This document shows positions 1 through 64,000 of a stretch of DNA of 64,000 nt, piece by piece. Origin of the DNA: Acidobacteriaceae bacterium (GTDB lineage: Bacteria; Acidobacteriota; Terriglobia; Terriglobales; Acidobacteriaceae); the NCBI GenBank assembly GCA_003152695.1, contig PMAT01000090.1, positions 55,048 to 119,047 of the forward strand, given 5' to 3'. A model generated the notes under the pieces. The model worked only from the letters and a program-made list of their open reading frames with translations. It searched no databases and was not told where the DNA came from. How positions within the stretch are numbered: position 1 is the first letter of the stretch; every line of letters starts with the position of its first letter. A program made the position numbers and the translations under genes.

Positions 1-917
1 ACGCTGTGATAGGCGAGCAAGCGCTTCAGATCATGCTCCCCGATCGCGTACAGGACACCCAGCAAGCCGGATACGGCGCCTGCGAACAACACCAGATATC
101 CCCACCAGCTGGGGCCGCTGCCGAGAAAGTCAAAAGCGAAGCGGACAAGACCATAAACTGCGGTTTTCAGCATTACGCCCGACATCAAGGCTGACACCGG
201 ACTGGGCGCGATTGGATGCGCTCTGGGCAGCCACAAATGCAGCGGCACAATTCCGGCCTTGGTTCCAAATCCCGCAAATGCCAGCAAGAAGACCGCGGTG
301 CGCAGCAGCGGCGACATCAAGGCTGCGCTAGCCCGCATCTGTGCGAAATTACTGGCGTGCGGCAGGAACAACAGGAAGGCGCCGATGACCGCTGCCGCGC
401 CGGCATGCATCATGACGAGATAGATAAAAATGTTGTGGCGCCGCTGTTCTGAGTCGCCGTCAATCACGATGAGGCCGGCGGAGAACAGAGTCATCAGTTC
501 CCATCCGAACAGAAACGCAAACGGAGTGGAAGCGGTTACGACCAGAACCATCGACGTCAGGAACAGTGGCAAGAGCACCCACAGCCAGTGCCGGCGTGCT
601 CCGGAATAATGGCGTGGGATGTATGAACTGGAAAACAGGATCACGGGCAGGGAGACCGAGCAAATCAGCAACAGAAAAAACGCGCTGAGCCGATCCATGC
701 TGAGCGCGAACGAGAACGAAGCCACTTGAGAAATATCAACCTGGAACCTTTGCCCACGCCAGAACCCAACCGCTGCAACTGCGGTCCCAACGACTAACGA
801 TCCCATTAGCAGTGCGGCAGGGAGGGCGCGCCCCTTCCTCCACCGATGGGACATCAGAGTCACTATGGGGACCGAGAGCATTGCCACCAGGAACGAATTA
901 AAGGCCAACAGCATCAT
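1..917 (-). CDS. Proton-conducting membrane transporter / hydrogenase-4 component B (HyfB/NuoL-like), C-terminus cut by window edge
   Basis: My own translation from ATG at 917: MMLLAFNSFLVAMLSVPIVTLMSHRW...FGTKAGIVPLHLWLPRAHPIAPSPVSALMSGVMLKTAVYGLVRF...LGVLYAIGEHDLKRLLAYHS; the KAGxxPLHxWLPxAHPxAPSPVSALMSGxMxKTAxYG motif is typical of HyfB/NuoL. Open at left edge, so absent from the ORF track. Confidence 0.9.
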   Translation of the reverse strand, partial: MMLLAFNSFLVAMLSVPIVTLMSHRWRKGRALPAALLMGSLVVGTAVAAVGFWRGQRFQVDISQVASFSFALSMDRLSAFFLLLICSVSLPVILFSSSYIPRHYSGARRHWLWVLLPLFLTSMVLVVTASTPFAFLFGWELMTLFSAGLIVIDGDSEQRRHNIFIYLVMMHAGAAAVIGAFLLFLPHASNFAQMRASAALMSPLLRTAVFLLAFAGFGTKAGIVPLHLWLPRAHPIAPSPVSALMSGVMLKTAVYGLVRFAFDFLGSGPSWWGYLVLFAGAVSGLLGVLYAIGEHDLKRLLAYHS

Positions 918-1017
918 CGGGGGAGTCTTCTGTCCGGCTGGCGGTTAGATCGGCACAGGTCAGCATGGAACTCCAAACGCGGCGACTGCTTGCGGTCACC
1001 AGCGACGAACGCGTTGC

Positions 1018-1350
1018 TCACTTCTCCCCCGCCGGGCTGAGTTGAGAAAGGAGATCCCTTATATCTACCAAGTGGTTGTTGAAGACCTGCCGGGCATCGT
1101 CCAGCAAATGAAAGATTGCTCGGTCTGGGACTGAATAATAGACGTTCTGGCCTTCCTTGCGGCCGACTACAATGCTGCTCTTTCGCAAGACTGCAAGTTG
1201 TTGAGAAAGCGTGCTTTGCTCAACTTTAAGACGGGTGCTGAGCTCATTTACTCCGACTTCGCCGGAACGCAGAGCGTCCAGTATTCTGATCCGCATCGGG
1301 TGCGCCAGGGCCTTGAAAAACTCGGCCGTGAATTGTGGTAACTCAGGCAT
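1018..1350 (-). CDS. ArsR/SmtB-family HTH transcriptional regulator
   Basis: FFKALAHPMRIRILDALRSGEVGVNELSTRLKVEQSTLSQQLAVLRKSSIVVGRKEGQNVYYSV, a winged HTH typical of ArsR; immediately upstream of the HyfB-like gene on the same strand. Confidence 0.88.
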   Translation of the reverse strand: MPELPQFTAEFFKALAHPMRIRILDALRSGEVGVNELSTRLKVEQSTLSQQLAVLRKSSIVVGRKEGQNVYYSVPDRAIFHLLDDARQVFNNHLVDIRDLLSQLSPAGEK

Positions 1351-1505
1351 ATCTATATGTTGCTATATTTGCATATTGGATGATACTAAATCAATATGAA
1401 TTGCATCTGTGCCTCGTCACAATCCTGTCCGGCTTTGAAATCAATAACTTCGCAGGGCAGCCGACAAGCGGGTCTGCTATAACTTTGTTGCCATGTTTGA
1501 CCTCT

Positions 1506-1533
1506 TATGGTCAAAAAACTCATCTTCGCTTCC
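1506..1533. repeat. Direct repeat copy 1 (TATGGTCAAAAAACTCATCTTCGCTTCC)
   Basis: Matches 2353-2379 except for one A in the A-run; overlaps an inverted repeat TTGACC-TCTTAT-GGTCAA at 1497-1514. Confidence 0.85.
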
Positions 1534-1729
1534 GTTTTTAAGCAAAAATCGTTGCACCGCTCTTGTGATGCCGGCGGCCGACTTTAGACTGGACCACCCA
1601 GCACGCGAGCCTTTCCGGGCATCCGGGATGCGTATAGAGGCGGACCCGCACATGCCTTCCATTTCGACAGGAAATCCACCGACCTTGAATCGTGCTGCGA
1701 AAAATGGACAAAGAGACGCTTCTCCCCAA

Positions 1730-2330
1730 CTAGGTGGCCGTGTTCCTATTATTGGTCCGTGAGTTTGCAAATCCAATCTTGTTCGTCACAACGCGAAATG
1801 TTTTAAACGCGAGGCGTGCTTTCACGATATGAACGGGGCCGATGTAGCCGCCGATCGCTGCTTCGATTTTGCTTCTTGGAATTTCGCAGAGTGGGCCTAC
1901 TATCACCTCTCGCAATTGGATCTTTTCGTCGAAATCATAGAAGAAAAGACCTGTAGCCTGGTCGCGGGTGTCGAGCCGGAACCAACCCCGCCACTCTTCT
2001 TCATAATTCCAGTCCCGATATTTCGTAAAAAGCAACTTTTGTATTGCGGCTTCTGTTAGCGGAAACCGCAGCGGTGTGCGTGAGGCAACGTATTGAACAG
2101 CCTTAATGCTATTGTCGGGCACATCGAATCCAAGGCAAATGCCACGATGGCGGTCGGCATAATGGCTCCACAGAACAGGGTTGTGCCAGTGCAGGCAAAA
2201 ACAAAGCATCCCATACTTCTCTGCCATCTCAGCCTTCCATTTCCGCAAGTCTCTGCGCAGCTCCTTGTCACCCTGGGCTGTGCACCAAAGCTCAAATGGG
2301 TCGTTCAGTTTGTCGGTAGGTTCGCATGAT
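1730..2330 (-). pseudogene. DUF2971-like protein, N-terminally truncated
   Basis: Protein CFCLHWHNPVLWSHYADRHRGICLGFDVP...KYRDWNYEEEWRGWFRL is DUF2971-like. Reading upstream in frame gives ...PTDKLNDPFELWCTAQGDKELRRDLRKWKAEMAEKYG, but a TAG stop precedes it with no ATG, so the N-terminus is missing. Confidence 0.65.
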
Positions 2331-2352
2331 GAAGCATTCTAACGGGTACCCG

Positions 2353-2379
2353 TATGGTCAAAAACTCATCTTCGCTTCC
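2353..2379. repeat. Direct repeat copy 2 (TATGGTCAAAAACTCATCTTCGCTTCC)
   Basis: Matches 1506-1533; abuts a perfect 12-bp palindrome ACGGGTACCCGT at 2342-2353. Confidence 0.85.
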
Positions 2380-2810
2380 AAGGAAGGGGAGTTTACCCGA
2401 CCGAAGGCTCATGCCGCTTCCCGCTCATAGTACTTCAGCAGACCACCCAGTCGTTCCTTGCAACGCCCCATTCCGTTATCCCCGCTCGCCCCTCCATTCG
2501 GCAAGGGGAACAGGAGCCGGTTCTGCTCGGACAAGATAGGAACCTTAATCGTCCACCGCCGGGCGATGATAGATCAGCTGTACGTCGCAAAAACTGGGTG
2601 CCAACAAGCTATCGGCTCACTGTTGCGAATAAGCCCCGATCTGCTTGAGCGATACCTCACACACGTTAGAGATAGCGGAATCGAATTGCTTCGCTCCGCG
2701 GGTAACACGTGGCTCTGACTCGCCTTCAGTAACCAATCAAAGCCTTGAGTCTCCCTCATCCAATAGGCCAACGCAACGACCAGTTGTCGAAGCAGCATCA
2801 CAACCCCCAT

Positions 2811-3015
2811 TCAGGCAGTCGGGGCAGACGGTGCCCGATCTAGGATTCGCTTAACCTGTGCGCTGCTCCATGTGCCACCCTTCGATGCTGGGACGCCGCG
2901 CTTGTTCAACTCGCTGGCAATCGCCCTGAGAGTGGTGAACCCGGCCTGCTTGACCTCAGCAATGACGGGCGCGAGGTCTGCCGCACGTTCGTTTGCCTTC
3001 TGGGTTCGGACTGCT
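2811..3015 (-). pseudogene. C-terminal remnant of a large serine recombinase (resolvase/Recombinase family)
   Basis: Minus-strand translation *AVRTQKANERAADLAPVIAEVKQAGFTTLRAIASELNKRGVPASKGGTWSSAQVKRILDRAPSAPTA*; the LRAIAxxLNxRGxPxxxGGxWsxxqVxRIL motif is characteristic of serine-recombinase C-termini. A stop codon truncates the upstream side. Confidence 0.75.
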
Positions 3016-3166
3016 CAGCGAATGTCTAGCGAAACCTTGGGCTGAAAACCCAAAGGTCAAATCAGGTACACAGAAGTACACAACTGAGTGTGCTGAGGGT
3101 TCCTGAGGGTACCTGAAGGCTACCGTCCGTGCCTTAGTTTGCTTACGTTTAACATTTCACCGTCAT

Positions 3167-3211
3167 CTCATAACCCAAAGGTCAGTGATTTCAAATCCAT
3201 CCCCGCAACCA
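3167..3211 (+). pseudogene. 3' fragment of an initiator tRNA-fMet-like sequence (degenerate)
   Basis: CTCATAACCCAAAGGTCAGTGATTTCAAATCCATCCCCGCAACCA resembles tRNA-fMet 3' half (CTCATAACCCGAAGGTCG..GGTTCAAATCC..CCCCCGCAACCA); no 5' half upstream. Confidence 0.65.
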
Positions 3212-3388
3212 ACCCAATCACAGAGGACTTGGAACCTCCGCCCTTCTAGTCCTGCGGTTGACCTGCCGATTCACTGCAGAATAATTCGAACTTGCTGCAA
3301 CGTAATTCAAACATTACTGCAGTTGAATTCCAACAATTCCAGCCACCGCAGGTTCGGACAAGAGCGCATCTCCGTGTAGAATCAAGCC

Positions 3389-3715
3389 ATGGCTTTCCAC
3401 GAATCCAGCAACGACGGCAACTCGCGCAAAGGCAAGTCTCCACCGCCTGACGACACTCGCCAGGAAGCCGCTTATCTCAAGATGCTGGGCGAAGAACAGC
3501 GTCCCGTTCGCATCAAGCTGATGGACGGCGACGCTGTTCGCGGCTGGATCGAGTATTACGACCGCCGCATGGTGCGCTTGACCCGCGAGGGAGCGCCTAA
3601 CCTGTTCATCTTCAAGCACGAGATTGCCTACATCGCGGAAGACAGTGGACGCAAGCCGCGTCCGGAGGGCCCCGCCTCGGCCAGGAATGGCAGCTCGGCC
3701 CGCGGTCCAGAATGA
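3389..3715 (+). CDS. Hfq-like Sm-domain RNA-binding protein (divergent)
   Basis: EAAYLKMLGEEQRPVRIKLMDGDAVRGWIEYYDRRMVRLTREGAPNLFIFKHEIAYIAE matches an Sm1/Sm2 layout with FKH in place of Hfq YKH. Confidence 0.7.
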   Translation: MAFHESSNDGNSRKGKSPPPDDTRQEAAYLKMLGEEQRPVRIKLMDGDAVRGWIEYYDRRMVRLTREGAPNLFIFKHEIAYIAEDSGRKPRPEGPASARNGSSARGPE

Positions 3716-4596
3716 CGCACTACCTGCCAGAAGTGGAAGCGATTGCCCGCGAAGCCGGGGCGCTGCTCATGGGCTACTTCGCCGGCCACGTTACCATCGA
3801 GTACAAAGGCGACGTCGATCTGGTGACCGAGGCCGACCGCGCCTCGGAAAAAATGATTGTGGAGCGCTTGCGCTCGCGCTGGCCGGAACACGGCATTGTC
3901 GGCGAAGAGGGCGCCCGCAGCGCTCCCGACGCCGACTATCGCTGGTACATCGATCCCCTCGACGGCACGACTAACTTTGCCCACGGCTTTCCCGTATTCT
4001 GCGTCTCGATTGGGCTGGTGCGCAACGCCACCCCAACAAGCGGAAAATCGGCGCTTGTTGGGGACCCCGGTGAAAAAGACGAGCAACTCGAGGTCGGCGT
4101 ACTTTACGATCCGACCCGCGACGAGATGTTCTCTGCGCAGCGCGGCCAGGGCGCGACCCTGAACGGCAAACCGATCCACGTTTCCCAAACCAAGACGCTG
4201 GCGGAATCAATCCTCGGCACCGGCTTTCCCAGCTACAAGCGGCACAAGAATCCCGACATTCACTTTTATCACCAGATCACGTTGCGCTCGCACGGCTTGC
4301 GGCGCGCCGGATCGGCGGCCCTCGACTTGGCCAACGTCGCCTGCGGGCGCTACGACGGCTTCTGGGAATTCAATCTGAATCCGTGGGACACGGCCGCGGG
4401 CGCGCTTTTGGTCCAAGAAGCCGGCGGACGCGTGACCCGCTTTGACGGTGCGCCGTTTCGCCTCGATAGCCGCGAAGTATTGGCGACGAATGGACTCATC
4501 CATCAGGAGCTAATCACGAACTTTGCGGAAATCTTCGCCGGACGCGGGCTGGAGCCGCTACCGTCGCCGGTGGAGTACGCCAAGTCGCACAGCTAG
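3712..4596 (+). CDS. suhB: Inositol-1-monophosphatase family protein
   Basis: GEEGAR, IDPLDGTTNFAHGFP and NPWDTAAGALLVQEAGG motifs; start overlaps the stop of the Hfq-like gene. Confidence 0.92.
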   Translation: MTHYLPEVEAIAREAGALLMGYFAGHVTIEYKGDVDLVTEADRASEKMIVERLRSRWPEHGIVGEEGARSAPDADYRWYIDPLDGTTNFAHGFPVFCVSIGLVRNATPTSGKSALVGDPGEKDEQLEVGVLYDPTRDEMFSAQRGQGATLNGKPIHVSQTKTLAESILGTGFPSYKRHKNPDIHFYHQITLRSHGLRRAGSAALDLANVACGRYDGFWEFNLNPWDTAAGALLVQEAGGRVTRFDGAPFRLDSREVLATNGLIHQELITNFAEIFAGRGLEPLPSPVEYAKSHS

Positions 4597-4777
4597 CTTA
4601 TGCGTGCGTTCTGCTGACAACCATCCTTAATTGAACACTACCGTCCGCGCCCAGGCGCGCTCTCGCTGCGTCCATCGTTTCAGCCGCAGGGACCCGCGTA
4701 ACTATCGAATTTTCGTCTAGTTTCGTCAGCTACTCTCGACTACAATTTCGCCAAGCCTAATACCTAGAGGTGCACTT

Positions 4778-5287
4778 ATGTATCGAGTTGCGATTTGCGC
4801 AATCTTCGTCGCCCTTTGTCTAGCTTCCTTTCCTATCCTGGCGGAGGACAACGCGGGTCCTCACGTATGTGTTGGCGTGCTAGAGGGTGCTGGGGGCCGA
4901 ATCTCCGGTACAGTGGCCCGAGATACCTTAATCAAGTACCTCAACAAGCAGAAGAAGCCGCAGCTTACTGCCGTTCCGCTGGTGTCCTTCCTTCCGAATG
5001 AGGCCTTGACCGAGGCCAAGCAGAAGGCCTGCGAGTACGTGGTCACCACGAATCTGGTGGAGACCCACACCGAGTCAGCTTACCCACCCGGCGTGAACCC
5101 AAACGCAGCTAGCGTCCCTAACTTTTTTGTGACGACCAGCTACAAGTTGAACAAAGTGAGTGACGGGGCCGAGGTCTCGAGCGGTTCTTTCAAGGCGCAG
5201 GACACAGGCTCGATCCAGAATGCTATTGGCTTCACCCTGAACAAGATGGCGGCAAAGGTGGACGGCGCAATCAAGGGCGCGAAATAG
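4778..5287 (+). CDS. Secreted hypothetical protein (signal peptide)
   Basis: N-terminal MYRVAICAIFVALCLASFPILAED signal peptide; intact ORF. Confidence 0.7.
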   Translation: MYRVAICAIFVALCLASFPILAEDNAGPHVCVGVLEGAGGRISGTVARDTLIKYLNKQKKPQLTAVPLVSFLPNEALTEAKQKACEYVVTTNLVETHTESAYPPGVNPNAASVPNFFVTTSYKLNKVSDGAEVSSGSFKAQDTGSIQNAIGFTLNKMAAKVDGAIKGAK

Positions 5288-5405
5288 CCGGTCGCTGGGC
5301 GTCAGACCGATTCGAGATGTGCTGGCGGTTTTGGGCCCCGTGCATCGTCTCGAACGAAAGTTCGGGGTTGCGTTCGGGCCGCTGTTTCTGCGGTAAAATC
5401 ACTCG

Positions 5406-7442
5406 GTGAACAACTCGCTGTTGAACCGCACCGTTGCCAAGCGCCCCGACATGGTCCGTCTCCAGGGCCGCATTCTGTTCCTTACCGAAGATCCCGAGCT
5501 CATCAAGCGCCAGCTTGCTGGCGAAGACCTCCCCTGGGACACGCAACATCCCGAGCGCAATCCCAAGTTGCGCGACGACATCTCCACCGACGAAATTACG
5601 CCGGCGCACATCTGCTTTTTCTTCGACGAGACGCTGGGCGAATTTCCCTACACCGGCCTGAAGTGCGGCAATGAAACGCCGATCAAGCGCGGGGATGTGA
5701 AGCGCAGCGGCTTCGTGTGTGCGGTGAGCGGCAAGCGGCGCGGTAAAGGATCGAGCCGCGAACAATCGCCCTACGCCGAGATGTCGGCCGGCATCAAGCT
5801 GGTGATCGCGGAAAACATTGAGCGCATCTACAAGCAGAATTGCCAAAACCTGGGTGTGCTGACCTCGACCGAGTTTGGATTGATCGACAAGATCCGCCGG
5901 GGCGAAGAAATTCCGCTGACGGAGTTTACCCGGGGCGAAGACGAGATCACTCGCCAGGTGATCGAGTACGGCGGCCTGTTTCCGTTCAACGTCGCCCGCT
6001 TGCAGGGCAAGGTATTTCTGCCGCCGATCCAGACTAAGCCGCGCCCCATGACCATCGCGGAGAAAATTTTCGCGCGCCACATGGTGCACGGCGCCAATCA
6101 GGTTGGAGTCGAGGCGGTAAAGCCCGGCGACACTGGATTCGCGCGCACTGATCTGCGCTTCAGTCACGAATACGTCACGCCCATGGCGGCCATTTTCTTC
6201 GAGCACTTTCTGGGCAAGGACGCGCCGGTCACCGACGCCGGCACCATCCTGTTCTTCCGCGATCACCTGACTTTCCTTGATGAAGTGCTGTCGGAAGAAA
6301 AGCGCAAGATGGGACTGCTGGACCTGGCGACCCAGTTGAAGCTAAAGCAGGAAGACTTCGCCAAATCGCGCGGCATCAAGCTGCACGGCGAGTTGCGCGA
6401 TCGCAAAGGCTCGGAAGGCATCTGCCATTCCATCGTGACCGAGAGCTATGCGCTGCCCGGGCAGCTCAATGTCGGCTCCGATTCACACACGCCGCACGTT
6501 GGCGCAATGGGCTGCGTGGCCTTCGGCATCGGCACTACCGATGTTTTCAATTCCTGGTTCACCAAAGACGTGCGCGTGAAAGTTCCGGAGTCGGTGAAGG
6601 TGGTCATTCGCGGCAAGAAGCGCGAGAACGTCACCGCCAAAGATTTCATCCTGAAGCTGCTCTCCCTGGAGCACATCCGACACGGGCATGCCTTGGCGAA
6701 GGTCATCGAGTATTCCGGTGAGGCCATCGAGGCCCTGGGCGTGGACGAACGCGCCACCATGACCAACATGGCGGCGGAGATCGGCGGATTTACCGGCATC
6801 GTGGCGCCCGATCAGAAGGTGGTTGACTTCCTGATGGAACGGCGCGGCATGAGCGAGAACGAAGCTGCAACGCTGATTGAAGACCTGTACAGCGATCCCG
6901 ACGCGCACTACGCGCATGTGATCGAACTCGACGCCGCGGAAATCTATCCCATGGTGGCGACCCCTGGCGATCCCGGCAACGGCAAGTTCGTGCGCGAACT
7001 GAATACGCCGGTCCCGGTGGAGATCGCCTACGGGGGCACCTGCACCGCCGGCAAGAACGAAGACATGGACATGTACGCGCGCGTGCTCAGCGATGCCTTG
7101 AAGCAAGGCAAGAGGGTGGCACAGAACTGCAAGTTCTATCTCCAGTTTGGATCGCAGGAGACGCGCGAATACTGCGTGCGTAAGGGCTACCTCGACGTCT
7201 TCAGCAGGGCCGGCGCGCAGGTGATTGAGCCCAGTTGCGGGGCCTGCATCAACGCCGGACCGGGTGTCTCCACGCGTCCCGACCAGGTGGTCATCAGTGC
7301 ACAGAACCGAAACTTCCCCGGGCGCAGCGGTCCGGGGCAAATGTATCTGGCGAGCCCATTGACCGTGGCGGCCAGCGCCATCGCCGGCTACATCGTCGAG
7401 TACGAACCGGCCAGCGCGCGCGAACCCGCACACGCGGCGTGA
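5406..7442 (+). CDS. Aconitase/isopropylmalate-isomerase family hydratase with swivel (small-subunit-like) domain N-terminal to catalytic domain
   Basis: C-terminal LNVGSDSHTPHVGAMGCVAFGIG, VIEPSCGACINAGPGV, SAQNRNFPGRSGPGQMYLASP; N-terminal swivel region with DDISTDEITPAHICFFFDE and GKGSSREQSPYAEMSAGIKLVIAENIERIYKQNCQNLG. Confidence 0.9.
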   Translation: MNNSLLNRTVAKRPDMVRLQGRILFLTEDPELIKRQLAGEDLPWDTQHPERNPKLRDDISTDEITPAHICFFFDETLGEFPYTGLKCGNETPIKRGDVKRSGFVCAVSGKRRGKGSSREQSPYAEMSAGIKLVIAENIERIYKQNCQNLGVLTSTEFGLIDKIRRGEEIPLTEFTRGEDEITRQVIEYGGLFPFNVARLQGKVFLPPIQTKPRPMTIAEKIFARHMVHGANQVGVEAVKPGDTGFARTDLRFSHEYVTPMAAIFFEHFLGKDAPVTDAGTILFFRDHLTFLDEVLSEEKRKMGLLDLATQLKLKQEDFAKSRGIKLHGELRDRKGSEGICHSIVTESYALPGQLNVGSDSHTPHVGAMGCVAFGIGTTDVFNSWFTKDVRVKVPESVKVVIRGKKRENVTAKDFILKLLSLEHIRHGHALAKVIEYSGEAIEALGVDERATMTNMAAEIGGFTGIVAPDQKVVDFLMERRGMSENEAATLIEDLYSDPDAHYAHVIELDAAEIYPMVATPGDPGNGKFVRELNTPVPVEIAYGGTCTAGKNEDMDMYARVLSDALKQGKRVAQNCKFYLQFGSQETREYCVRKGYLDVFSRAGAQVIEPSCGACINAGPGVSTRPDQVVISAQNRNFPGRSGPGQMYLASPLTVAASAIAGYIVEYEPASAREPAHAA

Positions 7443-7482
7443 GCACCAGTAAGAATTTCCTTCGTACCCGGATCAGGATAAG

Positions 7483-7515
7483 CGGTAGTGTCTGAAAACT
7501 TTTCAGGCACTACCG
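7483..7515. repeat. Near-perfect palindrome CGGTAGTGTCTGAAAAC/TTTTCAGGCACTACCG
   Basis: 15-16 bp arms with a single T/G mismatch (GU in RNA) and almost no loop. Confidence 0.75.
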
Positions 7516-7615
7516 GATAAGCTGAATGCCACACAACTGCGGTTTTTGATACTATCGTAATTATTACTCCGGTCTGATTTACTCCATTCGAGAGGGTTTA
7601 GGGAGACACCGTTTT

Positions 7616-7876
7616 ATGGCTTATGTAATCGCGGAACCTTGCATCAACACCAAAGACACGGCCTGCGTCGATGCCTGTCCGGTGGACTGCATCCACCCCA
7701 AGAAGGACAGCGACAAGTTCCCGACCGAAGAGATGTTGTACATCGATCCGGTCGAATGCATTGATTGTGGCGCCTGCGTGCCGGTGTGCCCGGTTTCGGC
7801 GATTTTCGCGCTCGACGATCTGCCCGAGAAGTGGAAAGAGTACACCGAGCGCAACGCCAAATATTTCGGGCGTTAG
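7616..7876 (+). CDS. Ferredoxin (4Fe-4S / 7Fe type)
   Basis: CINTKDTACVDACPVDCIHP and CIDCGACVPVCPVSAIF cysteine clusters. Confidence 0.93.
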   Translation: MAYVIAEPCINTKDTACVDACPVDCIHPKKDSDKFPTEEMLYIDPVECIDCGACVPVCPVSAIFALDDLPEKWKEYTERNAKYFGR

Positions 7877-7895
7877 CTTGCGGTCCAATATCGAG

Positions 7896-7926
7896 AAAGG
7901 GCGCACCGTGCGGGTGCGTCCTTTTT
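7896..7926 (+). terminator. Rho-independent terminator after ferredoxin
   Basis: AAAGGGCGCACC-GTGC-GGGTGCGTCCTTTTT hairpin with T-run. Confidence 0.85.
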
Positions 7927-7950
7927 GCGTGACGTCATCTGCCAACCTCT

Positions 7951-8004
7951 GTCATCCTGAGCGACCCCGAACGTCGTGAGGGGGAGCCGAAGGACCCCTA
8001 TAGC
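7951..8004 (+). repeat. Dispersed GTCATCCTGAGCG...GAAGGACCCCTATAGC repeat, copy 1
   Basis: Shares both ends with 8062-8126 (inverted) and 50826-50885. Confidence 0.8.
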
Positions 8005-8061
8005 TGCAAGAAATCAGAGTGTGGCCGCCCGGCACAGCCGCAAGTCTAAGATTGTTTGCCG

Positions 8062-8126
8062 CCATAGGGGTCCTTCGACTCCTCGTCCGGTCGCCACGGC
8101 GACCGGAACTCGTGGCTCAGGATGAC
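8062..8126 (-). repeat. Dispersed repeat, copy 2 (inverted)
   Basis: CCATAGGGGTCCTTCGACTCC...GGCTCAGGATGAC, reverse complement of the copy-1 ends. Confidence 0.8.
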
Positions 8127-8136
8127 AGACGAAAGG

Positions 8137-8868
8137 CTAGGAGTGTTTCCCGCCGCGAATCTTCCACAGCATTTGTCGCAACATGCCCAGCCAGAGTTCG
8201 GCGTCTTCGGTTTGAAGGTTGAGCCGGCGCACCAGGCGGCGCACCTTGTCCTCGGTTAAACTTTCGGCGCGCGGATTCACATAGCCGCTGGCGCGCAGGG
8301 CCTCCAGCAATACTCCGTTGATTCGCTCGATTTCGCCGGCGCTGGCGCGCTTCACTTTCTCCGGGCGCTGTGCTGCCTTGGAATCGCGGCGTAGTTCGTA
8401 GAGGCAGACCGCCACCGCCTGCCCCAGGTTCATGGAGATGTGTTCTTCCCGCGTCGGAATGCGCATGAGCCAGTGGCAATGGCTGAGGTCCTTGGTCGCT
8501 AGGCCAAACTTCTCGGTGCCGAACACCAGCGCCACCTGGCCGGAACCAAGCTGTTTGCGGATTACGCGCGCCCCGTATTCCAGCCGTTTGAGCGGGTGTT
8601 GCAGTTCGCGATGCCGGACCGCGGTGGTGCCGACCACCAGCGTGCAATCGGCAACGGCGTCGGCCAACCTCTTGTACTCCACGGCATTGGCCAGCACCTC
8701 CGAGGCGCCGACGGCGGAGCGTGCCTCGCGATAAGCGACCTCATAGGGATTCACCACCCGCAGGTGCAGAAAACCGAAGTTGCTCATGGCGCGCGCCGCC
8801 GCTCCGATATTCAGCGGGTTGCGCGGGGCAACCAATACCACACAAAGCTGATCGAGCTCGGCTTGCAT
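8137..8868 (-). CDS. trmJ: SpoU-family tRNA/rRNA methyltransferase (TrmJ-like)
   Basis: VVLVAPRNPLNIGAAARAMSNFGF, ALVFGTEKFGL, RIPTREEHISMNLGQAVAVCLYEL. Confidence 0.88.
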   Translation of the reverse strand: MQAELDQLCVVLVAPRNPLNIGAAARAMSNFGFLHLRVVNPYEVAYREARSAVGASEVLANAVEYKRLADAVADCTLVVGTTAVRHRELQHPLKRLEYGARVIRKQLGSGQVALVFGTEKFGLATKDLSHCHWLMRIPTREEHISMNLGQAVAVCLYELRRDSKAAQRPEKVKRASAGEIERINGVLLEALRASGYVNPRAESLTEDKVRRLVRRLNLQTEDAELWLGMLRQMLWKIRGGKHS

Positions 8869-8996
8869 GGACTCAGTTTATGGCGTTTTTGGAATTGGTG
8901 TAGTCCCGGTTTCCACCGGTGGCTGGAAACTGGAGACTTGAAACTCGAAACTAAAATACTGTCTCTGTGCCTGTGTGGTGAATTACTCTTAAAGTC

Positions 8997-10970
8997 ATGG
9001 GCCGCATCCACGTTCTCGCCGAAAACGTAGCTAACAAGATTGCCGCCGGCGAGGTAGTGGAACGCCCCGCTTCGGTGGTCAAGGAGCTGTTGGAAAACGC
9101 GCTGGATGCCGGTGCGCGCCGCATTCGGGTCAACGTGGAGGCGGGCGGCAAGAAGCTGATCCAGGTAACCGACGACGGCTGCGGTATGGTGCGCGACGAT
9201 GCCATGCTGGCGTTCGAGCGCCACGCCACCTCCAAGATCCGCAACGCCGACGACTTGCTCAACATCGCAACCCTGGGATTTCGCGGAGAGGCGCTGCCTT
9301 CGATGGCTTCCGTCAGCCGTCTGCGTCTGGAGACCCATGCGCCCGAAGACGCCGCCGGAACGGTGATCGAGATCGCTGGCGGAAAGCTGCTGACCGTCGA
9401 GGAGGCGGGCCTGCCCCTGGGCACGTGCATCACGGTGCGCGACCTGTTCTTCAACATTCCCGCGCGCCGCAAATTCCTGAAGGCTGAATCCACCGAGCTG
9501 TCGCACATCGCATCGCTGGTGACCCACTACGCCCTCGCGCATCCCGAGATGCACTGGGAGCTGCACGCCGCAACCAATGCCATGTTGATCGCCCCGCCTG
9601 TGGCCGACCACTCGCAGCGCATCTATCAGGTATTTGGCAAGGAGACGCTCGATCAGTTGATTCCGCTGAGCGCGTTGCTGCCGCTGTCGCACGTGGGGCT
9701 GCCCCAGCCCCCGCCGTGGCGGCGCGACGAAGACTACGAACCGCCGGTTGCCGGCGAGGTAAAACTGCACGGCTTTGTCTCGCGACCGGAGATTCAGAAG
9801 CTCAACCGCAACTCGATTTTCATCTTCGTGAATGGCCGCCTGATTCGCGATCGCGTGGTGCAGCACGCCCTCACCGAGGCCTACCGCAACATCCTTCCGC
9901 CGACTGTTTTTCCGGTTGTGCTGCTGTTCCTGGAGATGCCCTTCACCGAGGTTGACGTGAACGTGCATCCCTCCAAGACCGAGGTGCGCTTTCGGCAATC
10001 GTCGGTGCTGCACGATTTCATTCGCGATTCAGTTCGCGCCGTTCTGATGAAATCTCGTCCCGTACCTGCGTTCACCACGGAGATTCACGCTCAACCCAGC
10101 GCTTCGCCTTCGCTCACGTCCGGGGCCCGCGACTTCGCGACCGACGAATTACAGGTGACGGCTGCTGACGCCGCGGTTGCCTTGCGTCCGCCCGAGGTCC
10201 CACCGTTCAATGCGCGGTTGCAGTTCGAGGGCGGCGGCTTTGCCGTCGAAGGCAATGCGGCTGTTCCCGTGGCCCGCTTCCCGCCGCAAACGTTTGGCGG
10301 TCCGGTAGCAGCCGCTGCAAACATGACGCGGGGCACCGACGCATGTTCTGCCGTCATTGCAGACGACGACGTGCCTGCCGGGTTGGATTCGTTGAGCACG
10401 CTTCGTCCGGTTGGCCAGATTCGCGACTCCTTCATCCTGGCAATCAATCCGCAGGGCCTGTGGATCATCGACCAGCACGTCGCCCACGAACGCATTCTGT
10501 TCGAGAAAATCTGCAAGCAGCGCCTGGCCGAGTCTCCCGAAAAGCAGCAACTGCTGATGCCGCTCATCGTCGAGTTGACTCCCGGCCAGATGTCGGTCTT
10601 CGCCGAGATCTCCGATGAGCTGACTCGCAACGGCTTTGAGGTGGAACCGTTCGGCTCGCGCACCATCGCCGTCAAGACCACGGCAGCCGGGGTTACGGCG
10701 GCGGACGTCGAGCACCTGCTGCATGAAATCCTGGACCAGTTCGAGCGCGAGGAACAAGTGCTGAACCTGGAAAAGATTCGCACCAGCATCGCCGCCAGTA
10801 TCGCGTGCCATGCCGCCATCAAGGTCAACATGCCGCTGGAGCAGAACAAAATGGAGTGGCTGCTGAGCGAGTTGGCGAAAACCGATTGCCCCATGAGCTG
10901 TCCGCACGGCCGGCCGGTGGTTCTGCGGTATTCTGTTAAAGATATTCAGCGGGCGTTTAAGAGAATCTGA
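8997..10970 (+). CDS. mutL: DNA mismatch repair protein MutL
   Basis: IAAGEVVERPASVVKELLENALDAGA, DDGCGM, GFRGEALPSMASV; C-terminal CPHGRPVVLRYS. Confidence 0.97.
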   Translation: MGRIHVLAENVANKIAAGEVVERPASVVKELLENALDAGARRIRVNVEAGGKKLIQVTDDGCGMVRDDAMLAFERHATSKIRNADDLLNIATLGFRGEALPSMASVSRLRLETHAPEDAAGTVIEIAGGKLLTVEEAGLPLGTCITVRDLFFNIPARRKFLKAESTELSHIASLVTHYALAHPEMHWELHAATNAMLIAPPVADHSQRIYQVFGKETLDQLIPLSALLPLSHVGLPQPPPWRRDEDYEPPVAGEVKLHGFVSRPEIQKLNRNSIFIFVNGRLIRDRVVQHALTEAYRNILPPTVFPVVLLFLEMPFTEVDVNVHPSKTEVRFRQSSVLHDFIRDSVRAVLMKSRPVPAFTTEIHAQPSASPSLTSGARDFATDELQVTAADAAVALRPPEVPPFNARLQFEGGGFAVEGNAAVPVARFPPQTFGGPVAAAANMTRGTDACSAVIADDDVPAGLDSLSTLRPVGQIRDSFILAINPQGLWIIDQHVAHERILFEKICKQRLAESPEKQQLLMPLIVELTPGQMSVFAEISDELTRNGFEVEPFGSRTIAVKTTAAGVTAADVEHLLHEILDQFEREEQVLNLEKIRTSIAASIACHAAIKVNMPLEQNKMEWLLSELAKTDCPMSCPHGRPVVLRYSVKDIQRAFKRI

Positions 10971-10974
10971 AGCG

Positions 10975-11092
10975 AGCATTTAGCACTTAGCATTTGGCAT
11001 TTAGTAATTCCTGGAGCGCAGTCTTTCTCTGGGTTCTTGCGAAACTGCGTAGCTCCTAGTTGCTAATTGCCAAGTGCTAAATGCTAAGTGCC
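10975..11092. repeat. Imperfect inverted repeat of TTAGCACTTAGCATTTGGCATTTAG-type sequence
   Basis: Left arm 10975-11004, right arm 11063-11092 (CTAATTGCCAAGTGCTAAATGCTAAGTGCC); related sequence at about 49515-49555. Confidence 0.7.
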
Positions 11093-11099
11093 GACTTCT

Positions 11100-12098
11100 A
11101 TGCACGAACAGCAACTACAGGAGCTGCGCCGGGGAAAGTGGCGCTTAAACGGGCGGCCCATCCGCACGCTCGACGAGGCGCGCGAATTCATCGACTCTGT
11201 GGGATTTTGTCTGCTTTACCCGCAACGGCCCGCGGTCCTGGCGCCGACGTTCGTGGGCGCCTATGCCGGCAGTGACGAGCATTTGCCCGCCCGGCAGATG
11301 GCCTTTGCCGATCCCAGCGCGCGCGATGCCAAGCATCTGATGGTTCGCCTGCTGCGCGAGAAAGCAGCCTACGAGGCGAACGTCTTCCCCGATAACAACT
11401 TCATCGTTTCGGCATCGGTGTTTCCCTATTTTTACGGATTGGTGGGAGATCGAAACCCGCGTCAGGCGCCGAAAGCCGGTGCCCGCTCCGAATATTCTCC
11501 GCTCGCGATCGATGCCTTTCAAATCATCCAGAAGGAAGGGCCGATCTCCGAGTACCGGCTGCGTGAGTTGCTGGGCGGCGACATCTCCGCCGCGGCCCTG
11601 GATCGCGCGCTGGATGAATTGTGGGCCAAGCTGCGCATCACCCGCGTGGATTACAGCCAGGAGAAAGGTGTGTTTTGGGACGTGCTCTTCCGCTGGTCCC
11701 CCGAGGCGGTGAAAGAGGGCATGCACGTCTCGGTGGCCGAGGCGCTGACGGCGCTGGTCTCGAAATATCTCGACTGCGTCTTGGCCGCGCAACAGGAAGA
11801 GGTGGAACACTTCTTCTCCAACCTCATCGGTCGGGCGCGGGTCCGCGAAGCCATCAGCGCGCTGCAAGCTGCGCGTGAATTGAGTTTCGTTCACGTCGCC
11901 GGCCGCGTTCTGCTGCAGGTCTCCTCGGTGGAATTGCCGGCCGTGCATCCGGTGGAGCGGAAGTTCAAACTCCAGCCGCGCTTTGTACCGCAGCCACCTC
12001 AGTCCGGTAAACCACTGGTGCAGCGTCGGCCCAGAAAATCGGCATCGCCATCGCCATCAAGAACACTCCCGCCTGTAAAGGACACCGGCAAGGAATGA
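11100..12098 (+). CDS. Conserved hypothetical, possible winged-helix / AlkZ(YcaQ)-related protein
   Basis: Intact ORF (track start 11088 uses GTG; ATG at 11100); repeated wHTH-like segments (IIQKEGPISEYRLRELLGGDISAAALDRALDELWAKLRITRVDY). Family call tentative. Confidence 0.5.
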   Translation: MHEQQLQELRRGKWRLNGRPIRTLDEAREFIDSVGFCLLYPQRPAVLAPTFVGAYAGSDEHLPARQMAFADPSARDAKHLMVRLLREKAAYEANVFPDNNFIVSASVFPYFYGLVGDRNPRQAPKAGARSEYSPLAIDAFQIIQKEGPISEYRLRELLGGDISAAALDRALDELWAKLRITRVDYSQEKGVFWDVLFRWSPEAVKEGMHVSVAEALTALVSKYLDCVLAAQQEEVEHFFSNLIGRARVREAISALQAARELSFVHVAGRVLLQVSSVELPAVHPVERKFKLQPRFVPQPPQSGKPLVQRRPRKSASPSPSRTLPPVKDTGKE

Positions 12099-12775
12099 CC
12101 ACAGCCCGCAAGTTGGTGATCGCCATCGACGGGCCGGCAGGCTCGGGCAAGAGCACCATCGCCGCGCGCCTGGCGAAGAAGCTGGGCTACGTGAACCTGG
12201 AAAGCGGCGCCATGTATCGCGCTCTGGCGCTGAAGGCGATGGAGCGGCAGATTTCTCTGGACGATGGCGAAGCACTCCAGCAGTTGGCGGCCAGCACCGT
12301 AATTGATCTCGAACCTCGCGGGGAAGGGAACCGCGTGCTGCTGGACGGTCGCGATGTTTCGCAGCGCGTACGCGACGCGGATGTCACCGCCGCGGCGTCG
12401 CGCGTTTCCATCCATCCGCCGGTGCGCGAGATCATGGTGCAGCGCCAACGCGCGTTGGGACTGGGCGGCGGCGTGGTGATGGAAGGCCGCGACATTGGCA
12501 CCGCGGTATTTCCCAACGCGGACGTCAAGATCTTCCTGGATGCCGAGGAAAGCGTTCGTGCCGAGCGGCGGATAGTGCAGAGCGGACTGCGCTCAGCGGA
12601 GGACACGCAACGGGTGATTGCAGAGCTGGCGGCGCGCGATCAGCGCGATCGCACGCGTTCGGCCTCGCCGCTGGTCGCCGCGCCAGACGCGGTGCACGTT
12701 GATACCACGCACAAGAGCATTGACGATGTGGTCGCCGAGGTGGAGGGACTGGTGCGCAGAGTGGTTAGTGACTAG
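12095..12775 (+). CDS. cmk: Cytidylate kinase
   Basis: IAIDGPAGSGKSTIAARLAKKLGYVNLESGAMYRALAL, VVMEGRDIGTAVFPNADVKIFLDA. Confidence 0.95.
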   Translation: MTTARKLVIAIDGPAGSGKSTIAARLAKKLGYVNLESGAMYRALALKAMERQISLDDGEALQQLAASTVIDLEPRGEGNRVLLDGRDVSQRVRDADVTAAASRVSIHPPVREIMVQRQRALGLGGGVVMEGRDIGTAVFPNADVKIFLDAEESVRAERRIVQSGLRSAEDTQRVIAELAARDQRDRTRSASPLVAAPDAVHVDTTHKSIDDVVAEVEGLVRRVVSD

Positions 12776-12812
12776 TGGATAGTTTCGGAGCTCCGAGTTT
12801 CCAGGAGGGTAC

Positions 12813-13451
12813 GTGCAGGAACCCGTGGACTACTGCGTCGCAAGAACGTCTGAGGCGGAGGAAATCATTCGCCTGCTCGCCACGGTGTTCAGCGAGTCGG
12901 AACCGCCCGCCGTGGCGATGGGCCTTTCCTCCGGAGATTTGGAACAATTTCTTCAGCTTTTTGCGCCCACAGCTATTGCGGACGGACTCACCGTTCTCGC
13001 GCGGAGCGGGGACACCGGGAAGCTGGCCGGCGTGCTTCTCACGGATGATTTTGCCTCTCCTCCGGCCCTGGACGTGAGCCACATCAGCGCGAAATTTCTA
13101 CCCATCTTCTCTATGTTGGAAACCCTGGATGAGCAATTCCGTAAAGGGCGAACAGTTTCTGCTGGGGAGTACCTGCACCTGTTTATGTTGGCAGTTGATG
13201 AACAATTTGCAGGACGCAGAATTGGCCAGGGACTGGTTGAGGCTTGTCTCGAAAATGGACTTCGGAAAGGCTATCGAAGGGCGCTAACCGAAGCTACGGG
13301 AAGAGTCTCGCAGCACGTGTTTCGCAAGCTGGGATTTGTAGATCGTTTCAGCGTATCGTACGGACACTTCAGGTACGAGGACCAAGTCGTGTTCGCCTCC
13401 ATTCAGGGTCATGAGAACGCTATCTTGATGGACAAGTCGCTCACTGGATGA
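12813..13451 (+). CDS. GNAT-family acetyltransferase-like protein
   Basis: LHLFMLAVDEQFAGRRIGQGLVEACLENGLRKGYRRALTEATGRVSQHVFRKLGF. Confidence 0.75.
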   Translation: MQEPVDYCVARTSEAEEIIRLLATVFSESEPPAVAMGLSSGDLEQFLQLFAPTAIADGLTVLARSGDTGKLAGVLLTDDFASPPALDVSHISAKFLPIFSMLETLDEQFRKGRTVSAGEYLHLFMLAVDEQFAGRRIGQGLVEACLENGLRKGYRRALTEATGRVSQHVFRKLGFVDRFSVSYGHFRYEDQVVFASIQGHENAILMDKSLTG

Positions 13452-13494
13452 CAATTTTCCGGTCGGATTGTCCACAGCTTCTTGGCCCTTTGTT

Positions 13495-13532
13495 AGAAAA
13501 TCCCCGCCCAAGCAAAAGAGGCTTGGACGGGG
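13495..13532 (-). terminator. Terminator-like hairpin downstream of the DUF4097/LiaI operon
   Basis: CCCCGCCCAAGC-AAAAGAG-GCTTGGACGGGG; on the minus strand followed by ATTTTC. Confidence 0.65.
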
Positions 13533-13596
13533 CACCTTCAGGTCAAATCGCGAACCACACTTCTATCCACTAACCACTAATCACTTGCCACTTCCC

Positions 13597-15033
13597 TCAT
13601 CCCTTGGTTATGCGGATGTCGCCGGTGTCGGTGTTGATTTGCAGCTTGCTTGCGCCGTTGCCGACGGCGCCCGATGCCCGTGTCGAGTTGTTGCTTCGGT
13701 CAATCTTCAGGGCTTCGAACTCGGAGGTGATGTCGCCTTTGTTTGTAGTGGCCTGCACCTGGAATCCCGCCTTGGACGGCAACACCAGCGAGATGGCACC
13801 GTGCTTGCTGGAAATGCTGATTCGACCCAGCGGCAGTTTGTCGGCCGCGCGCACTTCGATATCGCCATTCGTGTTCTCAAGCTGCAAGTCACCGGACACG
13901 TTCTCGATGTGGACGTCCTTGGACCGGCTGAAGACGAGACGGCTGGGACCGCTGAGATCGTTGCCCCGCACTTCGTCGCCGGCGATTTCCAGGTCGCCGG
14001 GCACAGAAGCGATCTGCATGTCGGAGCGCGACGACTTGAAGGTCACAGTCTTGGCGATCTTGCTGAGGCGGATATCGTCGAAGAAGTCGCCGTTAAGATG
14101 GACCGCGCCGGCCACCTCATTGATGGTGACATTGTCGACATGCCCTTCCACCTCAAGATCGCCTGCAATCTTGGAGGCGCGGACCGAACCGCTCTGCAAG
14201 CTGATGTTCACGGCCGCGCCGACATCGTTCAGGGTAACGTCGCCATGTTGCAACGCCACCTTGACATCAGCCTTGCGATCATTGGCGGTCACGTCGCCGC
14301 GTTTGCTGGCAATATCGAGGATCGCGTCGCGGGGCACGAAGATCTCCATGTCGGCTTCCACTCCGTGTTCCCCGGCGCCGTTGGTGTTGGCGTTTAACAC
14401 CACCGAATTCCCCGTCACCGTGATCTGGGGCTTGGTACCGTCGTTGTACTTATTGGCGTCCGTCTGGTTCTGTGCGTACACCTTCTTGTGCACCACCACG
14501 CGCAGAGTGTTGTCGTCGGCGGGTGCAATGTTCAGGCTGCCGTGATCGCAGACCACGCGCAAGTTGCCGTGCGCCGGAAACGCCTGCTGCAGCGTGTCGT
14601 CGAAGGTAAACGCGGTGCCAAAGATGCCGCCAAGATCGTCGTCCATCTGGATGTGATCGCGAACCCCACCCCAGTCGATGTCGGAGCTGTAATGCGCAGA
14701 CAGGCCGACGATGATGATCAGGATTAGAAGCAGGACAGTGCCTGCTCCCAGGCCACCGCTGCGGTAACCCTGGCGCTGGCTCATGGAGTACTCGACCAAC
14801 CGGATCACGCCAAACAGAATCAGCAGCAAGGGCCACCAGTGTCCGAAGAAGTGCCAGAAGGGAAACCGGAAACCGATATTCCGCAGCAGAAATACCAGGC
14901 CGATGACGATCAGAACCAGCGGGCCCGTAATCGACCGCCGATAGCGATAGGGCCGGGGCGCCGGATACGCATACTGCGGTGGGGGCGGTTGAGGTGGCGG
15001 TGGTGGTGGCGGATAAACATTTGAGCTAGCCAT
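13597..15033 (-). CDS. LiaI/LiaF-type TM (DUF5668-like) plus DUF4097-like beta-repeat adhesin/envelope protein
   Basis: GPLVLIVIGLVFLLRNIGFRFPFWHFFGHWWPLLLILFGVIRLVEY followed by repetitive GDV/GDL beta-helix-like repeats. Confidence 0.75.
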   Translation of the reverse strand: MASSNVYPPPPPPPQPPPPQYAYPAPRPYRYRRSITGPLVLIVIGLVFLLRNIGFRFPFWHFFGHWWPLLLILFGVIRLVEYSMSQRQGYRSGGLGAGTVLLLILIIIVGLSAHYSSDIDWGGVRDHIQMDDDLGGIFGTAFTFDDTLQQAFPAHGNLRVVCDHGSLNIAPADDNTLRVVVHKKVYAQNQTDANKYNDGTKPQITVTGNSVVLNANTNGAGEHGVEADMEIFVPRDAILDIASKRGDVTANDRKADVKVALQHGDVTLNDVGAAVNISLQSGSVRASKIAGDLEVEGHVDNVTINEVAGAVHLNGDFFDDIRLSKIAKTVTFKSSRSDMQIASVPGDLEIAGDEVRGNDLSGPSRLVFSRSKDVHIENVSGDLQLENTNGDIEVRAADKLPLGRISISSKHGAISLVLPSKAGFQVQATTNKGDITSEFEALKIDRSNNSTRASGAVGNGASKLQINTDTGDIRITKG

Positions 15034-15415
15034 TGCGCACCTCCGGATCGTTGGGATTCTGCCAATTCGTTTCCGGCGTGATGGGGCTGGCCGGAGGAAC
15101 CGGCGGTGGCGTTACCACCGGCGGTTGCTGCGGATACGGCGGATACCCCTGAGCACCAGGAGGCATCGGTTGTCCCGGCCTGCCCGGCCATGGGCGGGGC
15201 ACATGGCCTTCGGCCGAAGCGTTATGTTGCAGGAACATGATCAGACCGATCACAATCAACAGCGCCGGCCAGGTGCTGCCAAAGTCCATCCAATGCGAGT
15301 GTCCCAGCTGGTCAAGCAGAAACAGCACTCCGATGGTGATCAGGACAACCGGCCCCATGAAGCCATGAGCACGGCACCGAGCGCACGAACAATTGGGGTT
15401 ACACCGGAATCTCAT
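15026..15415 (-). CDS. Small LiaI-type TM protein with N-terminal Cys cluster
   Basis: MRFRCNPNCSCARCRAHGFMGPVVLITIGVLFLLDQLGHSHWMDFGSTWPALLIVIGLIMF. Confidence 0.75.
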   Translation of the reverse strand: MRFRCNPNCSCARCRAHGFMGPVVLITIGVLFLLDQLGHSHWMDFGSTWPALLIVIGLIMFLQHNASAEGHVPRPWPGRPGQPMPPGAQGYPPYPQQPPVVTPPPVPPASPITPETNWQNPNDPEVRNG

Positions 15416-15425
15416 GATGCCCTCC

Positions 15426-16169
15426 TCACCAGCCCATCCCGCGGCGTCGTATCAGCACGCGAATGCCGACAGCGATCAGCACAAGCGGCCAAAACCGCCA
15501 GATACGGTCGAAGTTCACCACGTTCATCTCGTTGAGCAAGAAAAGTACGCCTAGTCCGATCAGGACGAACGCTCCAATCGGCACTCGCGAGGGCGGGCAG
15601 CATTCGGCATCTGCAGGCTGTCCCTCCGGAGCTGCTGTCGAAGGCGTGGTCGCCGTCAGCGGCGCGGCACCGGCAGCGACACCGGGAGCCGGACTCGGCG
15701 CCGGGCCCGGCGACGAGAACAGGCGGTTAAGGCCGAGCGGATCGGGCGCCGGCAAACCCATCTCGCGGGCACGAGCGGTCTGATACGCCTCAATCGGCAT
15801 ATAAATTACGAACGCAGCGATGCCCAAACCGAAGATGCCATTCACATGCGCGGCCATCCAGATCAGGGTGGCGAAGATCAGCACGTGTACGAAGCCCTTG
15901 GCATATTCGCCGTTGTACATGGCCCCGACCCCGGGAATAAATCCCAGCAGCGCGGCGAGGCGGGGACTTCCGACTCCGGCTACGGGTTGAGCACCCGGCG
16001 GCACGGCGGCAGTGCCGGGTGGTGGCATGGCGCTGCCTAGCTGCGAGGCCAAACATTCCTCACAATAGATAACGCCACGGATGTCTCGCACGCAGCTGTT
16101 GCACAGTGGTTTGCCACACGTACGGCAGAATGCGACTGCGGGAACGTCGACATGATTGGCGCAGTTCAT
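15426..16169 (-). CDS. B-box-type zinc finger plus LiaI-type TM protein
   Basis: MNCANHVDVPAVAFCRTCGKPLCNSCVRDIRGVIYCEECL; C-terminal GAFVLIGLGVLFLLNEMNVVNFDRIWRFWPLVLIAVGI. Confidence 0.8.
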   Translation of the reverse strand: MNCANHVDVPAVAFCRTCGKPLCNSCVRDIRGVIYCEECLASQLGSAMPPPGTAAVPPGAQPVAGVGSPRLAALLGFIPGVGAMYNGEYAKGFVHVLIFATLIWMAAHVNGIFGLGIAAFVIYMPIEAYQTARAREMGLPAPDPLGLNRLFSSPGPAPSPAPGVAAGAAPLTATTPSTAAPEGQPADAECCPPSRVPIGAFVLIGLGVLFLLNEMNVVNFDRIWRFWPLVLIAVGIRVLIRRRGMGW

Positions 16170-16930
16170 GCGGTTCTCCTGTTCAGCCGGGCCTGATTGG
16201 TTAAATTCTTCATCCCTGGTTCATTCCCAGCTGGAGACACGGCCAGCTCGGGCTGGCTGGCGTCGCGGCTGTAGTTCTGATTAGTGCGATTCTTGTCTTG
16301 GTCTTGCCGGTTATCGCTCTTGGGTTGGGTCTTGGGTGCCGGTTCTTCCGGCTGCTGCTTTTCCGGGGCGGCGACGCGGCGCAAGTCACGCACCCGCGAC
16401 TCGATCTCATACACCAGGCGAAGGTTGTCGTAGTAACGAATTACGCGCGCCTGGGTCGAGGAATAAGTCCTGGCAATGCCCTTGGAGCTCAAGTCGAGCC
16501 GCCGCAGATCGCTGATATGAAGGCCAGCGATACTGAGCAGCAGCGTGATGGAGAAGAATGCCATGCCAAACGACATGGCGAAGCGCGGGGTGGCGACCGG
16601 TGCGAAGATCGGCGCCAAACGGCCCTTCACCTTGTCGAGCCAGCCCTCGCCACGTGGCGAGACTACGGCATGCTCCGACGGAAGCGCCCCTATGGTCTGC
16701 GCCAGAATGTTATGCACCAAGTGGCGCGGCGGTTCAACCTCATCCAGCCCCTCCAGCCAGTGCAGGCCGGCCGTGGCCTCTTCGACCATGGTGCGGCATG
16801 CCGGGCAGGACTGCTGGTGCGCCTCAAACGCGGCCAGCGTAGAGCCGTGCAGAGCGCCATCGATGGCTTCGGCCAGCAGGCCTTCGCACTCGACGCATTG
16901 CATTCCGGATTGGTTCTCGCTGGGCATCAA
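16166..16930 (-). CDS. Anti-sigma factor with putative zinc finger and one TM segment
   Basis: MQCVECEGLLAEAIDGALHGSTLAAFEAHQQSCPACRTMVEEA; overlaps the sigma gene by 4 bp. Confidence 0.85.
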   Translation of the reverse strand: MMPSENQSGMQCVECEGLLAEAIDGALHGSTLAAFEAHQQSCPACRTMVEEATAGLHWLEGLDEVEPPRHLVHNILAQTIGALPSEHAVVSPRGEGWLDKVKGRLAPIFAPVATPRFAMSFGMAFFSITLLLSIAGLHISDLRRLDLSSKGIARTYSSTQARVIRYYDNLRLVYEIESRVRDLRRVAAPEKQQPEEPAPKTQPKSDNRQDQDKNRTNQNYSRDASQPELAVSPAGNEPGMKNLTNQARLNRRTA

Positions 16931-17526
16931 CTCACCTGTCTGTAACTACGTTGTAACAGCCTCGCAAGTTCCGTTCGCCCTCGATTTATACGACTTTTCA
17001 CAGTGCCTTCAGGGACTTTGAGGACTAGGGCAATGTCTTTGTAGTCCATATCCTGGAGATCGCGCAGAATGACTGCCTCTCGCAACTCGGGAGAGAGCTT
17101 GCGCAGAGCTTTATGGACCAGCGTCTGCGCCTCCTGGCTGCGCACCCCGGCTTCGGGACCGGCGGAGGGGTCTTCCAGCTTCTCCGCCAGGGTCAGGCCA
17201 TCGTCCTGGTTGCCCGGCGTTGCCTCCAGGGAGTCGGTGATGCGGTCGTATTTTCCCTTGCGAAAGTGATCCACCAGCAGATTTCGCGTGACCGTGGTGA
17301 CCCAAGTCATAAACGAAGCCCGCGTGGTGTCGAACGTGCTTAGCGTGCGATACATTTTGATGAATACTTCCTGCGACAAGTCAGCCGCATCCTCCGGCGA
17401 TCCCGAAAAGCGATAGCAGATGTTATAGATCCGGCGATGATACTGCTGAACGATCTCCTGCCAAGCCGCAGCGTCGCCTGTAACACAGCGACGGATGAGG
17501 GCATTGACGGCTTGGATATCGTCCAA
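16927..17526 (-). CDS. ECF-subfamily RNA polymerase sigma-70 factor
   Basis: YNICYRFSGSPEDAADLSQEVFIKMYRTLSTFD...ELREAVILRDLQDMDYKDIALVLKVPEGTVKSRINRGRTELARLL. Confidence 0.95.
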   Translation of the reverse strand: MDDIQAVNALIRRCVTGDAAAWQEIVQQYHRRIYNICYRFSGSPEDAADLSQEVFIKMYRTLSTFDTTRASFMTWVTTVTRNLLVDHFRKGKYDRITDSLEATPGNQDDGLTLAEKLEDPSAGPEAGVRSQEAQTLVHKALRKLSPELREAVILRDLQDMDYKDIALVLKVPEGTVKSRINRGRTELARLLQRSYRQVS

Positions 17527-18039
17527 TCAGCGCTCCCAAGGGGCGTGACTGCTGGCCCAATCCCACTCTCTGCTAAAGACTTATACGAAAAAGCACGATC
17601 AGAAGTTCGATCGAATCAGACAGACTCCGCCCGCTCTTGCATTGGCCAGAAACTTTGGACGTGCGGATGATTTTCGCCTGCATTGTAGCAGGGGCGGGAA
17701 GCTTCGGGCGGTGACGACGAAAGGGAACGAAGCGGGCAAACCGCACGAAGTCTCCGCAATTCCCAAATTGGGAATGTTAACTACTAAAGTATTAGTTAGC
17801 GCGCCAGAGAGTGCTATGGATCAAAGCCTGAAAGTGGTACAATTTTATACAGGTTGCTTGGAGTTCTTCCTGTCGCGCCACGCTGGGAGGAATTGCCATC
17901 GACAACGGGCGCGCCGCCCAAAGTCCTGCGCGTTTAGGGACGAACCGGGCGCAATTTGCGGTATGCAAGCCCAGGACAAGCACGACAAATTCCGTATTTT
18001 GCGCAGTGGGATTAGGGTTTTCGGACGTGCGCCCTAGGA

Positions 18040-20088
18040 TTGCGCGGGTCTGGCCCGATGCCGCTTATTGTCATCGTCGCGCTGCTGATTGAGACTGCGC
18101 TATTGCTTTGGCTGCTCCGATGCAAGCTTAGGAGTGATCGTGAACTGGTGCGCCTGCGCCAGGAATTGGCGGCCGAATCGGCCCGCCTGCGCGACGCGGA
18201 GAATAAGCAGCAACTCCTCTTCTCCGCTAACCCCTATCCTATGTGGGTTTATGACTGTAGGACCTTGCGCTTTGTTTCGGTGAATGATGCCGCGGTGCGG
18301 ACCTACGGGTTTTCCCGCGAGGAATTCCTGGGAATGACGATCTTGGGTATCCGCCCTCCCGAGGAGACACCGGCGTTGCTGAATTATGTGAGCCATATCC
18401 ATCCTGGGTTTAACGGCATTGGAATCCGGCGCCACCGGAAAAAGGACGGCAGTCTTCTATTCGTCGAGATCAGCGGGTTCGCTTTCGAGCGCAATGGCGG
18501 TTCCTACGAATTGACACTGGCCAATGACGTCACCCAACGCAAGCTTATGGAGGAGGCGCTAATACAATCGCAGACCTCGCTGCAATCGCTGGTGGACAGT
18601 GCACCTTTCGGTATCTGCCGTACTTCGCTCGAGGAGGACCGGTTTGAATCCCTGAATCCAGCGATGCTGAAGATCCTGGGCGGCTACCGTCTCGACGAAG
18701 CCATGGGCCTGAAAATCTCTACCCAGGTCTATTCGGACCCTAGGGACCGCGGCCGCCTGATGGAGATCCTTCGGCGAAATGCAACCGTCCAGGGTTATGA
18801 ACTCAACTTGCTGCGGCGTGATGGCAGCACGGTGCCACTGCGAATCTCCGGTTCGCTGGCTAGCGACCCTCATAGCAATGCGGAATACTTCACTGGCTAT
18901 GTCGAAGACATGACCCAGCAGAGCGCGCTGGAGCAGCAGGTCCGGCAGGTGCAGAAACTGGAGGCAGTGGCCAGACTGGCAGGAGGCGTGGCTCACGATT
19001 TCAACAACATCCTGGTGGTGATCAAGCTCTCGACCGAATTGATGCTGGCTCAGACCACGCTGGATAATCCGCTCAGCAAGTCGCTGTTGCAGGTTTCCAA
19101 CGCCGCCGACCGGGCCGCCGCCCTCACCCGGCAGATGCTGGCACTGGGGCGGCAGCAGATTATGCAGGTCCGCGTCATCAACGTGAACTCCGTGGTAACC
19201 GAAACTTCGCACATGTTGTGCCGCATCATCGGAGAAGACATTCGACTGGTGACCAACCTCTGCGACACCCTGGAGAATTCCCGCCTGGATCCCAATCAGG
19301 TTGGCCAAGTGATCCTCAACCTGGCGGTCAACGCGCGCGATGCCATGCCCGAAGGCGGCGTCCTCCATCTCGAAACCTGCAACGTCGACTTAGACAATGC
19401 CTACGCCCAGGAGCATCCGCCCGTCCAACCCGGACGCTACGTGATGTTAGCGGTTAGCGACACCGGGACCGGCATCGACAAATCGATTCTGCCGCGCATT
19501 TTCGATCCCTTCTTCACCACCAAGGAAGTGGGCAAAGGCACCGGCCTGGGGCTGTCGATCGTGTACGGCATTGTGAAACAGAGCGGCGGCTACGTCTGGG
19601 TTTACAGCGAACCGGCGCATGGCACAACCTTCAAACTCTACTTCCCCGCGATTACCGCACCCTTGGAGAATCCGCTGGTGTGCAGCGAGGCGTACTCGGA
19701 GCCGAGCGGGCAAACCATCCTGATCGTCGAAGACGACGCCACCATTCGCGGCAATGTGCGTGAGTGTTTGCAGCAGTTGGGTTACCACGTCGTCGAAGCT
19801 GAGAATGGGGAGGCCGCGCTGCAGGTTTACGACCGTCTGCACGGCAAAATCGATCTGGTCCTTTCCGACCTGGTGATGCCGGGCATGGGAGGCTATGAAC
19901 TGGCGGGCCAGCTTGCCCAGCGTCACCCGGGGGTGCGAATGCTGTTCATGTCAGGCTACACGGAAGACAGTGCGGCGCGCCGCGACATCCTGTTGCAGGG
20001 TAGTGCATTTCTGCAGAAGCCATTCAGTGTCGCCGACTTGTCGACTGCCGTGCACCAGGCATTGGCGGTTCGCGCCGCCATGGCTTAA
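18040..20088 (+). CDS. PAS-domain hybrid sensor histidine kinase with C-terminal receiver
   Basis: Two PAS regions, GGVAHDFNNILVVIKLSTELML, GTGLGLSIVYGIVKQSGG, receiver ILIVEDDATIRGNV...DLVLSDLVMPGMGG. Confidence 0.92.
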   Translation: MRGSGPMPLIVIVALLIETALLLWLLRCKLRSDRELVRLRQELAAESARLRDAENKQQLLFSANPYPMWVYDCRTLRFVSVNDAAVRTYGFSREEFLGMTILGIRPPEETPALLNYVSHIHPGFNGIGIRRHRKKDGSLLFVEISGFAFERNGGSYELTLANDVTQRKLMEEALIQSQTSLQSLVDSAPFGICRTSLEEDRFESLNPAMLKILGGYRLDEAMGLKISTQVYSDPRDRGRLMEILRRNATVQGYELNLLRRDGSTVPLRISGSLASDPHSNAEYFTGYVEDMTQQSALEQQVRQVQKLEAVARLAGGVAHDFNNILVVIKLSTELMLAQTTLDNPLSKSLLQVSNAADRAAALTRQMLALGRQQIMQVRVINVNSVVTETSHMLCRIIGEDIRLVTNLCDTLENSRLDPNQVGQVILNLAVNARDAMPEGGVLHLETCNVDLDNAYAQEHPPVQPGRYVMLAVSDTGTGIDKSILPRIFDPFFTTKEVGKGTGLGLSIVYGIVKQSGGYVWVYSEPAHGTTFKLYFPAITAPLENPLVCSEAYSEPSGQTILIVEDDATIRGNVRECLQQLGYHVVEAENGEAALQVYDRLHGKIDLVLSDLVMPGMGGYELAGQLAQRHPGVRMLFMSGYTEDSAARRDILLQGSAFLQKPFSVADLSTAVHQALAVRAAMA

Positions 20089-20102
20089 TGCCTGCTCGCG
20101 CT

Positions 20103-20390
20103 TCATTCTGCGCGGAACAGGCCGGCCCAGGAATCATCCAAGTTGTTCCAGCGATCACCTTCCAACCACTTGCCCTCGGAATCGGGCAGGTAGAGGACCC
20201 CGTGGCCCTGGGCGCAAACCATTTCCGTTCCTGACCCGTTGAACAAGATGCTGCCCGGCGCGCCGATGCGGACGGGAATACTCAGCCGCCGCAAACAGAC
20301 GCGGCAGCGCTTTTGTTGGTCGCGGACCGACCATGACAGTGGAGCGATCGCAAGCATCAGGAACAGCCACAAGGCCGCGCCATCGGCCAC
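20103..20390 (-). CDS. Small membrane protein with CxxC
   Basis: LWLFLMLAIAPLSWSVRDQQKRCRVCLRRLSIPVRIGAPGSILFNGSGTEMVCAQGHGVLYLPD; start may lie upstream. Confidence 0.55.
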   Translation of the reverse strand: MADGAALWLFLMLAIAPLSWSVRDQQKRCRVCLRRLSIPVRIGAPGSILFNGSGTEMVCAQGHGVLYLPDSEGKWLEGDRWNNLDDSWAGLFRAE

Positions 20391-20619
20391 CGGATACTCC
20401 GATCCAAGCAGGGATGTACGCCCGGTCCAGCCGGATTCGCCCCCTCCGTCGGAGGATATTCATAAATCGCCTGAACACCGCTGTGTGCAGTAGCTCACAT
20501 TCACGGCGGCGCAAAACGGGTAGGATGGATCGAACCGCTTCTCAGGGATGCATCGGCTGGCGATTCGCCGGCCATGTGGGCGGCAGAGATTCGCGTAGTT
20601 ATTTCGGGAGGAGATCAAG

Positions 20620-20865
20620 ATGGCCGAACCAAGTTACGAAGAACTGAAAGCCCGAGTCCAGGAATTGGAAAAGCAGACTCAACGCAAGCGGGGCAGCCTG
20701 GATTTCAAGGTCAGCGAAAAAGGCGGGATGAGCGTCTATGGCCTGGGACGATTCCCGGTCACCCTCTATTACGAGCAATGGATCCGGTTGCTCGACCAAG
20801 TCGATCAGATTCGCGAGTTTCTGGAAGCCAACAAGGCTGGCATGAAATTGAAGCACACGGAATGA
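20620..20865 (+). CDS. Small conserved hypothetical protein
   Basis: ATG 13 nt after GGGAGGAG SD-like sequence; MAEPSYEELKARVQELEKQTQRKRGSLDFKVSEKGGMSVYGLGRFPVTLYYEQW. Confidence 0.65.
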   Translation: MAEPSYEELKARVQELEKQTQRKRGSLDFKVSEKGGMSVYGLGRFPVTLYYEQWIRLLDQVDQIREFLEANKAGMKLKHTE

Positions 20866-20946
20866 TCGCTGCGGAACATTGGGGTAGCTCCGGTCCGCAA
20901 GACCCACCACGGCTATGATAGTGGCGCGTGTATAATTTTTACGAGC

Positions 20947-21023
20947 GCGCCCGTAGCTCAGCTGGATAGAGCGATTGCCTCCGGAGCAATAGGTCGGGAG
21001 TTCGAATCTCTCCGGGCGCGCCA
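20947..21023 (+). tRNA. tRNA-Arg (anticodon CCG)
   Basis: GCGCCCG...CGGGCGC-G-CCA acceptor, anticodon stem ATTGC-CTCCGGA-GCAAT, T-arm GGGAGTTCGAATCTCTC, encoded CCA. Confidence 0.93.
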
Positions 21024-21096
21024 GAGACCCGTATCCTCCTAGCTGTGCGCCCCCGTCATGCTCTCTCTGATTTTTTTGAAAGTTCTCGCACAGGAC

Positions 21097-22854
21097 CTAG
21101 CGAACGGCCGCAAGGGTGTCGAGTTCTTGCTGCAACTTGCGTAAGCGCTCAAACTCGTTTTGCACGGCATTGGTACCGGCGGCCACAAGCTCTCTGGCCT
21201 TGGAAAGCGCTTGTTCGGCTGATGCGCCCACCTCGCGCAGCAGCCTGCGAACGTCGGATTCAAGCCGCAGACGGCTCTCCACCACTCGCTGTTCGACATC
21301 CCCCTGAACGCGTGAGGCGTTAGTGTCCAGAAGCTGCTCCAAAAAGTTCGCCGCGTCCTTTTGTACCCAGCGACGAATGTGAAGCGCTCCCATCACGGCA
21401 TCGAACGAGTACAACAGGGGCGACGCCGGGTGCGCGATGGTGACCATGTCGTGAAAGAAAAACCGCGAGCGGGTTCGGAAGCCATGCTCGGCATCCAACG
21501 ATTTTGGCAAGTGCGAGAAGTCAGCCGCCTGCTCCTCGGAAATTCGCAGCAGCAGCCCGTTTACCAGGTCCACGAAGCGCTGCGTGACCGCGCCATAGAG
21601 TTCCTCCGCCTGCGTCTCCTCAGTGTCCAGCCACGGCATGACATGCCGCCGAGCGACCGTCTGGGCAATCGTCATGAACTCCCTCCGCCTGCGCGGACCA
21701 AACGTGGTCGCTACAGCGCTGGTCTCGCGCTTAAACTCTTCCCGGGCGATTGGCAATACCTGCTTCAGGAATTCCTTGCGACGACCAAGCAGCGTCATCG
21801 CCAGTCTCATCTGCCCGGCCGAAAACAGGGCCCCGAGGTCCCGCAGCGATTGCTCGGCCTGGCTTACGGTCTGCCGGAGATGCGCAATCCTTTGTTCCGA
21901 GTTGGCAATCGGTTCTCTTAGCGCCCTGACGCGTTCCTCGAGCGAGCGTTGCAGCGAAGCCGAGAATCGGCGCATCCCCCGCTCCGCCGCCGCACGAGTC
22001 ATGGCCTGCCCTGATTTGCTGGCCAGGAGTTTGAGATTTTCCATCAGGTTGTTCCAGTCATCGGCATCGGTGGAGTTGTTAAGCCGATTTAGCGCGCTGA
22101 CTTCATAGATCTGGCCAACCGGCCTCTTCAGACGGTCCTCAAGAACTTTGGTTGCGAACTCCGACGCTTGCTGCCGTTCCGTAGCCGAGACGCGGTCAAT
22201 TTTGTTCAGCACGATCAGAATCTCGTCAACATTAGCGGCGACCGCCTCGATCAGCGCCACTTCCTCCCCGGAAATCGGCGGGTCGGCGCCCACGACCAGA
22301 ATGGCGGCATCGATTTGCGGTATGAAATCCCTGGTGGTTTCCGTGTTCCCGGAGAAGACAGAGCCAATTCCCGGGGTATCGACCAGGCACATTCCACTGG
22401 CCAGCAGCGGCGAAGGCAGGAAGACCTCAACTCCAGCCACTTGCTTGGAGTTTTCCGGGTTCAATTCTTCGGAAACATACTGCGGCAGCTCCTCCGGCCG
22501 AATCGTCCGCCAGCGAGTGTCGATCAGAACGCGCGCCGTTAGCCTATCTCCGTAACGTAGCACCGTGGGCACGGTGGTCACGGGCACAACCCCGGTCGGA
22601 AGTATCGGTTCTCCTACGAAGGCGTCGAGCAGGGTGGATTTGCCGCGTTTGAACTGGCCGACGCAAGCGACGAAGAAGCGCCCTTCATTGATTCGTGCGA
22701 CCAACTGCCGCACGTCGGCGCTGACCGAACCTTCGCCCAACTGCTCGGCCATTGCCGCCAGTCGATCCAGTGCTTGCGCGTGGGGAGTCCGGGCAACGGC
22801 AGCTTGGTTGGGAATCGAGATGTCATCAATGTTGTGCATCGTTCGTTGGTTCAA
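21097..22854 (-). CDS. Dynamin-like large GTPase
   Basis: G1 GQFKRGKSTLLDAF, G2-region VPVTTVPTVLRYG, G3 LVDTPGIGSV, G4 LNKIDRVS; long C-terminal helical stalk. Confidence 0.9.
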   Translation of the reverse strand: MNQRTMHNIDDISIPNQAAVARTPHAQALDRLAAMAEQLGEGSVSADVRQLVARINEGRFFVACVGQFKRGKSTLLDAFVGEPILPTGVVPVTTVPTVLRYGDRLTARVLIDTRWRTIRPEELPQYVSEELNPENSKQVAGVEVFLPSPLLASGMCLVDTPGIGSVFSGNTETTRDFIPQIDAAILVVGADPPISGEEVALIEAVAANVDEILIVLNKIDRVSATERQQASEFATKVLEDRLKRPVGQIYEVSALNRLNNSTDADDWNNLMENLKLLASKSGQAMTRAAAERGMRRFSASLQRSLEERVRALREPIANSEQRIAHLRQTVSQAEQSLRDLGALFSAGQMRLAMTLLGRRKEFLKQVLPIAREEFKRETSAVATTFGPRRRREFMTIAQTVARRHVMPWLDTEETQAEELYGAVTQRFVDLVNGLLLRISEEQAADFSHLPKSLDAEHGFRTRSRFFFHDMVTIAHPASPLLYSFDAVMGALHIRRWVQKDAANFLEQLLDTNASRVQGDVEQRVVESRLRLESDVRRLLREVGASAEQALSKARELVAAGTNAVQNEFERLRKLQQELDTLAAVR

Positions 22855-22890
22855 CTAGGGTTCGCTCAACCACTTCCATCGCCGCGCGGA

Positions 22891-23634
22891 TCATTGACTC
22901 ACCATCGCGATTCTGTAATCAATGTACAGCGGCGCGATCTTGATCTGGTTCTCGTGACAGTACTTGGGGGTCTTGGCCATGCGAATCATTTGGAGCATGG
23001 CTCCGGGATTTCCCTCGCTGTACTCGACCACTTTATTCAGAAATTGCTCGACATTGTCCGCCGTTAAACCCTCTCGCTCGGCACAGCCTGCTGCAAAACG
23101 ACGTGCAACTTCCGGATCGAAATTTCGCAGCGCGAACCTCTCAGCTCGATCGGGAAATAGCGGCAGAACGAATCCCACATCCTCCATGTGGGCGGAACGC
23201 GATACCGCGATCACCGGGACCGACCAGTTCAACATGAGCTCACGAATTGAGGCTGCCAACGCCTGCGAGGGACGCACAAGATGGTCCACGATGACCAGAT
23301 ATTTGGAGTTGCGCAGTGCATCGCGGACCAGTCCTTTTACGGAGGTGGTGGTTTTCGCCTGCAGCGACTCCGTCCCGCGCCGGCACGACTTGGTGAGCAC
23401 GGGATGTTCCAGTTCCAACAGCGACTCCGCTAGATCTCGGTACAGCGCCTGCGGGGTCGGGTTCTGCGGACTGTACAGGACGTCAGCGAATTCCGGGAAC
23501 ACCCGCCGCAACAGCAAGGTCTTTCCAACGCCTGCGGGGCCGTGCAAGAGGAACGAACGTCGAGCCGCAAAGCGCGATCGCAATTGCTCGACCTCCTGTT
23601 CGCGTCCGAAAATTGTGAGACCGGCAAGCATCAT
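22891..23634 (-). CDS. AAA/STAND-type (ORC/CDC6-like) P-loop ATPase
   Basis: IFGREQEVEQLRSRFAARRSFLLHGPAGVGKTLLLRRVF Walker A; YLVIVDHL Walker-B-like. Confidence 0.8.
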   Translation of the reverse strand: MMLAGLTIFGREQEVEQLRSRFAARRSFLLHGPAGVGKTLLLRRVFPEFADVLYSPQNPTPQALYRDLAESLLELEHPVLTKSCRRGTESLQAKTTTSVKGLVRDALRNSKYLVIVDHLVRPSQALAASIRELMLNWSVPVIAVSRSAHMEDVGFVLPLFPDRAERFALRNFDPEVARRFAAGCAEREGLTADNVEQFLNKVVEYSEGNPGAMLQMIRMAKTPKYCHENQIKIAPLYIDYRIAMVSQ

Positions 23635-24146
23635 CCTCGTGACTTTTTGTTCCGAAGCCGGCGGGCGTCTTCAGCCTCGTCGTCGCTGCCGGCCTGCCCG
23701 TCGCCAGCATTCGAGTGGAGCACATACCCATGCAGCTCTTTGACCGTGGATTGTAGCTCCGCAATTACGCCATGAAGATCGGTGGCGCCCTGCTCCGATA
23801 CTGCGCCGTAACCTCGCATGTAATGGGGATCGAGTTCCGCGATGGCAATCTCGATGAAAGTGAGATCGACGTGAATGGCATGGGCCGCCGAGATCCGCGG
23901 CTCTTCCGGCCCGAGCGACTGCCTGGCTAAGACTTGCAGAAGTTGTACCCGAAGCCGGGCGATGTAGTCCTCGATGGTCTTCCTTTGCTGGGGAATAATG
24001 TCGCCAATATAGCCGGGAAAGACACTCTTGGAGGCCGCAGCATTCAGGGTGTCTTCGACATTCCCCAGCAACTTGTCGATGTGCTTACACGTGACCAGTA
24101 AGCGCTGGCGCTGGCTCGGATTCAACGTGATGTGGTGTTCGTGCAA
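23631..24146 (-). CDS. Helical hypothetical protein, overlapping the ATPase gene
   Basis: Intact 171-aa ORF, stop overlaps ATPase start by 4 bp; no family recognised. Confidence 0.7.
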   Translation of the reverse strand: MHEHHITLNPSQRQRLLVTCKHIDKLLGNVEDTLNAAASKSVFPGYIGDIIPQQRKTIEDYIARLRVQLLQVLARQSLGPEEPRISAAHAIHVDLTFIEIAIAELDPHYMRGYGAVSEQGATDLHGVIAELQSTVKELHGYVLHSNAGDGQAGSDDEAEDARRLRNKKSRG

Positions 24147-24219
24147 TTCTTACTCTTCCACCGATTCGATCGCAGGCGCCAGTATCAACAAGTGCTGGCG
24201 TCTCGGCAGTCTTTCATCG

Positions 24220-24660
24220 CTACTTCACCAACAAAACCGGACAATGCGCATAGCGCAGCACCCTTTCGGACACCGATCCAAGCATCATCTTCTGAAACAG
24301 CGACGTGCCCCTTCGTCCGACGATGATCAGGTCCACTTGCTCGGTCTCGGCGCGATGGATGATCTGCTCCCCAGGATGGCCGACGACGATATCCGTCGCG
24401 ATCTCAACCCCATGCGCCTGCCCCCGTTCCACCACGCGCTTCAATCCGATTTCAAAATGCTCGCGGGCGTCATCCAGGACTGCCTCCAGTTCGACTGAGG
24501 TGGCCGGTTCGGGAAGTCTGGCTACGGCGAGGACAGAGACGGCCGACTTCTGGCAAATGCCGAACCTGATAGCCAGATCGACGGCCTTCTCCGCCAGCGG
24601 CGATCCGTCATAGCCGACCAGAATCTTCCGAAAATACGGGGTCTCGATGTTCAAGGGCAT
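24220..24660 (-). CDS. Universal stress protein UspA family
   Basis: KILVGYDGSPLAEKAVDLAIRFG...VDLIIVGRRGTSLFQKMMLGSVSERVLRYAHCPVLLVK. Confidence 0.93.
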   Translation of the reverse strand: MPLNIETPYFRKILVGYDGSPLAEKAVDLAIRFGICQKSAVSVLAVARLPEPATSVELEAVLDDAREHFEIGLKRVVERGQAHGVEIATDIVVGHPGEQIIHRAETEQVDLIIVGRRGTSLFQKMMLGSVSERVLRYAHCPVLLVK

Positions 24661-24668
24661 ATGTCCTC

Positions 24669-25886
24669 CTACTCAGCCTCAGCCGACACTTCAGAGACCG
24701 GGGATGCGCCGATTTCTCGATGAGGTTTATGCTCCGGCTTGGGCAACAGGTGCCGAGGCAAGAAAAACGCATTCGCAATTACGGTCGGAATCACAGCGGA
24801 GCCAATCACGGTCGCTACCAGATGAGAGTATTGGGCTTGAGTAATGACGTTGTGATTCAGTCCAAACAGCGCAGAGATCGTGCCGAAAGTCAGTCCCGTG
24901 GACATCATCAGCGTGTAATACAGGCCCTCTTCGTGCTGATAGCGGAAGGCCCTGACCGTCGGGAACAGGCCTACCATCTTGGAAAACATCTTGGCAAAAA
25001 AGAGGACCACGAACACCAGAGGAGCCCCCGCCAGGGTCGGAACAGAGACGAAGGACCCGGCACGAATGAAGTAGAACGGGGTGAGAAGTCCGAATGTCAA
25101 GGTTCTTAGCCTCCGCACCAGGGAGTGGTCCTTGCCAACCGTGCCGGCCAGCACGATTCCAATCATATAAGCAGGAAGGACAGGTTCACTTCCCGCCCAC
25201 GCTGCCAAGCCGCCCATGGCAAACAGAAAGAACAGCAGGAACTTGGCTTCCAGCTCGGAGACTCTACCTCCATACTTCGCAAAGAACCGGGGCGTCAGGA
25301 ATGGAAGCAGAGTGAATGCACCCGCACAAACGAGCACGAAAACCAGCGTTTTGTAGGTGAACGGTGAAAAGATCAGGCCGAGTGCAATCACGGTCCCGAG
25401 GTCGTTGACGAAGCAAGAGGCCAGAATTGCCTTGCCGAAGTCGGTTTTGTTGAAGCCGAGTTCGAGCATCACGGCATAGACCACCGCGACGGATGTGGTG
25501 CTGAGGGCCACCCCAGCCAACTCGCTGGCCCGCCAATTCCAGTGCAAAACGTAGTACGCGATGAGTGTGCAGCCGATGAACGGCCCGAAAAATCCGACTA
25601 GGCCCACCCCCACCGCCTCTTTCCACTTGGTCCGAAAGATAACAGGGTCGAGTTCTGCTCCTGCGAGAAAGGTCAGAACGATTGCTCCGGTCCCGGCGAG
25701 GAACGCGATCCAACCCGTTTTGGCACCGAGCCCACCCTGTATAAGGAATGCTCCGATGATGAGCTGGGCGACGGTGCCAACGACGATCTCGGTTAGTGCG
25801 GTCGAGATCTTGAACCAGATCGCAAGCAGAGTTGCGAGCAGGGCGAGCCCAACCCAAAGCGCTGCGAGAACCCACACGTTCTCCAT
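24669..25886 (-). CDS. Cation/proton antiporter (CPA2/KefB-NhaS type)
   Basis: Multi-TM; GLGAKTGWIAFLAGTGAIVLTFLAGAELDPVIF, LSTTSVAVVYAVMLELGFNKTDFGKAILASCFVNDLGTVIALG. Confidence 0.9.
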   Translation of the reverse strand: MENVWVLAALWVGLALLATLLAIWFKISTALTEIVVGTVAQLIIGAFLIQGGLGAKTGWIAFLAGTGAIVLTFLAGAELDPVIFRTKWKEAVGVGLVGFFGPFIGCTLIAYYVLHWNWRASELAGVALSTTSVAVVYAVMLELGFNKTDFGKAILASCFVNDLGTVIALGLIFSPFTYKTLVFVLVCAGAFTLLPFLTPRFFAKYGGRVSELEAKFLLFFLFAMGGLAAWAGSEPVLPAYMIGIVLAGTVGKDHSLVRRLRTLTFGLLTPFYFIRAGSFVSVPTLAGAPLVFVVLFFAKMFSKMVGLFPTVRAFRYQHEEGLYYTLMMSTGLTFGTISALFGLNHNVITQAQYSHLVATVIGSAVIPTVIANAFFLPRHLLPKPEHKPHREIGASPVSEVSAEAE

Positions 25887-25955
25887 CGAACTTTTGCTCC
25901 TAAATTATTTCTGGAAACTCGCCGGAGAGACATGACTCCGCGACAAGTCTTCCTC

Positions 25956-26082
25956 GTCAGGAGTCATCATCTGTCCCGGTAAGAGCAGGAGAGGACAGCG
26001 GTTCGGGGTGAACTCCTTCACCCTTGGCTAAGAGTTTATTGATAACCCCCAAGAATGGCGAAGTCAAGCTGGTTCGGTCACT
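25956..26082 (-). promoter_or_regulatory. Candidate structured leader RNA (riboswitch-like) copy 1, upstream of the antiporter
   Basis: 127 bp, about 92% identical by eye to 26316-26442. Minus-strand RNA: P1 GGGGUUAUCA/UGAUGACUCC, hairpin GGGUGAA-GGAG-UUCACCC, stem CUGUCC...GGACAG. Confidence 0.7.
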
Positions 26083-26311
26083 TCTCCGGAGTTCTGTTTT
26101 TCTTCATAAACTTCTGGTACAAACCCGCGGCGAAGAAGTACAAACATGCTCCCAAGACAATCTTCCAAACAATCCCCCCACCGCCATGCCATCGGAGCGC
26201 GCAGTAAACCCCGATCACCAGACTGATTACGATTAGAAAGTCATTGAGATCATCTGGTATTTGGTTCATAGGCATCAGATGCCATCGTGACAGAAAGAGA
26301 AAAACTCCCAA
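26078..26311 (-). CDS. Small membrane protein
   Basis: Internal ATG MPMNQIPDDLNDFLIVISLVIGVYCALRWHGGGGIVWKIVLGACLYFFAAGLYQKFMKK, two TM helices; lies between the two leader copies. Confidence 0.6.
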   Translation of the reverse strand: MGVFLFLSRWHLMPMNQIPDDLNDFLIVISLVIGVYCALRWHGGGGIVWKIVLGACLYFFAAGLYQKFMKKNRTPEK

Positions 26312-26315
26312 CCAT

Positions 26316-26442
26316 GTCAGGAGTCATCATCTGTCCCGGCAAAAAGCAGGAGAGGACAGCGGTTTGGGGTGAACTCCTTCACCCTTGGCTAAGAATTCAT
26401 TGATAACTCCCAGGGATGGCGAAGTCAAGCTGGTTCGTCACT
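26316..26442 (-). promoter_or_regulatory. Candidate structured leader RNA (riboswitch-like) copy 2, upstream of the small membrane protein
   Basis: Paralogue of 25956-26082; P1 GGAGUUAUCA/UGAUGACUCC, same internal hairpins; ends about 5 nt before the downstream ORF. Confidence 0.7.
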
Positions 26443-26799
26443 GGGTACTGTCCTATTAGGGAGTTGCTGCACCCAAAGCCGGGATGGCAAGGGTGAGCTG
26501 TTGGGCGATAACATCGATGGCCGGTTCCACACGCTGGAGCGCGAGCAGAAAATCGATGCGCTATTGCAGGAGATCAAGGCAAGAAAACGCCTGAGCGCCT
26601 AGCCTCGGAATAGCGTCTCGCCGCGGCAGGCAATCAGGAGAAAGCCGGTCCTGAAGATTCTGGACGAATGGCAACGCCCTGGCGCATTTCGCTTACAATG
26701 AACCGTTGCGCATGCAAGTATCGGACATGTGCAACGGCAGCACTCCGGAACGGTTCTAACCTATTGCGCGCGCCCGCGTCGCATCGCTTGAGGTGAACC

Positions 26800-27087
26800 A
26801 TGCAGAGTTGGAAGAAGGCAATTGTATTTGGCTCCATCGGCGTCGGCGCCGTGCTGGTCATCACCCGCCGCCGTCCTCTCGGAATGGCTCTTGCGGCGGC
26901 CGGTCTCGCGGTGCTGGCCTCGGAGTATCCCGAGAAATTCGAAGCGGTGTGGGAAAGCGCCCCTGAGTACTTGCAAAAGGGCTTGCAGATTTTCTCCACG
27001 CTGGAAAAAATGGGAGAAGGCTTTGCCGAGGAAGCGGAACGGCGGAGCGTCAGCGCCTGGCGCGATCTGCGGGCGCACAGCTCGTGA
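26800..27087 (+). CDS. Small hypothetical membrane-associated protein
   Basis: MQSWKKAIVFGSIGVGAVLVITRRRPLGMALAAAGLAVLASEYPEKFEAVW; intact ORF. Confidence 0.6.
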   Translation: MQSWKKAIVFGSIGVGAVLVITRRRPLGMALAAAGLAVLASEYPEKFEAVWESAPEYLQKGLQIFSTLEKMGEGFAEEAERRSVSAWRDLRAHSS

Positions 27088-27103
27088 AGGCGGCCTTAAA
27101 ACT

Positions 27104-27430
27104 TCATTCAATTCCCAATTGCTTACGCGCCTCGGGACTGAGCCGCTCGGGCGTCCATTGCGGATACCACACGATGTTGACCGTGGCGTTGCCCACGCCC
27201 GGCATCCGCAACAGGCGCTGCTGTACCGAATTGCTGATCTCCTGGTGAGACGGGCAGCCGGGCGCAGTCAGCGTCATTTCCACTTCGATGTCTTCGCCCT
27301 GCAGGTTGGGAGTTTCCGTCGGTTTCATCCGCACTTCATAAATCAAACCGAGATCGACGATGTTCACCGGGATCTCGGGGTCGTAACACTCTTTGAGTGC
27401 TGAGATGACATCTTCCTGGGTCAGTGCCAT
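27104..27430 (-). CDS. MIP18/DUF59-family Fe-S assembly protein (SufT-like)
   Basis: ALKECYDPEIPVNIVDLGLIYEV...VEMTLTAPGCPSHQEI. Confidence 0.92.
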   Translation of the reverse strand: MALTQEDVISALKECYDPEIPVNIVDLGLIYEVRMKPTETPNLQGEDIEVEMTLTAPGCPSHQEISNSVQQRLLRMPGVGNATVNIVWYPQWTPERLSPEARKQLGIE

Positions 27431-27529
27431 GCGAACCTCTAACTCTAGTCTAACGGGAAACGGCTGGGCCCGTCTTGAGGCTCGCCGTCAAAACATGTGG
27501 GGCTGGAACACTACCCGCAGTCGGGAACA

Positions 27530-29158
27530 TCAGAGTTCAGCGGCTTGGGGACGCTGCTTTCTGCCGCGTTCAACCGTGCCTGACGACTCCTCGAATCGCG
27601 GCCCTGGGTGGATGGTTTCAATGCGGCGATGGTGCTCGGCATCGCTGGGCACCGTCCAGCCATTCTCCTGTTCGACGACGCGTACGATGGCCAGACTTTG
27701 GTTGTGCAGCGCCAATCCGCCTGTCGTCACCGACACTTCGTTGCGCTCCCAGGTCCGGGCCAACATGTCGTTCCTCACTTGCGATACCAGCCGCGGAGCA
27801 TCGCTGGAGGCGATTACGACGCCGCGGTCAGCCTGCCCGGCAGGCGTCAACACGATGAAACGTGCGCTCAGGACTTTCGCGTCGAATCGCCCAAAAACAA
27901 ACTGGAAGACTTCTGGATGCTCCGGAATCCCCCCATCGCCGGCATAGTTCACCACGTATTCTTCATCGACCGTATCGCCGGGCGAGAGCGCCGGCAGCGC
28001 GTTCCGAAGATTCTCTGCATCAAGCTTCATCGCAGTGACGCTGCCGTCGGAATGGAGGGTCCGCAGTTGCAATATCTGCGTACCATGGGGCAGATTGGTT
28101 CCTGCGAAACGCTCGATGTCCTCTGCACTTGAAAAACGAGTAGCGGTGTGAACATACAGCGAGACGCTGCCATCGGGCCGCGCAATGGCGACGTGATCGT
28201 TTACCAGCAGGATGGGCGCGCCAGTGAATTGCGCGGCAGTCGCCTGCATGACTTGGGCGGCATCGTGGCGATAAGGGGCGTAGAAGTCTTTCGCGTCGGC
28301 AGCCGGATCGTCGCTACTGGCGGCAGCCAGACGACGGTACGCGGGAGCGTTTGGCGCAATCCGCAACCAGGCGGCGGCAGCCTGTTCCGCGCCGGGATCG
28401 TCACCCGCCAGTTGCAACTCACCAACGAGCATCAGCCGCGCCGAACGGTTCAACGGGGCCGCCGCCAGCAATTGCTGAAGCACCCGTGCCGCGTCGCCAT
28501 GGCACTCCTGGGCAGCCAAGGACTGCGCATAGGCCAGCGATTGGGGAGCGCACCCGTCCAACTTCTGCTGTGCAGCGGCGGCCTCCCCGAATTGCTGCCG
28601 GCTGCGATAGAACATCATGGCGTTGTTGGACGTCTCGCACGAGGGATGCTCCGCCAAACGCCGCGACCAGTTCAACGCCGCTTGGCCTTCAGATTCCGCC
28701 AGCCCCGGATCGCCAGCGATTGCGCCGCCTAATGTCTCCAACGCTCGGATGTCGTTGGGTCTCGCTGCCAGTACACATCGGGCAAACTTGGCCGCCTCGG
28801 CCAGATGCCCGCCAGCCAACGCCCGCTCGCCGAGCGCCTGATAGGCAGCTAAGGTTCCCGGCGCTAGCGATCGGACGACCCAATTCCACGCCTGAAGGCC
28901 TTCCAGTGCCGCGGGATTCTTGCGCGCCCACGACTGGGCCAACAGAAACTGCAGGGCGACCGAATGTGAAGCCGATGGCAGCGCACCGATTTGCTCGATC
29001 GCCGTTCCAAACTCCCCGTCGGCGTAGGCAGCCGCAGCCAGATCGTAAGTCAACTCCTCCACCGACAGCTTGGCGCTTGGTGGAGTGGATACCTCCGAGG
29101 TTGAAGGCGATACTGCAATCCTTAGCGGCGTGGCGCCGCCGGCGAATTTCGCCATCAC
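27530..29158 (-). CDS. TPR / DUF3857-like protein, downstream part of a probably split gene
   Basis: TPR-like alpha repeats, then DUF3857-like TATRFSSAEDIERFAGTNLPHGTQILQLRTLHSDGSV...SPGDTVDEEYVVNY; begins KFAGGATPLRIAV directly after the upstream ORF stop. Confidence 0.7.
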   Translation of the reverse strand: MMAKFAGGATPLRIAVSPSTSEVSTPPSAKLSVEELTYDLAAAAYADGEFGTAIEQIGALPSASHSVALQFLLAQSWARKNPAALEGLQAWNWVVRSLAPGTLAAYQALGERALAGGHLAEAAKFARCVLAARPNDIRALETLGGAIAGDPGLAESEGQAALNWSRRLAEHPSCETSNNAMMFYRSRQQFGEAAAAQQKLDGCAPQSLAYAQSLAAQECHGDAARVLQQLLAAAPLNRSARLMLVGELQLAGDDPGAEQAAAAWLRIAPNAPAYRRLAAASSDDPAADAKDFYAPYRHDAAQVMQATAAQFTGAPILLVNDHVAIARPDGSVSLYVHTATRFSSAEDIERFAGTNLPHGTQILQLRTLHSDGSVTAMKLDAENLRNALPALSPGDTVDEEYVVNYAGDGGIPEHPEVFQFVFGRFDAKVLSARFIVLTPAGQADRGVVIASSDAPRLVSQVRNDMLARTWERNEVSVTTGGLALHNQSLAIVRVVEQENGWTVPSDAEHHRRIETIHPGPRFEESSGTVERGRKQRPQAAEL

Positions 29159-30081
29159 GCGGTGTGGACCAGCTTGCCATCCACGTAAATTTCCAGCGCC
29201 CCAGCACTTTCAAAGCGCACGGTCCATGCTCCCGCGGCGAGCGAGGCAAAATGCCCGGCCGCATAAAAAATTCCCCGAGTCGGGAGATAGGGAGGCAAGC
29301 TTATGATGCCGCCGGGAAATTGGAAATTCTCCACCGCGCGGTTGTCATAAGACGCCTGCGTCAAATCGTCATTCGGCGAGATCGAGAGCTGGTCGAAGTC
29401 GAGCAACGGATGCCGGCCCAGCGGGCCCACAATGCGCCACTCGGTTAAGACACCCGAGGCGTGCGCGAGGGCCACGGGATCGAGTCCCCGAGCGCCATCC
29501 ATCGCGGCGTGCAGCAGCGCAGCGTTCAGTTCCGGCCAAGCCTCGCTGGAGTTTGCCAACAGCATTTGCAGGCGAGGGATGGCTGCACGAAACTCGGGCG
29601 TGTTGGCGGCCGACTCCCGCAGACGAGCTGCCGCTAACCGTACTCGTGGATCTTGCCTGGCCGCGCCACCGATTTCGCACAGACGCAGGGCCGCGTTCAC
29701 CATGGTGGCCTGGTCGGCATCGAGGGCCGCGGCTTCCATCTGCACAAACAATGCTTCGGCGTCGCGATGGTCGCGTCGCCAGGCGCGGTCCGCTAGTTGA
29801 AGCGCACGGACGAGGTCGCCGTTCACAAACATCGCGGTCGCAGCCGAGCGCGAAAGCGTCGATTCGGAAAGCGGTTCGGCGTGAGCCGAGATGGTTCCAG
29901 CGGAGCCGATGCGCGCGTCAACGCGAGGCTGCGTGACCGCAGGAACACTGTCGTGTTCCAGGCGCGCGAGCGTCCGATTCTGTGTGGAAGCCGGCATGGC
30001 AAGCGCCATGGCAGCCCATAGAACCGATATTGCAGATGTTGCTCTCACCCAGTAATCTCGGCGTACTACAATGCCGTGCAC
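29155..30081 (-). CDS. TPR-like secreted protein, upstream part of a probably split DUF3857-type gene
   Basis: Signal peptide, alpha repeats, ends ...TVRFESAGALEIYVDGKLVHTA*, an abrupt stop inside a domain. Confidence 0.6.
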   Translation of the reverse strand: MHGIVVRRDYWVRATSAISVLWAAMALAMPASTQNRTLARLEHDSVPAVTQPRVDARIGSAGTISAHAEPLSESTLSRSAATAMFVNGDLVRALQLADRAWRRDHRDAEALFVQMEAAALDADQATMVNAALRLCEIGGAARQDPRVRLAAARLRESAANTPEFRAAIPRLQMLLANSSEAWPELNAALLHAAMDGARGLDPVALAHASGVLTEWRIVGPLGRHPLLDFDQLSISPNDDLTQASYDNRAVENFQFPGGIISLPPYLPTRGIFYAAGHFASLAAGAWTVRFESAGALEIYVDGKLVHTA

Positions 30082-30299
30082 CGCAACGGCCGCCCGTCAC
30101 AGCGGTTTACGGACCTTTTTCTCGGAGGAGTTAAGGAAGACTAACCGATAGGGACGGAATTGTGAAACAGAAATTCCGCAGCCGCTGTATCACTTCCCGG
30201 TAGTGGGCTGGTGTATCGGCCCCGGATGCGCAACCTCGGGCAGATAACTTAATCGGGCCTGAGGAATGGGCCTTAGACGCTAGACTTCTGCATCCAACC

Positions 30300-31013
30300 T
30301 TGCTTGTAAACGCTATGTCGAAAACCATCAAGATCATTCAGGTCGTCTTGCTCGGGGCAATCATAGCCGCGGGCATCAACTTATTTCTCTACCTGCGCGA
30401 GCGTCGCTCCGGTCTGGCAGAGCCGAAAAAAACGGAAGTTGCGCTTGATCCCGACTACTACGTCACGCCCAAGAAGCTGCATCCGCAAGACCTGAAGGAC
30501 GCGAAGGAATTGACCCGCCAGCCGGTTTGGATTCGCGAGGGCTACCGCTTTACCTATTATCCTTACGCCGGGCACACGGACTTCCAGCACTCCGCTGGAA
30601 CATTAGGTCCAATCGAGAAGCTCGATATCAAAGACGTTGTTATCGATCGCGCGCCCGACTCCGGCAGCGACAAACAGGTGATGGCCGTATTTGAGAAGGA
30701 CGGCAAACGTTTCGCGTTTCCCATCGGAGTGGTGGAGAACGGCAATTACAAGATCTATTCCGACGATATCCTCTTCATTCAGGATCCGCACGAGCTGTAC
30801 AAGCATTGGCCCGCCGAGGTGTGGAAGCTGATCGACGCCCATCAGATGCAGCCCGGAATGAATGAATTGCAGGCTTCTTTCGCAATTGGAATGGGAGTGC
30901 CCGAGGGATCGGGCTTGTCGAATCCCCGCATTGTCGACTACCCGAACCATGGCCATCCCCTGCGCGGGACCTACACCAACGGGAAAGCGACGCAAGTTCA
31001 GCCCGGTTCGTAG
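30300..31013 (+). CDS. Hypothetical membrane-anchored protein
   Basis: N-terminal TM IIQVVLLGAIIAAGINLFLYL; intact 237-aa ORF. Confidence 0.7.
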   Translation: MLVNAMSKTIKIIQVVLLGAIIAAGINLFLYLRERRSGLAEPKKTEVALDPDYYVTPKKLHPQDLKDAKELTRQPVWIREGYRFTYYPYAGHTDFQHSAGTLGPIEKLDIKDVVIDRAPDSGSDKQVMAVFEKDGKRFAFPIGVVENGNYKIYSDDILFIQDPHELYKHWPAEVWKLIDAHQMQPGMNELQASFAIGMGVPEGSGLSNPRIVDYPNHGHPLRGTYTNGKATQVQPGS

Positions 31014-31080
31014 GGACCGCGCCATGCAAACTTGGCCGTCTCTGCGTAGAATCTGGTAGGAAATTTGTGCGCAGGAGGAA

Positions 31081-32049
31081 ATGATGAAAGCTATCCGAGT
31101 CCACGAATTCGGCGGTCCTGAAGTTATGAAATTGGAAGATGTCCCCGATCTTCAACCCGGTCCCGGACAAGTTGTGGTGCGCATCCATGCCGCTGGCGTG
31201 AACCCAGTCGAAAGCTACGTCCGCACCGGGACCTACGCGATGAAGCCCACGCTGCCTTACACCCCGGGCACGGACGGCGGTGGCGTCGTCATGGCGGTGG
31301 GACCGGGCGTCAAGCGAGTGAAGGCCGGTGACCGCGTTTATACCACCCTCCCTAACAGCGGCACGTACGCCGAGCAGGTCCTGAGCAATGAAGCCCAGGT
31401 GCATCGCCTGCCCGACAATGTGAGCTTCGAGCAGGGCGCAGCCATGGGCGTTCCCTACGGCACGGCGTATCGCGGATTGTTTCAGCGTGCCGAGGCGCAG
31501 CCCGCGGAGACCGTCTTGGTTCACGGCGCCAGCGGCGGAGTCGGTAGCGCAGCCGCGCAACTTGCACGCGCCGCTGGTATGACGGTCATCGGGACTGCGG
31601 GTAGTGAGCGCGGACTCGAATTAGTAAAGAAGGAGGGCGCGCACCACGTTCTCAACCATGCCTCCGACGGCTATCTTGACGAGTTAATGACGCTCACCGA
31701 TGGCCGTGGTGTGGACGTGATCCTGGAGATGCTGGCGAACAGGAACCTGGCCAAGGACCTCACGGTGCTTGCCAAGAAAGGCCGTGTAGCGGTAATCGGA
31801 AGCCGCGGCGCAATTGAGATCGATCCGCGTAATGCCATGGGCCGCGAGGCCGACATCCGCGGCGTCACGCTCATGAACACTTCCGAGCAGGAATATAAGG
31901 CCATGCACGCCGCTCTGGTCGCGGGTCTGGAGAATGGAACGCTGCGTCCGGTGATCGGGCAGCGGATTCCGCTGGCCGAGGCGCCGCGCGCACATGTCGA
32001 GATCATGAAGCCGTCAGGCGCGCATGGAAAGATCGTTCTGGTGCCGTGA
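31081..32049 (+). CDS. NADPH:quinone oxidoreductase (MDR/zeta-crystallin family)
   Basis: GGPEVMKLEDVPDLQPGPGQVVVRIHAAGVNPVESYVRTG, VLVHGASGGVGSAAAQLARAAGMTVIGTAGS. Confidence 0.93.
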   Translation: MMKAIRVHEFGGPEVMKLEDVPDLQPGPGQVVVRIHAAGVNPVESYVRTGTYAMKPTLPYTPGTDGGGVVMAVGPGVKRVKAGDRVYTTLPNSGTYAEQVLSNEAQVHRLPDNVSFEQGAAMGVPYGTAYRGLFQRAEAQPAETVLVHGASGGVGSAAAQLARAAGMTVIGTAGSERGLELVKKEGAHHVLNHASDGYLDELMTLTDGRGVDVILEMLANRNLAKDLTVLAKKGRVAVIGSRGAIEIDPRNAMGREADIRGVTLMNTSEQEYKAMHAALVAGLENGTLRPVIGQRIPLAEAPRAHVEIMKPSGAHGKIVLVP

Positions 32050-32142
32050 CTGCCGCACAATTTGGCGACAGAACTCACTCCACTGCGACAGGCACGGGAT
32101 CCCCCTGACAACAGGCATGAGGACAGCTCTGTCAACACAACC

Positions 32143-32346
32143 TCAGAAGGCTGCGTGCACCGGCGCCTGCACCCTATCGAGGATCGCCTCCAGCACCGTG
32201 CAGCGATGACGCAATTCGGTCCTGAACTCGTAGTGATGGGCTTTAGCGATCTCTCGCAATAGATGCGTCTGGTGTTCTTGCAGGAGATTTATAAGCAGTT
32301 CTTCTTCTTCCGCGGTCAACCGGAGTTCCATCATGGCGACCTCCAC
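32143..32346 (-). CDS. Small hypothetical protein
   Basis: MELRLTAEEEELLINLLQEHQTHLLREIAKAHHYEFRTELRHRCTVLEAIL; plausible helical ORF. Confidence 0.5.
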   Translation of the reverse strand: MEVAMMELRLTAEEEELLINLLQEHQTHLLREIAKAHHYEFRTELRHRCTVLEAILDRVQAPVHAAF

Positions 32347-32536
32347 CCAATTACTTGTTCACAAGGCAATTGTAGGCTTTCGCGTCCAACTTGCAACGGC
32401 GCAGTTGCGCCCCCACGCTTGCCCAAGGAATAGGTTTGTACCTACTTGGCGCCGTGAAACTGGATAGGGGTGTCCATTCGGATTCGCCCAGGCCGCACAT
32501 GCCGCTGCGCTTGCACTGCGCCGTTACAATCGAGGC

Positions 32537-33484
32537 ATGCGCCGCCTGACCTGCCGATGCTTCACCGTGATCGTAGTGTGCTTGGTAGCATTGCACGCTG
32601 TCGCAGGAGACTCAGGCACCTCGGGGTTGCAGAAAGCGGTTGCGCGGGCCATGGTGGGCCGTCGCGGCGCGGCGGTAGTCGTCGATGTCCAATCTGGACA
32701 CGTCCTGGCAGCTTACCATCTCGATGTCGCCGCTCGTCGCGTGGTGCATCCCGGCTCCAGCATCAAGCCCTTCACCCTGCTGGCGCTGCTGCAAGCGGGA
32801 AAGCTCGACGCGCACACCGCGCTCATGTGCAAGCGCACGGTTTCCATCGGCGGACGCAAGCTCGACTGCACCCATCCTGCAACTCCGGAGCCGCTGGTCC
32901 CGGCGAGCGCGCTGGCGTATTCCTGCAATTCGTACTTCACCAGCGTCGCCACCCGCCTGACGCCCGCACAATTGCGCGACAGTTTTGTGCGCTCCGGCTT
33001 CAGCTCTCCTACCGGACTGGCGCCGCAGGAAGTCGCCGGAAGCGTTGCCCTCGCCCACTCTCCGGAGGAATTGCAACTGCAAGCTATCGGCGAGTGGGGA
33101 ATCAGCGTAACTCCGCTGGAGTTGCTACACGGCTATCGCGACCTGGCCGCGCTCGCTAACAGCGATCCGAACGAGAAGCTCTTGCCAATTCTTGAAGGCT
33201 TGCAACAATCCGTTACGTACGGCATGGGACGCATGGCACAGCCGGATGCGCCAATGAAAGTCGCGGGCAAGACTGGGACCGCGATGGCTGACGAGGGTCC
33301 GTGGACGCATGCCTGGTTTGCCGGTTATGCGCCCGTAGAGAGTCCCCAGATTGTGCTGGTCGTGTTTCTGGAAAAAGGGCATGGCGGCACGGATGCCGCC
33401 AGCGTCGCGCGCGAGATATTCTCCGCCTTCGCGGTCGATCACGGCGCTGGGGGCGCCGCAGCCGCACAAGGAGCGCGGAAGTGA
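32537..33484 (+). CDS. Minimal penicillin-binding protein transpeptidase
   Basis: HPGSSIKPFTLLALL (SxxK), AYSCNSYF (SxN), KVAGKTGTA (KTG). Confidence 0.88.
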   Translation: MRRLTCRCFTVIVVCLVALHAVAGDSGTSGLQKAVARAMVGRRGAAVVVDVQSGHVLAAYHLDVAARRVVHPGSSIKPFTLLALLQAGKLDAHTALMCKRTVSIGGRKLDCTHPATPEPLVPASALAYSCNSYFTSVATRLTPAQLRDSFVRSGFSSPTGLAPQEVAGSVALAHSPEELQLQAIGEWGISVTPLELLHGYRDLAALANSDPNEKLLPILEGLQQSVTYGMGRMAQPDAPMKVAGKTGTAMADEGPWTHAWFAGYAPVESPQIVLVVFLEKGHGGTDAASVAREIFSAFAVDHGAGGAAAAQGARK

Positions 33485-35274
33485 AGCGGCCGCTCGCGAT
33501 TATCGGCATGTTGCTTCTGCTATGTGTGGCGGGCGATGCGGAGTTGGGCGATCACGCCACCGCCAAATCTCTCCGCAGTGGATTTCCGCAGACTGTGCGA
33601 GTGCGGCTCTGGTACCTGCATCCGCCGCGCGAGTTGCGGATTCGCGCCGATGCCGGGCGGGCGCAGATGCGAACCTGCGCAAGTTGTACAACATCCACCA
33701 TCACTGCTGCTGCCCTGCGCGCCACGGGATCGAAAATTGACGTCGCGGGAAACAAGTCCTCCTTCTCCGAGGTTCGCATGAGCGGCGCCTATCAAATGAA
33801 CGCCACCGGTGATCCGCCGCTGCGCGCCGATTTTCCCATCGAGATTCGCGCCGGTGACAGCCACCTGCTCATCACCGCATTCCTGCCCATGGAGGAATAC
33901 ATCGCGGGCGTGCTCGCCGGGGAAACCGGAAACTTCAAGTCCGATGAGGCACTGAAGGCCATGGCGGTTGCGGCGCGTACTTATGCGATGCACTTTGGCA
34001 GCCGCCATGCCCTGGAAGGGTTCGACTTTTGCGACACCACCCATTGCCAGGACTTGCGAATCGCCGGCATTGATGCCCATTTGCGCAGCATCGCCGAGGC
34101 GACCGCAGGCGAGGTCCTCTGGTACGACGGCGAACCGGCGGCCACTTACTATCACGCCAACTGCGGCGGCACTACCGAGGACGGACACTTTGTTCTCGGC
34201 AACAACGAGCCCCCCGCTCCATTTCTGGTGCAGCATTCCGATCAGTACTGCGTGCGCAACGGCAGCACCCAGTGGCGCACCGAGGTTGCCAAGCGCGAGT
34301 TGCAGCGCGCGCTCGCGGCGGATGGCATCGTTGTTCCTGGCGCCCTGCGCACAGTATCCGTTCTGCATCGCACGCCCAGCGGACGCGTCGAGTTTTTGCG
34401 CGTTACCGGCAGCTCTACCATCACGGTGCCGGCTGTGACGTTTCGCTCTGCCATCGGCCGCCACATCGGATGGGACCGCATGAAGAGCAACTGGTACGAC
34501 GTGAGCGACGCCGGCGATCGGCTTACCTTTCATGGCCGGGGCTCCGGCCACGGGGTTGGTCTGTGCCAGGTCGGCGCCGAAGTCATGGGCGAGGAAGGTC
34601 ATACCTACCGCGAGATCCTCAGCTTCTATTATCCCGGGACGCGCCTGGGCGTCAGCGCGCAAGGCATACCGTGGCAGCAGCTCGCCAATGAAGATGTCAC
34701 GTTGCTGACCACTCGTCCCGATCGCGATCGCCCGCTGCTAACACTGGCGACCGGGTTTGTGCATGAGTCCGAAGAAAATACCGGACTGCTCTATCGCGCT
34801 TCTCCGCGCCTGAAGATTTACCCGACGGTTGCAGTTTTCCGCAACTCTACGGGCGAGCCGGGATGGGTGGCCGCTTCGACTCGCGGACGCACCATCCAGA
34901 TGCAACCCTCCGACGTATTACGCGAGGCGGGCACGCTGGAGAGCACGATTCGCCATGAGCTTTTGCACATGCTGATCGACTCGCACGCGCTTCCGGGAAC
35001 GCCGCTCTGGTTCCGTGAAGGGCTGGTGCTTTACCTCACCGCGCCCAACGCCTCTCCAAAACAAAGCGACGACTTTGCCGACTTGAAGGGCCTGGAGAAG
35101 TCGCTTCGGGCTCCGGCAAACGAAGAAGAGTTACGGCACGCTTACGTCGGCGCCCATGCGCGGGTGGCACAACTGGCGCGACAGCACGGCAAAGCCGCAC
35201 TGCTCGATTGGGTGCAGAATGGCTTGCCAGCGGAACTAGCTTCGGGCGGCGCCCAGCGATCCGGGGGCCGCTGA
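33481..35274 (+). CDS. SpoIID/LytB-domain protein with C-terminal HExxH region
   Basis: GTG start at 33481 overlaps PBP stop (track start 33301 is too early). MEEYIAGVLAGETGNFKSDEALKAMAVAARTYAM...YYHANCGGTTEDG; C-terminal RHELLHMLIDSHALPGTPLWFREGLVLYL. Confidence 0.85.
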   Translation: MKRPLAIIGMLLLLCVAGDAELGDHATAKSLRSGFPQTVRVRLWYLHPPRELRIRADAGRAQMRTCASCTTSTITAAALRATGSKIDVAGNKSSFSEVRMSGAYQMNATGDPPLRADFPIEIRAGDSHLLITAFLPMEEYIAGVLAGETGNFKSDEALKAMAVAARTYAMHFGSRHALEGFDFCDTTHCQDLRIAGIDAHLRSIAEATAGEVLWYDGEPAATYYHANCGGTTEDGHFVLGNNEPPAPFLVQHSDQYCVRNGSTQWRTEVAKRELQRALAADGIVVPGALRTVSVLHRTPSGRVEFLRVTGSSTITVPAVTFRSAIGRHIGWDRMKSNWYDVSDAGDRLTFHGRGSGHGVGLCQVGAEVMGEEGHTYREILSFYYPGTRLGVSAQGIPWQQLANEDVTLLTTRPDRDRPLLTLATGFVHESEENTGLLYRASPRLKIYPTVAVFRNSTGEPGWVAASTRGRTIQMQPSDVLREAGTLESTIRHELLHMLIDSHALPGTPLWFREGLVLYLTAPNASPKQSDDFADLKGLEKSLRAPANEEELRHAYVGAHARVAQLARQHGKAALLDWVQNGLPAELASGGAQRSGGR

Positions 35275-35286
35275 ACTCGGAGGCAC

Positions 35287-36054
35287 TTAATTAATCGGGA
35301 TGATGTCAGGATCCTCTTTTTCCACCCTCGCACCAATCACCAACAGCAGCGCGACCCATGCGGTAATCAGGATCACGTAAGCCAAGAAAAAGCGGGACCC
35401 CATGCTCCATGCCTGTTTGCGCAGATCGCTGAGGTCGGGGATCCACCAGACCAACTTGTATGGAACATACGCTCCGGCCAGCATCAGCGCGCAGAACCAC
35501 AACCAGTAGGCGGGCCGCCGCAAGACGCGCAGGGAGCGAGCCATGCGCTTGAATCTGAATCCGGCGGCCGCAACCGTGCTGGCGATCGGCAGCCACACCG
35601 CAGGCGCTAGCACCCATAGCAAGAACCACAACACCCAGTCGGCGGCATGAAAGACTTGCCGCGGAGTGCCGAAGCGCAAGAACGACGGCGACTTCTGCCA
35701 GAACCACACTCCGAACTGCGGCGCATATTTGCGAAGTGAAATTAGGAGCCACGCTGTCGCCGCCATGAAAATAGCCCACACTGCCAGCGCCACCATGTGC
35801 CGCAGCGCATGGCGAAAGGCGCGCCACACAGTTGCATTGTCTCGAAACTCTGCAACCCTGAAATAGGCGAATGTCCCAGTCCGCAGCCAGACTCCCAAAA
35901 AGATGACTACAACTGCGGCCAGCGCGGAGCCGCCCACCTGCCAGCCATGCGCGTCCGGCATGAGCAGCCAGAAATAGACGGCAGCCAGCAATGCGGCATT
36001 GCCCACCAGGTTCAGCAGCCACAGCTTCGCCACGCCAGTATGTTTCGCGCTCAT
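35287..36054 (-). CDS. Multi-pass membrane protein of the alpha-2-macroglobulin operon
   Basis: Several TM helices; start overlaps the alpha-2-macroglobulin stop by 4 bp. Confidence 0.7.
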   Translation of the reverse strand: MSAKHTGVAKLWLLNLVGNAALLAAVYFWLLMPDAHGWQVGGSALAAVVVIFLGVWLRTGTFAYFRVAEFRDNATVWRAFRHALRHMVALAVWAIFMAATAWLLISLRKYAPQFGVWFWQKSPSFLRFGTPRQVFHAADWVLWFLLWVLAPAVWLPIASTVAAAGFRFKRMARSLRVLRRPAYWLWFCALMLAGAYVPYKLVWWIPDLSDLRKQAWSMGSRFFLAYVILITAWVALLLVIGARVEKEDPDIIPIN

Positions 36055-39000
36055 TTCACCGTTACCGTCAACGCATCGCTGGTCGAAAGATACTCGGGCT
36101 GATACATCGGCTCCACGCTGGTCGGGCTGACGCGGAAGACTCCGGGATCCACCACCTTCAGCAGGTAAATGTATTCATGCTGCCCTTGCGGGAAGTACAT
36201 GTTGAAGAAGGTAGTGCGATCATCGCGCAGCTCGCGATTGCTGAACCAGCGGCCCCACCAATCGGGACGCTGATCCAGTTCATATAGGTCGTCACGCGCG
36301 ATCGACTCGGTCCCCGACGGGATCGGATCTTCGATCATCAAATATCTCCAGTTGTTACCGCCGACGCTAATGCGCACCGCCAGCGTGTCGCCGACCTGCA
36401 CCGCTCCCGCAAGTTTGTCGAGGTGATACACCACGCGGCCGTCCTTCTGCTGCGGCGACAGGCGGTAATATTCCCGCGCGACGCTCAGCTTGAAGCTGCC
36501 CGTGTTCACCACCTTCGCCTCGTTGGAGTAGTATTCTCCACGCGCCGACCAGTACAGCCGTCCGTCTCCCGACTTCGCGATGCGAATCTGGTTCGCTCCC
36601 GGCGCCAGTTGCGACTCATTCAGCACAACCGTGGTCGCGGGTGCCAGCGCATCGGCAGCGGTGAACTTCTTGGTTGCCACTGTCTTGCCATTCACCTGGA
36701 CCTCGACGCTGTAGTTGGGCTGCAATTCTTTGGTGCGCTCCAGGTAATCAGTGAGCCCGTAGATCACCATCGCCGTCTGCTCGGTTGACTCCCAGTAATA
36801 ACCTTGGTCGCGATGGTTCACCAGATAAATCGCAGCCTTTGACAGCAACGGGCTCGACTCATCAGTGTGGCCCAAGAGTTTCAGCGCATAGGCCGTTGTC
36901 TCGGGGGCCGTGTCGCCGTAGAAATCCAGGAGATAGTTGTTGTCGCTGGGCCACCAGGCTTGCGAGTCATCTTGTTTTGCCTCCGCTTCAACCTGCTTGC
37001 TCAACTCGTTCGCCCGGCTATCGTCCCTCTCCAGCATGGCCAGTCCGAGCAGCGCCTGGCCGTAGGCGGTCAACGTCGAGCGCTGGTTCCACACGGAATC
37101 AAGCACCGCCGTCTCCTGCGTTCCGCTCAACACCAGCGCGTAGGCCATGTAGGCGCGCAGATCGGTCTTCACTTTTTCCGAGCGATCAAACTGCGGGCGC
37201 AACCAGCCGCGTCCACGATCAATCGCGTCCTGCTTGACCTCAAATCCCGCCGCCTTCGCCTGGCTTAGCCCGGCGAGCACGTACGCGGTCATGAATTCCT
37301 GGCTGTCGTCGGTCTGCCACCAGCCCCAGCCGCCGTCGGGATGTTGATAGTTGTAGAGCCGATCGAGGCCCGCCTGCACCTGCTTGTTCAGCTTTTGCGG
37401 ATCGATGTTCGACTTCACTCCCAGCTTCTTCAGCGAGTTTGCCACCAGCACGTCGGGCAGGAAGTTCGACATGGTCTGCTCGGTGCAGCCATAGGGATAC
37501 GAAGTCAGGAAGTCGAGGGCGGCGAACACCGTGCCCGCAATCGAGGGCGTCACGCCGATTGTCAGCTTGCGAGTTCCTGCCTCGGCGCCCGCCGGGAAAG
37601 TCAACGGCTGCAGCGTGTCGCTCTTGCCCGGGACTGCGACCGATCCCGACTTGGCCACCGCCAGCTTCACTCCGAAGGGAACCACCGGCAGCGTCAGTTC
37701 CATCGCGTCGCTCTCGACGTCAGTCAGCGCCTTGCCCAGCACGCGCGCCGAATCCACATCGAGCACGCGCACCCGATAATCCACTTTGATCAATCCGCGG
37801 CTCGGAACGCTGACATCACGTTGGCCGCCGTCCAGTACCTGGAGGCCTGCAAGCTCCATCGAGACGCGCGCAACTTTGCCGGTGGGCAGATAGTTCTGCA
37901 CGATGGTTGAGATGGTAATCTCGTCGCCGCGGCGGAAGAAGCGCGGCACCACCAGCCGCACCATCAGGTTCTTGCGCACGATGGTGTTCACCACTGCGCT
38001 GCCGACCTTGGTGTCTTGCGTGACGCCTCGCGTGGTCGCGCGCCACGACGTGATGGCGTCGGGATAGTCGAAGTGCACCGTGGCTTGTCCGTTGCTGCCG
38101 GTGCGCACGTCCGCCATCCAGTACGCGGTGTCGGGGAATGCTTTGCGGACCTTGGGCTGCACCAGGCGCTCAGGCTTCAGTTGCGCCATCGCTTTCGAGG
38201 AGCGCACGGTCGCCAACTGCATGGCGCGTTTCCCCGCCTGCCCGCTGAAGTAATACGTCAGTGAGGTCTCAGTGTTCACCCTCGAATAGACGCGGCCATA
38301 GAACGCGTTCACAATGCTGCCTACCGTCTCCAGCTTGATCGCGTAGATCGCCTCGTCCACCACGCCCAGGCTGAACTCCGCCGCCACCGGCTTGCCGCTG
38401 CTGTCCGTCGCCTTGATGGTGTAGCTGGCCGCTTCGCCCGGCTGGTACTGCGGTTTGGAAGGCAGCAGTTGCACATTCAGCTCCTGCTGAATGGGGGGCA
38501 CAGTGAGACTCTTCGATCCCTGGTACAGTTTGTTGCCGCGAATGAAAACTGCCGCCACGTAAAAGTTGGGGGCGTACTCCGGCTTGATGGGAACATCCAC
38601 CGCGATGCTTCCGCCGCTGCTCTTGATCACCTGACCGGAGTACAGTCCGTTGCCTTCCACCGTCACCAGAACTGAGGCCGGCTCCTTGCCGGTGACGATC
38701 AGCACGTGCGCCGTGTCGCCTGGCTGATAGCTCTTTTTGTCTGGGACAATTTGCACCCGCTCCTGGGCCGGTCCGCTCCACCACGGACTTTCGCCCGGAG
38801 CCCATAGGAATGCGTCGGTCTCGACGATGCGATTCTCCGGAGTAGTTGCGGTCACGCGCACGCGGAACTCGCCGGCATCGGGGATGGTGAGCTTGATCTG
38901 TGCTTTGCCGCTGGCGTCGGTTTGGCCTTGCGTGGTGGTGACTGATTGTCCCGCGCCTTTGCGCCAGTCCCAGCGATTAAGTTCCACGTGGAACATCGTC

Positions 39001-40724
39001 GGTACCGGTTTCTTCTCATAGTCTTGCGCGGTGATGGTCACGGTCGCCGTGCCGCCCTTGGTGTAAACGTAGGAATCCGGCTCGGCGATCAAGAAAAAGC
39101 TGCCGTACGTCGCGAGTGCAAAACCGTGTCCCGCGATCTCGCGGTTGCCCGCGTCGGTCACCCGCGCCTCGATGCGATAGGTCAGGTCTTGCTTCTTGCT
39201 GTCAACCTTCGTCGGAATCGTAATCTGCAGCTTGCCGTCGGCGTCGAGCGCCCCGCTGTTCTCGCTCTCCTGTTCTCCGCCGTACGTGTCAGCGCCCTCT
39301 GGATTGTCAGCGTCGGAATTGTCGCCCTCCTGATCCGCGCTGGCTTCCTCGTCGCCTTCGTCGCGCCCCATCGGCCAGTACGTCGAGGTGTGCACCACCC
39401 ACTTCACCTTGGCATTCGCGACGGGCTCGCCAAAGTAATAGCGCGCGTCAATCGTCGCCTTGATCGGTTGGCCTTGCAGCACGCGCGGTGGCTGCGCCGT
39501 CACCTTCACCTGGTACTCGGGTTTCTTGTAGTCCTCCACCGAAAAGCTGGTGCCCTCGATGTAGCGCTCGCCCATCTGCATCGAGAGGTAATAGAACCCG
39601 AGATTAGCCTCGGCGGGGACCACGTAATTCCATTCCGCCGTGCCCATGTCGGAGAGCTTCACGGTCTGCGTCCAGATGGTTTTGTAGTCGCGAGGATCGC
39701 GCAGTTCCAATTGCAATTCGCGATTTTGCGGAATGATGTAACCGCTCACCGTCTGGGCGCGAATGATGGATTTGAAATGCACCGTGTCGCCGGGCCGATA
39801 CACCGGCCGATCGGTGTAGGTGTAGCCGCGCAAACTGCTGTCAGGATCGTTACCTAGGTTCCATGCGCCGGGTGTGTTGATCGCGAACTGGTCTGCGCTC
39901 GTCGCCACGACCGCAACGTTCTCGGGCTTGGCCTCGGTTAGGTCGGTATCCAGCAATCCCTGCTGGTCGGTGGTTTTGGCCGCAACTTCTTTCTGGTCGA
40001 CCCACACGCGCACCATGCTCCCGGCGATGGGATCGCCGCTGCGGCGATTGACCACGAAACTCATCAGCCGGCCCGGCGCCGCTTTGGTGATGACCGCGAT
40101 CTCGGTGACGACGATGATGGTGTAGGCGCGGAGCGTGCCATTGGTCGCCTCGACCAGGTACACACCCTTGTCGCTGACCGGGACCGCGACGGTCGTGCTC
40201 TCCCAGCGCTCGTGCGAGGGCACCGTCCACTTCCAAACCGAAACCACTTGCTGTTGGTTCAGCACCGGCACTTGTGCGTAGCTTTCAACCTTGGCTCCCG
40301 ATTTTTTCTCGCCGCCGCCCATCTGCCACAGCCGAATCTTCTGGCGCGACTCGGGCGAAAACTGTGCGCGAATGAAGTCGCGGACCCACGCCCACAAGCG
40401 GTGCTTCCAGGCGTGAAACTTTTCCAGCCAGGGGCGCGCCTGCTTCGGCAGGTTGGGCGCGCGACCGCCGAAGTTATGCAACTCCTGCATCTGGCTGAAG
40501 AACTTCACCGGATCGTTCACCCGATAGACCCGGAACTCCAGCGCGGTCACGTTGTGGGAATAGACCGAGACCTCCGGCTTTTCACCGGGCAGGTAGGTGC
40601 GTTGGCTGGTGAGGGAAAACGACTGCTCGGCGCTGGCACCGACATCGACATCTTCCTGGGCGAATAGCGGCAGCACCAGCGCGTGGCACAGAAGGACTGC
40701 AACGAAAGCGGATTTCAGGCGCAT
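36051..40724 (-). CDS. Bacterial alpha-2-macroglobulin family protein
   Basis: 1557 aa; thioester motif YPYGCTEQTMSNFLPDVLVANSLKKLG; DRPVYRPGDTVHFKSIIR; FPDTAYWMADVRTGSNGQATVHFDYPDAITSWRATTRGVT. Confidence 0.95.
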   Translation of the reverse strand: MRLKSAFVAVLLCHALVLPLFAQEDVDVGASAEQSFSLTSQRTYLPGEKPEVSVYSHNVTALEFRVYRVNDPVKFFSQMQELHNFGGRAPNLPKQARPWLEKFHAWKHRLWAWVRDFIRAQFSPESRQKIRLWQMGGGEKKSGAKVESYAQVPVLNQQQVVSVWKWTVPSHERWESTTVAVPVSDKGVYLVEATNGTLRAYTIIVVTEIAVITKAAPGRLMSFVVNRRSGDPIAGSMVRVWVDQKEVAAKTTDQQGLLDTDLTEAKPENVAVVATSADQFAINTPGAWNLGNDPDSSLRGYTYTDRPVYRPGDTVHFKSIIRAQTVSGYIIPQNRELQLELRDPRDYKTIWTQTVKLSDMGTAEWNYVVPAEANLGFYYLSMQMGERYIEGTSFSVEDYKKPEYQVKVTAQPPRVLQGQPIKATIDARYYFGEPVANAKVKWVVHTSTYWPMGRDEGDEEASADQEGDNSDADNPEGADTYGGEQESENSGALDADGKLQITIPTKVDSKKQDLTYRIEARVTDAGNREIAGHGFALATYGSFFLIAEPDSYVYTKGGTATVTITAQDYEKKPVPTMFHVELNRWDWRKGAGQSVTTTQGQTDASGKAQIKLTIPDAGEFRVRVTATTPENRIVETDAFLWAPGESPWWSGPAQERVQIVPDKKSYQPGDTAHVLIVTGKEPASVLVTVEGNGLYSGQVIKSSGGSIAVDVPIKPEYAPNFYVAAVFIRGNKLYQGSKSLTVPPIQQELNVQLLPSKPQYQPGEAASYTIKATDSSGKPVAAEFSLGVVDEAIYAIKLETVGSIVNAFYGRVYSRVNTETSLTYYFSGQAGKRAMQLATVRSSKAMAQLKPERLVQPKVRKAFPDTAYWMADVRTGSNGQATVHFDYPDAITSWRATTRGVTQDTKVGSAVVNTIVRKNLMVRLVVPRFFRRGDEITISTIVQNYLPTGKVARVSMELAGLQVLDGGQRDVSVPSRGLIKVDYRVRVLDVDSARVLGKALTDVESDAMELTLPVVPFGVKLAVAKSGSVAVPGKSDTLQPLTFPAGAEAGTRKLTIGVTPSIAGTVFAALDFLTSYPYGCTEQTMSNFLPDVLVANSLKKLGVKSNIDPQKLNKQVQAGLDRLYNYQHPDGGWGWWQTDDSQEFMTAYVLAGLSQAKAAGFEVKQDAIDRGRGWLRPQFDRSEKVKTDLRAYMAYALVLSGTQETAVLDSVWNQRSTLTAYGQALLGLAMLERDDSRANELSKQVEAEAKQDDSQAWWPSDNNYLLDFYGDTAPETTAYALKLLGHTDESSPLLSKAAIYLVNHRDQGYYWESTEQTAMVIYGLTDYLERTKELQPNYSVEVQVNGKTVATKKFTAADALAPATTVVLNESQLAPGANQIRIAKSGDGRLYWSARGEYYSNEAKVVNTGSFKLSVAREYYRLSPQQKDGRVVYHLDKLAGAVQVGDTLAVRISVGGNNWRYLMIEDPIPSGTESIARDDLYELDQRPDWWGRWFSNRELRDDRTTFFNMYFPQGQHEYIYLLKVVDPGVFRVSPTSVEPMYQPEYLSTSDALTVTVK

Positions 40725-41821
40725 CAGTCCGCTCCCCGCAAGATGTTCCAGCGATAGACGCCCAGAAAGCCGGGGTTGGCGGCCATCGGCCGCCAGCGCG
40801 CGTCGGGATAGTTTAGGAGTTGCGCAACTGACAGACGACGGATTTCCCCTGGCGAACTCCCACTCGGGCCGGTGTGATAGACGACGTACGGTTCGTTGCC
40901 CAGCTCGATCTGGCGCTGCCCGAGGAAGATCATGGCGTGGAAGGGCATCCTGTGACCATCCTGGCGGAAGAACAGCAGGTCGCCGGGCCGAGCCCGCGAT
41001 AACTCACGGCCGACGAAGTGCGTGTTGTGCCGCCAAAGCGTTTCCACATCCGCGAATTGCGCGAAGGCGCCGTTGCCGAGATCATTGGCCTGAAGGCTCC
41101 CGCCACGCACCCGAAACAGTGCCGCCGCCAGCGGCGTGTAGGGATATTGATATTGCTGGACGTCGCTGGCCGAAGCTGGGACCGGCAGCGCCATCTCGCG
41201 CGCCCACGCGGCGTCGTGCGGGCGCAAGGCTTCACGGTAGGCAAAGCGCAGGAGCGCCGCGCAATCGTCAATTTCGGAAGGAAGCGTTGGTCCGCGGAAA
41301 TACTGCGCCTCCGCCAGCAAGGTAAACCACCGACGGAAAGCCAGGCGGTCGGCTGGATCGTGCAAGCGCAGGAAGTCGGGAGTGCCGTCGCCGATCATGT
41401 CGGTGCCGTCGAGCGTCGTGCTTAACGCGATCTCCTGCGCCGCGAAGCCGCGGCCCGTGACTCGTATCTTGGTCTCGCCCGGCAAGACGCCGGCACGCAG
41501 CGACGCGGTCGCCACGTCGCCCTCGCCGTCAATCGTCACATATTCCACCGCCGCGCGGTGCGGATCTTCCACCGTGACCTGCACGTCGCGCAGGGGACGG
41601 CCATCGGATGGCGTGATCTTAAGCTTTGTGGAAGTGAATCCGTCGGCGGGGACCGCAGTTGGGGAGAGTTGCAATATCAAGGATGCGGGCGCCATCGCGC
41701 GTCGAACGGTGAAGGCACACACCACCACGCCTATCGCGACCGCCGCCAACACTGCCACCCAGCGAGGCACGCCGCGCATCTCGGCCATCTCCTTTTTGGG
41801 TACGGGCGGATTATAAATCAA
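40724..41821 (-). CDS. DUF1175 family protein (YfaT-like)
   Basis: FRRWFTLLAEAQYFRGPTLPSEIDDCAALLRFAYREAL...ARPGDLLFFRQDGHRMPFHAMIFLG; directly upstream of alpha-2-macroglobulin. Confidence 0.85.
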   Translation of the reverse strand: MIYNPPVPKKEMAEMRGVPRWVAVLAAVAIGVVVCAFTVRRAMAPASLILQLSPTAVPADGFTSTKLKITPSDGRPLRDVQVTVEDPHRAAVEYVTIDGEGDVATASLRAGVLPGETKIRVTGRGFAAQEIALSTTLDGTDMIGDGTPDFLRLHDPADRLAFRRWFTLLAEAQYFRGPTLPSEIDDCAALLRFAYREALRPHDAAWAREMALPVPASASDVQQYQYPYTPLAAALFRVRGGSLQANDLGNGAFAQFADVETLWRHNTHFVGRELSRARPGDLLFFRQDGHRMPFHAMIFLGQRQIELGNEPYVVYHTGPSGSSPGEIRRLSVAQLLNYPDARWRPMAANPGFLGVYRWNILRGAD

Positions 41822-41865
41822 CAGCGAGAATGTCGATGTGACATTTAAAAGCCGATTGCTAGTTG

Positions 41866-43140
41866 CTATTTCGCCAACCCGCGCAACTCCCCCAGCAGAC
41901 GCTCCACTTCTTTCGCCGTGTTGTAGTGCGCCAAGCCGATGCGCAACATGCCGCCCGAGCTCTGCACGCCCAGCCGCTCGGCCAGATCGATGGCGTAGTA
42001 GTTTCCGTCCCAGGTAAAAATGCCGCGCTCGCCGAGGTGGGACGCCAGTTCGCGCGGCGTGTAACCCTCCATGCGAATGGCCACCGTTGGGGTGCGCTGG
42101 TCGAACTTCGCTGCATCCTTGATACCGTAGAATGTGAGTCCCGGAATCGCCAGCAATCCGTTGATTAATTGCCCGGCCAGTTGGCGCTCGTGCTGCTGGA
42201 AAACCTCATACGCCGCGAGGATGGCCTCGCGCCGCGTCTTTACTTCAGGACCGTGATGCCGGCCAACATCGGCGATGTATTCAATAGCGGCGATCAGCCC
42301 GGCCAGGCATTCATGGTTCTGGGTGCCTGTTTCCCAGCGATCAGGCAGGTTCTCGGTGCAGGCACGAAGTTTGTAGGGACGCAGCCGCCGCAGTTGCTCG
42401 CGTTTGCCGAAAAGAATGCCGAGGTGCGGGCCGAAGAACTTGTAGCTGGAGCACGCCAGGAAGTCGCAATCAACGGCACGGACGTCAATCGGCCCATGCG
42501 GCGCGTAGTGTACCGCATCGAGGAAGGCCATGGAGCCCGCGGCATGGGCCAGTCGCACGATCTCGTGAACATCGTTGATGGTGCCCACGGCGTTGGCGGC
42601 CCATCCGATGGCTACCAGGCGAGTATTGCGGCGAATTTTCGCCGAGAGGTCAAACATGTCCAGGGTGCAATCGCCCGGCGTGACGTCGGCCGTGCGCACC
42701 TTCACTCCGCGCTCCTCCAGGCACACCCAGGGCGAGACATTCGCGTCGTGATCCAGGCAGCTCACCAGCAGCTCGTCTCCGCTCTTCAACTCGCGGCCAA
42801 TGGCGCGGCTCAACGCGAACGTCAGCGTGGTCATGTTGGCGCCAAAGACCACCTCGTCGCTTGCGCAGTTGAAGAAGTCGGCCATTGCCGCGCGCGCATC
42901 GGCGATCATCTGATCGGTGCGCTGGCTGGTGGCGAAGGCGCCACCGCTGTTCGCGTTGCTGGTGGACAGGTAACCGGCAATCGCGTCAATCACGCGTTGC
43001 GGCACCTGGGTGCCGCCCGGCGAATCGAAGAACACGGCAGGCTGACCGTTTACTAGCTGGTGCAGTGAAGGGAACTGTTGACGCACCCACTCCACATCCA
43101 GCTTGCGCGCCAGTGCGATAGCTTTTGCGCTCGAAGACAT
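41866..43140 (-). CDS. Aminotransferase class V / cysteine desulfurase-like protein
   Basis: VFFDSPGGTQVPQRVIDAI, CSSYKFFGPHLGILFGKRE PLP-Lys region. Confidence 0.9.
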   Translation of the reverse strand: MSSSAKAIALARKLDVEWVRQQFPSLHQLVNGQPAVFFDSPGGTQVPQRVIDAIAGYLSTSNANSGGAFATSQRTDQMIADARAAMADFFNCASDEVVFGANMTTLTFALSRAIGRELKSGDELLVSCLDHDANVSPWVCLEERGVKVRTADVTPGDCTLDMFDLSAKIRRNTRLVAIGWAANAVGTINDVHEIVRLAHAAGSMAFLDAVHYAPHGPIDVRAVDCDFLACSSYKFFGPHLGILFGKREQLRRLRPYKLRACTENLPDRWETGTQNHECLAGLIAAIEYIADVGRHHGPEVKTRREAILAAYEVFQQHERQLAGQLINGLLAIPGLTFYGIKDAAKFDQRTPTVAIRMEGYTPRELASHLGERGIFTWDGNYYAIDLAERLGVQSSGGMLRIGLAHYNTAKEVERLLGELRGLAK

Positions 43141-43587
43141 ATTCAGGAACTCCTGATTGCGGTTAGGAAGTCTGCCAGCAAACCGTACGCTGTGGCCTCC
43201 AGCCCGGGGCGTTGCAGAGTTTGTAGGTCCGGATACAGGTGTTCTCCAGGCTGAGGTGGCTGTACCCGTTATTGTAAATGCCCGTGGCGGTCCCGGAGGC
43301 GCTAATCAGGGGACAGGCGGCTACAAATTCCCCGCGAATTTCCGAGCCGGTTGCGCGCCGCCTGCATCCATTCTTCCTGGACAGGCGCCCGCTGCCCAGG
43401 CCGAGGGAAACCCTGGCTCGAGGTGGTCGAACGTCAGTTATAATTCCGAGTTAGGCTGATTCCCTGATGCTCACCTTGGTCGAGCGCCGTAGCGTTGGTT
43501 TTCGGAGAGAGCGTCTTCGGTATTCTGCACGTCCGGTCCAACAGCGTAACAAGGTGTGCCACTCCGATTCTTTGAAGGAGCGCCAGT

Positions 43588-44532
43588 ATGGCTATCAAAG
43601 CAAGTGACTACGTGTGGCATAATGGGCAACTGGTCCCCTGGGATGACGCCAAGATCCACGTGATGGCCCATGTGATCAACTACGGCTCATCGGTGTTTGA
43701 AGGAATTCGCTGCTATCAGAATGGCAAGGGCCCCGCCATCTTCCGCCTGCGGGACCACATGTTGCGCCTGCTCCAGTCCTGCAAAATCTACCGTATTGAA
43801 TTGGACTACACCCTTGACGATCTGTGCCAGGCAGCGGTGGATCTCGTCGCCGCCAACAAAGTGTCGCCGTGCTATGTCCGGCCGATCGTGCTGCGCGGAT
43901 ACGGCCAGGTCGGCGTCAACCCGTTCAACTCGCCTACCGAGGTTTACGTCGCCAATTACGAGTGGGGCAAGTATCTCGGCAGCGCTGACAGCGACGACGG
44001 TGTCGACGTTTGCGTTTCCTCGTGGACGAGGCTCGCGCCCAACACTATGCCGACCATGGCCAAAGCCGGCGCCAATTACATGAATTCGCAACTCATCAAG
44101 ATGGAAGCCATCGTAAACGGCTACAGCGAGGGCATTGCACTCGACGTCAACGGTTATGTCAGCGAGGGCTCGGGCGAGAACATCTTCGTGGTGCACAAAG
44201 ACCGTCTCTACACGCCGCCGTTGGGCAACAGCGTTCTACCGGGCATTACCCGCAATTCGGTGCTGCACATCGCGCAGGAGCTGGGAATTCCGGTGATCGA
44301 GCAGATCATTCCCCGCGAGATGCTCTACATCGCAGACGAACTGTTCTTCAGCGGGACCGCCGCTGAGATCACGCCCATCCGCTCGGTAGACAAGATCACT
44401 GTGGGGAAAGGCGTTGCCGGTCCCGTCACCAAGACGGTTCGCAAGGAATTTTATGCCATCGTAAACGGGACCACGGAAGACCGCTTTGGCTGGATGACGC
44501 CGGTCCCGGTGAAGCAGCCGGTCGGCGTGTAG
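43588..44532 (+). CDS. ilvE: Branched-chain amino acid aminotransferase
   Basis: WHNGQLVPWDDAKIHVMAHVINYGSSVFEGIRCY; GENIFVVHKDRLYTPPLGNSVLPGITRNSVLHIAQELGI. Confidence 0.95.
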   Translation: MAIKASDYVWHNGQLVPWDDAKIHVMAHVINYGSSVFEGIRCYQNGKGPAIFRLRDHMLRLLQSCKIYRIELDYTLDDLCQAAVDLVAANKVSPCYVRPIVLRGYGQVGVNPFNSPTEVYVANYEWGKYLGSADSDDGVDVCVSSWTRLAPNTMPTMAKAGANYMNSQLIKMEAIVNGYSEGIALDVNGYVSEGSGENIFVVHKDRLYTPPLGNSVLPGITRNSVLHIAQELGIPVIEQIIPREMLYIADELFFSGTAAEITPIRSVDKITVGKGVAGPVTKTVRKEFYAIVNGTTEDRFGWMTPVPVKQPVGV

Positions 44533-44552
44533 CAACCACAATGTACGCACGC

Positions 44553-44583
44553 AAGAAGGGCGCAATGGATGCGCCCTTCTTTA
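44553..44583 (+). terminator. Rho-independent terminator of ilvE
   Basis: AAGAAGGGCGCA-ATGGA-TGCGCCCTTCTTT. Confidence 0.9.
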
Positions 44584-44620
44584 TTGCCGGTGGTAGCAAG
44601 ACGTGAATGTGTATTAGTTG

Positions 44621-44805
44621 GTGGGAGCCCCCGCATTTTATGCGGGGGAAGGAGCGCTTCAGCGCTCCGGGAAAGAGCTCAACTTCAGTCATGGCGCTTT
44701 AGCGCTGGGACCGAAGAAAGCCAGGGCTAAAGCCCGTTTCAAGATTGACTACTTTTCCGCTGGACTGAAGTCCAACTCCCCCTGCTGAAGCAGGGGGCTC
44801 CCACC
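44621..44805. repeat. Array of short GC-rich palindromes bounded by GTGGGAGCCCCC / GGGGGCTCCCAC
   Basis: CCCCCGCATTTTATGCGGGGG, GAGCGCTTCAGCGCTC, GGCGCTTTAGCGCT, GGGCTAAAGCCC, TGGACTGAAGTCCA, CCCCCTGCTGAAGCAGGGGG in series. Confidence 0.85.
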
Positions 44806-44814
44806 AGAAGCTCA

Positions 44815-45285
44815 TTATTTCTGCTGGATTGACTCCAGGTAGGTCGTCAGGTTGTGGATCCGCATCTGCGCTTGCGCCGTGTCATGCCGGCCCAGCGCAA
44901 GAAATACGGGACCCCAGACTGGCATTTCCTTGTTGCCATGCGCGGCGGTGAGGTTGTCGCCTTTGATGACCTCCGCGATATGCGAATCCGGAAATTTTCC
45001 GCCATTCTTCACCGCGAGTAGGGTCAAATCGGTTGCCCGCGTCTTCAATGCCGGAGCCGCGGGTCCGTTTCCCATGTCGTCTTTGCCATGACACGACGCA
45101 CAGTAGGCGATATACATGTCTTTGCCAGAGCTAGGATTGGTGTAGGGCGCGGGTAACTTTTTGATCTGGGACGGGCCCGACTGCGAAGTCGCGGGCGAGG
45201 TCGCGATTGGACTAGTTTGCGCCGCGAGCGACACCGAAATTGCCAGCACCAGGATCGTTCCCAGGCACGCTATACGTGAGCGCAT
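44815..45285 (-). CDS. Class I cytochrome c, secreted
   Basis: Signal peptide; GKDMYIAYCASCHGKDDMGNGPAAPAL (CxxCH). Confidence 0.92.
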   Translation of the reverse strand: MRSRIACLGTILVLAISVSLAAQTSPIATSPATSQSGPSQIKKLPAPYTNPSSGKDMYIAYCASCHGKDDMGNGPAAPALKTRATDLTLLAVKNGGKFPDSHIAEVIKGDNLTAAHGNKEMPVWGPVFLALGRHDTAQAQMRIHNLTTYLESIQQK

Positions 45286-45446
45286 AAGAACCTGCCTTCC
45301 ACTTCTATGATGGCTTACTACTATGCCCCATTATGTCTCGTGCGGTTGACCGGGGGCAGCGACCCGCATCACAGGTGCGGGTAACTCACGACATCTCGTT
45401 CCCAATTTGGAACCCGGCGACCGCAGGCTGGCCCGATCGAATTTCT

Positions 45447-46133
45447 CTAGAACTCCATCGTCTTCAGTTCCGGGCTAACGATAAGCGGAGCCTCAGTCGC
45501 GCGCTGCACGTCGTCCGCCGTGAGACCGGGCGCGATCTCCTCCAGAACCAGACCGCTCTGCGTCACCCGCATATACGCCATCTCGGTGACGATGGTGTTG
45601 ACCACACGTAGTCCGGTGATCGGCAATATGCACCGCTTCAAGATTTTTGGCGCGCCGCTCTTGGTGGTGTGCTCCATGGCCACGATCACGCGCCTGGCGC
45701 TGGCCACCAGGTCCATCGCTCCGCCCATGCCTTTCACCATTTTGCCCGGAATCATCCAGTTGGCCAGATTGCCCTCTTCATCCACTTCCATGGCGCCGAG
45801 CACGCTCAGGTCAATGTGGCCGCCGCGGATCATGGCAAACGATTCGGCGCTGGAGAAGAAAGCCGTACCCGGAATTTCCGTCACCGTCTCTTTGCCCGCG
45901 TTGATCAGGTCGCCGTCTTCGTCGCCCGCCAGCGGATACGGCCCGACGCCCAGCATGCCATTCTCGCTTTGCAAAATAACTTCCATGCCGGGAGGCACGC
46001 AGTTGGCCACCAGGGTGGGCATTCCAATTCCGAGATTGACGTAGAAGCCATCGCGTAACTCGCGGGCCACCCGCTTCACGATGAGATCGCGCTTTTCGGT
46101 GTCTTTCTGCTTAACAGCTTTTTCGTCCGGCAT
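45447..46133 (-). CDS. 3-oxoacid CoA-transferase subunit B
   Basis: [77 protein letters not shown]. Confidence 0.93.
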
Positions 46134-46160
46134 AGATTCTCCTGCCTCGCCTTTTGCAAA

Positions 46161-46862
46161 TCACGCCTTGCGCAACGTTCGCCGCTCGATGCGTTTTTCG
46201 TAGTCGGTCCCCTGGAAGATGCGCTGCACGTAAACGCTGGGTGTGTGCACCTGGTCCGGTTCAATTTCTCCGGGCTCGACCAGGTGCTCGACCTCGACGA
46301 TCGTTACCTTGGCCGCGGTTGCCATCATGGGATTGAAGTTTTGCGCCGTCTTGCGGTACACCAGATTGCCCCAACGGTCGCCCTTCCAGGCTTTGATGAG
46401 CGCGAAGTCCGCTTTCAAGGCCAGCTCCAGCACATACGGCCGGCCATCGAACTCGCGCGTGTCTTTGCCCTCGGCAACTACCGTCCCGAATCCCGTAGGG
46501 GTGTAGAAGGCGGGAATTCCCGCTCCGCCAGCGCGAATGCGTTCGGCGAAGGTGCCCTGCGGAATGAGTTCCAGATCGATGCGGCCGGTCAGCACCATCT
46601 CTTCCAGCAGGCGGTTTTCGCCGACGTAGCTTCCCTTGTGCGACTTGATCTGGCCGGCCGCCAGCATGAACCCGAGTCCAAAGTCATCGATTCCCACGTT
46701 GTTGCTGATGGTGTGCAGGTCCTTCACGCCTTTTTTCACCAGCGCACGGATCAGGTTCTCGGGGATGCCGCACAGCCCAAATCCCCCGATCATCAGCGTG
46801 TCGCCATCTTTAATGTCGTGAATGGCCTCGTCTGCGTTCGCCACTACTTTGTGCATTGCCAT
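46161..46862 (-). CDS. 3-oxoacid CoA-transferase subunit A
   Basis: IKDGDTLMIGGFGLCGIPENLIRALVKKGVKDLHTISNNVG. Confidence 0.93.
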   Translation of the reverse strand: MAMHKVVANADEAIHDIKDGDTLMIGGFGLCGIPENLIRALVKKGVKDLHTISNNVGIDDFGLGFMLAAGQIKSHKGSYVGENRLLEEMVLTGRIDLELIPQGTFAERIRAGGAGIPAFYTPTGFGTVVAEGKDTREFDGRPYVLELALKADFALIKAWKGDRWGNLVYRKTAQNFNPMMATAAKVTIVEVEHLVEPGEIEPDQVHTPSVYVQRIFQGTDYEKRIERRTLRKA

Positions 46863-46952
46863 AATGGATTCTCAAGGACTGACGATTTTACGCGCCGCGC
46901 TCGTGACCTGCAATTCGGGCCCTGGGGGATCTGCTTGCATGTGCACTTACGC

Positions 46953-47579
46953 TCATTGAACCTTCCACGATTTGATGGTTAGTGTGGTATCAACCTTGCT
47001 GGAGTGGACAGGCTTGAAATACACGTACTTCACTGGGCCAACTCCCCGCGCATATGTTGTGAGGGATGCGATGTCGTTCGCTTCGTCAACTTCCCGCACA
47101 ATAGCGCAGTCGTCAAACGTGTGCTCTCCGACTGAACAGGCTTTTCCGGCGGAGATTACTTTTAAGGTGTCCGACTCGGAATTGGCTCGGAGGCTATGAG
47201 ACGTTGATCTCCATTGTTGTCCCTCGTGGAGGGGATTTTTCAGGACAAACCTGTCGGTATTATCTTCCAGAATGCCACCCTCCACCTCGGCGAGGTTCAG
47301 AGGCTCGTCACCTTCGGGGGGTGTCAGCCACAGGTGGTAGACCGGAACCCCATGAACGAGTTCTCTTTGTGTAACACTCCATTTAATGCTAGAGGCAGCG
47401 TTTGTAGAAGACCTGACAGATATGTACTGCCACTGATTACCGACGGATAAGGGAAAATAAGAGCTTCCGTTCTTGGTGTTGGATGGCTGAGTTTGCGACA
47501 ATGCTGTACCGGCAATACAACCGAGAAGAACAATGATCGCAATACACTGGCTGGAAAATATATTGCTAATTTTCGTCAT
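46953..47579 (-). CDS. Hypothetical secreted protein
   Basis: Signal-peptide-like N-terminus; YFPLSVGNQWQYISVRSS...WSVTQRELVHGVPVYHLWLTP. Confidence 0.7.
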   Translation of the reverse strand: MTKISNIFSSQCIAIIVLLGCIAGTALSQTQPSNTKNGSSYFPLSVGNQWQYISVRSSTNAASSIKWSVTQRELVHGVPVYHLWLTPPEGDEPLNLAEVEGGILEDNTDRFVLKNPLHEGQQWRSTSHSLRANSESDTLKVISAGKACSVGEHTFDDCAIVREVDEANDIASLTTYARGVGPVKYVYFKPVHSSKVDTTLTIKSWKVQ

Positions 47580-47630
47580 AGGTGCCGAACCAACCGAATT
47601 ATTTTCGGCGCTAGGGTGCTCAACTGATCC

Positions 47631-48488
47631 CTAGCCCCTGCCTTCCCCAAACTTGTTGCCGCTCTCGAACATCTCGCGCAGCCCCGGCCCGCGCAGGTTC
47701 TCGCGCAGGTGCGCCAATTGCTGCTCGAAGCGAAGCAGTGCTTCCTCGATGTTCTGGCTGTTGGTTAACGCGATGTCGCGCCACATCGAGTAAGGGCTAC
47801 TCGCAATCCGCGTCATCTCCCGCAAAGCCCGGCCACCGATTTCCCTGATCGCTTCGTCGTCTCCCAGTTCATCGCGCAGGGTCGAAGCCAGCGCTGTCGC
47901 GATCATCTGCGGCAGGTGACTAATCCATGCGCACAGGCGGTCGTGCCGCTCCGGATCCAGCGCAACCACCTTTGCGCCTACCGATTTCAGCAACTCAATG
48001 TACTCTCGCTGCCGTTCCGTGTACTGCTGTTCGGCATTGATTGGCGTGATCAGCCATACCGCATCGCGAAACAGATCGGCATCCGCGTTCTCGATGCCGC
48101 CGTGTTCCTTGCCTGCCATGGGATGTCCGGGAAGCACGCGGATTCCCGCCTCCGCGCCGAATATCATGCGCGCGTGTTCCACGAACCGCAGCTTGGTACT
48201 ACCGGTGTCTGTAACCAGCGCGGAGGAGGGAAGTGTGGGAGCCAGCTTTTCGAAGGTGGAAAGTATGCCGCCAATCGGTGTGGCGAGGACCACGACATCG
48301 CAGCCTTGGGTCGCTTGTGTTACGTCAGGGTCTCCGCGATCGATTGCGCCACGGATGACCGCAGCATCCAGCACATCGGGCCGGTCGCAGCCAACTAGAA
48401 CTCCAGGGAATCCTTGCTGGCGAAGGGCAAGCCCAAACGAGCCGCCGATCAAGCCCGTTCCCACGATCGTGATCTGCCGAATTGCCAT
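47631..48488 (-). CDS. tyrA: Prephenate dehydrogenase
   Basis: MAIRQITIVGTGLIGGSFGLALRQQGF; GHPMAGKEHGGIENADADLF; track start 48812 extends into the upstream gene. Confidence 0.9.
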   Translation of the reverse strand: MAIRQITIVGTGLIGGSFGLALRQQGFPGVLVGCDRPDVLDAAVIRGAIDRGDPDVTQATQGCDVVVLATPIGGILSTFEKLAPTLPSSALVTDTGSTKLRFVEHARMIFGAEAGIRVLPGHPMAGKEHGGIENADADLFRDAVWLITPINAEQQYTERQREYIELLKSVGAKVVALDPERHDRLCAWISHLPQMIATALASTLRDELGDDEAIREIGGRALREMTRIASSPYSMWRDIALTNSQNIEEALLRFEQQLAHLRENLRGPGLREMFESGNKFGEGRG

Positions 48489-48496
48489 GGCCCGAC

Positions 48497-49516
48497 CTAC
48501 CCTATCGTCCGCCCTACCGCCGGAGCAATCATCCGCAACTGCTCCATCAGTTCGGAAAACTGTTGCGGATACAGCGACTGCGCGCCATCCGACAGCGCCT
48601 CGTCGGGTGACGGATGCACCTCGATCAGCAAGGCATCGGCCCCGGCGGCCACTGAGGCGCACGCCATGGGCGCAACTTTGTCGCGCAATCCGGTCCCATG
48701 CGAAGGGTCGGAGGTGATCGGCAAGTGCGATAACTTGTGCACAATGGGAATCGCCGATATGTCGAGCGTGTTGCGGGTGTAGGTCTCGAAGGTGCGAATG
48801 CCGCGTTCGCACAGGATGACCTGGTAGTTGCCCCCGGACAGGATGTACTCGGCCGAGAGCAGCATCTCCTCGATGGTGGCCGCGATGCCGCGCTTCAGCA
48901 GTACCGGTTTGCGTGCTTTGCCCAATTCGCGCAGCAGGTTGAAGTTCTGCATGTTGCGCGCGCCAACCTGGAAGATGTCAATGTAAGGCAGCATGAGTTC
49001 GATCTGCGAGATCTCCATGACCTCGCTGATGACCGCCATGCCGTAGCGATCGCCGCCTTCGCGCAGCAACTTCAAGGCCTCAAGTCCGAGTCCCTGAAAA
49101 CTGTACGGCGAGCTGCGCGGCTTGAAGGCACCGCCACGCAGGACCTTGGCGCCGGACTTGCCCACCGCCTCGGCCGCAGCAAACAATTGCTCCTGCGATT
49201 CCACTGAGCAGGGGCCGGCCATGACAACCACTTCTTTGCCGCCGATCTCGGTCCCGTTGGGAAGCTTGACGACGGTATCGTGCTCATGGAACTGGCGCCC
49301 TGCGAGCTTGTAGGGAGCGCTGATACGGTGCACGCGCTCCACGCCTGCCAGCACCTCGAGGTCACGCGTGTCAAAGTCGATACGCTTGCCCACCGCGGCA
49401 AGCACACTCTGCCGCGCACCGGTAGTGCGATGCACAGCAAAGCCCATCCTCATCAGGTGATCGGTCACCCGCTGGATCTGGTCTTCGCTGGCATGTTCCA
49501 ACATCGCAACAATCAT
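48497..49516 (-). CDS. aroF: 3-deoxy-7-phosphoheptulonate synthase (DAHP synthase)
   Basis: VVMAGPCSVESQEQLFAAAEAV...FKPRSSPYSFQGLGLEAL...DPSHGTGLRDKVAPMACASVAAGADALLIEVHPSPDEALSDGAQSL. Confidence 0.95.
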   Translation of the reverse strand: MIVAMLEHASEDQIQRVTDHLMRMGFAVHRTTGARQSVLAAVGKRIDFDTRDLEVLAGVERVHRISAPYKLAGRQFHEHDTVVKLPNGTEIGGKEVVVMAGPCSVESQEQLFAAAEAVGKSGAKVLRGGAFKPRSSPYSFQGLGLEALKLLREGGDRYGMAVISEVMEISQIELMLPYIDIFQVGARNMQNFNLLRELGKARKPVLLKRGIAATIEEMLLSAEYILSGGNYQVILCERGIRTFETYTRNTLDISAIPIVHKLSHLPITSDPSHGTGLRDKVAPMACASVAAGADALLIEVHPSPDEALSDGAQSLYPQQFSELMEQLRMIAPAVGRTIG

Positions 49517-49605
49517 GAATTAGCCTTTAGCACTTAGCATTTAGCCTTTAGCAATCTGAACTAAATTGTCACCGTTCACGAGGTTTCAAAACTAACCACT
49601 AGCCA

Positions 49606-49926
49606 CTAATCATTCTCCGCTTCGGGAGCCATCTCTTCGCGCTGAATCTGCCGCATCACATCCACCAGGCGCTCGTACACCTGGCGCAGTTGCACGTCGG
49701 ACAAGGGCCCCGCGTTGGCGCGCGCGATGTTCTGGAAAATGATCCGCTCGCGGTCCGGCTCATAAATGGGCATGGCTGAGTCGCGCTTGAGCCTGCCGAT
49801 TTCGTGCGCGCATTGGGCCCGCTCGTTCATCAGCCGCACCAGTTGGCGGTCAAGATCGTCGATCTTCTGGCGCCAATCCTCGATGTCCATGGCCTTTTTG
49901 CCTCGTGATACTGCGCAGTGCCGCAA
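49606..49926 (-). CDS. Chorismate mutase (true start probably at internal MDIEDWRQK)
   Basis: DIEDWRQKIDDLDRQLVRLMNERAQCAHEIGRLKR...YEPDRERIIFQNIARANAGPLS. Confidence 0.88.
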   Translation of the reverse strand: MRHCAVSRGKKAMDIEDWRQKIDDLDRQLVRLMNERAQCAHEIGRLKRDSAMPIYEPDRERIIFQNIARANAGPLSDVQLRQVYERLVDVMRQIQREEMAPEAEND

Positions 49927-49928
49927 CC

Positions 49929-50711
49929 CTAACTTTTGCCCACGGCCTCCTGCGCTGTTCCGGTCAGGGAAGACAGGAATTCTGACACCGCCGCGGCTTC
50001 CTGCCCAGGATTTTGTTCGATGCGCTGCACAATCGCGCTTCCCACCACAGCCGCGTCGGCGAAACCCCCGACCTCGGCGAATTGTTCGGGAGTCGAAACT
50101 CCAAAGCCGACGGCGATCGGCAACTTGGTGTGAACTCTCAGCCGTTCGACTAACGAGCGCGCGTCACCCGCAAGCTCTTGCCGCGCACCGGTAATGCCGG
50201 TGCGCGAGATCGCATACACGAATCCGCGCGAATGTTTGGCGACATCGCGCAGGCGCTTTTCCGGGCTGGTGGGAGCCGCCAGAAACACGGGTGCGAGTTT
50301 GTGCGCCTTCATAGCGCGCAGATATTCTGCGGCCTCTTCCACTGGAAGGTCGGTGACCAGAGCGCCGTCCACGCCAGCCTCGGCGGCGGCCGCACAAAAC
50401 TTATCCAGCCCAAACTGCAAAATGGGATTGAGGTACGAGAAGATAATCAATCCCGCATTCGACTGCTGCCGCAGTTGCTTTGCGACTTCCAGGACGCCGA
50501 TCAGGTTGGTCCCATGTTGCAGCGCTCGCTCGCTGGCGCGCTGGATCACCGGGCCGTCGGCGACGGGATCGCTGAAGGGCACGCCTAGCTCGATCACATC
50601 TGCGCCCGCGCGAATCGCCGCCAAAGCCACCTCGCGTGATACGTCGAGGGTGGGGTCGCCGCAGGTGATGTAAGCGACCAGCCCCGGCCGTTGCTTGAAG
50701 TGGATTGCCAA
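49929..50711 (-). CDS. trpA: Tryptophan synthase alpha chain
   Basis: LVAYITCGDPTLD, ADVIELGVPFSDPVADGPVIQRASERAL. Confidence 0.95.
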   Translation of the reverse strand: MAIHFKQRPGLVAYITCGDPTLDVSREVALAAIRAGADVIELGVPFSDPVADGPVIQRASERALQHGTNLIGVLEVAKQLRQQSNAGLIIFSYLNPILQFGLDKFCAAAAEAGVDGALVTDLPVEEAAEYLRAMKAHKLAPVFLAAPTSPEKRLRDVAKHSRGFVYAISRTGITGARQELAGDARSLVERLRVHTKLPIAVGFGVSTPEQFAEVGGFADAAVVGSAIVQRIEQNPGQEAAAVSEFLSSLTGTAQEAVGKS

Positions 50712-50730
50712 ATTGCTCCTAGTTCACTCT

Positions 50731-50844
50731 GTCATTCCTGGTTTGTTCTGTCATCACAAGCCTAAACTGTCACCTTCAGCATCTTCTGTCATTTCTGGCT
50801 TTCTCTGTCACTCTTCGCTTATTTTGTCATCCTGAGCGAAAGCG
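50731..50844. repeat. Six-unit degenerate tandem array, exact 19-bp period
   Basis: GTCA at 50731, 50750, 50769, 50788, 50807, 50826 (all 19 bp apart); units approximate GTCATTCCTGGCTTTTTCT. Confidence 0.8.
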
Positions 50845-50885
50845 GCCAGTTGTTGGCCGCCGGAGTCGAAGGACCCCCTATAGCC
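50826..50885 (+). repeat. Dispersed GTCATCCTGAGCG...GAAGGACCCCCTATAGC repeat, copy 3
   Basis: Same ends as 7951-8004 and 8062-8126; contains GCGGCCAGTTGTTGGCCGC hairpin. Confidence 0.8.
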
Positions 50886-50905
50886 GCTCGCCGCAAGGTC
50901 TGCCC

Positions 50906-52159
50906 TCAGAACGCCACGTTCTCCCGCAAAATCCCAATATCTTTGTCACCGCGCCCGGACACGTTCACGATCACGATGTCCGACTTGTCCATCTTCGGCG
51001 CGCGCTTGATGCACTCGGCAATCGCGTGCGCCGACTCCAACGCGGGAATGATGCCCTCCATCCGCGCCAGCCTGAGGCAGGCGTCGAGCGCCTCCTGATC
51101 GCTGGCCGACACATATTCCGCGCGCCCCTGATCGTGCAGCCAGGCATGCTCGGGACCGATCGCCGGGTAATCGAGCCCGGCCGACACCGAGTGCGTCAAT
51201 GCGATTTGCCCGGCCAAGTCCTGCAAGACATAAGAGTACGTCCCCTGCAGCACGCCCGGCCCGCCGCCGTCGAAGCGGGCCGCGTGCTCTCCCAGCGAGT
51301 GGCCGCGCCCGCCAGCTTCCACGCCAATCAGTCTCACTTCGCGGTCCTTGATGAATTCGTAGAACACGCCAATCGCATTCGAGCCGCCTCCCACGCACGC
51401 GATGACCGCCGAAGGCAGCCGGCCTTCAGCCTTGAGCACCTGTTTGCGGGCTTCCTGGCCGATGACGCGATGGAAGTCGCGCACCATCGTCGGATAAGGA
51501 TGCGCTCCCAACACACTGCCCAGAAGGTAATGCGTGGTGCGGACATTGGTCACCCAGTCGCGCATGGCTTCGTTGATAGCGTCCTTCAAAGTGCGCGAAC
51601 CCGAGTCCACGCCGCGCACCTCGGTGCCCAGCAGCTTCATGCGGAAGACGTTCAGCTCCTGCCGCCGCATGTCTTCCGTCCCCATGTAAACCACGCACTC
51701 CATACCGAAGAGCGCGCACACGGTTGCGGTCGCGACCCCGTGCTGGCCGGCGCCAGTTTCGGCGATGATGCGATGTTTGCCCATGCGTCGCGCCAGCAGC
51801 GCCTGCCCGATGCAGTTGTTGATCTTGTGCGCCCCGGTGTGCAGCAGGTCTTCCCGCTTGAGATAGATCCTGGCGCCGCCAAGCTGCTGGGTGAGCCGCT
51901 CGGCCAGGAACAGCGGTGTCGGACGGCCCGCGAAATCGGCTAGCAGGCGGTGGAACTCGTCGCGAAATGCCTTGTCTTTGCGTGCCACGGCATAGGCAGT
52001 CTCGAGTTCCTGCAACGCCGCCATCAAGGTCTCAGGAACGTAGCGCCCGCCGTAGGAACCAAATCGTCCACGGACGGCACGTACACGTAGCTGTTTGTCC
52101 GGCTTGCCGAGCGCTGGATTAGCCTCGGAATTCTGCGCGTTGCTGGTTGTTTCTTCCAT
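50906..52159 (-). CDS. trpB: Tryptophan synthase beta chain
   Basis: [50 protein letters not shown]; start set to MEETTSNAQ, track start 52390 lies in trpF. Confidence 0.95.
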
Positions 52160-52167
52160 GGTCTCTT

Positions 52168-52836
52168 CTACCGCAATGCTGTCTGGGTTTGACGCGCTGC
52201 CCCGACGAAGCTGCGCAGTTTGGCTTCGTCCTTCCTTCCCACTTCGCGCTCGACGCCCGAAACCACATCCACTCCCCAGGGCGCAAACAAGCGGATCGCC
52301 TCGGCGACATTTTCGGGATTCAAGCCTCCTGCGATGATCACGGGCATTTGTGCGCGAACGCGGGCCACAATCGGCGCAGCGGCGGTCCAATCGAAGGTTT
52401 GCCCTGTCCCGCCTCGCTGACTCGGCGAGCCCGCGTCCAGAAGCATCGCGTCAATGCTCTGGCGCGATCGCAGATAATCGTTCAGGCTGTCTGGCGAATT
52501 CAGTAACTCTCGCGCTTGCAGCGTCTTGATAATCTTGCGTTGTCCGACCGCCTGCCGATATTCCTGCATCTGGTCCGCCGGTTCATCGCCGTGAAGCTGG
52601 ACCCCGGTCAATCCGGCCCGCTCGGCAACCTCGGCGACCTGGGCGGGTGTTTGGTTCACGAAAACGCCGATCTTATCAATGTCGTCGGTCAGGCTGGAGA
52701 TGATCTCCGCCGCCTGGTCAATTTCGATTCGCCGCGAACTCGGCGCAAAGATGAACCCCAAAGCATCGGCTCCGGCGGCCAGGCTGGCCTGCGCGTCGGG
52801 CAAATTCGTGATTGCGCAAATCTTTATCCAGATCAT
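52168..52836 (-). CDS. trpF: Phosphoribosylanthranilate isomerase
   Basis: [56 protein letters not shown]. Confidence 0.93.
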
Positions 52837-53633
52837 CGGGCTGCGACCGCCTGCGCCAGCAGCGCCTGCAATGCCCCGCCCGGACGCGGCGCGCGCATGA
52901 GCGATTCGCCAATCAGAAACGCATCGTAGCCGGCGTCTTGCAGGCGGGCAATGTCATCACCAGTTTCGATACCGCTCTCAGCGACTTTAACCACGCCGGG
53001 AGGCATCAACTCGGCCAGTTGGAGCGAAGTATTCAGGTCAACTCGAAAAGTATGTAGGTCCCGGTTGTTGATCCCAATCGTGTCGCAGCCGGCGTCGAGG
53101 GCGCGTTGCAACTCCACGCCGTCATGCACCTCGCAGAGCACATCGAGTTGCAGTTCAACCGCCCGGCGGTGCAGATTGGCCAGTTCATTCTGCGGGAGGG
53201 CGGCAACGATGAGCAGCACGGCATCGGCGCGATGCGCCCGCGCTTCCAGCAACTGGAACTCGTCGATGATGAAGTCTTTCCGCAGGCAGGGCAGTCGGGT
53301 CGCTTGCGAGGCGATCTCCAGATTCTGCAGCGAGCCCTGAAAGAACCGTTCATTGGTCAACACGGAGAGGGCTGCGGCTCCGGCTTTTTCCAATTCTCGG
53401 GCCAGTTCGGCCACCGGGAAATCCGCGCGAATCAGCCCCTTCGACGGCGACGCCTTCTTCAATTCTGCGATCACCGCAATGCCCGACTTGGCCGCCCTTC
53501 GCAAACCGTGGCGGAACCCGCGCGGCCGATGCTGCTCGACCGCCTGGCTAAGCACCCGGCGATCGGCCGAAGTCTTGGCGGCGGCAACTCGCTCGCGGGT
53601 GGCGGCGACGATCTCTTCCAGCTTGCTGGGCAT
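52833..53633 (-). CDS. trpC: Indole-3-glycerol phosphate synthase
   Basis: IAVIAELKKASPSKGLIRADFPVAELARELEKAGAAALSVLTNERFFQGSLQNLEIA; start at MPSKLEEIVAAT. Confidence 0.94.
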   Translation of the reverse strand: MPSKLEEIVAATRERVAAAKTSADRRVLSQAVEQHRPRGFRHGLRRAAKSGIAVIAELKKASPSKGLIRADFPVAELARELEKAGAAALSVLTNERFFQGSLQNLEIASQATRLPCLRKDFIIDEFQLLEARAHRADAVLLIVAALPQNELANLHRRAVELQLDVLCEVHDGVELQRALDAGCDTIGINNRDLHTFRVDLNTSLQLAELMPPGVVKVAESGIETGDDIARLQDAGYDAFLIGESLMRAPRPGGALQALLAQAVAAR

Positions 53634-53807
53634 GAGCGTAGCAAGAGTATAACCGCTGAAGACGGTCGATGGTTCGGTAGCAACCGGTCTTCCCGTCATG
53701 CCTGGCACGATCAAGTTCTGTTGCCGTACCCAGCCACGCTTCCGCTTGACTTACTTCTCGCTCTCCACTACTGTCTGCCTGAAATCGAAACCAAAGGAGG
53801 ACTGGCC

Positions 53808-54257
53808 ATGCGCCCGACGGGAATTGTCCTGATTGCGCTGTATCACTTTGGTAGCGCGTTGTTCCTGGTGTGTCTTGCTGTTTCGCTGGTCATTGGCGGC
53901 AGCTTTGTCGGCGCAATGTTCGGCGCGGGTCACGAGAACGCCATCGGTGGCTTGAGCATTGGCTTTCTAATTGGGATAGTCGGGGCTGTGTTCTTCGTGG
54001 TCTTCGCGCTTATCGCCGCCGTCGCTGGTTACGGAATCTGGAGCCTGCGCGAGTGGGGTCGCGTTCTATCCATCGGGCTGGCCGTCATCGCGCTGCTGTT
54101 TTCTCTTCCCGGACTGTTCCTCATGGGACTCCATTTGAGCCTATTTTTCGGCGGCTTTCGCCTGTTCCGAATTGCCATCGGCGTCTTCATTATCTGGTAC
54201 CTGATGCAGCCGCGGATCAGAGTTCTCTTTCAAAAGCCCGCACCCCCGAGCGCCTGA
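53808..54257 (+). CDS. Small multi-pass membrane protein
   Basis: ATG at 53808 after AAAGGAGG SD; MRPTGIVLIALYHFGSALFLVCLAVSLVIGG..., four TM-like stretches; track start 53106 is antisense read-through of trpC. Confidence 0.75.
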   Translation: MRPTGIVLIALYHFGSALFLVCLAVSLVIGGSFVGAMFGAGHENAIGGLSIGFLIGIVGAVFFVVFALIAAVAGYGIWSLREWGRVLSIGLAVIALLFSLPGLFLMGLHLSLFFGGFRLFRIAIGVFIIWYLMQPRIRVLFQKPAPPSA

Positions 54258-54442
54258 TCACCTTGGCCGGAGTTGCTGGGTGGGGTCACTCCCCTGATTC
54301 CGTCCTCTTTCGCGCTTGTGCCGGGTCTTTCCACCCCTATAATTAAGGTGCTCTGGACGACAAAGGCTCCGCCGGATCGCACCTGGCCGTAGCCGCGCTG
54401 AGATCGCGGCTGTGGTACGCGGGTATCCGGAAGCATGTCCCT

Positions 54443-56767
54443 ATGGCGACGCTCTTCTCCGCAGCAGGCGCGCTACCCTCCGCGGGCCACCTTTCCTCAC
54501 TCCACCTTCGCCGCAAAAGGCGCTGTTTCAAAGCGTTGAGCGCCATGCTCGCGCTGGTCGTCCTGGCCAGCGTGGGCCAAAACGCCTTCGCGTGGAGTGC
54601 GGCCAGTCGCAAGCAGGAAGCCGCCAGCCAGTTTGCCAAGGCGGAGCAGATGCGTGAGGCGCTCAACGGCCGCCCAGAGGAGGAACGCACGCGTCGCGAC
54701 TACCAGCGTGTGGCTGACGGGTATCGCAAGGTCTATTACGTGGCGCCCGCTTCCAGCAAAGCCGACGCCAGTGTGATCGCGGTGGCCGAAATCCTGGCCG
54801 CCATGGGCCGCCAGTTTGAGCCCGGAGACAAAGACCTGCGTTCGGCCATCCGCGAGTATGAGTTCTTGCGGCGTGAGTATCCGGGCAGCAAGTACCGCTT
54901 CCAGGCGCTGTTCACTATTGGGCAGATCTACGCGGAAGACCTCGGCGATGACGCCGCCGCGCGCAGGACCTTCGAGGAATTCCTACGGCGGTATCCGCGC
55001 CAGTCCCTGGCACGGGAGGCGAAGCAAGCGCTGGCCGAGTTGGACCAACCCAAGCCGAGCAAGAAGCTTGTGGAGGAAGCGCGCGCGGAACCTGCGGATA
55101 CTCCGGCCACTCCGGCCACGGAACTCGCCTCGCAACCGGTTGCAAAGAAGTCGGGATTGCCTATGGTGACCGGCATCCGTCATTGGTCCACTCCCGATTA
55201 CACCCGGGTGGCGATTGATGTGGACCGCGAAGTGAAGTATGAAGTCGGACGCGTTCCCGACCCGGACCGCATCTTCTTCGATCTGCCCGACACTAAGCTG
55301 GCGTCGGTCCTGGTCGGCAAGAGCTTCGATGTGGAAGACGGCTTCCTGAAGAAGATCCGGGTGGCGCAGTATCAGCCGGGATACACGCGCGTCGTTTTCG
55401 AAGTTGCCGACGTCTCCGACTACTCGGCATTCCTGCTGCCCAACCCCTACCGACTCATCATTGATATCCACGGCCGCCAGCCTCATTCCAAAACGCAGGT
55501 CGCTCAGTTGGGCAAGCCCACAGTCAGCAACGAGGAGCAGGCTGCACCGGCTGGCCGCAAGGTCGAAACCACGGCGAAGTCTTCCCGCGACAGCAACGCA
55601 AAGCAGAATGCCGCCCCCAAGACGGCTAGCGGGGATGACAAAGCACTTGTTGCCGTTCAGCCAACCCGTCCGACCTCCGTTGCCACTGCGCAGTCGTCCA
55701 ACCCTCCCCATCGCAAAGTCGTCGTGGACGAAAACGATGAGGTCAGCACCGATGATCTGCCTCCGGCGATGGCGTCATCCGCAAAGCCACCCGCTGCGAA
55801 AGCAACAACCCCGCCCACCGGGGCCCGCGCGGTCAATCCGAACGACCCGCTCTTCTCCGGTCCGGGAGACAGCAAGGGTCCGGAACTGAAGGCCACCACC
55901 GAGCCCACCACCGCTCCAACCGCCGTGGCCATCGCGCCTCGCGCCAAAGCTCGTAAGAAGACCAGCAAAGTCGCAGCCCCGGACGTGCCTTCCACCCACG
56001 AGGCCGAACCCACGTCCGCGGGAGACCGCAGCTTGACCCGCGCTCTGGGGCTCAAGATTGGACGCATTGTAGTGGATGCCGGCCACGGCGGTCACGATAC
56101 CGGAACCATCGGCCCCAACGGGATCATGGAGAAGGACCTGGTTCTCGACGTGGCCTTGCGCCTGGGCCGCTTATTGGAAACTCGTCTCGGCGCCGACGTG
56201 ATCTACACCCGCGACGACGACACCTTCATTCCGCTGGAGACGAGGACCGCCGTGGCCAACGAGCATCAGGCTGACCTGTTCATCTCGGTGCACGCGAATT
56301 CCAGCCCCGACCCGTCGGCCCGCGGAGTCGAGACGTACTACCTGAACTTCACTTCCGATCCCGGTGCGCTGGAAGTCGCCGCTCGGGAGAACGCCGTCTC
56401 CCAAAAGTCAATCTTCGAACTTCAGGACTTGGTCAAGAAAATCACGTTGAAGGAGAAGATCGAGGAATCGCGCGAGTTGGCCAGCGACGTACAGCAATCG
56501 CTCTACGGCGGATTGGCCAGCAAGCGATCCACTCTGCGCGACCGCGGCGTCAAGAAAGCACCCTTCGTGGTGCTGATTGGCGCGAACATGCCGAGCATCC
56601 TGGCGGAAATCTCGTTTGTTTCCAATCCTGCCGATGCCGCCAAGCTGGAAACTCCGGAGTATCGGGAGAAGATCGCCGAGTCGCTATACAAGGGCATCGC
56701 GAAGTATGCCGGTGGCCTCAGTGGCGTGAAAGTGGCCTCCAAGCTCAGCAAGCCCAGCGGAGAATAG
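54443..56767 (+). CDS. N-acetylmuramoyl-L-alanine amidase (AMIN domain plus Amidase_3)
   Basis: AMIN-like VTGIRHWSTPDYTRVAIDVDREVKYEVGRVPDPDRIFFDLPD; catalytic IVVDAGHGGHDTGTIGPNGIMEKDLVLDVALRLG...ISVHANSSPD...ILAEISFVSNPADA. Confidence 0.92.
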   Translation: MATLFSAAGALPSAGHLSSLHLRRKRRCFKALSAMLALVVLASVGQNAFAWSAASRKQEAASQFAKAEQMREALNGRPEEERTRRDYQRVADGYRKVYYVAPASSKADASVIAVAEILAAMGRQFEPGDKDLRSAIREYEFLRREYPGSKYRFQALFTIGQIYAEDLGDDAAARRTFEEFLRRYPRQSLAREAKQALAELDQPKPSKKLVEEARAEPADTPATPATELASQPVAKKSGLPMVTGIRHWSTPDYTRVAIDVDREVKYEVGRVPDPDRIFFDLPDTKLASVLVGKSFDVEDGFLKKIRVAQYQPGYTRVVFEVADVSDYSAFLLPNPYRLIIDIHGRQPHSKTQVAQLGKPTVSNEEQAAPAGRKVETTAKSSRDSNAKQNAAPKTASGDDKALVAVQPTRPTSVATAQSSNPPHRKVVVDENDEVSTDDLPPAMASSAKPPAAKATTPPTGARAVNPNDPLFSGPGDSKGPELKATTEPTTAPTAVAIAPRAKARKKTSKVAAPDVPSTHEAEPTSAGDRSLTRALGLKIGRIVVDAGHGGHDTGTIGPNGIMEKDLVLDVALRLGRLLETRLGADVIYTRDDDTFIPLETRTAVANEHQADLFISVHANSSPDPSARGVETYYLNFTSDPGALEVAARENAVSQKSIFELQDLVKKITLKEKIEESRELASDVQQSLYGGLASKRSTLRDRGVKKAPFVVLIGANMPSILAEISFVSNPADAAKLETPEYREKIAESLYKGIAKYAGGLSGVKVASKLSKPSGE

Positions 56768-56842
56768 GACGCGTACGCCGGCGCCTTCCTGGAAACTTTG
56801 CCCCTGTCGCAGTAGTCTAATTCTGTAGGTCCTTGACCCTCC

Positions 56843-57916
56843 ATGTTGTCCTGTCGCCTAAAACGTTTTCTCGTTGCCGTTGTTTTGTCGGTTGTGCTGG
56901 GGAGCGTCGCATTCGCGTCCGGCGCCAACGACTTCCTGCCGCAGTCCTTCGCCGGCTGGACCAAGTCCGGCCCGGTGCAGTCAACCATCGATCCGGCGAA
57001 TGCCGATGCCGCTTATCCCGCGGTTCTGAAGGAGTACGGCTTCGCCGACGCCGAGACGGCAATCTACATCCGCGCCGATGGACGCAAGCTGACCGTGAAG
57101 GCGGCAAGATTCAACGACGCTTCCGGAGCCTACGGCGCCTTCACCTTTTATCGCCAGCCGTCGATGGGGACGGAACGGATTGGCACCAAAGCCGCGTCGG
57201 CGAACCAGCGCATTCTGTTCTTCCGCGACAACGTTCTGGTCGAAGCTGATTTCGATCGCCTGACCGAAATGTCCGCCGCTGAATTGCGGGAGCTCGCGGG
57301 GATGTTGCCCGCCGCCAAGGCTCCCACCGAAAACCTACCGAGTCTTCCCGAGTACTTGCCGAAGAGCCACGCTGTGGAAAACTCGGCAAAATATATCCTC
57401 GGCCCGCAGGCGTTGATGGCGCAGAAGGGGCTGCTCACTCCCGAGCAGGTTGACTTCAGCCATGATCCCGAAATTCTGATGCAGGATTATTCGTCCGAGA
57501 GCGGGCCTCTTACGCTCATGTTGATTCAGTATCCGACGCCGCAGATCGCCGGCGAACGCCTGCGCGCTTTGCAAAGCGCTCAGCAGTCGTCTCCGAACGC
57601 TCTGCTTGTAAGGCGCAGCGGACCCTTGGTCGATGTCGTCACCGGCGCCGTCGGCAGCAGCGAGGCACATGCGCTTCTCAACTCCATAAACTACGAGGCC
57701 GAGGTCACGTGGAACGAAGCGACCTCGATGAGCAAGCGCGACAACATCGGCAATCTGATCCTCGCAGTGTTTGCGCTGACTGGGATCGTTCTGTTGATCG
57801 CTCTCATCTTTGGGATTTTTTTTGGCGGCATTCGCATCTTGATGAAGCGTCTTTTCCCCGACCGCGTCTTCGACCGCCCCGAGGATGTGGACATCATTCA
57901 GTTGCATCTGCAATGA
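56843..57916 (+). CDS. DUF6599-like secreted/anchored protein
   Basis: Signal peptide; C-terminal TM NLILAVFALTGIVLLIALIFGIFFGGIRI; family call tentative. Confidence 0.7.
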   Translation: MLSCRLKRFLVAVVLSVVLGSVAFASGANDFLPQSFAGWTKSGPVQSTIDPANADAAYPAVLKEYGFADAETAIYIRADGRKLTVKAARFNDASGAYGAFTFYRQPSMGTERIGTKAASANQRILFFRDNVLVEADFDRLTEMSAAELRELAGMLPAAKAPTENLPSLPEYLPKSHAVENSAKYILGPQALMAQKGLLTPEQVDFSHDPEILMQDYSSESGPLTLMLIQYPTPQIAGERLRALQSAQQSSPNALLVRRSGPLVDVVTGAVGSSEAHALLNSINYEAEVTWNEATSMSKRDNIGNLILAVFALTGIVLLIALIFGIFFGGIRILMKRLFPDRVFDRPEDVDIIQLHLQ

Positions 57917-58058
57917 CAGGCTACTTCCAGTAAACTGCTGAAAATAATGTACTTATCCTACAATTGCGAGAACACGGCAGTTTTCGGTCAATTTCCTGCA
58001 ATTCCATGAATGTTTCGTAAGTAATTGAAAATGCAGCAATTTAAGTCCTAGAAATTGC

Positions 58059-58088
58059 TTGACACGGGGTTTTCCGTGACCCTAGTAT
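58059..58088 (+). promoter_or_regulatory. Sigma-70-like promoter of the candidate sRNA
   Basis: TTGACA (58059-58064), 18-bp spacer, TAGTAT (58083-58088). Confidence 0.6.
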
Positions 58089-58094
58089 TTGTGC

Positions 58095-58178
58095 AGAAAG
58101 TTTTGACGGTTTAGCCTCCGTTGGAACTATTCTCCCTTGAAGAGAAGGCCGCCCCGTTGCCGGGTGGCCTTTTCCTTT
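58095..58178 (+). ncRNA. Candidate orphan small RNA ending in a Rho-independent terminator
   Basis: Promoter-like sequence followed within about 50 nt by hairpins ACGG-TTTAGCCT-CCGT and TTCTC..GAGAA, then AAGGCCGCCC-CGTTGC-CGGGTGGCCTTTTCC; no ORF. Confidence 0.55.
58145..58178 (+). terminator. Rho-independent terminator
   Basis: AAGGCCgCCC...GGGtGGCCTTTTCCTTT. Confidence 0.8.
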
Positions 58179-58490
58179 GCGTCAAGTCGCTCAGGGCCCG
58201 AGTGGATCACGCGATGACGAGAAATTCTCGCGCGAAAAAGTTTTCCTAACTCACCCGGGCGGCCACTCAATTTGAACATTCCCTTCATTCCAATGTTTCT
58301 CAGCGCGCCATATTGCTCCAGTTGCGATGCATTTTACTTTCGGTGAGGAATCCGATGTGGCGATCTGGACAAACCATCACAGAGGAACACCCTCTCCGCT
58401 GCCTCTGATGCAAGATGCCGAATCCATTTGTCTCCGGCAGTTCCGAACCCAATCACCCCTCACGCGAATCCAAGTCTCTTGACCCCTACC

Positions 58491-60371
58491 ATGCATTTCA
58501 TGCATTCCACATCAGCGAAGCCGGCAAAGAAAACTGAGATATTCAAGGCGCTGCCCGAAGTCTGGCAACTGATTCGGCCACGCCGCGCCCTGCTCGCGCT
58601 GGGCCTGGGACTGATGATCATCAACCGCGTCTCCGGGCTGGTGCTTCCGGCTTCCACCAAATACCTGGTGGACGACATCATCGGTAAGCGCCATCTCAAA
58701 TTGCTCTATCCGCTGGTGGGGGTGGTTCTGCTGGCGACGCTCATCCAGGGCCTCACGTCGTTTGCGCTCACCCAGACGCTCTCCAAGGCGGCTCAGAAGC
58801 TCATCGCCGAGTTGCGCCGTCGGGTGCAAGAGCACGTCGGGCGGCTGTCCATTTCTTATTACGACGCCAACAAGACCGGCATCCTGGTTTCGCGCATCAT
58901 GAGCGACGTCGAGGGCGTGCGCAACCTCATTGGCACCGGTCTGGTGGACTTCGCTGGCGGGTTGCTCACTGCGGTTATCGCCTTCGCTGTGCTGATCCGC
59001 ATCAGCCCGATCATGACCGCCATTGCGTTCGGCTTTCTCGGAATATTTGGATTCGGCCTCCGCAAAGCTTTTCGTACCATCCGCCCCATCTTCCGGGAGC
59101 GCGCCAAGATCAACGCTGAGGTCACCGGGCGTCTGACGGAATCGCTGGGAGGGGTGCGGGTGGTTAAGGGCTATCACGCCGAGCAACGCGAGCACGAGGT
59201 GTTCAGCTCGGGGGTCGAGCGCCTGCTGCAAAATGTCTTTCGCACCCTGACCGCAACCTCGGTCATGAGCCTGTCGTCTTCCACTCTCATGGGGGTCATC
59301 GGCGCGATCGTCATGTTCATGGGAACCCGCCAGATTCTGGCAGGGAAGCTGACCCTGGGCGGATTCTTCACCTACACCATGTTTCTCGGATATCTGGCCG
59401 CGCCACTGTTTCAGGTTGTCGGTATCGGCACCCAGATCACGGAAGCCCTCGCCGGTCTGGAACGCACTCGCGAAGTTCTCGACGAGGTTCCCGAAAACGA
59501 AGACCCCAAGCGGACCGTCACGCTTCCCGAGATCCGCGGCGACGTCACCTTCCAGGATGTCACCTTCGCCTACGAGCAGAAGAAAACTGTCCTGCACGAC
59601 ATCTCGTTTCGCGCCCGGCCGGGTACGGTGACAGCGCTGGTCGGATCCTCGGGATCGGGCAAGTCCACCATCATCGGCTTGATTGCCGCCTTCCACACCC
59701 CCAACCAGGGCAAGATTCTGGTAGATTCGGTCGATCTCTCCACCGTCCGGCTGGAGTCGTACCGCACCCAACTGGGCATGGTCTTGCAGGATTCGTTTCT
59801 GTTCGACGGAAGCATTCGCGAGAACGTGGCCTTTTCCAAACCCCATGCGACGGAGCAGGAGATTCTCCGGGCTTGCGCCATCGCCCGCGTGGACGAGTTC
59901 GCGGAGAAGTACGAGCTGAAGTACGACACCATCATCGGCGAGCGCGGCGTGAAGCTGTCCGGCGGCCAGCGCCAGCGCGTTTCCATCGCGCGCGCCATCC
60001 TGGCGGACCCGCGCATCCTGATTCTCGATGAAGCCACTTCCAGTCTCGACTCCGAATCGGAAGCCCTGATCCAGGAAGGACTCTCCTACCTCATGCAAGG
60101 GCGCACCACGTTTGTCATCGCCCATCGGCTCTCCACTATTCGCCGGGCGGACCAGATCCTGGTGGTCGAGGAAGGACGAATCGTCGAGCACGGCAACCAT
60201 CAATCGCTTTACCAGTTCGGTGGCCGCTACTACGAGCTGTACACCAAGCAACATGGCATCGAACAGAATCTCTTCCTGGCCCCCGGAGAAGGGGACACGA
60301 CCGAAGAGTCCGCTGCGGTGGTGGCGGAGGGAATCGCGGCCGATCCCGATCCGACGACGCTGCTGCGCTAA
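58491..60371 (+). CDS. ABC transporter, fused TMD-ATPase (MsbA/exporter type)
   Basis: VGSSGSGKSTIIGLIAAF Walker A, LSGGQRQRVSIARAILADPRILILDEATSSLDSESE. Confidence 0.95.
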   Translation: MHFMHSTSAKPAKKTEIFKALPEVWQLIRPRRALLALGLGLMIINRVSGLVLPASTKYLVDDIIGKRHLKLLYPLVGVVLLATLIQGLTSFALTQTLSKAAQKLIAELRRRVQEHVGRLSISYYDANKTGILVSRIMSDVEGVRNLIGTGLVDFAGGLLTAVIAFAVLIRISPIMTAIAFGFLGIFGFGLRKAFRTIRPIFRERAKINAEVTGRLTESLGGVRVVKGYHAEQREHEVFSSGVERLLQNVFRTLTATSVMSLSSSTLMGVIGAIVMFMGTRQILAGKLTLGGFFTYTMFLGYLAAPLFQVVGIGTQITEALAGLERTREVLDEVPENEDPKRTVTLPEIRGDVTFQDVTFAYEQKKTVLHDISFRARPGTVTALVGSSGSGKSTIIGLIAAFHTPNQGKILVDSVDLSTVRLESYRTQLGMVLQDSFLFDGSIRENVAFSKPHATEQEILRACAIARVDEFAEKYELKYDTIIGERGVKLSGGQRQRVSIARAILADPRILILDEATSSLDSESEALIQEGLSYLMQGRTTFVIAHRLSTIRRADQILVVEEGRIVEHGNHQSLYQFGGRYYELYTKQHGIEQNLFLAPGEGDTTEESAAVVAEGIAADPDPTTLLR

Positions 60372-60485
60372 GGCGAGTCGAATGTTCCCCCTGCCGGATG
60401 GGCCACATCTCGCTTCTGACGACCCACGAAGATGCTGTATCATCAGGACTTTCGCGCTGTAATTGGTGTGCACTGACGAGTCGAT

Positions 60486-62285
60486 ATGGACCAACGCAGT
60501 TTCCAGAAGCTGCTGCGCCGCACGGTTCTGATACCCGTGGCAGTGCTGTTGCTGCTCACCGCGACCCTGGTGGTTGAGATCCTTGGCCTGACTACCTCTT
60601 TTGGTTGGGTTGACCACGCCGACCAAGTCATCGCCGATACCAGGCAGTTGATGCGATCCATGACCGACCTGGAGTCCGAACTTCGTGGCTTCTTTCTGAC
60701 CGGCGACCAGTCTTTTCTCGACGCTTATAACTCGGCCAAGGCAGGAGTGCTCGAACAACTGACGGTCCTGGACCACCTTACCAGCGACAATCCCGGTCAA
60801 CAGCGTCGCCTGCAGGAACTTCGCGATCTCGACCTCCGCTGGATCCAATATTCGGAGCGGTTGTTACCGCAACCGGGCGCTCGATCTCTCTCGCCTCAAG
60901 AATTCACTGCCGGCAAACAGTTGATGGACCAGGTCCGGGCCAAGCAGCGCGAGATCCTGGACACGGAGCAACACTTACATGAAGTTCGCCACCGCCGTGC
61001 CACGCTGCTAGGTAATGTTGTCATCGCTACCGCCGCGGTGCTAGGGCTCCTCACGGTCCTCCTGCTGTTCACGCTGACCCGGCGCGAGCTGTTTGCGCTT
61101 TCTTCCACCTACGATAAGCATCTCAAAGCCGAAGCGGAGAAAACGCGGCTCTTACAAGAAAGCCGTGAGTCGTATCGCATCACCCTCACCAGCCTGGGCG
61201 ATGCCGTCGTCGCCGCCGACGCTTCGGGGAACGTGTCGTTCCTCAACCCTGTCGCCGAAAAACTCACCGGCTGGGACTACCAGGTAGCCAGCGGCCGGCC
61301 ACTGCGTGAAGTCTTGCGCCTTATTGACGAAAGGACCCGTACCGAACTTGAAGATCAGGTCGCGCTGCTGCACCGCTCGCCAGGGGTGGTGAACGTTTCC
61401 AGCCACGCTGCCCTCATCAGCCGTTCTGGAGCGGAATATCCGATTGAGCTGACGGGATCGCCGATCCTGGACGATCGTAACCAGCTCGCCGGAATTGTGC
61501 TCGTCTTTCGCGATATCACGCAGCGTCGCCAGACGGAGCAGATCCTACGCTCGAGCGAGCGCCTGACGTCGGCTGGACGCCTATCCGCCACCATTGCCCA
61601 CGAAATCCGCAATCCGCTCGACACCGTTTCCAACCTCATCTATCTGCTGCGCCACGAACCGCAATCCAGCATGGTTGCGAGTCAGTACCTGGAGCTGGCC
61701 AGCGAGGAACTGGCCCGCATCGCGCAGATCACGGGGCAACTCCTGACCTTCCACCGCGAAGCGCACGCCCCGGTGGAGGTGGATCTTGCCAACGTGCTGC
61801 AAAGTGTGCTGGTTTTGTTTGCGCCGCAAATCCGCAAGGGCCACATCGACGTCGAGCAGCGCTTGGAAGCGGCGCCCCCGGTGCGAGGATTTCCCGGCGA
61901 ACTGCGGCAGGTATTCTCAAACCTGGTAGGCAATGCCATCGACGCGATGCCCGACGGGGGCAAGCTAATTCTGCATTTGCGCCAATCCAGTCTCACCTCC
62001 GATCCGGCGCGGCGGGGGGTGCGCATTACCATACTCGACACCGGCGCAGGCATCCCCACCGGAGTCCGCAAGAACCTTTTTGCTCCCTTCTTCACCACCA
62101 AAGGGGAAAAGGGTACGGGCTTGGGCCTTTGGGTGAGCCGCGGCATCATCGAAAAGCATGAGGGGACGATTCATCTCGCCAGCCGCAGGCGAGCTGGCAA
62201 AAGTGGGACCGCCTTTTCGGTATTTCTCCCCTTGGAGCAGGAACTGGGATTGCTCGACGTGCCGAACATGCCACCGGCAGCGTAG
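60486..62285 (+). CDS. CHASE3/PAS sensor histidine kinase
   Basis: Two TM segments, CHASE3-like MTDLESELRGFFLTGDQSFLDAYNSAK, PAS, LSATIAHEIRNPLDTVSNLIYLL, GTGLGLWVSRGIIEKHEG. Confidence 0.92.
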   Translation: MDQRSFQKLLRRTVLIPVAVLLLLTATLVVEILGLTTSFGWVDHADQVIADTRQLMRSMTDLESELRGFFLTGDQSFLDAYNSAKAGVLEQLTVLDHLTSDNPGQQRRLQELRDLDLRWIQYSERLLPQPGARSLSPQEFTAGKQLMDQVRAKQREILDTEQHLHEVRHRRATLLGNVVIATAAVLGLLTVLLLFTLTRRELFALSSTYDKHLKAEAEKTRLLQESRESYRITLTSLGDAVVAADASGNVSFLNPVAEKLTGWDYQVASGRPLREVLRLIDERTRTELEDQVALLHRSPGVVNVSSHAALISRSGAEYPIELTGSPILDDRNQLAGIVLVFRDITQRRQTEQILRSSERLTSAGRLSATIAHEIRNPLDTVSNLIYLLRHEPQSSMVASQYLELASEELARIAQITGQLLTFHREAHAPVEVDLANVLQSVLVLFAPQIRKGHIDVEQRLEAAPPVRGFPGELRQVFSNLVGNAIDAMPDGGKLILHLRQSSLTSDPARRGVRITILDTGAGIPTGVRKNLFAPFFTTKGEKGTGLGLWVSRGIIEKHEGTIHLASRRRAGKSGTAFSVFLPLEQELGLLDVPNMPPAA

Positions 62286-62396
62286 TGATTAGCGACTACT
62301 AGAACACGATGACGCAGGTTGGGCCACGCAAGTTGTAGAATAGACCTCCTTTGCCACTCGGTGGCTCCTTTATAATGGGCTCCTGTCGAACCAAGA

Positions 62397-64000
62397 ATGC
62401 CCTCTCCTCAAGTCCGAGCAGTCATTGCTGGTCCCGATCCGAACCAAGTTCTCAGCCACTCTCCCTCGCCACGACGCCGGTGGATTTGGATCGTGCTGCT
62501 TTGGGCCATGGTTTACGTCCCTGGCCTGTTTTCGCCTCCACTCTTAGACGACGCGGATTCGATCCACGCTGAAGCCGCGCGCGAGGTGATCGTCCGTCAC
62601 GACTGGACCACGCTCTACATCGACGGGGTCCGCTACCTGGAAAAGGCGCCGCTGATGTATTGGGGTATGGCGGCCAGCTACACGGTATTCGGCGTCAGCG
62701 ACTGGGCGGCCAGGTTGCCACTTGCGCTGGGCGTGCTGGCGCTGCTGCTGACTACGTACTCCCTGGGCAAACGGACGCTGGGAGAACGCGCGGGCTTTTG
62801 GGCGGCGATGGTGCTGGCGGTTTCGGTCGGGCCTTACATGTTCACCCGCATTATCATTCCCGACATACTCGTGGCGTTGTGGCTGACGCTTGGTTTTGAC
62901 TTCTTCCTGCGGACCCTGGACCAAGAACCTCCTTCGCGCCTTTCGTGCTGGGGATTGGCGGCAACCGCAGCCCTGAACGTGCTTACCAAAGGGCTGATCG
63001 GGCTGGTGTTTCCGGCGGCAATCATCGGGCTGTATCTGCTTCTGACTGGAAATCTCAAGCAGCTGCTGCGCCTGCGGCTGCTCTCCAGCTTGGCCGTTCT
63101 GTTGGCGATTGCTGCACCGTGGCACATTGTCGCCGCCCTAGAGAATCCACCCGCGGGCCAATCGCGCGGCTTCCTTTGGTTCTACTTCATCAATGAGCAG
63201 TTTCTCCGTTACCTGGGCAAGCGCGTGCCGCCCGATTACGACACCGTTCCCCTGGTTGTGTTCTGGGGATTGACTCTGCTGTGGCTGTTCCCTTGGTCGG
63301 CATTTGTTATCCCTTCGCTGGCGCAAGTCCCGCACCGCTGGAGCGAGTGGCGCAGCGGAATGAACCAGCGACAACGGGCCAGGCTGCTCTACGCCGTCTG
63401 GGCGGCAGTGATACTGGTGTTCTTTAGCTTCTCCACGCGCCAGGAGTATTACGCCATCCCCGCGCTGCCTGGACTAGCTTTGCTGATCGGCGGCTGGCTG
63501 CAACAGGAAGACGAATCGCCCGCTGCTTCGAAGTTGCGGCGCAGGGGGCGAATCGGGTCGGTGGCCCTGCTCGGCCTCGCGGTTGTCATCTTCGCGATCG
63601 CAATGTTCTTGCTGGTGCAGAGCCAGAGCATGTCCGCCGGCAGCGACCTGGCCGACCTGCTCAAGAAGAACCCGAACGAATACGCCCTGGCGCTGGGGCA
63701 TGTGTTCGATCTGACGCCGCGCGCACTGGGACTCTTCCGCGGGCCACTGGAAATATTCTCGATCGCGGTGTTGGTGGGTACGCTACTGAACTGGTTATAC
63801 CGGCGGCGCAATTTTGCCCAAGCGGGCAACTGGGTGTTGGCCATCATGATGGTGTTCGTGCTTTTGGCCGTGCATCAGGGATTGGTAATTTTCTCTCCCA
63901 TCCTTTCGTCAAAAAAACTTGCCGACGCGATCGAGCAGGAGTACCGGCCCGGCGACGTACTGGTGGCCAATGGGACTTACGAGGACGCCTCCACGCTGAA
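62397..64000 (+). CDS. ArnT-like / dolichyl-phosphate-mannose mannosyltransferase family membrane glycosyltransferase, cut by right edge
   Basis: My own translation: MPSPQVRAVIAGPDPNQ...RRRWIWIVLLWAMVYVPGLFSPPLLDDADSIHAEAAREVIVRHDWTTLYIDGVRYLEKAPLMYWGMAASYTVFGVSDWAARLP. Open at window end, so not in the ORF track. Confidence 0.9.
   Translation, partial: MPSPQVRAVIAGPDPNQVLSHSPSPRRRWIWIVLLWAMVYVPGLFSPPLLDDADSIHAEAAREVIVRHDWTTLYIDGVRYLEKAPLMYWGMAASYTVFGVSDWAARLPLALGVLALLLTTYSLGKRTLGERAGFWAAMVLAVSVGPYMFTRIIIPDILVALWLTLGFDFFLRTLDQEPPSRLSCWGLAATAALNVLTKGLIGLVFPAAIIGLYLLLTGNLKQLLRLRLLSSLAVLLAIAAPWHIVAALENPPAGQSRGFLWFYFINEQFLRYLGKRVPPDYDTVPLVVFWGLTLLWLFPWSAFVIPSLAQVPHRWSEWRSGMNQRQRARLLYAVWAAVILVFFSFSTRQEYYAIPALPGLALLIGGWLQQEDESPAASKLRRRGRIGSVALLGLAVVIFAIAMFLLVQSQSMSAGSDLADLLKKNPNEYALALGHVFDLTPRALGLFRGPLEIFSIAVLVGTLLNWLYRRRNFAQAGNWVLAIMMVFVLLAVHQGLVIFSPILSSKKLADAIEQEYRPGDVLVANGTYEDASTL

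Follow-up and report, generated by a model that had tools for sequence, protein, structure and literature searches.

A three-gene string in the Acidobacteriaceae genome analysed here, encoding a 171-aa protein (HP), a small P-loop ATPase and the dynamin-like GTPase DLP3, probably forms the dynamin branch of a regulon for fluoride stress and serves as a fluoride-induced machine for membrane remodelling or protection (rough probability 0.65). Fluoride control of the gene string is well supported at the sequence level. The membrane step we infer from the IniA/BDLP/Cj-DLP1/2 fold, from the way bacterial dynamins guard stressed membranes and from the physiology of HF. The three genes make up the 3' part of a minus-strand string, ordered Na+/H+ antiporter, universal stress protein, HP, ATPase and dynamin, within the 64,000-nucleotide stretch of DNA that was analysed as a whole (the window). 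The features concerned are as follows.

26311..26392, minus strand: fluoride riboswitch 1 (RF01734; cmscan 37.2 bits, gathering score 34)
26325-26303, minus strand: predicted intrinsic terminator after riboswitch 1 (hairpin plus T-rich tail)
26078..26275, minus strand: small ORF between the two riboswitches (65 aa, hydrophobic in translation)
25951..26031, minus strand: fluoride riboswitch 2 (RF01734; cmscan 36.5 bits, gathering score 34)
24669..25886, minus strand: Na+/H+ exchanger (405 aa; PF00999, Pfam 1.9e-30)
24220..24660, minus strand: universal stress protein (146 aa; PF00582, Pfam 5.5e-29)
23631..24146, minus strand: HP (171 aa; ORF read as 24146-23631)
22891..23634, minus strand: small P-loop ATPase, AAA_16/nSTAND-like by Pfam (247 aa)
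21097..22854, minus strand: DLP3 dynamin-like GTPase (585 aa; Pfam Dynamin_N 4e-25)
20947..21023, plus strand: tRNA-Arg(CCG) (ARAGORN and Rfam), a boundary feature outside the module

The three minus-strand ORFs reported in the initial annotation were all recovered, with a 4-bp overlap of HP and ATPase and a 36-nt gap between ATPase and dynamin. Compared with the module of a separate species (L091; 91% amino acid identity for the ATPase), dN/dS is 0.17 for HP (0.11 for its core), 0.11 for the ATPase and 0.14 for the dynamin. All three genes are intact and under purifying selection; such low ratios against another species identify them as real working genes.

The initial annotation had not mentioned that the string extends upstream through the universal stress protein and the exchanger to two riboswitches. 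Rfam matches in the window are confined to the two RF01734 sites and the tRNA. The terminator of riboswitch 1 (GACUCC...GGGAGUU) re-uses the 3' pseudoknot strand ACUCC of the aptamer. Known crcB RNAs have overlapping terminators in an ON-switch layout (PMC2864571), and the expression platform of riboswitch 1, as predicted from its sequence, is compatible with ON control in this classic layout. Riboswitch 2 sits 64 nt 5' of the start codon of the Na+/H+ exchanger, and the 3' strand of this riboswitch is able to fold into an alternative hairpin (folding z-score -3.5). The 65-aa ORF between the riboswitches is probably a small membrane protein and has partial homologues at the equivalent position in L091 and in the sister species L092. 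The exchanger and the universal stress protein have orthologues in L092, 94% and 92% identical respectively, the former within a fluoride operon. Na+/H+ antiporters, universal stress proteins, enolase and CrcB are all known fluoride-riboswitch genes (PMC11139923, PMC5533749). About 3.1 kb separate the dynamin gene from the nearest riboswitch upstream of it in the window. Since the successive gaps from the antiporter to the dynamin are only 8, 73, -4 and 36 nt, the genes from the antiporter to DLP3 are likely co-transcribed, and a terminator scan found no terminator-like minus-strand site in these gaps. The earlier proposal that the ATPase is co-expressed with a membrane-acting dynamin is reasonable. 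A third riboswitch, on another contig of the same genome, heads crcB-DUF190.

The fluoride linkage extends across the phylum. A fluoride riboswitch lies no more than about 4 kb away in 51 of the 57 HP-domain loci of Acidobacteriota, often together with crcB, DUF190 or enolase. HP loci were gathered by protein homology alone from 200 genomes of the class and 396 of the phylum, and the 57-locus set also takes in loci found via dynamin and ATPase homology. Riboswitches in these loci were called with a local covariance model, R1, which was trained on neighbouring loci; at E below 0.1 it returned only the two true sites in the 64-kb window, and Rfam's own RF01734 model independently supports most of the linked sites. 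The riboswitch matches point to no more than a few hundred such sites in roughly 0.9 billion bases, so that the chance of a random site falling this near to one is estimated at well under 1%. Among the six loci lacking a riboswitch, L134 and L135 have crcB and DUF190, L127 and L181 are short contigs, and L154 and L156 have neither a riboswitch nor any fluoride genes. Outside Acidobacteriota, plasmid sequences were searched. The best G-domain match (42%, E = 1e-26) is on a plasmid of the alphaproteobacterium Lichenicola cladoniae, in which a 59.7-bit riboswitch heads crcB-universal stress protein, with an Na+/H+ antiporter nearby. This dynamin is most like the DLP1 type (35% over 548 aa) and is divergent from the riboswitch, that is, adjacent to it and not downstream. 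Two unrelated plasmid dynamin loci taken as controls, from Anabaena and Nonomuraea, both had no riboswitch.

Co-occurrence of the three families, which the initial annotation had proposed as a check, was borne out by a neighbourhood search in at least five gene orders. HP-ATPase-DLP3 is found in the window and in L091, where a riboswitch lies 0.1 kb 5' of HP. The order is riboswitch-HP-DLP3-ATPase in L103, riboswitch-CrcB-DUF190-DLP3-ATPase-HP in L094 (L095 is the same without CrcB and DUF190), riboswitch-DLP3-DUF190-ATPase-HP in L104 and DLP1-riboswitch-DLP2(HP)-ATPase-DLP3 in L097 and L098. A free-standing HP thus accompanies DLP3 and the ATPase in lineages other than that of the window (L094, L103 and L104). 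The sister species L092 has a longer operon consisting of riboswitch, Na+/H+ exchanger, universal stress protein, enolase, a second dynamin-like GTPase (DLP2, 687 aa) directly downstream of the enolase, CrcB, a 204-aa Cys-rich protein, two DUF190 genes, ATPase and DLP3. The module is clearly broken in one genome, G054 (L105), in which HP and DLP3 are both truncated. HEAT-repeat scaffold proteins are recurrent in module loci, and enolase, metallophosphoesterase and universal stress protein genes often accompany the module.

HP has no significant Pfam family. The initial annotation treated it as an unknown helical partner, but it is not a lone unknown: the window copy shares 76-77% identity with the N-terminal 150 aa of L092 DLP2 and corresponds to the N-terminal domain of that GTPase. 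DNA identity between the window and L092 ends at about HP codon 143 and picks up again within the ATPase gene. L091 has the short HP form as well, which argues against an assembly error in one genome, and L092 and L093 retain the DLP2 sequence. A deletion in the window/L091 lineage is therefore the simplest account, by which the window HP would derive from an HP-DLP2 fusion with loss of the DLP2 GTPase part. Elsewhere HP is either free-standing (about 140-180 aa, in many deep families) or fused N-terminally to DLP2; it is present in about a dozen Acidobacteriota families, and the ATPase family in several. The view of HP as a mere truncated relic was ruled out because of the core dN/dS of 0.11 and the common occurrence of free-standing HP in deep lineages. 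AlphaFold predicted a helical bundle at moderate confidence (pLDDT 68). The best hit of a profile search of HP against the PDB had E = 0.28, and Foldseek returned no match with E below 0.001. The helical bundles of Avd and talin-R13 that Foldseek proposed as fold relatives were judged generic, and an AlkZ-like Pfam match (6e-4), seen in one of 19 members searched individually, was judged to be chance. The Cj-DLP1 assembly domain was absent from the sequence and fold matches of HP.

The G1 (GQFKRGKST), G3 (DTPG) and G4 (NKxD) motifs of DLP3 are kept in all 20 orthologues. In the AlphaFold model (pLDDT 68, moderate confidence), helices 264-378, 387-440 and 494-583 are arranged around a flexible tip, and IniA (top), BDLP and Cj-DLP1/2 were the best Foldseek matches. 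The model thus points to a BDLP/IniA-type layout of a G domain followed by a long helical neck/trunk. No clear transmembrane segment was detected in DLP3, its best 19-residue hydropathy (1.65) being within the G domain; the predicted membrane binding therefore rests on the family. The tip segment, about residues 440-493, is mildly hydrophobic. No NCBIfam model reached its cut-off for DLP3, the LeoA/HP0731 model scoring 11.9 against 325.

The ATPase matches AAA_16 in Pfam (2.5e-10), nSTAND1 barely over the cut-off (2.7e-6) and NB-ARC at the cut-off, and its P-loop core appears from these matches to be related to NB-ARC/NACHT/nSTAND. An alignment of 18 sequences identified a Walker A motif (GPAGVGKT) and a conserved NPG...PLYID motif at the C-terminal end; most members have a Walker B that closes with D-H, without the usual glutamate. 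At 247 aa the protein has the NTPase core only and not the full STAND architecture, in which sensor repeats and an effector domain are part of a large multidomain protein.

These observations suggest the following mechanism. Binding of fluoride to the two predicted tandem riboswitches would turn on the transcript for the antiporter, universal stress protein, HP, ATPase and DLP3. DLP3 may then oligomerise at the inner membrane and remodel or protect it while HF enters and the proton gradient collapses. HF has a pKa of 3.4, is membrane-permeant and lowers the proton-motive force, and genes for membrane structure and integrity respond to fluoride (PMC11139923). HP, in many relatives covalently joined to a partner GTPase, would be an assembly domain or adaptor, for which the N-terminal assembly domain of Cj-DLP1 is a precedent and not a detectable homologue. 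The ATPase, with its Walker A but without the usual Walker B glutamate, could serve the HP-dynamin complex as a switch for loading, assembly or resetting. DLP2, the partner GTPase, would in the window have been reduced by deletion to its HP domain, and the export route of detoxification, with CrcB and DUF190 under the third riboswitch, is encoded elsewhere in the genome. More broadly, it seems on balance probable that the dynamin, HP and ATPase are a dedicated, widely conserved machine for fluoride survival, whether it shields or reshapes the inner membrane in the face of HF and proton influx or resets fluoride-locked NTPases.

Taken apart from the membrane reading, the NTPase version is improbable. 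It holds that the complex releases or stands in for nucleotide-dependent enzymes that MgF3- or AlF4- has locked, with no lipid remodelling, or, as a variant sharing the same low estimate, that the GTPase cycle of the module itself is a fluoride-sensitive switch. Dynamin-family GTPases do bind GDP-AlF4-, of which the Cj-DLP1 structure (PMC6104087) is an example, an obvious membrane anchor is lacking in DLP3, HEAT-repeat scaffolds recur in the loci, and the module's frequent companions (enolase, metallophosphoesterase, universal stress protein) are enzyme-inhibition or general-stress genes. Nevertheless, the analysis came upon no earlier case of a dynamin working as a chaperone, and the fold matches are membrane-remodelling dynamins. 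We regard it as equally unlikely that the complex helps fluoride exporters, arranging or regulating CrcB or the Na+/H+ antiporter within membrane domains, instead of remodelling the bilayer in general. crcB/DUF190 adjoin the module in L092, L094, L114, L123, L134, L135, L158, L162-L164 and others, and an antiporter does so in the window, L097, L098, L105 and L153; however, many module loci have neither crcB nor an antiporter nearby, and the riboswitch-headed crcB of the window genome is on a different contig.

The deletion relative to L092, together with the truncations in G054 (L105), raises the thought that the window carries the remains of a larger fluoride island that lost the DLP2 GTPase, CrcB, DUF190 and enolase and of which the rest is going. 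This is hardly probable given that dN/dS of 0.11-0.17 between the window and L091 reflects selection after the deletion, that all catalytic motifs are intact and that free-standing HP is found with DLP3 and the ATPase in L094, L103 and L104. Least probable of all, and very much so, is an anti-phage or general envelope defence with an incidental fluoride neighbourhood. The initial annotation had raised phage protection, for which B. subtilis DynA provides an example (PMC8844932) and a PADLOC match to the LeoA profile (3e-13) a hint. That match proved to be generic dynamin similarity to LeoA/LeoBC: PADLOC matched no described defence system, gave only weak P-loop matches for the ATPase and none for HP, while the fluoride-stress context is present in nearly every genome, as the 51 of 57 HP loci at fluoride riboswitches attest. 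The idea of an insertion-prone tRNA site is not supported either. tRNA-Arg(CCG) is 73 nt past the dynamin stop, but its 3' end is not duplicated within the window, leaving no att duplication, and L091 has a tRNA next to its module at the corresponding place.

Fluoride-induced membrane remodelling or protection, if confirmed, would add a further, membrane-level layer to fluoride resistance in the form of a riboswitch-controlled large-GTPase machine, beside the known defences, which are fluoride export (Fluc/CLC-F), pH homeostasis and substitutes for enzymes that have been inhibited. The physiological triggers of bacterial dynamins are mostly unclear, and NaF would provide a defined chemical inducer. 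The analysis also places the unannotated HP family and the small ATPase family in a regulon and gives them a role that can be tested. The closest relatives are from acidic bogs and permafrost peat, settings in which HF readily gets into cells. The suggestion that the set is undescribed stands, as the HP-ATPase-dynamin combination appears in no publication that the search turned up. No open-access paper was found that has 'fluoride riboswitch' and 'dynamin' together, in a search whose scope excluded the Baker et al. 2012 gene survey, and a 2024 review of fluoride responses mentions neither dynamins nor GTPases (PMC11139923). A dedicated dynamin-HP-ATPase machine for fluoride survival would mark the first link between a dynamin-family system and a single inorganic ion, with HP founding a new protein family.

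Known systems share parts of this arrangement. LeoABC of enterotoxigenic E. coli (PMC4159319) includes a dynamin-family protein, and its PADLOC LeoA profile matches DLP3; the likeness is generic (47.6 bits), as DLP3 scores 11.9 against the NCBIfam LeoA/HP0731 cut-off of 325 and does not qualify as LeoABC, for which a LeoA score above the curated cut-off and a LeoBC partner would be expected. The resistance operon of Enterobacter cloacae FRM (ppaC-uspA-eno-gpmA-crcB-orf5249; PMC5533749) is headed by an RF01734 riboswitch and encodes CrcB, enolase and a universal stress protein. The operons of the relatives share uspA, eno and crcB with it, whereas its gene list has no dynamin, AAA/STAND ATPase, HP or DUF190. 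Cj-DLP1 and Cj-DLP2 of Campylobacter jejuni (PDB 5owv; PMC6104087) are side-by-side bacterial dynamin-like GTPases, as here, and the N-terminal 119-aa assembly domain of Cj-DLP1 is needed for their pairing; DLP2 likewise has an N-terminal domain, HP. The two domains show no detectable similarity in sequence or fold, and the Campylobacter pair has no ATPase and no fluoride link, while the window module is without a partner GTPase. Mycobacterial IniA/IniC with IniR (PMC6715688, PMC5760070) likewise link a stress-induced dynamin to a STAND-type ATPase. In contrast to the 247-aa NTPase core encoded here, IniR is a large DNA-binding signal-transduction regulator, and the inducer of IniA/IniC is cell-wall stress or trehalose rather than fluoride.

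A broken copy of the module comprising the helical protein HP, a small P-loop ATPase and the dynamin-like GTPase DLP3 lies at 8412-9693 of locus L105 (genome G054), where HP is readable for about 60 aa and DLP3 begins at residue 227. This arrangement is consistent with an internal deletion. The riboswitch, antiporter and ATPase are retained in L105 despite the broken HP and DLP3. Some genomes carry at least three dynamin-like GTPases (DLP1, DLP2 with its HP domain, and DLP3) within a single fluoride locus (L097, L098 and L102).

Further features of the window and of related loci are as follows.

Window 26078-26275, minus strand: hydrophobic 65-aa ORF between the two fluoride riboswitches, directly 3' of riboswitch 1
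Window 13597-17526, minus strand: read by eye, an ECF-type sigma factor and, behind it, an anti-sigma-like zinc-finger protein plus several small membrane proteins
L117 (the window's own genome, contig C141) 27-3438: crcB-DUF190 headed by a third fluoride riboswitch
L155 1288-1347: nhaA-I riboswitch-type RNA (RF03057)
L092 6251-6865, L097 13801-15136, L102 4228-4989 and 9505-12128: uncharacterised members that recur in the fluoride loci

The 65-aa ORF has partial homologues at the equivalent position in the sister-species loci L091 and L092, and may encode a small membrane protein induced by fluoride. At the third riboswitch, a gene read as MutS2-like occupies the opposite side, oriented away from crcB-DUF190. 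The recurrent members are a 204-aa Cys-rich protein, zinc-ribbon/HEAT and HEAT-repeat proteins, DUF6062 and an MFS transporter. The RF03057 RNA precedes a gene resembling a Na+/H+ antiporter; roughly 8 kb separate this RNA from the L155 fluoride riboswitches.

The sigma/anti-sigma gene set in the window is probably an envelope-stress operon. In L091, a divergent candidate operon (3627-6704) adjoins the sister species' riboswitch-HP-ATPase-dynamin module and, read by eye, looks like a membrane-stress operon of the PspA/flotillin/NfeD type.

Follow-up and report, generated by a model that had tools for sequence, protein, structure and literature searches.

Serial fluoride riboswitches upstream of a putative fluoride-stress operon with antiporter and dynamin-like genes in an Acidobacteriaceae bacterium

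Fluoride riboswitches (crcB motif, RF01734) precede genes for antiporters, universal stress protein (Usp), CrcB, enolase and pyrophosphatase (PMC11139923, PMC5533749, PMC2864571). Na+/H+ antiporters are the second commonest genes behind them, after exporters (PMC11139923), and uspA, eno and the pyrophosphatase gene are fluoride-induced within one operon (PMC5533749). According to a 2022 review, fluoride is one of the riboswitch classes for which no tandem arrangement has been found (PMC9481103). Tandem pseudo-cooperative riboswitches, e.g. tandem TPP, place two aptamers for the same ligand upstream of one operon, and the nhaA-I, nhaA-II and DUF1646 motifs are cis-acting RNAs before antiporter genes. 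Described bacterial dynamin-like proteins include BDLP (2j69), the Campylobacter jejuni pair (5owv/5oxf) and IniA (6j73).

We analysed a window of 64,000 nucleotides from an Acidobacteriaceae bacterium (contig PMAT01000090.1), in which two similar leaders lie upstream of an antiporter gene. The leaders share aptamer sequence, hairpin, variable stem and pseudoknot with RF01734, and the antiporter and Usp genes behind them are of the kinds reported for that family. The window differs from it in having two cassettes in series, a long variable stem, and a dynamin-like GTPase, the helical protein h171 and an AAA ATPase in the putative regulon, for which no earlier report turned up in the literature searched. 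Unlike the tandem TPP type, each copy has its own putative promoter, and the two expression platforms differ. The GTPase domain is shared with BDLP, the C. jejuni pair and IniA (by Pfam, PDB sequence and fold search), whereas the N-terminal h171 domain of the relatives' proteins and the linkage to fluoride riboswitches are not. The features are as follows (positions in the window, all on the minus strand).

26400–26428, minus: putative promoter of cassette 1 (TTGACT 26428–26423, 17-nt spacer, TATCAA 26405–26400)
26384–26367, minus: aptamer hairpin, copy 1
26359–26354/26336–26331, minus: CUGUCC/GGACAG stem, copy 1
26293–26325, minus: platform of copy 1, predicted intrinsic terminator, GACTCCTGACATGGTTGGGAGTT + TTTCTCTTTC (terminator scan; fold z −2.98)
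26078–26311, minus: supposed two-TM open frame, 77 codons, TTG start inside the terminator; probably not a gene
26039–26067, minus: putative promoter of cassette 2 (TTGACT 26067–26062, 17-nt spacer, TATCAA 26044–26039)
26023–26006, minus: aptamer hairpin, copy 2
25998–25993/25976–25971, minus: CUGUCC/GGACAG stem, copy 2
25918–25980, minus: platform of copy 2, predicted anti-aptamer hairpin without a U-run (fold z −4.07)
25897–25903, minus: Shine-Dalgarno-like TTAGGAG of the antiporter gene (from sequence; recurs in several antiporter leaders)
24669–25886, minus: CPA2-type cation/proton antiporter, 405 aa (PF00999, E 1.9e-30)
24220–24660, minus: Usp (PF00582, E 5.5e-29)
23631–24146, minus: h171, helical protein of no known family
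22891–23634, minus: AAA/STAND-like ATPase, 247 aa (PF13191, E 2.5e-10, over cut-off)
21097–22854, minus: dynamin-like GTPase, 585 aa (PF00350, E 4e-25), last gene of the presumed operon

The direct repeats noticed in the first-pass annotation (25956–26082 and 26316–26442) are real. They were identical at 118 of 128 aligned positions (92%), with gapless blocks of 96 nt at 93% and 27 nt at 96% and a longest common exact word of 29 nt, far above chance. A cmscan of the whole window against Rfam at gathering thresholds, the check that the annotation had proposed, gave three matches: one tRNA and two RF01734 aptamers. Copy 1 (26311–26392, minus) scored 37.2 bits and copy 2 (25951–26031, minus) 36.5 bits, each only 2–3 bits above the RF01734 gathering score of 34 bits (E about 1e-8). 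A covariance model (R1) built from 31 aptamers recognised by Rfam gave 69.2 bits for copy 1 and 67.7 bits for copy 2, both copies being among the sequences from which it was built. The annotation's idea of a riboswitch controlling the antiporter operon is supported; its choice of ligand is not. It had suggested Li+, Na+ or c-di-AMP (nhaA-I, nhaA-II, DUF1646, ydaO), and an antiporter gene does lie downstream of the leaders. A permissive cmscan of 701 bases (E≤1, all 4227 Rfam families), however, found the fluoride family and no match to any of those four classes, and nhaA-I and nhaA-II RNAs were reported from Proteobacteria (PMC9646797). We therefore give these ligands practically no chance. 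The same scan returned Hrs13 and sR23, which were dismissed as chance-level matches. Judged by sequence, the leaders are fluoride riboswitches, a known class, and presumably bind fluoride. Three fluoride aptamers scored over cut-off genome-wide, two at this locus and a third immediately before the sole crcB gene, so that the sequence is not a dispersed repeat, the alternative that the annotation had raised.

The hairpin, the stem and the loop-to-3′ pseudoknot helices were found in both copies. The 7-bp hairpin and the CUGUCC/GGACAG pairing described in the annotation are therefore present, as parts of the aptamer. Covariation across homologues was also found: in 75 aptamers from related genomes, aligned to a model that holds 7 of the 12 pairs and not the pseudoknot, 97.4% of cells were paired with 94 two-sided changes, pseudoknot included. 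This value was reached by 0 of 500 shuffles, and slid controls were far lower. The pseudoknot itself contributed to this evidence one cell changed on both sides and seven A-U pairs turned into G-U. The closing stem P1 that had been proposed for both leaders was rejected, because its 5′ arm overlaps the −10 box and it shows no covariation. Its 5′ strands, GGAGUUAUCA (26410–26401) and GGGGUUAUCA (26049–26040), overlap the −10 hexamers TATCAA and should therefore not be transcribed, and the Rfam matches begin just past these hexamers, at 26392 and 26031. In ten leaders P1 was paired in 75% of cells with zero two-sided changes, as against 98.8% of cells for the aptamer helices and pseudoknot of the same leaders. 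UGAUGACUCC, taken for the 3′ arm of P1, turns out to include the 3′ strand with which the aptamer forms its pseudoknot. These results settle the ligand class of the leader and correct its structure.

Each repeat appears to comprise its own promoter and a fluoride riboswitch cassette. Because a strict sigma-70 consensus scan did not call the promoters, their assignment rests on conservation and position: TTG was conserved in all of ten leaders (set A4) and TTGACT in nine. The RNAs are expected to start near 26393 (cassette 1) and 26032 (cassette 2).

Both platforms compete with the pseudoknot for the strand GACTCC. In copy 1 its partner is GGGAGTT, behind which a T-run completes the predicted terminator. 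In copy 2 the strand pairs within a hairpin (GACTCC...GGAGTC, 25965–25934) whose outward extension also takes in the 3′ side of the aptamer stem; TTAGGAG follows about 30 nt after its end. Among 31 leaders with this type of hairpin, the inner helices were paired in 94 and 99% of cells, and its 13 two-sided changes were reached by 1 of 500 shuffles. A third platform occurs in relatives before h171, where the pseudoknot strand pairs with GGAGGAGTCATG and masks the Shine-Dalgarno sequence and start codon. All three kinds of platform predict fluoride to be an ON signal. An additional loop-to-linker pseudoknot before the copy 2 Shine-Dalgarno sequence was dropped, since 200 of 500 shuffles matched its covariation.

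The annotation had placed a gene behind each leader. The antiporter, with its ATG at 25886, stood; the small two-TM protein between the copies did not. If the latter were real and controlled by copy 1, the switches would serve two genes and would not be in tandem. There is indeed an open frame at 26078–26311, and it encodes two hydrophobic stretches; a partly similar frame occurs in L042/L085 (46.9% over 64 aa), and two same-strand aptamers flank a gene elsewhere, namely Usp in L103 and a conserved Cys-rich frame in L093 (5092–5742), L102 (5118–5715) and L104 (2721–3372), all three on the minus strand. Yet substitutions by codon position in the comparisons with L085 and L084 (25/18/23 and 11/8/8) showed no bias, and the frame is broken by a frameshift in L085 and lacks its 5′ half in L084. 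It starts with TTG inside the terminator, with no clear Shine-Dalgarno sequence, and was found in only two of 60 related genomes, apart from one weak match inside a much longer frame. No Pfam family scored over cut-off for it, and similar DNA sits upstream of a single aptamer in two relatives. We consider a two-gene arrangement improbable, and the frame is probably non-coding or decayed. As the intervening frame shows no coding constraint, the cassettes would in effect be in tandem, and because copy 2 has its own putative promoter the tandem would be one of cassettes. A different reading, somewhat less improbable and in our view still unlikely, is that copy 1 arose by recent local duplication and does not regulate anything by itself. 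The 92% identity of promoter and aptamer fits this, as do the single copies in the relatives G003 and G008 and the rarity of close same-strand pairs, which occurred within 400 nt (E≤1e-6) in only two of 396 genomes of the phylum (this one and G300). Against it, copy 1 matches RF01734 as strongly as copy 2, its promoter and every aptamer pair are intact, and its pseudoknot strand is part of a terminator, which copy 2 lacks.

Two complete promoter–fluoride riboswitch cassettes in series thus very probably gate a fluoride-stress operon, and the pair adds two new members to an established riboswitch class, arranged in a series that is rarely seen. We envisage that the RNA of each cassette begins just upstream of the aptamer and that Mg-bound fluoride would stabilize the pseudoknot (GGAGU with ACUCC), and so withhold ACUCC from the hairpin that competes for it downstream. 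For copy 1 this hairpin would be the terminator, so that with fluoride the polymerase would continue into cassette 2, crossing a short stretch apparently devoid of a conserved gene. The hairpin that competes in copy 2 extends back into the aptamer stem, and its dissolution by fluoride would raise expression. Since copy 2 lacks a U-run, control of the antiporter could be translational or could act through a mode of termination independent of a U-run. The antiporter would export protons brought in by HF, and the operon would be backed by the genome's third fluoride riboswitch, the one that precedes crcB at another site.

The aptamers of the second pair, in G300 (C6 244799–244872 and 245024–245097; L154 3300–3598, minus), are separated by 152 nt that contain no obvious gene, and the frame downstream encodes a short membrane-like protein. 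Downstream of the flanking pairs of L093, L102 and L104 lies a gene encoding a DnaB-like protein. Divergent aptamer pairs, each within one intergenic region, were seen in L052 (2251–2478), L138 (1147–1354), L139 (4923–5228) and L045 (2561–2868).

The genes for antiporter, Usp, h171, ATPase and dynamin-like GTPase would form a fluoride-stress operon, presumably transcribed as a unit. The antiporter scored 106.5 bits with PF00999 (curated cut-off 26.2) and 98.7 bits with NCBIfam TIGR00932, below the cut-off of 238.3; we therefore call it CPA2-type and not a certified member of that model. Its nearest solved relative was KefC (8bxg, E 6e-9). Antiporter genes also lie directly behind fluoride aptamers in L085, L092, L103, L110–L112, L114, L119, L124 and L145, and aptamers of relatives precede other known fluoride-regulon genes (crcB, enolase, pyrophosphatase, NADHdh-type subunit). 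That fluoride riboswitches can precede Na+/H+ antiporter genes has been reported before (PMC11139923); the continuation of the presumed operon through Usp, h171, an AAA ATPase and a dynamin-like GTPase appears to be new. In L088 (4204–5868), L091, L108, L115, L118, L120 and L129, an antiporter-type leader is followed by an apparent decayed antiporter start and then enolase; a deletion seems to have transferred the switch from the antiporter gene to that for enolase. Downstream of crcB, one or two genes of the DUF190 (PII-like) family are regularly present (L044 307–1382, L085 9064–10109 and others).

The genes for h171, the ATPase and the dynamin-like GTPase (window 21097–24146, minus) recur in Acidobacteriota fluoride-riboswitch loci (L084–L153). 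For window h171, no Pfam or NCBIfam family scored over cut-off. Its model (pLDDT 87.5) has six helices, and a fold search gave no convincing PDB match (best E 1.2). A protein sequence search found homologues at 50 genome loci, all Acidobacteriota by title (closer alignment set A2), and homologues were present in 22 of 396 genomes; none was found on plasmids. When these loci were scanned with R1, 37 of the 50 carried a fluoride aptamer on the same strand within 400 nt upstream of h171; a few of the 50 had supplied the search seeds and are not independent. Eight more had an aptamer within 3 kb in operon-like order, three had none and two offered too little sequence. The main-group aptamers nearest h171 are divergent, with 23–29 bits in Rfam or no match at E≤1, and were found by R1 at E about 1e-9 to 4e-4. 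In their favour, they lie at a constant distance, about 67 nt upstream of the h171 match, and have kept the GGAGU/ACUCC strands intact.

In 37 of 60 loci h171 forms the N-terminal part of a dynamin-like GTPase protein of ~700 aa, and 19 loci have it as a separate protein. Sequence and fold searches both match the fusion to BDLP, IniA and the C. jejuni dynamin pair (model pLDDT 75.7, pTM 0.58). The genes for crcB, two DUF190 proteins and a second dynamin often follow in h171 loci. A role of h171 as a defence gene was discarded, as PADLOC gave no match; the dynamin-like protein matches LeoA distantly.

By genome context, the dynamin module is a candidate part of the fluoride regulon. Our literature search, with Baker 2012 outside its scope, found no paper connecting bacterial dynamins with crcB or the fluoride riboswitch. 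Baker 2012 is reportedly the main source on fluoride-regulon genes. For fluoride specialists there are two surprises, the serial switches and a dynamin with a new N-terminal domain behind Acidobacteriota fluoride aptamers. We tentatively propose, as quite possible and somewhat short of probable, an undescribed fluoride regulon of the Acidobacteriota. In it, a riboswitch-induced membrane-remodelling module of h171, dynamin and AAA ATPase would act beside the antiporter and the Fluc channel, the cell would meet fluoride stress by repairing or shielding its membrane with the help of dynamin, and the first tandem fluoride riboswitch would gate the antiporter branch. The recurrent linkage makes a role of dynamins in ion toxicity directly testable.

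Sub-cut-off aptamers before h171 were seen in L088, L091, L097, L100, L110–L118, L120 and L126–L130. In these, the 3′ strand is predicted to hide the Shine-Dalgarno sequence and AUG (GGAGGAGUCAUG), which corresponds to a translational form.
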